Below, piece after piece: positions 1 to 33,181 of a DNA stretch of 33,181 nucleotides. A program made the position numbers and the translations under genes. Source of the stretch: Ramlibacter sp. (GTDB taxonomy: Bacteria; Pseudomonadota; Gammaproteobacteria; Burkholderiales; Burkholderiaceae_C); the NCBI GenBank assembly GCA_021323335.1, contig JAJTCN010000067.1, forward strand, positions 1 to 33,181, written 5' to 3'. Numbering within the stretch: position 1 is the first letter of the stretch; every line of letters begins with the position of its first letter. The notes below the pieces were generated by a model, which was not told the DNA's origin, did no database searches, and was given only the letters and a program-made list of their open reading frames with translations.

Positions 1-131
1 GGCGTGTCGCCGCGGAAGATCTCCTGCTGGCCATCCGGCCGGGTCTTGATGTTGTAGATGCGGCTTTCGTTCTTCAGCAGTTCGAGCCACTTCGTGGTGA
101 ACATGTGGGTGTGGACGTCGATGACGGTCAT
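1..131 (-). CDS. Amidohydrolase family protein, N-terminal part only
   Basis: Only the first 43 or so codons lie in the window; the gene runs off its left edge. The start (complement of 129-131) has a good purine-rich ribosome site, AAGGAAG, about 6 nt upstream. Residues 5-9 read DVHTH, the His-x-His metal-binding opening of the amidohydrolase superfamily, in the form typical of the 2-amino-3-carboxymuconate-semialdehyde decarboxylase (ACMSD)-like branch. That branch contains metal-dependent hydrolases and non-oxidative decarboxylases of aromatic or dicarboxylic acids. The substrate cannot be told from this fragment. It is divergent from the solute-binding protein gene at 248, separated by 116 bp that must hold both promoters, so the two may serve one carboxylate-uptake and breakdown route (inference). 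Confidence 0.72.
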   Translation of the reverse strand, partial: MTVIDVHTHMFTTKWLELLKNESRIYNIKTRPDGQQEIFRGDT

Positions 132-247
132 GGCGTACTTCCTTGTCTCTCTGGAGGGGTCGTCTCCGGGTGCGCCCGGATGGCGGCTGGAATGGTAGCT
201 TGCTAACCTTCCGGCCTTCAGATCGACCGGACCCGCAGGAGACAACC

Positions 248-1204
248 ATGATGAAACGCCGCCACTTCGCCGCACTCGCCGGCGCCGCGCTTGCCGCCCC
301 CACCGTCCTCGCGCAGGACCGCACCCTGAGGATCTGGGTGGGCTTCCCGCCGGGCGGCTCGGCGGACGTCATCGCCCGGCTGCTGGCGCAGAAGCTGGCC
401 GCGTCGCTGAACCAGAACGTGATCGTCGAGAACAAGCCGGGCGCGGCCGGCCGGCTGGTGCTGGGCGAGCTCAAGCGGGCGGCGCCGGACGGCCAGACGC
501 TGGTGCTGTCGCCGAGCGGCGCGATGGTGATCGCACCCTGGCTGTACAGCAACATCGGCTACGACCCGGTCAAGGACTTCACGCCGGTCTCGCGCATCGT
601 CACCTTCGACTTCGCCGTGACGGCCGGACCGGCCGCGCCGCAAGGCGACCTGAAGGCCGTGCTGGCCTGGATGAAGGCCAACCCCACCCGGGCCAACTAC
701 GCCACCTCCGGCGCGGGCACGGTGCCGCATTTCGCCGGCCTGATGCTGGGCCAGGCCTCCGGCGTGCCGATCACCCACGTGGCTTACCGCGGTGGCGCAC
801 CCGCCGCGCAGGACCTGATCGGCGGCCAGATCCCGCTGATGGTGGACACCGCTTCGGAAACCATCGAGCACCACAAGGCGGGCAAGGTGCGCATCCTCGC
901 CGTCACGGGCGAACAGCGTTCCAGGGCGCTGCCGGATGTGCCGACGCTCAAGGAGCAGGGCATCAACATGGCGGCGGACGCCTTCTTCGGCCTGTACGGC
1001 CCGCCCGGCATGTCGGCGGACGTGGTGGGCCGCATCGACCGCGCGGTGGCCGATGCACTGAAGGACCCGGTGGTGCAGGAGAAGATCTTCGCCTTCGGCC
1101 TGGTGCCCAGCCACGCACCCGCGGCGGACCTGGCGGCCACGCAGGTCTCGCACCTCAAGCGCTGGGAAACGCCGATCAAGGCTTCCGGCTTCAAGCCGGA
1201 ATAG
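248..1204 (+). CDS. Bug/TctC-family tripartite tricarboxylate transporter substrate-binding protein
   Basis: A 318-residue periplasmic binding protein of the tripartite tricarboxylate transporter (Bug) family. The family binds carboxylates such as citrate, aromatic acids or amino acids, and often exists as an orphan without membrane subunits, as here. The N-terminus starts MMKRRHFAALAGAALAAP and ends in an AQ cleavage site: a twin-arginine-like signal common in this family. Next come the family hallmarks WVGFPPGGSADVIARLLA, a VENKPGAAG motif, and later a VPTLKEQG segment. The start is set by AGGAGA at 237-242; a second Met follows immediately. The stop codon directly abuts the stop of the convergent GST gene with no bases between. 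The ligand is unknown; the HMG-CoA-lyase/CoA-transferase pair 0.7 kb downstream suggests a dicarboxylate (inference). Confidence 0.93.
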   Translation: MMKRRHFAALAGAALAAPTVLAQDRTLRIWVGFPPGGSADVIARLLAQKLAASLNQNVIVENKPGAAGRLVLGELKRAAPDGQTLVLSPSGAMVIAPWLYSNIGYDPVKDFTPVSRIVTFDFAVTAGPAAPQGDLKAVLAWMKANPTRANYATSGAGTVPHFAGLMLGQASGVPITHVAYRGGAPAAQDLIGGQIPLMVDTASETIEHHKAGKVRILAVTGEQRSRALPDVPTLKEQGINMAADAFFGLYGPPGMSADVVGRIDRAVADALKDPVVQEKIFAFGLVPSHAPAADLAATQVSHLKRWETPIKASGFKPE

Positions 1205-1876
1205 TCAGCCGAGCGCGCGCAGGAAGGCCGGCACCGGCCGGCCGATCGAGGCCAGCCAGCGCCCCATGGCGCCGGCCACCTGCCGCACGGCGGGACGCGC
1301 ACCCATGCGCTCGCGCCACGCCAGCAGCCGCGGCATGTCGGCGGTGAGCGGCGCGCCCTGCCGCTCGCCGAACAGCGCGGCCAGGTAGAAGGCGATGTCC
1401 GCATAGCTGTAGCTGCCCGCGAGCCATTCGCGGCCGGCCAGCAAGGCGTCCATCTCCAGGCAGTACGCCTGCGCGGCCTCGATCGCCGCGAGCGCCGGCG
1501 CCTCCTCCAGGTTCTGCTGCAGCCCCATCAGGCGCACGACGTGCGGGAAGTACACCTCGTCGGATTTCAGTTCCAGCTGCCGGGCTCGGGCCCGATCCCG
1601 CAGGTCCGCGGGCCAGAGCGCGGGCCGCGGCTGCAGGTCTTCCAGGTACTCGAAGATCTGCGTGGAATCGAACAGCGCCAGGTCGCCTTCCACCAGCACC
1701 GGCACCTGCCGCTTCGGATTGACGCGCAGCACCTCCTGGTGCTTGGGCGAGTAGAGCTTGTCGAAATCGAACGGCACCATCACCAGTTCGAAGTCCAGCC
1801 CCTTTTCGCGCGCCGCGATTTCGGCCTTGGCGCCGAACATGCTGAGGGGACCGGAGTAGAGGGTGAACTGGGCCAT
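1205..1876 (-). CDS. Glutathione S-transferase family protein
   Basis: A 223-residue cytosolic GST-fold protein. Residues 1-80 form the thioredoxin-like domain, with a first strand MAQFTLYSGP and the glutathione-binding pattern NPKRQVPVL followed by LFDSTQIFEYLED. In this pattern the Pro is the conserved cis-proline and the S-T pair contacts the gamma-glutamyl group. The rest is the helical C-terminal domain with the usual SYADIAFYLA segment. Members conjugate glutathione to electrophiles or act as isomerases or dehalogenases; the specific role is not visible. The start is the only good Met. A TATCTT hexamer (complement of 1883-1888) ends 6 nt before it, so the transcript may be nearly leaderless. 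It is convergent with the binding-protein gene and divergent from the HMG-CoA-lyase gene. Confidence 0.9.
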   Translation of the reverse strand: MAQFTLYSGPLSMFGAKAEIAAREKGLDFELVMVPFDFDKLYSPKHQEVLRVNPKRQVPVLVEGDLALFDSTQIFEYLEDLQPRPALWPADLRDRARARQLELKSDEVYFPHVVRLMGLQQNLEEAPALAAIEAAQAYCLEMDALLAGREWLAGSYSYADIAFYLAALFGERQGAPLTADMPRLLAWRERMGARPAVRQVAGAMGRWLASIGRPVPAFLRALG

Positions 1877-1918
1877 GGGCGCAAGATAGCAGGGTCACGC
1901 GCCCCTCGACCGATGCGG

Positions 1919-1924
1919 GACAAT
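1919..1924 (+). promoter_or_regulatory. Probable -10 element of the HMG-CoA-lyase/CoA-transferase unit
   Basis: GACAAT matches four of six positions of the sigma-70 -10 consensus and ends 6 nt before the ATG at 1931. No clear -35 hexamer is visible, and no Shine-Dalgarno fits in the short gap, so the mRNA is likely leaderless or nearly so. Confidence 0.45.
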
Positions 1925-1930
1925 CCGCCC

Positions 1931-2860
1931 ATGCCCCCTGAAGTCCTGATCAGCGAGGTCGGTCCGCGCGACGGCCTGCAGTCCGTGCAGGCGACCATGC
2001 CGACCGCCGCCAAGTTGCGCTGGATCGACGCGCTGCATGCCGCCGGCCTGCGGGAAGTCGAAGTCGCGTCGTTCGTTCCCGCGAAACTGCTGCCGCAGAT
2101 GGCCGACGCCGCGGAAGTCGTGCGCCACGTGCTGTCGCTGCCCGGCTGGACGGTGATGGCGCTGGTGCCGAATCGCAAGGGCGCCGAAGCCGCGCTGCGC
2201 GCCGGCGCCCACAAGCTCACGCTGCCGGTCTCCGCCAGCGAGGCCCATTCGCTGGCCAACGTGCGCAAGACGCCGCTGGCGATGGTGGACGAAGTGCGCG
2301 AGGTGCTGGCGCTGCGCGACGCGATCGCGCCGCAAGCCAGGGTGGAGGCCGGCGTGTCCACCGCCTTCGGCTGCACGCTGCAGGGCGCGGTGCCGGAAGA
2401 CGACGTGGTGCGGCTGGCGGTCGCCCTGGCCGAAGCCGGTGTCGACGACGTCGGCCTGTCCGACACCACGGGCATGGCCAACCCCGCGCAGGTGCGGCGC
2501 CTGTTCCAGCGCCTGTTCGCGGAGATCGCGGACCGCACCGGCGCCGCCCACATGCACAACACGCGCGGCCTCGGCCTGGCCAATTGCCTGGCCGCCTACG
2601 ACGTCGGCGTGCGCACCTTCGACAGCTCGCTCGGCGGGCTGGGTGGCTGTCCCTATGCGCCGGGCGCCTCGGGCAACGTGGTGACGGAGGACCTGGTGTT
2701 CATGTTCGAGGCGATGGGCGTGTCGACCGGAGTCGACCTGGCGAAGCTGCTGGCGGCGCGCGCGCCCTTGCAGCAGGGCTTGCCGGGCGAGCCGCTGTAC
2801 GGCATGACGCCCGAAGCGGGCCTGCCCAAGGGCTTCGTGCAGGAGTTGCGGCATGGCTGA
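1931..2860 (+). CDS. Hydroxymethylglutaryl-CoA lyase-like enzyme
   Basis: A 309-residue TIM-barrel enzyme of the HMGL/DRE-TIM metallolyase family. These enzymes cleave 3-hydroxy-3-methylglutaryl-CoA to acetyl-CoA and acetoacetate. The first barrel strand carries EVGPRDGLQ (catalytic Arg13 and Asp14). GLSDTTGMANP lies in the middle, a metal-binding His-x-His sits in AAHMHNTRG, and the active-site cysteine loop GLGGCPYAPGASGN matches the HMG-CoA lyase signature rather than isopropylmalate synthase. The length is normal. An in-frame ATG also lies at 1913; 1931 is preferred because the protein then begins directly with the conserved strand. The 3' end overlaps the CoA-transferase gene by 8 bp, implying coupled translation. 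Related lyases acting on other branched 3-hydroxyacyl-CoAs cannot be excluded. Confidence 0.9.
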   Translation: MPPEVLISEVGPRDGLQSVQATMPTAAKLRWIDALHAAGLREVEVASFVPAKLLPQMADAAEVVRHVLSLPGWTVMALVPNRKGAEAALRAGAHKLTLPVSASEAHSLANVRKTPLAMVDEVREVLALRDAIAPQARVEAGVSTAFGCTLQGAVPEDDVVRLAVALAEAGVDDVGLSDTTGMANPAQVRRLFQRLFAEIADRTGAAHMHNTRGLGLANCLAAYDVGVRTFDSSLGGLGGCPYAPGASGNVVTEDLVFMFEAMGVSTGVDLAKLLAARAPLQQGLPGEPLYGMTPEAGLPKGFVQELRHG

Positions 2861-4034
2861 AGCCGACCTGCCTTACGCCGGCATCCGCGTCGTCGAATTC
2901 ACCCACATGGTGATGGGCCCCACCTGCGGCCTCGTGCTGGCCGACCTGGGCGCGGAAGTGATCAAGGTGGAGCCGCCGCAGGGCGACAACACGCGGCGGC
3001 TGCTCGGTTCCGGCGCCGGCTTCTTCCCCCTGTTCAACCGCAACAAGAAGAGCATCGTGCTGGACCTGCAGACGCCGGAAGGGCGCGAGGCCGCGCTCAA
3101 GCTCGCGGCCACCGCCGACATCGTCAGCGAGAACTTCAAGCCCGGGACGATGGCCAAGCTGGGGCTGGACTACGCGGCCATCTCCAAGGTGAACCCGCGC
3201 GTTATCTTCGTCAGCCACAAGGGTTTCCTGCCCGGACCGTACGACCACCGCACGGCGCTCGACGAGGTGGTGCAGATGATGGGCGGGCTGGCGTACATGA
3301 CGGGCCGGCCCGGCGATCCGCTGCGCGCCGGCACCAGCGTGAACGACATCATGGGCGGCATGTTCGGCGCCATCGGCGCGATGGCCGCGCTGGCGCAGCG
3401 CGAGCACACGGGCCGCGGCCAGGAGGTGCAGAGCGCGCTGTTCGAGAACAACGTGTTCCTGGTGGCGCAGCACATGATGCAATTCGCCGTCACCGGCCAG
3501 CCGGCGGCGCCGATGCCCGGTCGCATTTCGGCTTGGGCCGTGTACGACGTGTTCACCGTGAAGGACGGCGAGCAGGTGTTCCTGGCGGCGGTGAGCGACT
3601 CGCAGTGGAAGGTGTTCTGCGAGGCGCTCGGCTACGCGGACCTGTTCGCCGACCCCCGCCTGAAGACCAACAACGACCGCGTCCATGCGCGCGCCTGGCT
3701 GATCCCGATGCTGCGCGAGCGGCTGGCCGGCCATGGCGCGGCGGAGCTGAGCGCCATCTTCGAAGAGCACGGCCTGCCGTTCGCGCCCATCACCCGGCCG
3801 GAGGCGCTGTTCGACGATCCGCACCTGAATGCGACCGGCGGGCTGGCGCCGCTGGAGCTGCCGGATGGCCGCCGGACCAAGGTGCCCTTGCTGCCGCTGA
3901 TGATGGACGGGCACCGGCCGGGGGTTCGCCTGGACCCACCCAGGTTCAACGAGCACGGCGCGGCCTTGTTGCGCGAGCTCGGCTACGGCGAGGACGCGAT
4001 CGGCCGGCTCCTGCCGCCTGCCGCGTCGCAATAA
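2853..4034 (+). CDS. CaiB/BaiF family (class III) CoA-transferase
   Basis: A 393-residue class III CoA-transferase, which moves CoA between carboxylic acids through an aspartyl-CoA intermediate. Signature parts are the N-terminal VVEFTHMVMGPTCGLVLADL, GAEVIKVEPP, the SIVLDL strand, NFKPGTMAKLGLDY, and the catalytic Asp at residue 165 in SVNDIMGG. The C-terminal part has the usual PFAPITRPEALFDDPHL block. It starts inside the lyase gene (8-bp overlap), so the two proteins are probably made together. The pair would suffice to load CoA onto a 3-hydroxy dicarboxylate such as 3-hydroxy-3-methylglutarate and cleave it; this pathway is inferred from gene pairing. Formyl-, succinyl- or carnitine-type specificity cannot be read from the sequence. 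Confidence 0.92.
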   Translation: MAEADLPYAGIRVVEFTHMVMGPTCGLVLADLGAEVIKVEPPQGDNTRRLLGSGAGFFPLFNRNKKSIVLDLQTPEGREAALKLAATADIVSENFKPGTMAKLGLDYAAISKVNPRVIFVSHKGFLPGPYDHRTALDEVVQMMGGLAYMTGRPGDPLRAGTSVNDIMGGMFGAIGAMAALAQREHTGRGQEVQSALFENNVFLVAQHMMQFAVTGQPAAPMPGRISAWAVYDVFTVKDGEQVFLAAVSDSQWKVFCEALGYADLFADPRLKTNNDRVHARAWLIPMLRERLAGHGAAELSAIFEEHGLPFAPITRPEALFDDPHLNATGGLAPLELPDGRRTKVPLLPLMMDGHRPGVRLDPPRFNEHGAALLRELGYGEDAIGRLLPPAASQ

Positions 4035-4084
4035 CCGGCGGCAAAGGACGCATTCGTGACCCTGGCGCGCATAATCGGCGCCGC

Positions 4085-5017
4085 ATGGACAAGCTGAAGC
4101 AGCTGGAATCCTTCGTTTCGGTCGCCACCAAGGGCAGCCTGACCGCCGCCGCGCGCGCCGAGGGCGTGGCCCCGGCCATCATGGGCCGGCGCCTGGACGC
4201 GCTGGAGGAGCGGCTGGGCGTGAAGCTGCTGGTGCGCACGACGCGTCGCATCACCCTCACGCACGAGGGCAGCGCCTTCCTCGAGGACTGCCAGCGGCTG
4301 CTGGCCGACCTGGGCAACGCGGAAGCCAGCGTCAGTGCCGGCGGCGTCAAGGCCAGCGGCCACCTGCGCATCACCGCGCCGGCCGGCTTCGGCCGCCGCC
4401 ACGTCGCGCCGCTGGTGCCGAAATTCCGCGAACTGCACACCGACGTGACCATCTCGCTGAACCTCAGTGACCGGGTGGTCGACGTCGCGGGGGAGGGCTT
4501 CGACTGCGCGGTGCGGGTCGGCGACTTCCCCGACTCGTCCCTGGTCAGCGTGCGGCTGGGCGACAACCGGCGCCTGTGCGTCGCGACGCCGGGCTACCTG
4601 AAGCGGCACGGCACGCCCGAACACCCGAACGACCTGGTGAAGTTCGATTGCCTCACCTTGTCCAGCGACGCATCGCAGACGCGCGGCTGGGCCTTCCTGC
4701 TGCCGGACAAGGACGGGCCGGGCGAGATCGCCCACTTCAAGCCCGCCGGCCCGCTGGACTGCTCCGACGGCCAGGTGCTGCACGACTGGTGCGTGCAGGG
4801 CTGGGGCATCGCCTGGCGCAGCACCTGGGAGGTGGAGCAGGAAATCTCCGACGGCCGCCTGGTCGAGGTGCTGGCCTCGTTCGCCGCGCCGCCCAACGGG
4901 ATCTACGCCGTGTTCCCGCAGCGCAAGCACCTGCCGCTGCGGGTGCGGCTGTGGATCGACTTCCTGAAACACCACTACGCGCAGCCGCAGTTCTGGATGG
5001 CGGCGCACCAGCCATGA
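4085..5017 (+). CDS. LysR-family transcriptional regulator
   Basis: A 310-residue LysR-type regulator. Residues 1-60 form the winged helix-turn-helix (KLKQLESFVSVATKGSLTAA, then the recognition helix with IMGRRLDALEERLGVKLL and RTTRRITLTHEG). Residues from about 90 form the periplasmic-binding-protein-like effector domain, with the family phrases RITAPAGFGRRHVAPLVPKF, DLSDRVVD-type strand and DCAVRVGD. This resembles the CrgA/DsdC-like subgroup common in Burkholderiales. It follows the CoA-transferase by 50 bp with its own CATAAT hexamer at 4070-4075, so it is probably transcribed separately as well. It likely controls the lyase/CoA-transferase genes (inference; LysR genes are usually divergent from targets, and this one is not). 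It overlaps the next gene by 4 bp. Confidence 0.93.
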   Translation: MDKLKQLESFVSVATKGSLTAAARAEGVAPAIMGRRLDALEERLGVKLLVRTTRRITLTHEGSAFLEDCQRLLADLGNAEASVSAGGVKASGHLRITAPAGFGRRHVAPLVPKFRELHTDVTISLNLSDRVVDVAGEGFDCAVRVGDFPDSSLVSVRLGDNRRLCVATPGYLKRHGTPEHPNDLVKFDCLTLSSDASQTRGWAFLLPDKDGPGEIAHFKPAGPLDCSDGQVLHDWCVQGWGIAWRSTWEVEQEISDGRLVEVLASFAAPPNGIYAVFPQRKHLPLRVRLWIDFLKHHYAQPQFWMAAHQP

Positions 5018-5472
5018 TCCTCGAATCCCTGCTCGCCTACGCCCACCTCCTCGCCATCCTGACGCTGGTGGTCTTCATCTCCAGCGAGGCGGCGCTGTGC
5101 CGGCCGGAATGGATGAACGCCAGGACCGTGGAGCGGCTGGTGACGGTGGACCGCATCTACGGCATCGCGGCCGGCGTGCTGTTCGTCACCGGCCTGGTGC
5201 GCATCTATTACGGCGTGAAGGGGCCCGACTGGTACTGGAGCAACTGGCTGCTGCACGTGAAGATCGCCGCGTTCGTGGCGGTGGCGCTGATCTCGATCAA
5301 GCCGACCCTGCGCTTCGCCCGCTGGCGCCGCGAGCTGCGGGCGTCGGGCGCGTTGCCGGCGGACGAGGAGGTGCGCGCAGTGCGCAAGCTGGTGATGCTG
5401 CAGGCCCACATCATCCCGTTGATTCCGCTGGCGGCGGTGTTCCTGGCGCGGGGGTTCGGGGCCAAGGGGTAA
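5014..5472 (+). CDS. DUF2214-family small integral membrane protein
   Basis: A 152-residue membrane protein recognised as DUF2214, a family without assigned function. Four hydrophobic segments are visible: about residues 5-25 ([20 protein letters not shown]), 48-66, 82-101 and 127-146. Polar residues are conserved near the membrane: a His in the first helix, and RPEWMN and [10 protein letters not shown] in the loops. Its ATG overlaps the LysR stop as ATGA (5014-5017), so translation is probably coupled. There is nothing in the neighbourhood that explains its role; it sits between the regulator and argS. Confidence 0.82.
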
Positions 5473-5484
5473 ACACCCCCCTCT

Positions 5485-5490
5485 TACAAT
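5485..5490 (+). promoter_or_regulatory. -10 element of argS, 7 nt from the start codon
   Basis: TACAAT (five of six consensus positions) ends 7 nt before the argS ATG at 5498. Transcription normally starts about 7 nt downstream of a -10, which here is the A of the start codon. Only CCCCCGA lies between, with no Shine-Dalgarno. A matching -35 at 16-18 nt spacing is not evident. Confidence 0.6.
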
Positions 5491-5497
5491 CCCCCGA

Positions 5498-7171
5498 ATG
5501 CTTCAAGCAAAACAAGAGTTGCTCGCCGCGCTTGCGGCGGGCCTGGATGAGCTTTCCCCCGGCGCCGGCGCGAAGGCGGTGTTCGAGCTGCCCAAGGCCG
5601 CCGCGCACGGCGACCTGGCCTCGACGGCGGCCATGCAACTGGCCAAGCCCCTCAAGCGCAATCCCCGGCAGGTGGCCGAAACCCTGCGTGACAGCCTGCT
5701 GGCCACGCCGGCGTTCGCCCGATGGGTCGACGCCGTCGAGATCGCCGGCCCCGGCTTCCTGAACATCCGCCTGAAACCGGCCGCCAAGCAGCAGGTGGTG
5801 CGCGAAGTGCTGGCCAGCGCCGGCGCCTTCGGCACCCAGCCGTCGAACGGCCAGCGCATCCTGGTCGAATTCGTTTCCGCCAATCCGACCGGCCCGCTGC
5901 ACGTCGGCCACGGCCGCCAGGCGGCGCTGGGCGACGCGCTGTGCAACCTGTACGAAACGCAGGGCTGGAAGGTCTGGCGCGAGTTCTATTACAACGACGC
6001 CGGCGTGCAGATCGAGACGCTGGCGCGCTCCACCCAGCTGCGCGCGAAGGGCGTGAAGCCCGGCGATGCGGGCTGGCCGGAGGCCGCGTACAACGGCGAC
6101 TACATCCAGGACATCGCCGACGACTTCCTGGCGAAGAAGACGGTGAAGGCGGACGACCGCGAATTCACCGCCAGCGGCAACGTCGACGACCTCGACGGCA
6201 TCCGCCAGTTCGCCGTGGCCTACCTGCGCCACGAGCAGGACCTGGACCTGCGCGCCTTCGCCGTGCGCTTCGACAACTACTACCTCGAGTCCAGCCTGTA
6301 CACCAGCGGCAAGGTCGACGAGACGGTGCAGCGCCTGAAGGCCGCCGGCAAGACCTACGAGCAGGACGGCGCGCTGTGGCTGAAGTCCACCGACTACGGC
6401 GACGACAAGGACCGCGTGATGCGCAAGTCCGACGGCGGCTACACCTACTTCGTGCCGGACGTCGCCTATCACATCAGCAAATGGGAGCGCGGCTTCACCA
6501 AGGTGGTCAACATCCAGGGCACCGACCACCACGGCACCATCGCCCGCGTGCGCGCCGGCCTGCAGGCGGCCAACGTCGGCATCCCCGAGGGCTACCCGGA
6601 CTACGTGCTGCACACCATGGTGCGCGTGATGCGCGGCGGCGAGGAGGTGAAGATCTCCAAGCGCGCCGGCAGCTACGTCACCCTGCGCGACCTGGTGGAG
6701 TGGACCAGCAAGGACGCCGTGCGCTTCTTCCTGGTCTCGCGCAAGGCCGACACCGAATACACCTTCGACATCGACCTGGCGATCGCGAAGAACAACGACA
6801 ACCCCGTCTACTACGTGCAGTATGCGCATGCGCGCATCCAATCGGTGCTGTCCGCGTGGGGTGGCGACACGGCGGTCCTGAAAGATGCGGACCTGTCGTC
6901 CCTGGAGCACCCGGCCGCGTTGAGCCTGATGGTGCAGGTCGCGCGCTTTCCCGAGGTGCTGTCGGCGGCCGCTGCGGATTTCGCGCCGCACGACATCACC
7001 TTCTACCTGCGCGACCTCGCGGCGGCGTACCACAGCTACTACGACAGCGAGCGGATCCTCGTGGACGACGAGAAGCTGAAGGCCGCGCGCCTGGCGCTGG
7101 TGGCCGCCTGCGCGCAGGTATTGCACAATGGACTGGCAGTGCTGGGGGTCAGTGCCCCTGCGAAGATGTGA
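5498..7171 (+). CDS. argS: Arginyl-tRNA synthetase
   Basis: A class I aminoacyl-tRNA synthetase that charges tRNA-Arg with arginine using ATP. Its 557 residues are normal for the bacterial enzyme. Residues 1-90 form the ArgRS-specific N-terminal domain, with [16 protein letters not shown] and GPGFLNIRL. The Rossmann catalytic core begins near 120 with [21 protein letters not shown] at 135-138 is the HIGH signature. KISK at 385-388 takes the place of the KMSK loop, followed by [11 protein letters not shown]. The DALR anticodon-binding domain fills the last ~120 residues ([10 protein letters not shown] onward). The start is the first Met of the conserved N-terminus. It probably heads an operon with the SPOR protein, whose ATG follows the stop by 2 nt. 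Confidence 0.97.
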
Positions 7172-7173
7172 GC

Positions 7174-7830
7174 ATGGAACACAAGCAACGCGGCAACATC
7201 GTCATCGGCATCATCATCGGCATCGTGCTGGGGCTGGCTGCCGCCCTGGCGGTGGCGGTCTACGTCACCAAGGTGCCGGTGCCCTTCCTGAACAAGGGCC
7301 CCAGCCGCTCGGCGGAGCAGGACGCGGCGGAGACCCGCAAGAACCAGAACTGGGACCCGAACGCGCCGCTGTACGGCAAGAACCCCGCCAAGCCGATGCC
7401 GCCCGCGCCGGGCGTGGCGGCGCCGCCGGCCGCGGCGCCCGCCGCCCGGGCGTCGGAGAGCATCGTCCCCGGGCGGCAGGACGCCGCGAAAGCGCGCGAC
7501 CGGGCGGCCGATGCGCCCGCCGTCGCCGGCCGGCCGGCCCCGGCCGACCCGCTGGGCGACCTGGCCGCCGCGCGCGCGGCGGGCGGCAACGACCCGTTCT
7601 TCTATTTCGTCCAGGCGGGGGCCTTCCGCACCTCCGAGGACGCCGAGGCGCAGCGCGCCAAGCTGTCGCTCATGGGCATCGAGGCCAAGGTGACCGAGCG
7701 CGACCAGGCCGGCCGCCAGGTCTACCGGGTGCGCGTCGGTCCCTTCACGAGCAAGGACGACGCCGACCGCAACAAGGAAAAGCTGGACGCCGGCGGCTTC
7801 GACACGGCGCTGGTGCGCGTGCAGCGTTGA
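7174..7830 (+). CDS. SPOR-domain protein (FtsN-like)
   Basis: A 218-residue bitopic membrane protein. Residues 1-8 are cytoplasmic and basic, residues 9-30 form one transmembrane helix (IVIGIIIGIVLGLAAALAVA), a Pro/Ala-rich linker runs to about 140, and the last ~75 residues are a SPOR peptidoglycan-binding domain. The domain has the typical YFVQAGAFRTSEDAEAQRAK beginning and a YRVRVGPFTSKDDAD repeat half. SPOR domains bind denuded glycan strands at the division septum, so the protein probably acts in cell division or septal wall remodelling. The argS-SPOR gene pair recurs in betaproteobacteria (from memory). The small cytoplasmic head and single helix resemble FtsN, but the essential short FtsN segment cannot be identified with confidence. 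Confidence 0.9.
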   Translation: MEHKQRGNIVIGIIIGIVLGLAAALAVAVYVTKVPVPFLNKGPSRSAEQDAAETRKNQNWDPNAPLYGKNPAKPMPPAPGVAAPPAAAPAARASESIVPGRQDAAKARDRAADAPAVAGRPAPADPLGDLAAARAAGGNDPFFYFVQAGAFRTSEDAEAQRAKLSLMGIEAKVTERDQAGRQVYRVRVGPFTSKDDADRNKEKLDAGGFDTALVRVQR

Positions 7831-7908
7831 CGACGCCGGCCGGCGCCGACCGGCGCCCCGACGGAACCTTTGCGGCAGCGCCGCGCTCTGACCGGATCTA
7901 GGAGAACC

Positions 7909-8568
7909 ATGGCAATGAAGCGACGCGAGTTTTCGGCGGCCACGGCCGCTGTCCTGGGCACCACGGCCCTGGGCTTTCCCGGGTTGGTGCTGGCGCAGGC
8001 CCGGGCGCCGCAGGAAGGCAAGGACTTCCGCACCCTCGAGAAGCGCGCGACCGTCGAGGCGCCGGCCGGCAAGATCGAGGTGGTCGAATTCTTCTGGTAC
8101 AGCTGCCCGCACTGCAATTCCTTCGAGCCCAGGCTCAATGCCTGGCTGAAGAAGGCGCCCGCCGACGTGGCGTTCCGCCGCGTGCCGGTCGCCTTCCGCG
8201 ACGACTTCGTCCCGCAGCAGCGCCTGTACTACGCGCTGGAGGCGATGGGCAAGCTGGACGAACTGCACGGGAAGGTCTTCCAGGACATCCACGTCAACCG
8301 CCTGCCGACCGCGAAGGAAGACCAGATCCTGGCCTTCGTCGAGAAGAACGGCGTCGACAAGGCCAAGTTCCAGGAGCAGTACAACTCCTTCGCGGTCTCG
8401 ACCAAGGCGCGCCGCGCCAAGCAGCTGCAGGATGCGTACGTGGTCGACGGCGTGCCTGCCATGGGCGTGGCCGGCCGCTACTACGTGGACGGCGACCTCG
8501 CGGGCAACATGGACCGCGCCCTGCAAGTGGTCGACTACCTGATCGCCGAAGCGCGCAAGTCGAAATAG
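7909..8568 (+). CDS. DsbA-type thiol:disulfide interchange protein
   Basis: A 219-residue periplasmic disulfide oxidase. The active site FWYSCPHC (Cys66 and Cys69) is exactly the DsbA CPHC dithiol. The helical insert and a later GVPAMGVAGRYYV strand, containing the cis-proline, complete the thioredoxin fold. The N-terminus MAMKRREFSAATAAVLG followed by a hydrophobic stretch and AQA looks like a twin-arginine signal, which is usual for this group in Burkholderiales but differs from E. coli DsbA. A strong TAGGAGA ribosome site at 7899-7905 sets the start. It is separated from the SPOR gene by 78 bp and ends before a double hairpin terminator. It catalyses disulfide formation in exported proteins and is reoxidised by DsbB, which is not in this window. 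Confidence 0.93.
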   Translation: MAMKRREFSAATAAVLGTTALGFPGLVLAQARAPQEGKDFRTLEKRATVEAPAGKIEVVEFFWYSCPHCNSFEPRLNAWLKKAPADVAFRRVPVAFRDDFVPQQRLYYALEAMGKLDELHGKVFQDIHVNRLPTAKEDQILAFVEKNGVDKAKFQEQYNSFAVSTKARRAKQLQDAYVVDGVPAMGVAGRYYVDGDLAGNMDRALQVVDYLIAEARKSK

Positions 8569-8580
8569 CGCGGCGCGCCT

Positions 8581-8634
8581 GCCTGCGGCATTTGTCGCAG
8601 GCCTCGCTGAAAAGCCCGCACGCGCGGGCTTTTT
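8581..8634 (+). terminator. Tandem hairpins ending the argS-dsbA region
   Basis: Two stems follow dsbA. The first is a 7-bp perfect repeat, GCCTGCG/CGCAGGC (8581-8587 and 8596-8602), with an 8-nt loop. The second is AAAGCCCGC/GCGGGCTTT (8611-8619 and 8624-8632) with loop ACGC and trailing Ts, a classic intrinsic terminator. The lptA -10 element begins only 14 nt later. Confidence 0.88.
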
Positions 8635-8647
8635 GCCTTGGGCTCGC

Positions 8648-8653
8648 TACAAT
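8648..8653 (+). promoter_or_regulatory. -10 element upstream of lptA
   Basis: TACAAT lies directly after the dsbA terminator and 21 nt before the lptA ATG, which leaves room for a leader of roughly 15 nt. No convincing -35 sequence is seen. Confidence 0.5.
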
Positions 8654-8674
8654 CACAGCAAGATTCGTGCCTTT

Positions 8675-9301
8675 ATGAACCACACCCTCGCTTCCCTTCC
8701 GCTGCTGCTGGCCCTCGCGCTGTCCGCCCTGCCGGCGGCCGCCGAGAAAGCCGACCGCACCAAGCCGATGAACGTGGAAGCGGACTCGCTGAAATACGAC
8801 GACCTGCGCCAGACCAGCGTGTTCACCGGCAAGGTGGTGGTCACCAAGGGCTCCATCGTCATCCGCGGCGCCCGCGTCACGGTCAAGCAGGACCCCGAGG
8901 GCTACCAGTTCGGCACCGTCACGGCGGAGCCGGGCAAGCGCGCCTTCTTCCGGCAAAAGCGCGACAACGTCGACGAGTTCATCGAAGGCGAGGCCGACAC
9001 CATCGAATACGACGGCCGCGCCGACCGGGTGAAATTCATCGGCCGCGCCGAGTTGCGCCGCCTGCGCGGCGAGACGGTGAACGACGAGACCAGCGGCGCC
9101 GTCATCACCTACGACAACAGCAACGACCAGTTCTCGGTGGACGGCGCCGCTTCCGCGGGCGGTTCGCCCGCCAACCCGGGCGGCCGGGTGCGCGCCACCA
9201 TCGCGCCGCGCACCACGGCCTCCGCGCCGGCCGCGCCGCAGCCGTCCGGCCCCACGCCGCGCCTGCGCTCCTCCACCACGCTGCCTCCGGAGAGCCGTTG
9301 A
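8675..9301 (+). CDS. lptA: Lipopolysaccharide transport periplasmic protein LptA
   Basis: A 208-residue periplasmic protein with a cleavable signal peptide (MNHTLASLPLLLALALSALP, cut after an AAA-like site). An OstA/LptA beta-jellyroll follows: MNVEADSLKYDDLRQ, VFTGKVVVTKGSIVIRGARV, the YDGRADRVKFIGRAELRRL strand and a C-terminal Pro/Ala/Thr-rich tail. LptA oligomers bridge the inner-membrane LptBFGC complex to LptDE and shuttle LPS across the periplasm. The tail of about 45 residues beyond the jellyroll is low-complexity. The stop overlaps the lptB start by 1 nt (TGATG), so the two are translationally coupled. The usual upstream partner lptC is absent; dsbA and a terminator lie there instead. 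Confidence 0.93.
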   Translation: MNHTLASLPLLLALALSALPAAAEKADRTKPMNVEADSLKYDDLRQTSVFTGKVVVTKGSIVIRGARVTVKQDPEGYQFGTVTAEPGKRAFFRQKRDNVDEFIEGEADTIEYDGRADRVKFIGRAELRRLRGETVNDETSGAVITYDNSNDQFSVDGAASAGGSPANPGGRVRATIAPRTTASAPAAPQPSGPTPRLRSSTTLPPESR

Positions 9302-10089
9302 TGGGTGACACCGAGACCCTGCACGCGCAGCCGCCGGTGGCCGCATCGGCCAGCCGGCTGGAAGCGCGCCACCTGCGCAAGTCCTACGGCGGGCGCAAGG
9401 TGGTGCAGGACGTCTCGCTGGCGGTGGACAAGGGCGAGGTGGTCGGCCTGCTGGGACCCAACGGCGCCGGCAAGACGACGTCCTTCTACATGATCGTCGG
9501 CCTGGTGCGCGCCGACGGCGGCGAGATCTCCATCGACGGCAGCCCCGTGGAGCACATGCCGATCCACCGGCGCTCGCGCCTGGGCCTGTCCTACCTGCCG
9601 CAGGAGGCGTCGATCTTCCGCAAGCTGAACGTGCAGGACAACGTGCGCGCCGTGCTGGAACTGCAGCGCAACCCGGACGGCAGTTCGCTCACGCGCGCCG
9701 AGATCGAGCGGCGCCTCACGGCGCTGCTGCAGGACCTGCGGGTGGACCACCTGCGCGATTCCCCCGCGGTGGCGCTGTCCGGCGGCGAGCGCCGCCGCGT
9801 CGAGATCGCGCGCGCGCTGGCGACGCAGCCGCGCTTCATCCTGCTGGACGAGCCCTTCGCGGGCATCGACCCGATCGCGGTGATCGAGATCCAGCGCATC
9901 ATCAGCTTCCTCAAGTCGCGCGGCATCGGCGTGCTCATCACCGACCACAACGTGCGCGAGACGCTCGGCATCTGCGACCACGCCTACATCATCAGCGAGG
10001 GCACGGTGCTGGCGCAGGGCACGCCCGCCGAAATCGTGAACAACGCCGACGTGCGCCGGGTCTACCTCGGCGAGCACTTCCGCATGTAG
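9301..10089 (+). CDS. lptB: LPS export ABC transporter ATP-binding protein LptB
   Basis: A 262-residue ABC ATPase that powers extraction of LPS from the inner membrane with LptFGC. Walker A is GPNGAGKT (52-59), the signature LSGGERRRVEIARAL begins at 159, Walker B is FILLDEPFAGID (179-190) and the switch His is in TDHNVRET (216). The Q-loop segment LGLSYLPQEASIFRKL is diagnostic of LptB rather than a LivG-type ATPase. A ~20-residue N-terminal extension precedes the first conserved strand. It overlaps lptA by 1 nt and is followed 16 nt later by rpoN, the common proteobacterial order. Confidence 0.97.
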   Translation: MGDTETLHAQPPVAASASRLEARHLRKSYGGRKVVQDVSLAVDKGEVVGLLGPNGAGKTTSFYMIVGLVRADGGEISIDGSPVEHMPIHRRSRLGLSYLPQEASIFRKLNVQDNVRAVLELQRNPDGSSLTRAEIERRLTALLQDLRVDHLRDSPAVALSGGERRRVEIARALATQPRFILLDEPFAGIDPIAVIEIQRIISFLKSRGIGVLITDHNVRETLGICDHAYIISEGTVLAQGTPAEIVNNADVRRVYLGEHFRM

Positions 10090-10105
10090 GGACGCCCCCG
10101 GCAGT

Positions 10106-11671
10106 ATGAAACAGGGGCTCTCCCTTCGTGTCTCCCAGCATCTCGCGCTGACTCCCCAGCTGCAGCAGTCGATCCGGCTGCTGCAGTTGTCCACCCTGGA
10201 GCTGGGCCAGGAGATCCAGCAGATGCTGGACGAGAACCCGTTCCTCGACGTGCAGGCCGACGACACGCCGGACCAGTTCGGCCCCGCCGCGTCCGACACG
10301 CCGGCGCCAGCCTCCGAGGCGGAAGCGGCCTACGAATCCTTGCCGGGCGGGCAAGACGCGGCGCCGGTTTCGGCGAGCGAGGCGGAGCCGTCCGCCGACC
10401 CCGGCGACTTCGGCGACGACGCCGCACCCAGCTGGGAGGGCGACGGCAGCACCGAGACCGTGGCCGACGACGGCGAGTGGGGCGGCGAAGCGCCGGCCGC
10501 GCGCCGCAACGACACGGGCGACGGCGAGGTCGACGCCACGGAGCTCGCGCGCGGCAACGAGTCGCTGGCCTCCTGGCTGCACCGGCAGGCGCTTTCGCTG
10601 CGGCTGGACGAAGTGGACCGGGCCGCCCTGCGCTACCTGATCGAGTCGCTCAACGACGACGGCTACCTCGAGGACTCGCTGGAGTCCCTGGCCGCCGGCC
10701 TGGCACCCGCAGACCCGGAGCAGCAGGAGGAGCTGCAGCACCGCTTCACCGTGGCGCTGCGCCTGCTGCAGCGGCTGGACCCGCCCGGCGTCGGCGCGCG
10801 CAGCCTGGCCGAATGCCTGCTGCTGCAGCTGCGGGCCATGTCCGAGGAGACGCCGGACGACACGGCCTGCTGCGCGGCGATCAAGGTGTGCCAGCATCCG
10901 ATGGACCTGCTGGCCAAGCGTGACGTCAAGCGGCTGGCGGCCCTGACCGGCGAGGTCGAGCCCAACGTGAAGGCGGCCATCGGCCTGATCACGCGGCTGG
11001 AGCCCAAGCCGGGCCGCCGCTTCGTCGACGTCGAGCGGAACATCATCGTGCCCGACGTCCTCGTCACGCAGGTCGGCCGCGGCGGCCGGGTCAACTTCCG
11101 CGTCATGCTCAATCCCGACGTCATGCCGCGGCTGCGCGTGCACGACGTCTACGCCGGCGCGCTGAAGGCGCACAAGGGCGAAGGCCACCAGGCGCTGCAG
11201 CAGCGCCTGCAGGAGGCGCGCTGGTTCATCAAGAACATCCAGCAGCGCTTCGACACCATCCTGCGCGTGTCGACCGCCATCGTCGAGCGGCAGCGCAACT
11301 TCTTCGTGCACGGCGCGCTGGCGATGCGGCCGCTGGTGCTGCGCGAGATCGCCGACGAACTGGGCCTGCACGAGTCGACGATCTCGCGGGTGACGACGGC
11401 CAAGTACATGTCGACGCCGTTCGGCACCTTCGAGCTGAAGTACTTCTTCGGCTCCGCCTTGGGCACCGAAACCGGCGGCAATGCCTCGAGCACGGCCGTG
11501 CGCGCGCTGATCAGGCAGTTCGTCACCGCGGAAAGCAGCAAGAAGCCGCTGTCGGACAGCCAGATCTCCGAGATGCTCAAGGAGCAGGGCATCGAATGCG
11601 CGCGGCGCACCGTGGCCAAGTACCGCGAGGCGCTGCGCATCGCGCCCGCCAACCTCCGCAAGGAACTGTGA
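10106..11671 (+). CDS. rpoN: RNA polymerase sigma-54 factor
   Basis: Sigma-54 directs RNA polymerase to -24/-12 promoters and needs an AAA+ activator. At 521 residues it is slightly longer than usual because of the acidic linker. Region I (residues 3-45) is glutamine/leucine-rich: LALTPQLQQSIRLLQLSTLE. Region II (about 50-145) is an acidic Ala/Asp/Glu-rich stretch. The core-binding domain follows, with DPPGVGARSLAECL. The DNA-binding domain contains an HTH (LHESTISRVTTAKYM), and the RpoN box ARRTVAKYR lies at 499-507. The start is the first Met of the conserved region I; no clear Shine-Dalgarno precedes it, so it probably relies on readthrough from lptB. The stop overlaps the GTG start of the next gene. 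Confidence 0.97.
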   Translation: MKQGLSLRVSQHLALTPQLQQSIRLLQLSTLELGQEIQQMLDENPFLDVQADDTPDQFGPAASDTPAPASEAEAAYESLPGGQDAAPVSASEAEPSADPGDFGDDAAPSWEGDGSTETVADDGEWGGEAPAARRNDTGDGEVDATELARGNESLASWLHRQALSLRLDEVDRAALRYLIESLNDDGYLEDSLESLAAGLAPADPEQQEELQHRFTVALRLLQRLDPPGVGARSLAECLLLQLRAMSEETPDDTACCAAIKVCQHPMDLLAKRDVKRLAALTGEVEPNVKAAIGLITRLEPKPGRRFVDVERNIIVPDVLVTQVGRGGRVNFRVMLNPDVMPRLRVHDVYAGALKAHKGEGHQALQQRLQEARWFIKNIQQRFDTILRVSTAIVERQRNFFVHGALAMRPLVLREIADELGLHESTISRVTTAKYMSTPFGTFELKYFFGSALGTETGGNASSTAVRALIRQFVTAESSKKPLSDSQISEMLKEQGIECARRTVAKYREALRIAPANLRKEL

Positions 11672-12885
11672 ACACCATCCCCCTCTTCCTGCCCTGCGCC
11701 GCCGGCGTGGAGGCCTGGCTGGCCGACGAGGTGCAGCGCATCACCGGCACGGCCCCCGAGACGCTGCGCGGCGGCGTGCGCCTGCGCGCCGGCTGGGACG
11801 CCATGCTGCGCTTGAACCTGCACAGCCGCCTGGCCCAGCGCGTGCTGGTGCAGGTGGAGCACCGGCCCTATCGCGACGAGAACGACATCTACGCGGCGGC
11901 GGCCTCCGTGCCGTGGGAAGATTGGTTCACGCCGCGCGAGTCCTTCAAGATCGAGCTGACCTCGCACCAGAGCCCGCTCAAGAGCCTGAACTTCGCCGCG
12001 CTGAAGATCAAGGACGCGGTGGCGGACCGCTTTCGCGAGCGCGGCGGGGTGCGCCCCGACGTCGACACGCAGTGGCCGGCCGTGCGCGTGTTCGCCCACC
12101 TGTCGGCCGATGCGGTGACGCTGTACGTGGACACCTCGGGCGAGCCGCTGTTCAAGCGCGGCTGGCGCGAGGACAAGGGCGAGGCGCCGCTGAAGGAAAC
12201 GCTGGCCGCGGCGATGATCGCCGCCAGCGGCTGGGACGCCGCGACGCCGCTGTACGACCCCTGCTGCGGCAGCGGCACCATCGCCATCGAAGCCGCGCAG
12301 ATCGCCTGCAACATCGCCCCGGGGCTGATGCGGCGCTTCGGTTTCGAGCGGCTGCGGCCCTATTCGGCGGCGGACTGGGGCGCCCTGAAGGCGCAGGCGC
12401 AGGCGGCCCGCCGCGCGCCGACGGCGCCCATTTTCGGCAGCGACGTGGCTTTCCGGATGGTCGACTTCGCCCAGCGCAACGCCGAGCGGGCCGGCGTGGC
12501 GGAGGCCGTGCAGTTCCGCGGCGGCGACGCCCTGCAGCGCATGCCGCCGGCCGAAACGCCGGGCGTCATGCTGCTGAATCCGCCGTACGGCGAGCGGATC
12601 GAGGCCGCGGGCGTCGCCGGGCGCGGCCGCGGCGGCCGCGAGCAGGCGCAGATGGAGAACGCCGGCGATTTCTTCACCCAGCTCGCCTCGCACTGGAAAA
12701 AGAACTATGCCGGCTGGACGGCCTGGGTGCTGTCGCCCGACGCCAAGCTGCCAGGCCGCATGCGGCTGAAGGAATCCCGCCGCATCCCGATGTGGAACGG
12801 TCCCATCGAATGCCGGCTGTTCCGCTTCGACATGGTGGCGGGCTCGGCCCGCACGGCCCGGGGTCCCGATGCAGCTGGTGATTGA
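11668..12885 (+). CDS. THUMP-domain class I SAM-dependent RNA methyltransferase (RlmL N-terminal-like)
   Basis: A 405-residue methyltransferase related to the N-terminal m2G half of RlmL/YcbY, which modifies 23S rRNA guanine N2. Residues 1-150 contain a ferredoxin-like/THUMP RNA-binding region (FLPCAAGVEAWLADE to VFAHLSADAVTLYVDTSG). The SAM-binding motif is LYDPCCGSGTIAIEAA, and the catalytic motif is LLNPPYGERI. There is no second methyltransferase domain, unlike E. coli RlmL. The start is GTG in a GTGA overlap with the rpoN stop (11668-11671), and no other start lies between. The 3' end overlaps the PIN gene by 17 bp. The modified nucleotide is inferred by family resemblance. Confidence 0.88.
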   Translation: MNTIPLFLPCAAGVEAWLADEVQRITGTAPETLRGGVRLRAGWDAMLRLNLHSRLAQRVLVQVEHRPYRDENDIYAAAASVPWEDWFTPRESFKIELTSHQSPLKSLNFAALKIKDAVADRFRERGGVRPDVDTQWPAVRVFAHLSADAVTLYVDTSGEPLFKRGWREDKGEAPLKETLAAAMIAASGWDAATPLYDPCCGSGTIAIEAAQIACNIAPGLMRRFGFERLRPYSAADWGALKAQAQAARRAPTAPIFGSDVAFRMVDFAQRNAERAGVAEAVQFRGGDALQRMPPAETPGVMLLNPPYGERIEAAGVAGRGRGGREQAQMENAGDFFTQLASHWKKNYAGWTAWVLSPDAKLPGRMRLKESRRIPMWNGPIECRLFRFDMVAGSARTARGPDAAGD

Positions 12886-13315
12886 CACCAACGTGGTGCT
12901 GGACCTGCTGGTGTTCGGGGATCCCGGCGCCCGCCGGCTGCACGAAGGCCTGCAAGCGGGCTCGCTGCGCTGGCTGGCCACCGCCGCCATGCGCGAGGAA
13001 CTGGCGCGCGTGCTCGGCTATCCCAAGCTGGCCCCGCGCGTGGCCTTCCACCGCGGCAACGCCGACAGCGTGCTGCAGGACTTCGACCGCCACGCCCTGC
13101 TGGTCGAAGTTCCGCCCAAGGCCGGCCTCACCTGCGGCGACCCGGACGACCAGAAGTTCATCGACCTCGCCATCGCGCACCGCTGCGTCCTGTTGAGCAA
13201 GGACGACGAAGTGCTGCGCATGCGCAAGCGCCTGGCCCAGATGCAGGTGACCGCGGCCGCGACGCTGCCGGCCCATGTTCCCGCCGCGCAGGCTCCTGCC
13301 AACGGTAGCGCCTGA
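12869..13315 (+). CDS. PIN-domain protein (PIN_3/COG1569-like putative RNase)
   Basis: A 148-residue PIN-fold nuclease. The acidic metal-binding residues are in place: Asp6 in VIDTNVVLDLL, Glu44 in REELARVLGYPK, the DPDDQKFIDLA block (91-101) and Asp112-Asp113 in LLSKDDEVL. Such proteins are often annotated as toxins of toxin-antitoxin systems. No antitoxin gene is adjacent, and the start lies 17 bp inside the RNA-methyltransferase gene. The C-terminal 25 residues are Ala/Pro-rich. The overlap and missing antitoxin suggest a housekeeping RNA-processing role rather than a toxin (inference). Confidence 0.85.
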   Translation: MQLVIDTNVVLDLLVFGDPGARRLHEGLQAGSLRWLATAAMREELARVLGYPKLAPRVAFHRGNADSVLQDFDRHALLVEVPPKAGLTCGDPDDQKFIDLAIAHRCVLLSKDDEVLRMRKRLAQMQVTAAATLPAHVPAAQAPANGSA

Positions 13316-13367
13316 TTCCTACGTCCGCACCTAGCTGGTGCTGACGTTGCGGGATCGCCGGTGCGGT

Positions 13368-13389
13368 ACCTTGTGATCTCACACAAGGT
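13368..13389. promoter_or_regulatory. Perfect 8-bp inverted repeat upstream of the small zinc-motif gene
   Basis: ACCTTGTG (13368-13375) and CACAAGGT (13382-13389) flank a 6-nt spacer, ending 11 nt before the ATG at 13401. It could be an operator for a dimeric repressor or a 5' hairpin. There is no U-tract suggesting termination. The regulator is unknown. Confidence 0.4.
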
Positions 13390-13400
13390 TTACCCACGTC

Positions 13401-13613
13401 ATGTCCGCCACCAGCCTCGCACCCGTTTCGATCCACGACTTCCTGCCCGCCGTGGCCGCGGCCGCCCAGCCGGCGCACGAAGGCTGCGAGGAGTGCCTGG
13501 GTTCCGGCGGCTGGTATCGCTACGAGCCCGCGCTGGAGCCGTCGCCGGGCGTGCTGTACCTGTCCTGCCTCCAGTGCCGGGGCAGCGGCCGCAGCCTGTT
13601 TCCGCAATCCTGA
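13401..13613 (+). CDS. Small protein with paired CxxCxGxG zinc-finger motifs
   Basis: A 70-residue protein of unknown function. Residues 29-36 read CEECLGSG and 56-63 read CLQCRGSG. These are two copies of the CxxCxGxG knuckle that forms one zinc centre in the cysteine-rich domain of DnaJ. With exactly two knuckles about 24 residues apart, it could bind one zinc. The N-terminal 25 residues are Ala/Pro-rich and the protein has no J-domain. No strong Shine-Dalgarno is seen. The gene following 25 nt later probably belongs to the same unit. Codon use (G/C in third positions) fits a real gene. Confidence 0.68.
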   Translation: MSATSLAPVSIHDFLPAVAAAAQPAHEGCEECLGSGGWYRYEPALEPSPGVLYLSCLQCRGSGRSLFPQS

Positions 13614-13638
13614 GTCCATCGCCACAGGCAGCAACCCA

Positions 13639-13908
13639 GTGACCACCGACGACATCGCAGATCGCAACGCACGGCTGGTTCGCAACCTGCTCGCGCTGCG
13701 CATGGTGCTGTCGATGGACCAGATGCAGACCGGTCGCTGGAGCGACCGCATCGAGGAAATCGACGAGGAACTGGCGATCCTCGGCCACGACATGAAGTCC
13801 ACCACCGCCTGCGCGGCCGATGGCCTGCGCCGCACCTTCCTGCTGCCGCGCCTGGTGAGCCGTCGCAACCGCAACGCCCACCGCGCCCGCGTCATCCCCC
13901 AGGAGTAA
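13639..13908 (+). CDS. Hypothetical protein, 89 residues
   Basis: Not recognised. With a GTG start the protein is 89 residues: a likely helical N-terminal half (DRNARLVRNLLALRMVLSMD) rich in Arg, Leu and acidic residues, and a very basic C-terminus (RRNRNAHRARV). No signal peptide or membrane segment is visible. The ribosome site is weak, and an in-frame ATG at 13702 is an alternative, but it would remove the best-formed part of the helix. It follows the zinc-motif gene by 25 nt. Its 3' end overlaps the convergent cinA gene by 17 bp. Confidence 0.55.
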   Translation: MTTDDIADRNARLVRNLLALRMVLSMDQMQTGRWSDRIEEIDEELAILGHDMKSTTACAADGLRRTFLLPRLVSRRNRNAHRARVIPQE

Positions 13909-14386
13909 GCAGCTCCAGCAGTCGCCGCAGGGCATGCTGTACCGTCGCCGTGCGCACCGCGGCGCGGTCCCCGTCGAAGTGGCGCCGCTCGCTGCTGAGC
14001 CGGCCGTCCACCTGGAACCCGAACCACACCGTCCCCACCGGCTTTTCCGCGCTGCCGCCCGAAGGCCCGGCGACACCGGTGACGGCGACGCTGGCCTGGG
14101 CCAACGAATGGCGGATCGCACCGAAAGCCATGGCGCGCGCCACCACCTCGCTCACCGCCCCATGCTGCGCGATCAGGCCGGCGTCGACGCCCAGCGAGTC
14201 GACCTTGGCCTCGTTCGAATAGGTCACGAAGCCGCGCTCGAACCAGTTGCTGGAGCCGGCCAGGTCGGTGCAGGCGGCGGCGATCATGCCGCCGGTGCAG
14301 CTTTCCGCGGTGGCCAGCTTCCAGCCGCGCGCCAGCAGGACCCGCGCCACCTGTGCGCAAAGCTGCGAAGTCGTCGCGTCGGTCAT
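13892..14386 (-). CDS. CinA-family nicotinamide-nucleotide amidohydrolase
   Basis: A 164-residue stand-alone CinA C-terminal domain (PncC type), which hydrolyses the amide of nicotinamide mononucleotide to recycle the pyridine nucleotide. The diagnostic motifs are TAESCTGGMIAA near residue 27, GFVTYSNEAKVDSLGV and AVTGVAGPSGGSAEKPVGTVWFG. The N-terminal molybdopterin-binding-like domain of full CinA is absent, which is usual for PncC. The start overlaps the pgpA stop by 4 bp; thiL-pgpA-cinA neighbourhoods are common in betaproteobacteria. It is the last gene of a seven-gene minus-strand run and ends inside a convergent small gene. Confidence 0.93.
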   Translation of the reverse strand: MTDATTSQLCAQVARVLLARGWKLATAESCTGGMIAAACTDLAGSSNWFERGFVTYSNEAKVDSLGVDAGLIAQHGAVSEVVARAMAFGAIRHSLAQASVAVTGVAGPSGGSAEKPVGTVWFGFQVDGRLSSERRHFDGDRAAVRTATVQHALRRLLELLTPGG

Positions 14387-14919
14387 GCCCAGTGCCTCCA
14401 GAACGCCAGCACCAGCAGCGTGCAGAACGCCGCCACCAGGTCGTCCATCATGATCCCGAAGCCGCCCGCCCAGCCGCCGCCCTTGAAGTACCGGTCGGCC
14501 CAGCCCACCGGACCCGGCTTGGCCATGTCGAAGACCCGGAACAGCACGAAGGCCGCGGCCTGCGCCGCCAGCCCGGCCGGCATCAGCAGCCACAGCACGA
14601 TCCAGAAGCAGGCGACCTCGTCCCAGACGATGGCGCCGGGATCGGCGATGCGCATGTTGCGGGCGGTCACGGTGCAGGCCCACCAGCCCACCGGTACCGA
14701 CAGCGCGACGATGGTGCCCAGCAGCCACGGGCTCAGCCAGTGCTGCATCGCCACGTAGGCCAGCCAGGCCCACAGCGTGCCGCTGGTGCCCGGGGCTAGG
14801 GGGACCAGGCCGGAGCCGAAACCCAGGGCGATCAGGTGCGCCGGGTGCGAAAGCATGAAGCGCACCGACGGCCGGCGCGGCGGGGCCAAGGTGGGCTCGG
14901 CGAGGGTGGCGTCTGGCAT
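14383..14919 (-). CDS. pgpA: Phosphatidylglycerophosphatase A
   Basis: A 178-residue integral membrane phosphatase that removes phosphate from phosphatidylglycerophosphate, the last step to phosphatidylglycerol. Family motifs are GFGSGLVPLAPGTSGTLWAW, VWDEVACFWIVL and the C-terminal AKPGPVGWADRYFKGG with FGIMMDDLVAA; the Asp/Glu residues of these motifs form the Mg-dependent site. About four hydrophobic segments are present. The N-terminal 18 residues precede the conserved HPAHLIALGFGSG segment. It overlaps cinA by 4 bp (14383-14386) and lies 26 bp downstream of the nuclease gene. Confidence 0.94.
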   Translation of the reverse strand: MPDATLAEPTLAPPRRPSVRFMLSHPAHLIALGFGSGLVPLAPGTSGTLWAWLAYVAMQHWLSPWLLGTIVALSVPVGWWACTVTARNMRIADPGAIVWDEVACFWIVLWLLMPAGLAAQAAAFVLFRVFDMAKPGPVGWADRYFKGGGWAGGFGIMMDDLVAAFCTLLVLAFWRHWA

Positions 14920-14945
14920 CACCGCCGATGGTAGCGGGCCGCTGA

Positions 14946-15428
14946 TCACTGGCAGCGGCCGAAGCGCTTGCGAAAGCTGCGCGGCTCCAGTGCGCCGGGC
15001 GTGGACCACAGGCCGGCGCGTTCGGCCCGGGCCTGTCGTTCCAGCTTCGCATAGGGGCCGGGCCGGGCGCGGAAGCTCATGGACCACGCATAGCCGTGCC
15101 GCACCATCCAGCCGCCGACGTCCTGCTGGCGCAGGTCGATGCGGGCCAGCGCGCGGTCGTAGTCGTCGACGCCGCGCGTGCGCACGCGCACCGTTTCGTT
15201 CAGCACGCGGCGCGCGAGCGCCTGCTTCGCCTCGGGGCCGAAGCGCTGGCAACCCTCCGGCGCGTCGAGGTCCAGCAGCCGGATCTCCACCGGCGCGCCA
15301 CCCGCGGCGGGGCGGACCCACAGCGTGTCGCCGTCGGTGACATGGGTCACCTTGCCGCGGAAGACCGCGGCCTGGGCCACGGTGGCGCCGCAACAGGCGA
15401 GCAAAAGCAGCCAGGCGCGGACGTTCAC
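14946..15428 (-). CDS. Secreted staphylococcal-nuclease-like (SNase/TNase) protein
   Basis: A 160-residue thermonuclease-fold protein with a signal peptide (residues 1-20, ending AQA). The catalytic set of S. aureus nuclease is preserved: Ca-binding Asp32/Asp34 in TDGDTL, Arg50 and Asp55-Glu58 in IRLLDLDAPEG (spacing identical to Arg35/Asp40/Glu43), and a second Arg at 92 in DYDRALARI. It likely cuts DNA and RNA in the periplasm or outside the cell. The start is GTG in a 4-bp overlap with the thiL stop (15425-15428). An insertion between thiL and pgpA, which are often adjacent, suggests it joined this operon later (inference). Confidence 0.92.
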   Translation of the reverse strand: MNVRAWLLLLACCGATVAQAAVFRGKVTHVTDGDTLWVRPAAGGAPVEIRLLDLDAPEGCQRFGPEAKQALARRVLNETVRVRTRGVDDYDRALARIDLRQQDVGGWMVRHGYAWSMSFRARPGPYAKLERQARAERAGLWSTPGALEPRSFRKRFGRCQ

Positions 15429-16288
15429 GAGCCGAAGTGGTCGAAGCCGGCGAAGCGGCGCGCCAGCGGGCGGCCGTCGGCGCCGACGACGCGCAGCCCG
15501 GGCTGCGACTCGATGAGGCCGATGCGCGCGACCGGCGTGCCGGATTGCGCCGCGGCCGCCTGCACCGCGTCGCGCGCCGCTGGCGGCGCGGTGAATGCGA
15601 GCTCGTAGTCATCGCCGCCGGCGAACACGAGGTCCTCGATGCGTTCGCGCTCGGCCGCCCAACCACCGCGCGCGGCGGCGAGCAGGGCGCAGGCGGGTCT
15701 GGCTTCCACCGTCGCTCCGACAGCGGATTTGCGCAGCACGTGGCCGAGGTCCGCCAGCAAGCCGTCGCTGATGTCGATGGCGGAGGTCGCAATGCCACGC
15801 AAGGCCAGCCCCAGCGCGATGCGCGGCTGCGGCATCTCCAGGCGCGCTCGCGCGGCATCGAAGACCTCTTGCGGCAAGGACACGGTGCCGCGGAAAGCCT
15901 CCGCGGTGATGTCGATCGCCAGCGGCCCGCGGGTGGTGTCGCCGCCGACCAGCTCGCAGGCGTGGGCATCCGCCAGCGCCAGCAGGCCGGCGGCAAACGC
16001 GGCGAGCCAGGCCTCGTCCACCCGCGGCAATGCGATGGCCAGGGTGAAGGCCAGCGGTTCGGCGCCGCAGGCCGCGAGGTCGCTCAGGTTGACGGCCAGC
16101 GCCTTGTGGCCCAGGCGCGCGGGATCCACCGTCGACAGGAAATGCCGGCCTTCCAGCAGCAGGTCGGTCGAGACGGCGAGCTGCATGCCGGAGCGCGGCT
16201 GCAGCAGCGCGCAGTCGTCGCCCACGCCCAGCGGACTGCGCCGCGCCGGGCGGGTGAAGTAGCGCGCGATGAGGTCGAATTCGCCCAT
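15425..16288 (-). CDS. thiL: Thiamine-monophosphate kinase with an internal ~35-residue deletion
   Basis: ThiL phosphorylates thiamine monophosphate to the active cofactor thiamine diphosphate. Most signatures are intact: EFDLIARYF, GVGDDCALL, VSTDLLLEGRHF, NLSDLAACGA, LVGGDTTRGPL, SAIDISDGLLADLGH and VFAGGDDYELAF. However, the protein is 287 residues against about 320 for the family. After GPLAIDIT (residue 128) it jumps directly to EAFRGTVSL. It lacks the stretch that normally contains a GFVP-type strand, the RSGA(K/R)PGD turn and the Y-V-T/S-G-x-x-GD segment opening the C-terminal domain. The frame is preserved. Activity is doubtful unless this is a sequence error or the loss is tolerated. 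It overlaps the nuclease gene by 4 bp. Confidence 0.88.
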   Translation of the reverse strand: MGEFDLIARYFTRPARRSPLGVGDDCALLQPRSGMQLAVSTDLLLEGRHFLSTVDPARLGHKALAVNLSDLAACGAEPLAFTLAIALPRVDEAWLAAFAAGLLALADAHACELVGGDTTRGPLAIDITAEAFRGTVSLPQEVFDAARARLEMPQPRIALGLALRGIATSAIDISDGLLADLGHVLRKSAVGATVEARPACALLAAARGGWAAERERIEDLVFAGGDDYELAFTAPPAARDAVQAAAAQSGTPVARIGLIESQPGLRVVGADGRPLARRFAGFDHFGS

Positions 16289-16300
16289 GTCGGCAGCAGC

Positions 16301-17440
16301 TTACCCGCGGCGGCGGAAGCGCTCGGCCCCCTGCCGCACCATCTCGGCCAGCAGCCGCTCGCGGGTCTGCGTCTCGCGCAGCCAGCGGGCGTCGTTGACG
16401 CTGTTCTGCGCCGACTCCCGCAGCGTGTCGACCGCGGCATCGGCGCCGAGCGTGCGGGCGTGCGGCGCCACCTTGTCCAGCGTCTGCAGGATGTGCTCGC
16501 GCAGCGGCAGGTGCTGGCCGCTCTCCGGCTCGACGTACACCGCCTCCAGGCCGAAGCGGCAGGCCTGGAAGCGGTTGTAGGTGTAGACCATGTAGTCGTC
16601 CTCCTGGGGCGCGAAGGGCTGCTCGGCCAGGAACCAGGCCGCCAGCGACTGCACGAAGCCCGCCAGCGCCGCGGCCTTCTCGATGGTGAGCGGCGTGTCG
16701 AACACGCGGATCTCGATCGTGCCGTACTCCGGCTTGGGCCGGATGTCCCAGTAGAAGTCCTTCATGCTCTTGACCACGCCGGTGCGCGTGGTCTTGGCGA
16801 ACCAGTGGCCGAACTCGTCCCAGCTCAGGGTGAACGGCGCGCGGCCCGACATCGGGAAGGCGAACACGGAGTTCAGGCGGGCCGAGTCGAACTGCGTGTC
16901 CTGTCCCTGCACGAAAGGCGAGCTGGCCGACAGCGCGATGAAGTGCGGGATGTAGCGCGACATCCGGTGCAGCATCAGCAGCGCGCTGTCCGCATCGGGG
17001 CAGCCGACGTGCACGTGCTGGCCGAAGATGGTGAACTGCTTGGTGAGGTAGCCGTACAGCTCCGACAGCTGCCGGAAGCGCGGGCGGTCGTAGATGCGCT
17101 GCTCGTGCCATTGCTGGAAGGGGTGCGTGCCGCCCCCCGCGCAGGCGATGTTCAGCTTGTCCGCGCAGCGCACCAGCGCATCCCGCATCTGCGACAGCTG
17201 GCCGAGCACCTCCGAGGCGGAGTGGCAGATGCCGGTGGAGATCTCGATCATGCTCGAGGTCATCTCCGGCACCACGGAGCCGGGCAGCGGGATCCGGGCC
17301 ATCAGCCGCAGCATCTCGTCCGAATACGGCGCCAGGTCGTAGTCGTGCGTGTTGACCAGTTGCAGCTCGAGCTCGACGCCGAGCGACAGCGCGGCCGAGT
17401 GGCCGAAGCGCTCCAGCGTGGGGGCGTCCTGGCTATTCAC
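16301..17440 (-). CDS. YbdK-family carboxylate-amine ligase (glutamate-cysteine ligase type 2)
   Basis: A 379-residue enzyme of the GCS2/YbdK family, which joins a carboxylate to an amine with ATP; some members make gamma-glutamylcysteine weakly. Visible family features are [17 protein letters not shown] (metal/ATP-binding acidic residues), [17 protein letters not shown], the [10 protein letters not shown] loop, [13 protein letters not shown], and [26 protein letters not shown]. The length is typical. The start is GTG, 8 bp inside the antiporter gene; no better start is available. It lies 12 bp upstream of thiL in the same operon. The physiological substrate is not known. Confidence 0.92.
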
Positions 17441-18689
17441 GCAGCTCTCCCGGCGCCAGGCCCGGGCCGGGCGCCTCCCAGGGCTTGAGGCTTTCGCCGG
17501 CGCGATAGATCGCGAACGTGGCGATGATCGCGCCGAGGATCTCCATCATCAGGATCGCCGGAAGGGCGATGCTTGCGATGCGTGGCCCGATCGTCATCGA
17601 CGAGGCGACGAACTGCGACACCAGCAGCAGCGCGATGGACGACATCGGCGACATCGCCGCGGCCGTCCACACCGCCTGCCGCAGGCTCGTGCCGCTGCCG
17701 AAGTTGGCCAGGGACACGCCCGCCATCTTGGCCGCGCCGCGGGCGACGACGAACGCCGCCACGAGGCCGGCCACGGCCGGGTTCCATTCCGCCTTCGCCG
17801 CCACCACCGACACCAGCACGAACATCAGCATCGTCAGCAGCGACGACGCGGTGCCCAGCTGGCGGGGCCAGGCCCAGGGCCGCGGATGCAGCTGCTTGAG
17901 CATCAGCCCCCCGATCAGCGCGGCCAGCGGCGCCGAGCCGCCGAAGTGCGCGGCCAGCGCGGTGCCCGCCGCGACCAGGCAGATCAGCAGGATGGAGGTG
18001 TTCTCGCTGGTGGGGCTCATCACCCGCAGGGCGGTGCGCAGCGCCAGCGCCAGCAGCGCGCCGACGATGAAGGACACGCCGAGCACCACCGCCACGGGGT
18101 AGAGCGCGGCGAAGAAGTTGGTTTCCTCGCGGTGCAGCGTGCCGGCGCGGGCGCTGACCAGCGTCAGCGCATAGAAGGTGCTCAGGGTCGAGAGCACCAT
18201 GGCGCGCTCGGTCACCGGCCCGGCCGCCCGCGTGTCGGCGATCACCCGGCTGAGAACCGCCGGCGACGCCGCCATCGCGATCAGCGCCACGCCTTCGGCC
18301 ACGCTGGCCCGGACGTTCAGCCAGCGCATCACGTAGTACACGATGATGGCGGTGAGCAGCGACTCGAGCAGGCTTTGCAGCAGCACCATCGGGTTGTGGC
18401 GGAACCAGCGCAGCGCGATGCGCCCGCCCGACTCGAACAGCACCACCGCCACGCCCAGTTCCAGCAGGAACAGCGTCACGCCCTGCAGTGGCCAGGCGGC
18501 GCCGGAAAAACCCAGCAGCCCGGCCAGCGTGCCCACGATGGAATAGCCGACCACCTTGGGCAGGCCGGTGTGCCGCTGCAGCAGGTGGCCCGCCGCCGCG
18601 GCCAGTGCCAGCAGCAGGGACCATTGCACCGTCGGCAGCCCGGCCGATGGCTTGACCCACTCGGCCCAGATCGCCGTGACCTCACCCAC
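17433..18689 (-). CDS. CPA2-type cation:proton antiporter
   Basis: A 418-residue polytopic protein with about 11-13 hydrophobic helices, recognised as a Na+/H+ exchanger (KefB-like CPA2) transmembrane domain without a TrkA/RCK regulatory domain. Hallmarks are [18 protein letters not shown], the [15 protein letters not shown] helix, and [18 protein letters not shown], where related transporters carry their key Asp/Glu-Ser pair. Near the end there is an [12 protein letters not shown] helix. The start is GTG with GGGAG upstream. It lies 18 bp after apaG and overlaps the ligase gene by 8 bp. Ion specificity (Na+ or K+) cannot be judged. Confidence 0.88.
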
Positions 18690-18707
18690 CGGCGGCTCCC
18701 GCGGGCA

Positions 18708-19088
18708 TCAATGCAGCACGCGGCGGCTGCCGTCGTTCAGCGCGAACTGGGGGATCTCCACCTCGAACCGTTCGCCGTCCTCGGCCACGCAGAAGTAGCT
18801 GCCCTGCATGGTGCCGCTGGGCGTGCGCAGCCGGCAGCCGCTGGTGTACTCGAAGGACTCGCCGGGCTTGAGCAGCGGCTGCTGGCCGATCACGCCGAGC
18901 CCCTTGACCTCTTCGACCTGGGCCAGTTCGTTGGTGATGATCCAGTGCCGGGAGATCAGCTGGGCCGGCACTTCCCCGGTGTTCCGGATGGTGACGGTGT
19001 ACGCGAAGCTCCACACCCCCTGGTCCGGCGCGGATTGCTCCGGCAGGTAGCGGGGATCGATTTCAACCTCGAATGCATAACGGGACAT
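18708..19088 (-). CDS. apaG: ApaG protein
   Basis: A 126-residue protein of the ApaG/DUF525 family, a fibronectin III-like beta-sandwich linked to divalent cation homeostasis in enterics; its biochemical role remains unclear. Family phrases are [40 protein letters not shown], the [20 protein letters not shown] loop and MQGSYFCV. The length matches the usual 125-127 residues. The start is the Met of [10 protein letters not shown]. It is the first gene of the minus-strand run. A TAGCAT hexamer (complement of 19097-19102) ends 8 nt before the start codon, and the gene is divergent from rpe. Confidence 0.94.
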
Positions 19089-19131
19089 GGTGGCGAATGC
19101 TAACCCCGCCGGGGGCGTCCGCCCGGTGGGC

Positions 19132-19137
19132 GACAAT
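19132..19137 (+). promoter_or_regulatory. Probable -10 element of rpe, 7 nt from the start codon
   Basis: GACAAT ends 7 nt before the rpe ATG at 19145. The intervening GGCGGGC offers at best a very close purine stretch, so translation is probably leaderless or nearly so. It lies 30 bp from the divergent apaG -10 candidate. Confidence 0.45.
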
Positions 19138-19144
19138 GGCGGGC

Positions 19145-19831
19145 ATGAACCCGCGCACTTTTCGCATCGCACCGTCCATCCTGTCCGCGGACTTCGCGCG
19201 CCTGGGGGACGAGGTCCGCGGCGTCATCGCCGCCGGCGCCGACTGGATCCATTTCGACGTGATGGACAACCATTACGTGCCGAACCTCACCTTCGGCCCG
19301 ATGATCTGCTCGGCGCTCAAGCCGCACGCCAAAACGGCGGCCGGCGCCGCGGTGCCGATCGACGTCCACCTGATGGTGCAGCCCGTCGATGCGCTGGCGC
19401 AGGCGTTCGCCGAGGCCGGCGCCGACTACATCAGCTTCCACCCGGACGCTTCGGCGCACGTGCACCGCAGCGTGCAGGCGATCAAGGCGGCGGGCTGCAA
19501 GGCCGGGCTGGTGTTCAACCCGGCGGCATCGCTGGAAGTGCTGGACTGGGTGATCGACGACATCGACCTCGTGCTCATCATGAGCGTCAACCCGGGCTTC
19601 GGCGGCCAGGGCTTCATCGACTCCGCGCTGCGCAAGGTGGAACACGCGCGCAAGCGCATCGACGCGAGCGGGCGCGACATCCGGCTGGAGGTGGACGGCG
19701 GCATCAAGGTGGACAACATCGCACGGGTTGCCGCCGCCGGCGCGGACACCTTCGTGGCCGGCAGCGCGATCTTCGGCAAGCCGGACTACCGCGGCGTCAT
19801 CGACGCCATGCGGGCGCAGCTGCGCAGCTGA
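19145..19831 (+). CDS. rpe: Ribulose-phosphate 3-epimerase
   Basis: A 228-residue TIM barrel that interconverts ribulose-5-phosphate and xylulose-5-phosphate in the pentose phosphate and Calvin pathways. Signatures include [17 protein letters not shown], the metal site [23 protein letters not shown], the [13 protein letters not shown] phosphate loop and [10 protein letters not shown] with the catalytic Asp. The start at 19145 gives the standard [18 protein letters not shown]-terminus; an in-frame ATG at 19136 would lie inside the -10 element. In related genomes rpe, gph and trpE lie together; here catalase and two small genes separate rpe from gph. Confidence 0.97.
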
Positions 19832-19848
19832 ACGCGCCCTGGTGCGCG

Positions 19849-20118
19849 CTAGGTGCGTCCGGTGCCGCCGGTGCGCACCCGGTGGTAGGTGGCGTCCATC
19901 TCCGCGCCCTTGGTCGTGTCCTTCTTGCCGGCCTCGACGTCGTCGTGCGCGATCTGGCCCATGCGGCGCGCGTCCTCGGTCTCTGCCGCCTGGCTGTCCG
20001 AGGACTCGTCGCGCTCGTTCGGCGTGCGCGCCTTGGGCGCCTGGTCCTCGCCCTGCGCGGTCCGGGTGTTGCCCCGTGACGGGGGCGGCGAATCTCGTTC
20101 TTCCTTCTTTGCGGTCAT
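19849..20118 (-). CDS. Small hydrophilic protein of unknown function
   Basis: An 89-residue, very polar, probably disordered protein. The first third is Lys/Glu/Pro-rich with PPPSRGNTRTAQGEDQAP, the middle reads TPNERDESSDSQAAETEDA, and the C-terminal part is MGQIAHDDVEAGKKDTTKG and DATYHRVR. I recall similar conserved hypothetical proteins in Comamonadaceae, but no function. The start is well supported by AGGAG (complement of 20125-20129) 6 nt upstream. It is convergent with rpe (17 bp between stops) and divergent from the catalase gene across 310 bp. The composition suggests a stress-related hydrophilin-like protein (speculative). Confidence 0.7.
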   Translation of the reverse strand: MTAKKEERDSPPPSRGNTRTAQGEDQAPKARTPNERDESSDSQAAETEDARRMGQIAHDDVEAGKKDTTKGAEMDATYHRVRTGGTGRT

Positions 20119-20428
20119 GCGAATCTCCTGCGCCGATCGTGCGGCGTGGCTGCCGCGCAGCCGGTAGGACGCAGCCGCGCGATCGGGTCGCCCGTGCGCC
20201 AGCCGGATGCCCAAGCGACTGTGGGACACCGCCTACGGCGCATGGCGGCGTTGCCGTACAAACTCGCCCGCTGAAGGGCTACGGTTGCTGCCGTTGAGGC
20301 TTGCTCCAATGCGGGGACGCACCGCGCGCCGAAGGAGAAGTGGACCCTCGCTGGGCATCCGGCTTCCCGACGCCTGCGCCCCTCGCGCCCGATCTTCCCT
20401 TGCCAGCCGGTTACCCCAGGAGTGATAC
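20119..20428. other. 310-bp divergent intergenic region before the catalase gene
   Basis: This gap separates the small hydrophilic gene (minus) from the catalase gene. It holds the Shine-Dalgarno of each: AGGAG at the left edge on the minus strand, and AGGAG at 20418-20422, 6 nt before the catalase ATG. I found no convincing sigma-70 promoter pair, OxyR-like site or terminator. Its base use is less coding-like than its surroundings. Confidence 0.5.
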
Positions 20429-22585
20429 ATGGCCTCTTCCCGCACGGAGGGCTCGCGCAAATCCAAACCCGGCGACGCCGTCGCCAACCGCCAGAAGCAG
20501 CTGGAGTCCTTCACGCAGGGTCCCGAGAGCCTGCTCACCACGAACCAGGGCGTGGTGCTGCCCGACAACCACAATTCGCTCAAGGCCGGCATCCGCGGCC
20601 CCAGCCTGCTGGAAGACTTCATCCTGCGGGAGAAGATCACCCACTTCGGCCACGAGCGCATTCCCGAGCGGGTGGTGTACGCGCGCGGCGCGGCCGCCCA
20701 TGGCTACTTCGAGCTCACGCGGCCGCTGGTGGAGTACACCAAGGCCGACTTCCTGCAGGAGGTGGGCAGCCGCACGCCGGTGTTCGTGCGCTTTTCCAGC
20801 GTGATCGGTTCGCGCGGTTCGGCCGACACGGTGCGCGACGTCCGCGGCTTCGCCGTCAAGTTCTACACGCGCGAAGGCAACTACGACCTGGTCGGCAACA
20901 ACATGCCGGTGTTCTTCATCCAGGACGCCATGAAGTTCCCCGACCTGGTGCACGCCATCAAGCCCGAGCCGCACCACGAGATGCCGCAGGCTTCCAGTGC
21001 CCACGACACCTTCTGGGATTTCGTGTCGCTGATGCCCGAGAGCTCCCACATGCTCATGTGGCTGATGTCGGACCGGGGGATCCCGCGCAGCTATCGCATG
21101 ATGGAAGGCTTCGGCGTCCACACCTTCCGCCTGGTCAATGCGCGCGGGGTCTCCCATTTCGTCAAGTTCCACTGGCGCCCGAAGCTGGGCAAGCACGCGC
21201 TGGCCTGGGACGAGGCGCAGAAGATCGCCGGCAAGGACCCCGACTTCCACCGCCGTGACCTGTGGGACGCGATCGACCGCGGCGACTTCCCCGAATGGGA
21301 GCTCGGCCTGCAGCTGATCGACGAGGACCGCGCCGCCAGGCTCGGCTTCGACCTGCTCGACGCCACCAAGCTGGTGCCCGAGGAACTGGTGCCGATCCTC
21401 CCGGTGGGCCGGCTGGTGCTGAACCGCAATCCCGACAATTACTTCTCCGAGACGGAGCAGGTCGCCTTCAACCCCGGACACCTGGTGCCGGGCATCGACC
21501 TCACCAACGACCCGCTGCTGCAGGGCCGCCTGTTCTCGTACACGGACACGCAGCTGGCGCGGCTCGGCGGACCCAACTACCACGAGCTGCCGATCAACCG
21601 GCCGGTGTGCCCGATGCACAACTTCCAGCGCGGCGGCACGAGCCGGATGACCATCCCGAAGGGCCGGGTGTCGTACGAGCCGAACACGCTCGCCAACGGC
21701 TCGGAGTTCCGTGCCGACGGCGGCGAGCAGGGCTTCCAGAGCCATGCCGAGGCGTTGGAGTCGCCCAAGATCCGCCGCCGCAGCCCGAGCTTCGACGACC
21801 ACTACAGCCAGGCGACGCTGTTCTGGAACAGCCAGAGCAGCTGGGAGAAGGAGCACATCACCGCGGCCTTCCAGTTCGAGCTGTCGCGGGTGGAGACGCC
21901 GGCGATCCGCCAGCGCATCGTGGACAACCTGGCCCACGTGGACGCACGGCTCGCCCGCAAGGTCGCGGAGCCCCTGGGCATCGGGCCACCGGACGCCAGG
22001 TCGGCGGCGGGACGCGCGGGCTATCGGGAGCAGCGTGCCAAGCCGCTGCTGGAGAGCGCGCCGTCGCTCAGCATGGAATCGCCGGGCGGTCCCATCCACA
22101 CCCGGCGGGTGGCGGTGGTGATGGCGGCCGGCGTGGAACTGGGGGCCTACAAGGTGATCCAGCAGGCGCTGGCGGATGTCGGCGCCACCACGCGGGTGGT
22201 GGCGGCCCACCTCGGAGTCGTCAATTCCTCTTCGGGCCAGCAGGTGCCCGTCGACCACACCTTCCAGACCATGTCTTCCGTGATGTTCGACGCGGTGCTG
22301 GTGCCCGGCGGCGCGACGAGCGCCCAGGCGTTGCTGAAGGACGGCGATGCCGTGCACTTCGTGCTGGAAGCGTACAAGCACTGCAAGCCGCTGTGCCTGA
22401 TCGGCGAGTCCGCGGAGATCCTGCGCAACGCCGGACTGGCCGGGCCGGACGGGCCGCCCCCGGCCGGGGTGTTGATCGGAACCAACGAACCCACGACCCG
22501 GCTGCAGATGGCGCAGGACTTCATCGCCGCCATCGCCAGGCACCGGCACTGGGGCCGCCCGCTGGTGGAGCAGGTTCCTGCCTGA
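20429..22585 (+). CDS. katE: Large-subunit (HPII-type, clade 2) catalase with distal His replaced by Tyr
   Basis: A 718-residue catalase with the C-terminal flavodoxin-like domain of HPII. Such enzymes convert hydrogen peroxide to water and oxygen in the cytoplasm. Residues 40-560 are the haem core: [38 protein letters not shown], the distal Asn loop [14 protein letters not shown] (157-158) and the proximal haem ligand Tyr371 in RLFSYTDTQ. The C-terminal domain begins near 555 ([14 protein letters not shown]). The essential distal histidine of the IPERVVHARG signature is Tyr84 here (codon TAC at 20678-20680). That is one base from CAC and should abolish or change peroxide chemistry. The HPII residue His392, which is cross-linked to the proximal Tyr, is Asn348. 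A good AGGAG sets the start. Confidence 0.94.
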
Positions 22586-22714
22586 TCCGCGCGACTTCCT
22601 GTAGTCCGACTCCTACACGGCAATGTCAGGTGATCTGACTGTGTCGGTGCGCGGCTGACGGCTCAATGAGCGCATGGCCGGGGGATCCGGCCGCAGTACG
22701 CCAGGAGATTGAGC

Positions 22715-22951
22715 ATGGGATCCAGCAGCAACCAGGACAAGCAGGCCATCCAAAGCCGCATCCTCAGCATCGGGCGGGGCTTTGCCGTCGTGGATCCCGA
22801 GCGGCGTCGCGAGATCGATTTCGACTACGTCCGCGCCGCCCGGCGTGACGAGTCCCCGCAGTTGCGCGCCCGCCGCGCCGCGCCGGTCGCCTGGCTGTCC
22901 GCGCTGCGCGACCCCGCCGATGAAGGCGGCAGCGTTCGCCGCAGCCGCTGA
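22715..22951 (+). CDS. Small hypothetical protein, 78 residues
   Basis: Not recognised. The start is supported by AGGAG at 22703-22707, 7 nt before the ATG. The protein is basic and polar: SSSNQDKQAIQSRILSIGRG at the N-terminus, then FAVVDPERRREIDFDYVRAA, and an Arg-rich C-terminus ending RRSR. The middle could form a small beta-alpha unit. No signal peptide, cysteines or membrane segment are present. It follows katE by 129 bp and is closed by a strong intrinsic terminator, so it is probably a single-gene unit. Confidence 0.68.
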   Translation: MGSSSNQDKQAIQSRILSIGRGFAVVDPERRREIDFDYVRAARRDESPQLRARRAAPVAWLSALRDPADEGGSVRRSR

Positions 22952-22966
22952 GCGTCCCCGCCCCGG

Positions 22967-22990
22967 AGCCAGGCTTCGGCCTGGCTTTTT
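22967..22990 (+). terminator. Intrinsic terminator with UUCG tetraloop
   Basis: AGCCAGGC (22967-22974) and GCCTGGCT (22979-22986) form a perfect 8-bp stem closed by a TTCG loop and followed by Ts to 22990. It ends the 78-residue gene and insulates gph, whose -10 candidate begins 12 nt later. Confidence 0.92.
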
Positions 22991-23001
22991 GTCGGCCCGG
23001 C

Positions 23002-23007
23002 TATGCT
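23002..23007 (+). promoter_or_regulatory. Probable -10 element of gph
   Basis: TATGCT (four of six consensus positions) ends 6 nt before the ATG at 23014, directly after the upstream terminator. The intervening CGGGCG is too close and too GC-rich for a normal ribosome site. Confidence 0.4.
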
Positions 23008-23013
23008 CGGGCG

Positions 23014-23688
23014 ATGCGTTCCGCTTCCCTGCCGCTGCGCGCGGCGATCATCGACCTCGACGGCACCCTGGTCGACACCCTCGGCGATTTCACGCAGGCG
23101 TTGAACGCCATGCTGCAGGTGCTGCAACTTCCGGCGGTGGAGGCGCGCGTGGTCGAGCGCCACATCGGCAAGGGCTCCGAGCACCTGATCGCACGCGTCC
23201 TGCAGCACGTGGGCGCCCCGGAGTCCCTGTATCCACAGGCCTGGGATGCCTACCAGGCCGCCTACCGCGAGCTCAATGGCCGCTGGTCGTCGGTGTATCC
23301 CGGCGTGGAGCAAGGCATTGCCGCCTTGCGCGCCGCCGGCTTGCGACTGGCCTGCCTGACCAACAAGCCCGGGGAATTCGCCCGGGGGCTGCTGGCGGCG
23401 AAGGGCCTGGCGGGCCACTTCGACCAGGTGTTCGGCGGCGACGCCTTCGAGCGCAAGAAGCCGGACCCGCTGCCCCTGCTCAAGACCTGCGAGGCGCTGG
23501 GCACGCCGCCCGCCGCCACGCTGATGGTGGGCGACTCGCGCAACGACGCCGCGGCGGCGCGCGCCGCCGGCTGCCCGGTGGTGCTGGTGACCTACGGCTA
23601 CAACCACGGCGAGCCGGTGCGCGGCGTGGTGGACGCCGACGGCTACCTCGACTCGCTGGCCGAACTCGGCGACTGGCTGGCGCGCTGA
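23014..23688 (+). CDS. gph: Phosphoglycolate phosphatase (HAD superfamily)
   Basis: A 224-residue HAD hydrolase that dephosphorylates 2-phosphoglycolate, formed by Rubisco oxygenation or DNA repair. HAD motif I is IIDLDGTLVDT (Asp nucleophile at residue 14), motif II is LACLTNKP, motif III includes RKKPDPLPLL and motif IV is MVGDSRNDAAAARAAG. The alpha-helical cap lies between residues about 22 and 90. The length and the conserved position before trpE support gph over generic HAD members, although the promiscuity of the family leaves some doubt. It is convergent with the next gene (3 bp between stops), so here gph cannot be co-transcribed with trpE without crossing an antisense gene. Confidence 0.88.
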   Translation: MRSASLPLRAAIIDLDGTLVDTLGDFTQALNAMLQVLQLPAVEARVVERHIGKGSEHLIARVLQHVGAPESLYPQAWDAYQAAYRELNGRWSSVYPGVEQGIAALRAAGLRLACLTNKPGEFARGLLAAKGLAGHFDQVFGGDAFERKKPDPLPLLKTCEALGTPPAATLMVGDSRNDAAAARAAGCPVVLVTYGYNHGEPVRGVVDADGYLDSLAELGDWLAR

Positions 23689-23691
23689 GGA

Positions 23692-24282
23692 TCAGGCCGG
23701 CTTGCCGAGCAGGCTCTCCTTGAGCCGCCAGTCGGCCGGCGCCGGGCCGAGCCAGATGCGCAGCAGCGCGTTGAAGAATTCCGGCTCCCGGAACGGCTCG
23801 CCTTGCTGGACGCCGCGCACGTAGACGATGGTGCCGGTGCCGGGCACCCAGTCCAGGCTGAACTGCTCGCCCTGCTTGAGCTTCTTGTGGTCGGTGAAGA
23901 TCTGGCTCATGCGCATCAGGCCGGGGATCAGGCGCGACATCGCGGCCCGTTCCATGTTGTCCTCCACCCCGCGCACGAACAGCTTGCCCAGCTCGCTGGC
24001 ATCGATGTCGCGCAGCATGACGACCGACATGCGCTTGGCGCCGGGCAGGGCCAGCGCCTCTTCGGTGGTGGCGGACTTCTTGCCGAGGTAGAGGCCGGCG
24101 GTATAGACCTTGAACGGCCCCTTGTAGCGGGTTCCCGCGCCGTTCAATTGCAGCTGGCTGCCGGCGATCTGGGCTGTCTCTTCGTACCTGACTCCGGAAA
24201 CGCTGACCTGCGCGGTGGCAGCGAAAGGGACGGCGAGCATGGCGGCCAGCAGGGCGGCTTGCAACGAGCGAGGGATGTTCAT
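23692..24282 (-). CDS. Chalcone-isomerase-like periplasmic protein
   Basis: A 196-residue exported protein with a signal peptide (MNIPRSLQAALLAAMLAVPF, cut after ATA or AQ). The rest matches the bacterial chalcone isomerase-like family: VSGVRYEETAQIAGSQLQLNGAG, YKGPFKVYTAGLYL, the MSVVMLRDIDASELGKLF strand-helix and VPGTGTIVYVRG. The bacterial members are not known to act on chalcones and have no firmly assigned function. A GGAGG ribosome site 5 nt upstream sets the start. It lies convergent with gph and divergent from the trp leader. Confidence 0.85.
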   Translation of the reverse strand: MNIPRSLQAALLAAMLAVPFAATAQVSVSGVRYEETAQIAGSQLQLNGAGTRYKGPFKVYTAGLYLGKKSATTEEALALPGAKRMSVVMLRDIDASELGKLFVRGVEDNMERAAMSRLIPGLMRMSQIFTDHKKLKQGEQFSLDWVPGTGTIVYVRGVQQGEPFREPEFFNALLRIWLGPAPADWRLKESLLGKPA

Positions 24283-24386
24283 GGGTGCCTCCGAAAAAAC
24301 AGAACGTTCGTGCTTTTTACAAATTGTCGCAGATCAGCCGGGCCGTGCAACAGGGGTTTTCTTGGAGAACCGTGGCGCTTTTGCGA

Positions 24387-24419
24387 TTGACGGGGGCGCC
24401 GAAATCCGTTTGCTACACT
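24387..24419 (+). promoter_or_regulatory. Promoter region of the trp leader
   Basis: TACACT (24414-24419) is a -10 candidate ending 6 nt before the leader ATG at 24426. TTGACG (24387-24392) is the best -35 hexamer, but the spacing is 21 bp instead of 16-18, so the pairing is uncertain. No TrpR operator is recognised. Confidence 0.45.
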
Positions 24420-24425
24420 GTCCGC

Positions 24426-24509
24426 ATGTTCATCCACCGCACGGTGATCACGGGTCTTAGCGACCGGGGGGCCTGGCCCTGGCGCAAGCCTGTTCAAGTG
24501 CGTTCCTGA
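24426..24509 (+). CDS. trpL: trp operon leader peptide
   Basis: A 27-residue reading frame ending TGA at 24507-24509. It carries Ala-Trp-Pro-Trp-Arg: Trp codons at 24474-24476 and 24480-24482 (residues 17 and 19). Tandem Trp codons in a short peptide 97 nt upstream of trpE are the hallmark of ribosome-stall sensing of charged tRNA-Trp. The ATG lies only 6 nt after a TACACT -10 candidate, so the leader itself may be translated without an upstream ribosome site. Trp residues are rare by chance (one codon), which makes two in 27 persuasive, though not proof. Confidence 0.75.
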   Translation: MFIHRTVITGLSDRGAWPWRKPVQVRS

Positions 24510-24511
24510 CC

Positions 24512-24598
24512 GCACGGGGCAGCCCGTGCCCCGCGGCCTCACCCGAGGCAACCCCGGTTATTCAGCGGCGTCCTGCGCGCCGCCGAGCTTGTGGAGGC
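24512..24598 (+). promoter_or_regulatory. Candidate trp attenuator without a U-tract
   Basis: Three stems are visible between trpL and trpE. GCACGGG/CCCGTGC (24512-24518, 24523-24529, loop GCAG) is perfect. GCCTC/GAGGC (24536-24540, 24545-24549) has an alternative partner, GAGGC at 24594-24598, which overlaps the trpE Shine-Dalgarno GGAGG (24593-24597). GCGGCG/CGCCGC (24565-24570, 24578-24583) is the third. CCCGTG can also pair with CACGGG at 24449-24454 inside trpL. No run of four or more Ts follows any stem, so a classical intrinsic terminator is missing. Control at the level of trpE translation is a reasonable alternative (inference). Confidence 0.5.
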
Positions 24599-24605
24599 TC
24601 ACCCC

Positions 24606-26126
24606 TTGATCACCGAACTCGAATTCAAGAGCCTTGCGTTGCAGGGCTACAACCGCATTCCGCTCATCGCGGAAGCTTTCGCGGACCTCGAAACCCCTTT
24701 GTCGCTGTACCTGAAGCTGGCCCATGCCAAGGGTGGCGGCAAGCTCAGCTTCCTGCTGGAGTCCGTGGTGGGCGGCGAGCGCTTCGGCCGCTACAGCTTC
24801 ATCGGCCTGCCCGCGCGCACCTTCCTGCGCGCCAGCGGCTTCGGTGAGGCGGCGAAGACGGAGGTCGTGACGGATGGCCAGGTGGTGGAAACCGCCGGCG
24901 GCAATCCGCTGGACTTCATCGAGGCCTACCAGCAGCGCTTCAAGGTGGCCTTGCGGCCGGGGCTGCCGCGCTTTTGCGGCGGGCTGGCGGGCTACTTCGG
25001 CTACGACACCGTGCGCTACATCGAGAAGAAGCTTGAGAAGAGCTGCCCGCCGGACACGCTGGGCACGCCGGACATCCTGCTGCTGCAGTGCGAGGAACTG
25101 GCGGTCATCGACAACCTGTCGGGCAAGCTGTACCTGATCGTCTATGTCGACCCGGGCAAGTCCGAGGCGTACCCCAACGGCAAGAAGCGCCTGCGCGAGC
25201 TGAAGGACCAGCTGAAGTATTCGGTGAGCGCGCCGACGGTGCGCCAGACCGAGACCTTCCCGGCGGAGCGCGAGTTCGCCAAGGCCGATTACATCCAGGC
25301 TGTGGAGCGTGCGAAGGACCTCATCGCCGCTGGCGACTTCATGCAGGTGCAGGTGGGGCAGCGCATCAAGAAGCGCTATACCGAGTCGCCGCTGACGCTG
25401 TACCGCGCCTTGCGGTCGCTGAACCCCAGCCCGTACATGTACTTCTACAACTTCACCGGCGCGGCGGCGGGCGGCAGCGACTTCCATGTCGTCGGCGCCT
25501 CGCCGGAGATCCTGGTGCGGCAGGAGCACACGCCCGAAGGCCAGAAGATCACCATCCGGCCGCTGGCCGGCACGCGTCCGCGCGGCGCGACGCCGGAGGT
25601 GGACAAGGCGGTGGAGGTGGAGCTGCTGTCCGATGCCAAGGAGCGGGCCGAGCACGTGATGCTGATCGACCTGGCGCGCAACGACATCGGGCGCATCGCG
25701 AAGATCGGCTCGGTGAAGGTGTCGGATGCATTCGTGATCGAGCGTTACAGCCATGTGATGCACATCGTCAGCAACGTCGAGGGCATCCTGAACGAGGGCA
25801 TGACCAACATGGACGTGCTGCGCGCCACCTTCCCGGCCGGCACCCTGACCGGCGCGCCGAAGGTGCATGCGATGGAGCTGATCGACCAGATGGAGCCGGT
25901 CAAGCGCGGAATCTATGGGGGGGCTTGCGGTTACCTCTCGTACGCGGGCGACATGGACGTGGCGATCGCGATCCGGACGGGAATCATCAAGGACCAGATG
26001 CTGTACGTCCAGGCAGCGGCGGGGGTGGTGGCCGATTCGGTGCCCGAGCTGGAGTGGAAGGAGACTGAGGCGAAGGCTCGGGCTCTTCTTCGCGCTTCGG
26101 AGTTGGTGGAGGAGGGGCTGGAATGA
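24606..26126 (+). CDS. trpE: Anthranilate synthase component I
   Basis: TrpE converts chorismate, with ammonia from TrpG, to anthranilate. The 506-residue protein has the tryptophan feedback-binding LLES motif (residues 50-53, in SFLLESVVGGERFGRYSFIG), NPSPYMYF, the LAGTRPRG active-site turn, ERAEHVMLIDLARND and GGACGYLSYAGDMDVAIAIR. TTG at 24606 is the chosen start: GGAGG (24593-24597) lies 8 nt upstream and the protein then begins with the usual MITELEFKSL. The upstream in-frame GTG at 24591 overlaps that ribosome site. A slow TTG start may limit TrpE. The stop overlaps the ATG of the inserted GxxExxY gene as ATGA (26123-26126). Confidence 0.97.
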   Translation: MITELEFKSLALQGYNRIPLIAEAFADLETPLSLYLKLAHAKGGGKLSFLLESVVGGERFGRYSFIGLPARTFLRASGFGEAAKTEVVTDGQVVETAGGNPLDFIEAYQQRFKVALRPGLPRFCGGLAGYFGYDTVRYIEKKLEKSCPPDTLGTPDILLLQCEELAVIDNLSGKLYLIVYVDPGKSEAYPNGKKRLRELKDQLKYSVSAPTVRQTETFPAEREFAKADYIQAVERAKDLIAAGDFMQVQVGQRIKKRYTESPLTLYRALRSLNPSPYMYFYNFTGAAAGGSDFHVVGASPEILVRQEHTPEGQKITIRPLAGTRPRGATPEVDKAVEVELLSDAKERAEHVMLIDLARNDIGRIAKIGSVKVSDAFVIERYSHVMHIVSNVEGILNEGMTNMDVLRATFPAGTLTGAPKVHAMELIDQMEPVKRGIYGGACGYLSYAGDMDVAIAIRTGIIKDQMLYVQAAAGVVADSVPELEWKETEAKARALLRASELVEEGLE

Positions 26127-26566
26127 ATTTCCAACAGCCGGACGCAAAAGTCGCAAAGGTCTCGCAAAAGTCGCAAAAGGAACAGCCCGAAATTGAAGGG
26201 GACTGTTCTCACGCGATCATCGGCGCAGCCGTGGAAGTGCAGCGAGTGCTGGGAACTGGACTGCTGGAAAGTGCCTATGCGGCGGCCCTGGCCATCGAAC
26301 TGGCAGAGCGGGGCCTCCATTTCCAGCGTGAAGTTGCGGTGTCTGGGAAATACAAAGGCTTCGATATCGGCGTTCAGTACCGCGCGGACTTCATCGTCGA
26401 GGGCACCGTGATCGTGGAGGTCAAGGCGGCAGAGGGAGTTGCAGACGCTCACCGGGCGCAACTGCTCTCCTACTTGCGGCTTTCAGGGATGAAGGTGGGG
26501 TTACTGCTCAACTTCCACGTTTTCCCCGTGACGAAGGGAATTCACCGGCTGGTCAACAAGCTATGA
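26123..26566 (+). CDS. GxxExxY protein (PDDEXK-like nuclease fold)
   Basis: A 147-residue protein of the GxxExxY family, predicted to have a PD-(D/E)XK nuclease fold; the family's role is unknown. The core begins near residue 29 ([16 protein letters not shown]), the name-giving motif is GLLESAY (46-52), and Asp89 (YRADF) with Glu99-x-Lys101 (VIVEVKA) are the likely metal-site residues. The C-terminal [18 protein letters not shown] and [12 protein letters not shown] complete the family. Residues 5-20 are encoded by the left inverted repeat. The only in-frame start before the core is the ATG formed by the trpE stop region, so translation is probably coupled to trpE. It is the sole gene of the inserted cassette. 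Confidence 0.85.
26135..26182 (+). repeat. Left 48-bp inverted repeat of the GxxExxY cassette
   Basis: It begins CAGCCGGACGC and contains four CGCAAA(A)G modules arranged as two ~20-bp imperfect units (CGCAAAAGTCGCAAA). It matches the complement of 26577-26624 at 46 of 48 positions. It lies inside the GxxExxY reading frame and is stop-free in that frame, encoding a Lys/Ser/Gln-rich N-terminus. Confidence 0.92.
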
Positions 26567-26576
26567 AACCCTTGTC

Positions 26577-26624
26577 TTCCTTTTGCGACTTTTGCGGAAC
26601 CTTTGCGACTTTTGCGTCCGGCTG
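26577..26624 (-). repeat. Right 48-bp inverted repeat of the GxxExxY cassette
   Basis: Mirror copy of 26135-26182; the two differences are in the centre (GTCTCG against GTTCCG). It starts 10 nt after the GxxExxY stop and ends 24 nt before the trpG ATG. The two arms could pair in the trp transcript across the small gene. Confidence 0.92.
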
Positions 26625-26648
26625 CCCGCATTTCAACGGAGGCAAACG

Positions 26649-27218
26649 ATGAAGGTTCTGATGGTCGACAACTACGACAGCTTCACCTACAACATCGTCC
26701 AGTACTTCGGTGAACTGGGCGCCGAGGTCGAAGTGTTTCGCAACGACGAGATCACCATCGACCAGATCGCTGCGCGCAAACCCGATCGGCTCGTCATCTC
26801 GCCCGGCCCCTGTTCGCCGGCGGAAGCGGGGATCTCGGTCGAGGCCATCCGCCACTTCGCCGGCAAGATCCCCATCCTCGGCGTCTGCCTCGGCCACCAG
26901 GCCATCGGCGCGGCGATGGGCGGCAAGATCGTCCGCGCGCAACAACTGATGCACGGCAAGACCAGCGAGATCACCACCACGCGGGAAGGCGTCTTCGCCG
27001 GCCTGCCGGAAAAGTTCACCGTCAACCGCTACCACTCGCTCGCCATCGAGCGCGCCAGCTGCCCGCCCGCGCTGAAGGTGACGGCCTGGACGCCCGACGG
27101 CGAAATCATGGGCGTGCGCCACCAGGCGCTGCCCATCGAAGGCGTCCAGTTCCATCCCGAGTCCATCCTCACCGAGCATGGCCACGCGATGCTGAAGAAT
27201 TTCCTGGAGCAGAAGTGA
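26649..27218 (+). CDS. trpG: Anthranilate synthase component II (glutamine amidotransferase)
   Basis: A 189-residue class I glutamine amidotransferase that supplies ammonia to TrpE; such subunits are often shared with folate synthesis (PabA). The first strand is [16 protein letters not shown], the oxyanion segment is [11 protein letters not shown], the nucleophile is Cys80 in GVCLGHQ, and the His169/Glu171 pair is in [14 protein letters not shown]. It has its own GGAGG at 26638-26642, 6 nt before the ATG. It is separated from trpE by the inserted cassette and runs directly into the threonine-aldolase gene. Confidence 0.96.
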
Positions 27219-27220
27219 CC

Positions 27221-28264
27221 ATGAAAGCCATCGACCTGCGCAGCGACACCGTCACGCAACCCACGCCGGACATGCGCGCCGCCATGGCGGCCGCGCCGCT
27301 GGGCGACGACGTGTTCGGCGACGACCCCAGCGTCAATGCGCTGCAGGACAAGATCGCCGGCCTGCTCGGGTTCGAGGCCGCCCTGTTCGTGCCCACTGGC
27401 ACCCAGAGCAACCTGTGCGCGGTGCTGTCGCATTGCCAGCGCGGGGACGAGTACATCGTCGGGCAGATGCAGCATGCCTACCGATGGGAAGGCGGCGGCG
27501 CCGCCGTGTTCGGCAGCGTGCAGCCGCAGCCGCTGGAGCACCAGCCGGATGGCACGCTCGCCGTGGCGGACATCGCCGCGGCCATCAAGCCGGACGATCC
27601 GCACTTCGCGCGCAGCCGCCTGCTGGCGCTGGAGAACACGCTCGGCGGCAAGGTGCTGCCGCTGGCTTACTTGGAGGAGGCGACGGCCTTCGCGCGATCC
27701 AAGGGCCTGTCCACCCACCTGGACGGCGCCCGCCTGTTCAATGCCGCGGTGGCGCAGGCCGCCGCCAGCGGCAGCGATGCGCGCGCCGAGGCACGCCGCA
27801 TCGCGGGGCTGTTCGACAGCGTGTCGGTGTGCTTCAGCAAGGGCCTCGGTGCGCCGGTCGGCTCGGCCCTGTGCGGCTCGAAGGAGCTGATCGGCCGCGC
27901 CCGCCGCATCCGCAAGATGGCCGGCGGCGGCATGCGCCAGGCCGGCGTGCTGGCGGCGGCGGCGACCTACGCCCTGGACCACCATGTCGAGCGGCTGGCG
28001 AAGGACCACGCCCTGGCGCGGCGCCTGGCGGACGGCCTGTCCGGCATCGAGGGCTTCCAGGTCGAGCCGCCGCAGACCAACATCCTGTTCGTCGACCTGG
28101 TGGGGCCGGCACGGGAGAAGTCGGCCGGGCTGGTGGACGCCCTGGCGCGCGAAGGCGTGCTGGCCACGGGCCTGTACCGCCTGCGTTTCGTCACCCACCT
28201 GGACGTCGACGCGGCGGGCGTCGACCGCGCCATCGCGGCGGTCCGCGCCTACTTCCACGCCTGA
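27221..28264 (+). CDS. ltaE: Low-specificity L-threonine aldolase
   Basis: A 347-residue fold-type I PLP enzyme that splits L-threonine or L-allo-threonine into glycine and acetaldehyde. Signatures are the N-terminal IDLRSDTVTQPTPDMRAAMA, GDDVFGDDPSVNALQ, ALENTLGGKVLP, STHLDGARLFNAAV and the PLP-binding Lys207 in VCFSKGLGAPVGSAL. The start at ATG 27221 gives the standard N-terminus; a GTG at 27215 overlapping the trpG stop would add two residues and lies 5 nt after GGAG. It is an unexpected member of the trp run, sitting between trpG and trpD. The exporter following 10 bp later may handle the same amino acids (inference). Confidence 0.93.
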   Translation: MKAIDLRSDTVTQPTPDMRAAMAAAPLGDDVFGDDPSVNALQDKIAGLLGFEAALFVPTGTQSNLCAVLSHCQRGDEYIVGQMQHAYRWEGGGAAVFGSVQPQPLEHQPDGTLAVADIAAAIKPDDPHFARSRLLALENTLGGKVLPLAYLEEATAFARSKGLSTHLDGARLFNAAVAQAAASGSDARAEARRIAGLFDSVSVCFSKGLGAPVGSALCGSKELIGRARRIRKMAGGGMRQAGVLAAAATYALDHHVERLAKDHALARRLADGLSGIEGFQVEPPQTNILFVDLVGPAREKSAGLVDALAREGVLATGLYRLRFVTHLDVDAAGVDRAIAAVRAYFHA

Positions 28265-28274
28265 GGGGCAGGCC

Positions 28275-28916
28275 ATGCCGGATGCGCCGCAACTGGTCCT
28301 GTTCATCGCCGCCGGCCTGCTGCTGAACCTGACGCCGGGGCCGGACGTCCTCTACATCGTCAGCAACGCATTGCGCGGCGGAACGCGCGCCGGCGTGGTC
28401 GCGGGGCTGGGTATCACCGCGGGGTGCTTTGTGCATGTGTTCTCGGCGGCGGTGGGGGTGGGGGCGCTGCTGGCGACGTCGGCGATGGCGTTCACGGTGC
28501 TCAAATGGATCGGGGCGGCGTACCTGGTGTGGGTGGGGGTGAAGTTGCTCCTTGCCAAGGCTGCAAGCTGGGGTTCGCAAAGCTCACCGCCAGCCTACGA
28601 CGGGGCGCTGTGGGCGGTGTTTCGCGGCGGCTTCCTGACCAACGTGCTGAACCCGAAAGTCGCGATCTTCTTCCTGGCGTTCGTGCCGCAGTTCATCACG
28701 CCGGAGGCCGAGCACAAGGCGCTGGCCTTCGTGCTGCTCGGCACCTTGTTCAACATCAACAGCGTGGCGGTGAATTCCGCCTGGGCCGTCGGCGCCGGCT
28801 GGATGGCGCGCCACGACCGCGTGCAGCGCGGCATGCACTGGCTGGACCGCACGGCGGGCGCCATGTTCATCGCGTTTGGCCTGCGGCTGGCCCTGGCCGA
28901 CAATCCCACCCGATAA
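28275..28916 (+). CDS. LysE/RhtB-family amino-acid exporter
   Basis: A 213-residue membrane protein with about six hydrophobic segments. The family signature is in the first loop: [21 protein letters not shown] followed by [15 protein letters not shown], then a second conserved block [23 protein letters not shown]. Members export homoserine, threonine, lysine, leucine or related compounds by proton exchange. It starts 10 bp after ltaE and precedes trpD by 19 bp, so it is in the trp transcription unit. The stretch around 28440-28555 uses GGG and GTG codons unusually heavily. The substrate is unknown; threonine-related compounds are plausible given ltaE. Confidence 0.9.
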
Positions 28917-28935
28917 AGAACCGAGGAGCAGAGAC

Positions 28936-29967
28936 ATGTCCATCACCCCCCAGGAAGCGCTGCAGCGCACGATCGAGCACCGCGAGATCTTCCACGACGA
29001 GATGCTGCACGTGATGCGCCTGATCATGAGCGGCGAGCTGTCGCCCGTCATGACGGCCGCGCTCATCACGGGCCTGCGCGTGAAGAAGGAGACCATCGGC
29101 GAGATCACCGCGGCCGCGCAAGTGATGCGCGAGTTCTCGACCAAGGTGAACGTGGCGGACAAGACGCACCTGCTCGACATCGTGGGCACCGGCGGCGACG
29201 GCTCGCACACCTTCAACATCTCGACCTGCTCGATGTTCGTCGCGGCGGCGGCCGGCGCCAAGGTCAGCAAGCACGGCGGCCGCAGCGTCTCCAGCAAGAG
29301 CGGCAGCGCCGACGTGCTCGAGGCGATGGGCCTGAACATCAACCTGTCGCCGGATGCGATAGCGAAGTGCATCCAGGAAACCGGGATCGGCTTCATGTTC
29401 GCGCCCAACCACCATCCGGCGATGAAGAACGTCGCCCCCGTGCGCAAGGAACTGGGCGTGCGCACCATCTTCAACATCCTCGGCCCGCTCACCAATCCGG
29501 CGGGCGCGCCCAACATCCTGATGGGCGTGTTCCACCCCGACCTGGTGGGCATCCAGGTCCGCGCCCTGCAGCGCCTGGGCGCCGAGCACGCGCTCGTGGT
29601 GTACGGGCGCGACGGCATGGACGAAGTGAGCCTGGGCGCCGCCACCATGGTGGGCGAGCTGCGCAATGGCGAGATCCGCGAGTACGAGGTCCATCCGGAA
29701 GACTTCGGCCTGCCGATGGCGAGCAACCGCGCCTTCAAGGTCGAGACGCCGCAGGAGTCGCTGGCCCTGATGCGCCAGGTGCTGGACAACCAGCCCGGCG
29801 CGGCGCGCGACATCGTCATCCTCAATGCCGGGGCCGCGCTCTATGCCGCCAACGTCGTGCCGGACATCCCGCAGGGCATTGCCAAGGCCACGGCGGCCAT
29901 CGTGTCGGGCGCGGCGAAGGCCAAGCTGGAGCAGCTGGTGGGCGTGTCCCAGCGGCTGGCGAGCTGA
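28936..29967 (+). CDS. trpD: Anthranilate phosphoribosyltransferase
   Basis: TrpD transfers phosphoribose from PRPP to anthranilate, the second step of the tryptophan branch. Its 343 residues are normal. The N-terminal helical domain ([20 protein letters not shown]) is followed by the PRPP-binding GTGGDG (84-89), [36 protein letters not shown], and [26 protein letters not shown] upstream gives a good ribosome site. It is followed 2 nt later by trpC. Confidence 0.97.
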
Positions 29968-29969
29968 CC

Positions 29970-30761
29970 ATGGCGGACATCCTGGACAAGATCGTCGCGG
30001 TCAAGCACGAGGAAATCGCGGCCGCCAAGAAGAGGAAGCCGCTGGAGGCGGTGCGCGAGGACGCCTTCAGCCGCGTGCTGACGCGCGACTTCGAGGCGGC
30101 GCTGCGCGCCAAGGTCGCTGCGAGCCGGCCGGCCGTGATCGCGGAGGTGAAGAAGGCCAGCCCGAGCAAGGGCGTGCTGCGCGAGGACTTCATCCCGGCC
30201 GACATCGCCCAGAGCTATGCCGAGCACGGCGCGGCCTGCCTGTCCGTGCTGACGGACCACCAGTTCTTCCAGGGCAGCAGCGACTACCTCAAGCAGGCCC
30301 GCGCTTCCTGCGACCTGCCGGTGCTGCGCAAGGATTTCATCGTCGACCCGTACCAGGTGTACGAGTCGCGGGCGATGGGCGCGGACGCCATCCTGCTGAT
30401 CGCCGCCTGCCTCTCGGACGCGCAGATGGCGGAGCTGGAAGCCATTGCCCGCAGCCTCGACATGGCCGTGCTGGTCGAGGTGCACGACGCGGCGGAACTG
30501 CAGCGCGCCCTGAAGCTGAAGACGCGGCTGGTCGGGGTGAACAACCGCAACCTGCGCACCTTCGAGGTCAGCCTGGAAACCACCCTGGGGATGCTCAAGG
30601 ACGTGCCGGCCGACCGGCTGCTGGTGACGGAGTCCGGCATCCAGGCGCGCGAGGACGTGCAGCGCATGCGCGCTGCCGGGGTGCACGCCTTCCTGGTCGG
30701 CGAGGCGTTCATGCGCGCCAAGGAGCCGGGCGAGGCGCTGGCGGCCCTGTTCGGCGACTGA
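29970..30761 (+). CDS. trpC: Indole-3-glycerol-phosphate synthase
   Basis: A 263-residue TIM-barrel enzyme that closes the indole ring of CdRP to give indole-3-glycerol phosphate. Signatures are [59 protein letters not shown], the [13 protein letters not shown] strand and LLVTESGI. It is monofunctional: no PRAI (TrpF) domain is fused. trpF, trpB and trpA are not in this window, as expected where they form a second operon. It begins 2 nt after trpD and ends just before the ung GTG. Confidence 0.97.
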
Positions 30762-30762
30762 A

Positions 30763-31458
30763 GTGCGCAGCCTGACCGAGTGGGCGCCGCAGCGCTGGCC
30801 CCTGGCGGAGGGCTGGCGGCCGGCCGTCGATGCCTTCCTGCGGTCCCCGCAGGGCGAAAGCCTGGCGGCCTTCCTGCGCGAACGCATCGCGGCCGGGGCC
30901 GTGATCTACCCACCCCATCCGCTGCGCGCGCTGGAACTCACGCCGCTGTCGCAAGTGCATGCGGTGGTGCTGGGCCAGGACCCGTACCACGGCCCCGGGC
31001 AGGCGGAGGGGCTGGCCTTTTCGGTTGTGGAGGGCGTGAAGCTGCCTCCTTCGCTGCGGAACATCTTCCGGGAAATGGGCTGCGAGCCGGCCAGCGGTTC
31101 GCTGGTGGAGTGGGCGCGCCACGGGGTGCTGCTGCTGAACACCTGCCTGACGGTGGAAGACGGCAAGCCGGCGAGCCACGCGCGCCGCGGCTGGGAGCAG
31201 CTGACCGATGCCCTGGTCGAGCTGGTCGCGGCGACCGCCTCGCCCTGCGTCTACTTCCTGTGGGGCGCGCATGCGCAGGCGAAAGCCGGGCTGATCGAGG
31301 CGACCGCGGCGCGCGCCGGCAACGAGGTGCTGGTCCTGCGCGCCAACCATCCTTCGCCGCTGTCCGCCCGCCGGCCGCCGGTGCCCTTCCTGGGCTGCGG
31401 CCACTTCGCGCAGGCCCGCGCGTGGCTGGCGCAACGCGGCGTGGCGGGGGTGTTCTAG
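30763..31458 (+). CDS. ung: Uracil-DNA glycosylase (family 1)
   Basis: A 231-residue base-excision repair enzyme that removes uracil from DNA. The water-activating loop GQDPYHG lies at 71-77 (Asp73), uracil-recognition LLLNTCLTVEDGKPASH follows, and the minor-groove His loop is NHPSPLSARR (His196). The start is GTG one base after the trpC stop, implying co-transcription with the trp genes. The stop TAG shares the palindrome CTAG (31455-31458) with the stop of the convergent patatin gene. The small size and complete motifs indicate an intact enzyme. Confidence 0.96.
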   Translation: MRSLTEWAPQRWPLAEGWRPAVDAFLRSPQGESLAAFLRERIAAGAVIYPPHPLRALELTPLSQVHAVVLGQDPYHGPGQAEGLAFSVVEGVKLPPSLRNIFREMGCEPASGSLVEWARHGVLLLNTCLTVEDGKPASHARRGWEQLTDALVELVAATASPCVYFLWGAHAQAKAGLIEATAARAGNEVLVLRANHPSPLSARRPPVPFLGCGHFAQARAWLAQRGVAGVF

Positions 31459-32546
31459 CGCGGCGCCTGCCGGCGCAGCAGCCGGGCCAGCCAGGGCTTG
31501 AAGCGCGGCACGATGAGGCGGCGCACCGGCGACTCGGCGGGCACCGGCAACTCGAGCCGGGTGTCGTCCAGGTAGTCGCGCCGGATGTCCACGGTACCGC
31601 GCTGCCCGATGGCCGCGTAGTGCTGCTGCAGCCAGGCCTTGCCCGCTTCCTGCCCGGTGCGGAACAGCTTGCCGATCATGGCGGCGTCGGACGAGCCGCG
31701 CGATGCCGCGGGGAAGTCCTCCATCGCCGGCCCGCCGTCGACGCGGTGCACGCGCACGGCCTTGCAGCCGGGGTGCGAAACGGCGCCCTCGGCCACCAGG
31801 CGGTTGATGAAGTCGATGGCCCGCATCTGCGTCAGCAGGCTGGCGTTGAACGTGAGCTCGCTCACCCGGTCCTGGATGCCCGCGGTGGTGCGCGGGGCCT
31901 TCCGCAGCGCCACCGGATTGATCTGCACCAGCATCAGGTCGGCCGTGCGGCACTCGGTGGTCAGCGGCGACAGCGCCGGGTTCACCGAATAGCCGCCGTC
32001 CCAGTAGGCCTCGCCATCGATCTCGACGGCCTGGAACAGCATCGGCAGGCAGGCCGATGCCAGCACCGCGGCGGCGTCCAGCCGCCTGCCCGTGAACACC
32101 ACGGCCTTGCCCGTGGTGACGTGCGTGGCCGAGACGAACACCTTGAGTTCGCGGTGGCCGGCGATCGCGCCGAAGTCGATCTCGGCTTCCAGCAGGTCGC
32201 GCAAGGGATTGATGCCCAGCGGATTGGCCTGGTAAGGCGACAGGTGGGGCAGCCCGCCCCAGAGGAAGCGCAGGAATTGCTGCTGCAGCGTCCCCAGGCT
32301 GCCCCAGCCGGAAACCCGGGACCAGCAGGCGTCGAGCTTGGCGCGCGCCCCTTCGCGGGGGTCGCGCCCGGCCGCCTCGGCCGTGGCCCAGCCGCTGGCG
32401 AGCGCGACGGCGTTGAACGCGCCCGCGCTGGTGCCGCTGAGGCCTTCGAAGCCGATGCGGCCATCGTCCAGCAGGGCGTCGAGGACGCCCCAGGTGAACG
32501 CGCCGTGGGAACCGCCGCCCTGCAGGGCCAGGTTGAGCATGCGCAT
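31455..32546 (-). CDS. Patatin-like phospholipase
   Basis: A 363-residue patatin-domain esterase with the complete catalytic dyad: the oxyanion hole LALQGGGSHGAF (residues 7-17), nucleophile Ser40 in GTSAG, and Asp183 in YWDGGYSVNP. Members hydrolyse phospholipids or neutral lipids and can be intracellular or secreted effectors. No signal peptide is present, so a cytoplasmic location is likely. The start is ambiguous: ATG at 32546 is preferred; upstream in-frame Met codons at 32564 and 32555 and one at 32540 also exist, with no clear ribosome site. It lies convergent with ung, overlapping by 4 bp. Confidence 0.9.
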   Translation of the reverse strand: MRMLNLALQGGGSHGAFTWGVLDALLDDGRIGFEGLSGTSAGAFNAVALASGWATAEAAGRDPREGARAKLDACWSRVSGWGSLGTLQQQFLRFLWGGLPHLSPYQANPLGINPLRDLLEAEIDFGAIAGHRELKVFVSATHVTTGKAVVFTGRRLDAAAVLASACLPMLFQAVEIDGEAYWDGGYSVNPALSPLTTECRTADLMLVQINPVALRKAPRTTAGIQDRVSELTFNASLLTQMRAIDFINRLVAEGAVSHPGCKAVRVHRVDGGPAMEDFPAASRGSSDAAMIGKLFRTGQEAGKAWLQQHYAAIGQRGTVDIRRDYLDDTRLELPVPAESPVRRLIVPRFKPWLARLLRRQAPR

Positions 32547-32665
32547 GGACCACATTAGCAACATCCGTGCGACAGCGCCGTGACAGCTCGCGGCGGCGTC
32601 AGCCTCCTCTCAGGCGCGTCAGGTTTCACGCCGCCCCGGTGCCGTCTTTTGCCGATCGATCGTGC

Positions 32666-32671
32666 TATAGT
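32666..32671 (+). promoter_or_regulatory. -10 element of the tRNA-Tyr/Gly/Thr-tuf unit
   Basis: TATAGT ends 13 nt before the 5' end of tRNA-Tyr, the right distance for a stable-RNA promoter with a short leader. A -35 is not well matched; GTCTTT at 32644-32649 lies 16 bp upstream but is weak. Confidence 0.5.
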
Positions 32672-32684
32672 CTGCGGTTCGCCG

Positions 32685-32769
32685 GAGGGGTGCCCGAGTG
32701 GCTAAAGGGGGCAGACTGTAAATCTGTTGGCTTACGCCTACGCTGGTTCGAATCCAGCCTCCTCCACCA
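32685..32769 (+). tRNA. tRNA-Tyr (anticodon GTA)
   Basis: A class II tRNA of 85 nt including the encoded CCA. The acceptor GGAGGGG pairs with CTCCTCC (one G-T). The anticodon GTA is at 32718-32720, a long variable arm follows, and the T-arm GGTTCGAATCC is standard. It is the first tRNA of the cluster leading to tuf. Confidence 0.97.
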
Positions 32770-32866
32770 GGTTTTTTCGCTTGAGAAAGCCTGGGCGTTG
32801 TGTGCGAAACGGTTGAGTGGTCGGCGGCAGGAAGTCCGCGCAGGGTCTCGTGAAGTACGTCCCGAT

Positions 32867-32940
32867 GCGGGTGTAGTTCAATGGTAGAACCTTAGCCTTC
32901 CAAGCTAATGACGCGGGTTCGATTCCCGCCACCCGCTCCA
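32867..32940 (+). tRNA. tRNA-Gly (anticodon TCC)
   Basis: 74 nt with encoded CCA. The acceptor GCGGGTG pairs with CACCCGC. The anticodon loop CTTCCAA places TCC at 32899-32901, reading GGA and GGG. The T-arm GGTTCGATTCC is standard. It lies 97 nt after tRNA-Tyr. Confidence 0.97.
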
Positions 32941-32969
32941 GTCGACCGTCTTGCCGGCGAAAAGAATTC

Positions 32970-33181
<212 letters not shown>

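Follow-up and report, generated by a model that had tools for sequence, protein, structure and literature searches.

The locus between trpE and trpG of a Ramlibacter draft genome raises the question of what a lone nuclease-like gene enclosed by inverted repeats is doing within a biosynthetic operon: whether the unit is mobile, and which enzyme would serve it. The window, which is the whole stretch of 33,181 nucleotides that was analysed, is contig C63 of a genome assembled as 4.49 Mb in 165 contigs (G000). The inverted arms and the dispersed hairpins described below point to very small mobile elements of a family not previously recognised, which the enzyme encoded at this locus apparently serves.

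The locus between trpE and trpG

A first-pass annotation of this DNA had described 48-bp inverted repeats around a single GxxExxY gene, and this was borne out. The two arms are identical at 46 of 48 nucleotides (59 nt at 88% when the pairing is extended), and nothing lies between them but a gene that matches PF13366 (2e-37) and TIGR04256 (4.8e-39). The further claim that removal of 26132-26634 restores an ordinary trpE-trpG junction is equally correct, as the junction obtained is clean. The ATTTC seen on both outer sides (26127-26131 and 26630-26634) is a 5-bp match at chance level; it is no evidence of target duplication, because direct repeats of at least 5 bp are as common in mismatched flanks (48%) as in the own flanks of 30 dispersed elements (40%). 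The GxxExxY ORF begins with an ATG (26123) that overlaps the stop codon of trpE; translation thus runs through the left arm, which encodes the N-terminal tail of the protein. There is one copy of the gene in this genome.

Table 1. Features of the trpE-trpG region of the window.
Feature	Position	Strand	Details
trpE (Chorismate_bind), upstream host gene	24591..26126	+	profile match
GxxExxY / PDDEXK_3 gene, 147 aa	26123..26566	+	profile matches; predicted model mean pLDDT 86.4
Left arm	26135..26182	+	four CGCAAA units at 26143, 26152, 26163, 26172; spacing 9-11-9 nt
PF13366 domain	26201..26548	+	conserved E49, D89, E99, K101, Q113, Y117
Right arm, inverted copy (46/48)	26577..26624	-	TTTGCG units at 26582, 26591, 26602, 26611
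trpG (GATase), downstream host gene	26649..27218	+	profile match

Beyond trpG, a beta-eliminating lyase gene (27215-28264), which we take to be threonine-aldolase-like, and the next ORF, presumably LysE-like, occupy the region 27215-28900 and separate trpG from the next trp gene (Glycos_transf_3, 28936-29964). Three tRNA genes within 32684-33041 are the only features returned by an Rfam scan of the window, and a 106-aa ORF that overlaps them (32567-32887) is probably spurious.

The gene clearly belongs to the GxxExxY family, with profile scores of 133.3 bits for TIGR04256 (curated cut-off 35) and 128.6 bits for PF13366 (cut-off 22). Conservation was assessed in an alignment of 88 proteins, comprising the 15 genes of the family survey and 73 of the 80 cross-phylum loci described below; six loci with stops, one duplicate and the genus-survey genes other than L001 and L040 were left out. 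The eponymous motif (G46, E49, Y52) is present in all 88 proteins, and D89 is conserved in 86, E99, K101 and Q113 in 87 each and Y117 in 84. The combination of D...ExK with QxxxY is the motif of RecB/Cas4-type PD-(D/E)XK nucleases, and the window protein has the D, ExK and QxxxY residues as in such enzymes; by inference, they constitute the putative active site. The profiles of a defence library yield weak Cas4 matches (3.6e-4) and one RT-associated PDDEXK model. Among the PHROGs, a family with no assigned function matches at 2.4e-4 and an endonuclease matches more weakly. No solved relative was found by sequence up to an E-value of 10.

Dispersed hairpins and their distribution

The first-pass annotation had singled out the repeat as worth pursuing in this genome and its relatives, and in both it recurs, forming short hairpins by the dozen. 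The arm core CGCAAARNNCGCAAA occurs 139 times in the window's genome (69 forward, 70 reverse), against 0 for the reversed pattern. These motifs are dispersed as hairpins of about 100 bp that contain no gene. The 30 elements read in fetched stretches measure 88-121 bp from first to last unit and consist of two gene-like arms with a short middle. Their outer foot is CGGACAGCCGGA, conservation fades 11-16 nt or so past the units, and the consensus foot of 60 arms from this genome is TCCGGCTGTCCG. Six hairpins, four from this genome and two from others, fold at z-scores of -10 to -14 relative to shuffled sequences. Rfam returns mostly miRNA-type models below cut-off, which may arise from any long hairpin, and a few other sub-threshold matches. 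It is the gene-free hairpin, not the gene unit of about 500 bp, that has multiplied. A target-site duplication was sought at fixed and free offsets in the 30 own-genome elements and rejected, the only signal being a 4-bp self-match of the arm foot; the mean longest repeat is 4.53 in own flanks and 4.61 in mismatched flanks. Two own-genome hairpins (L255 and L259) have additional tandem units in one arm, so that the number of units varies.

Among 200 genomes of the same bacterial family, PF13366 was detected in 14, in 15 genes, with one gene per genome in 13 of the 14. Thirteen genes are found in the trpE-trpG interval or immediately ahead of trpG, and the other two (L041 and L045, both in G100) lie in another operon. 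The layout of the arms is constant and their sequence is species-specific, with CGCAAA, CGCGAA, CGCAGA, CACAGAG, CGCCAAG and mixtures of these; two genes (L043 and L044) are armless. When CGCAAAN{2,3}CGCAAA is counted in all 200 genomes, G113 (206), G000 (139), G015 (76), G083 (65), G035 (19), G064 (17), G097 (17) and G019 (13) stand out, all eight of them gene-bearing, and the highest gene-less genomes are G018 (12) and G028 (11). The top seven all fall within the 14 gene-bearing genomes (hypergeometric, 1.5e-9).

Other arm variants were counted in 44 genomes, comprising all 14 gene-bearing genomes and 30 of the 186 others; the variant of G100, CGCCAAGG, was left out of these counts. The highest counts of CGCGAARNNCGCGAAR are found in G071 (202), G064 (134), G035 (79), G015 (32) and G083 (26), with a gene-less maximum of 13 (G198). 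For CGCAGARNNCGCAGAR, they are found in G097 (220), G035 (69), G015 (40), G071 (30), G000 (21), G113 (19) and G083 (18), with a gene-less maximum of 5. CACAGAGNCACNGAG is restricted to G013 (80), G035 (72) and G030 (59), and the other 41 genomes have none; its reversed control gives 32, 17 and 14 in this set of three and 0 in the other 41, because the reversed motif falls inside the same tandem arrays. The most frequent variant is the arm type of the resident gene, or one of its types, for CGCGAA in G071 and G064, CGCAGA in G097, CACAGAG in G013, and CGCAAA in G000, G015 and G113. Overall, nine of the 14 gene-bearing genomes have a clear hairpin population, usually of the gene's own arm variant, and the excess is present in G015, which is a single contig. 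Two genomes with intact-looking genes and decayed arms (G019 and G164) have no clear hairpin excess, and the two with armless genes (G012 and G122) have no hairpin population, as the explanation preferred below predicts. There are also mismatches: G035 contains its 72 CACAGAG repeats (e.g. L097) although its gene has CGC arms, and the 59 CACAGAG hairpin motifs of G030 (e.g. L099) occur with no PF13366 match in that genome.

The association is sharper within the window's genus, where PF13366 was detected in 23 of 60 genomes (16 of the 45 more complete ones), with one gene per genome in 21 of the 23 and 24 of 25 loci directly before trpG. CGCRRARNNCGCRRAR was counted in all 60 genomes, an excess being defined as more than twice the reversed control, a threshold chosen after the counts had been seen. 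An excess is found in 17 of the 23 gene-bearing genomes and in one of the 37 gene-less genomes (Fisher, 4e-9). All 17 genomes with a CGC-armed gene show it, at a lowest ratio of 2.5, and the highest gene-less ratio is 1.08 apart from G210, which has 132 matches against 33 in the control yet no PF13366 match. None of the five genomes with only armless genes has an excess (ratios 0.29-1.56); hairpin remnants may explain the ratios of G238 (1.56) and G240 (1.32). Arm variants vary among species within the genus. The GxxExxY and TrpG stretches of one of its genomes, G212, are identical to those of Ramlibacter monticola (L228 and L143), in agreement with Ramlibacter as the most likely genus. In G220, whose gene has CACAGAGG arms, there is no CGC excess, and CACAGAG occurs five times in a 400-kb stretch (control 0); stretches of 400 kb from G210 and G097 contain none. 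In G223, two loci on one contig (C31), L218 and L238, have the same protein core in opposite orientation and are possibly one gene; the pair may be an assembly artefact.

Loss of arms coincides with loss of conserved residues. All eight armless genes of the two surveys, six from the genus and two from the family, lack Y117, and seven of the eight lack further residues. D89 is missing in only two of the 88 aligned proteins, the armless L043 and L044, both of which also have Y117A. In the genus, L233 and L234 have E99Q, Q113E and Y117A; L236 has D89H, E99Q, Q113E and Y117G; L237 has E49A, D89T, E99Q, Q113E and Y117G; L239 has E49D, H110R and Y117H; and L229 has Y117S alone. The motif glutamate itself is thus changed in L237 and L239, both outside the 88-protein alignment. 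Armed genus genes retain the listed residues, with the exception of L235 (G227), which is armed, carries K101E and is frameshifted; the hairpins of G227 persist, as expected after a recent loss. Arms, hairpins and active-site-type residues have been lost jointly in family and genus, although the number of independent losses is below eight because several armless genes are related and partly form one clade, their lesions differing nonetheless. The rule is not strict in the wider set, where one cross-phylum gene (L162) is armless by either test and keeps D89, E99, K101, Q113 and Y117. The seven armless copies at the trp site (L233, L234, L236, L237, L239, L043 and L044) still have open reading frames despite the loss of residues, and the pN/pS of armless copies (0.18-0.42, ten closest pairs of six copies, compared with 0.13-0.22 for armed genes) indicates that some constraint is left; they are possibly retained for operon coupling or for another function.

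That same-type arms might flank GxxExxY genes elsewhere, as the first-pass annotation had raised, proved true far beyond the family. The family alignment was used to scan 84,980 species, and the best 80 loci among the matches listed were followed up; by record title these come from Pseudomonadota, Planctomycetota, Bacteroidota, Acidobacteriota, Chloroflexota, Verrucomicrobiota, Armatimonadota, Methanosarcinales and others, although single phylum assignments may be wrong because most of the loci are metagenome-assembled. In 58 of these 80, the inverted-repeat score around the gene exceeds the 99th percentile of 790 control intervals from the same loci. The motif C[GA]CN[AG]AG taken twice, which was written after the arms had been inspected, occurs inverted on both flanks in 61 of the 80 (6 for the reversed motif) and on either flank in 75 (12 for the reversed motif). 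Hairpins more than 1 kb from the gene number 18, in 14 of the loci, against 2 in 2 loci for the control.

Mobility and competing explanations

The first-pass annotation had proposed a mobile one-gene cassette, and this stands only in part. The gene is patchily distributed, occurring in 14 of the 200 genomes of the family and in 23 of the 60 of the genus, and copies occur off the trp site (L232 in G202, L041 and L045 in G100). Frequent jumping of the unit of about 500 bp is not supported: there is a single copy here, and trpG follows the gene directly at 13 of the 15 loci of the family and 24 of the 25 of the genus. Empty trpE-trpG sites do exist: among 28 gene-less family genomes read at trpG, 14 are empty by inspection, with the end of trpE just upstream of trpG and neither gene nor arms, and the remainder have other sequence upstream. 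Divergent lineages of the protein occupy the site, L032 and L042 being 41% and 52% identical to the window protein, and L217 combines a TrpG 95% like that of L220 with a GxxExxY protein at most 54% like any of 36 others. GxxExxY and TrpG distance matrices are uncorrelated (-0.02 for 37 loci, 0.05 for 20 genus loci; 43 loci were tried, and L032, L034, L137, L144, L218 and L224 were dropped for want of a clean extraction), consistent with genes having been exchanged or re-inserted at the trp site, although the proteins are short and nothing is built on it. The preference for this site is compatible with a candidate homing endonuclease element.

For the hairpins, one site was compared among relatives. 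A 520-nt query joining the flanks of the hairpin at G000:C78:2176-2272 matches across the join in at least 19 of the 60 genus genomes, whereas in the window's own genome its halves are 147 bp apart. In 29 other loci read at this site, no such hairpin is found in the spacer or in the 160 nt inspected, and some have unrelated repeats. The presence of the hairpin is lineage-specific at this one site, where its exact ends are not mappable because the spacers of the relatives are too diverged. The spacer precedes a gene that is presumably xerC-like, and in L271, L275, L276, L280 and L285 it holds other, unrelated palindromic or repeated sequences; it is perhaps a hot spot for short repeats.

Inverted arms, dispersed hairpins, their co-occurrence with the gene, the usual match of variants and one lineage-specific hairpin are the observations to be explained. 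The reading towards which we lean, with some reserve, is that the nuclease spreads the hairpins by acting in trans on its own arm type. The GxxExxY protein would be a PD-(D/E)XK nuclease resident in the genome, usually encoded by a single gene and probably of the RecB/Cas4/lambda-exonuclease kind. Its targets would be arms built of tandem CRCRRAG units, those flanking its gene being its cognate sites. With a unit about every ten bases, the repeated sites would lie on the same face of the helix, to which a nuclease multimer could bind. It would copy or maintain two-arm hairpins of about 80-120 bp across the chromosome, as RAYTs are thought to do for REPINs, by cutting the hairpin, probably as a single strand or cruciform during replication, and the product would be joined into breaks or gaps elsewhere with no target duplication. 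The enzyme gene itself would seldom move, remaining patchy and favouring the trpE-trpG site. The suggestion in the first-pass annotation that a trans-acting enzyme recognises the repeats is close to this reading, the GxxExxY protein being that enzyme. The broader proposition is that a class of mobile hairpins, seen at loci of many bacterial phyla and some archaea, has neither transposase nor recombinase and depends on a Cas4/RecB-like PD-(D/E)XK nuclease as its only dedicated enzyme, and that arms and enzyme coevolve, the gene staying mostly static while hairpins multiply. This is put forward more tentatively, our judgement of it being almost evenly balanced.

A different enzyme, either a RAYT or an unknown transposase, could move the hairpins, with the GxxExxY gene as trapped cargo. 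Hairpins without a matching gene (G210, G030 and the CACAGAG set of G035) would be accounted for in this way, and most of these genomes have a gene of the Y1 type. However, Y1 transposase-like genes (PF01797) are found in 13 of the 14 genomes with a GxxExxY gene and in 25 of 30 without one, and of 45 loci around Y1/RAYT-like genes (30 and 15 from partly overlapping sets, including four of the 20 Y1 matches of G015), only one, that of an insertion-sequence-type copy in G015, shows a pair of arms, some 1.2 kb from the gene; in another four a loose motif matches once, as a stray, and in the rest not at all. The usual REPIN enzyme therefore does not track these hairpins, and a RAYT/Y1 protein was rejected as a sufficient driver, being about as common where hairpins are absent and lacking arms in 44 of 45 loci scanned. 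The cargo explanation is unlikely given also that GxxExxY genes are enclosed by such arms across many phyla, and that the genes found armless in the surveys lack active-site residues and sit in genomes without hairpins. The one exception to the latter, G202, has a second, intact and armed gene (L232) away from trp, in addition to a degenerate armless copy at trp.

We give a similarly low probability to the hairpins being host-serving binding sites for replication, repair or chromosome organisation that are read by the nuclease and spread slowly by recombination, the two forming a cellular, non-mobile pair. This would agree with a usually single-copy gene in a fixed place, with pN/pS values of 0.13-0.22 that indicate strong purifying selection on armed genes (17 genes, 14 closest pairs), and with a near-absence from plasmids (7 of 72,556 records, all below 60% identity) and phages (0 of 50,697 records). 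The single fixed copy does not decide the matter, because RAYTs, the enzymes credited with mobilising REPINs, are likewise single-copy and vertically inherited, according to excerpts of PMC8049555. A housekeeping role is harder to reconcile with patchiness within one genus (23 of 60 genomes, 16 of 45 more complete ones), with arm variants that differ among its species, and with the empty sites in relatives at the one hairpin inspected. If instead gene and arms formed an autonomous transposon of about 500 bp, with the hairpins as MITE-like internal-deletion derivatives, the arms shared by gene unit and hairpins and the copies that G202 and G100 carry away from trp would follow; this is very improbable, since 13 of the 14 gene-bearing genomes of the family and 21 of the 23 of the genus have just one gene, mostly at the same site, and no target duplications were found at 30 own-genome elements. 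An assembly artefact or chance repeat, such as the G223 pair may be, can be all but discounted for the system as a whole, since strong excesses over the control occur in the window's genome and in the surveys of 200 and 60 genomes, including the single-contig G015.

Comparison with known systems

The GxxExxY family name (TIGR04256/PF13366) gives no function, and no report linking GxxExxY genes to hairpin repeats was found in the open-licence PMC literature. In the excerpts retrieved from that literature, 'GxxExxY' appears as a passing domain label or gene-table entry and 'PF13366' in passing, and none of these excerpts ties them to repeats. Cas4 proteins hold an Fe-S cluster with four cysteines; the window protein has one cysteine and thus no Cas4-type four-cysteine cluster, which sets it apart from Cas4 proper. 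As to its resemblance to Cas4, RecB and lambda-exonuclease nucleases as a group, the predicted model gives a best Foldseek E-value of only 2e-3. The hairpins differ from MITEs of a DDE transposon in that no target-site duplication is found at the own-genome elements. TIRtrons and TIRYTs, as presented in excerpts of PMC3733652, likewise have a gene within long terminal inverted repeats that also form a dispersed family, but their genes encode tyrosine transposases and not a PD-(D/E)XK nuclease.

The closest parallel is with REPINs and RAYTs. Both systems comprise many short dispersed hairpins of two inverted arms and an enzyme gene, single-copy in most genomes, that is flanked by the same arms, to judge from the portions of PMC3116915 and PMC8049555 consulted. 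The enzyme here is a PF13366 PD-(D/E)XK protein, whereas RAYTs are PF01797 Y1/HUH proteins; the arms here are tandem CRCRRAG units; and in 60 arms of the window's genome neither a GTAG nor a CGTC tag marks the foot of the hairpin. By enzyme and tag, the system lies outside REPIN-RAYT, although its hairpins and arm-flanked gene agree with it.

Mobile elements are classed by their enzymes, and a class based on PD-(D/E)XK alone would, if real, represent a new chemistry for spreading DNA. It would also represent a second origin of REPIN-like hairpins, and it would provide a function for a widespread family so far named from its motif alone. It predicts that genomes with unexplained CRCRRAG-type repeats will contain a GxxExxY gene between arms of the same kind. 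The behaviour of the system resembles that of REPINs, although by enzyme class it would be new, and less so if the gene were a hitch-hiker.
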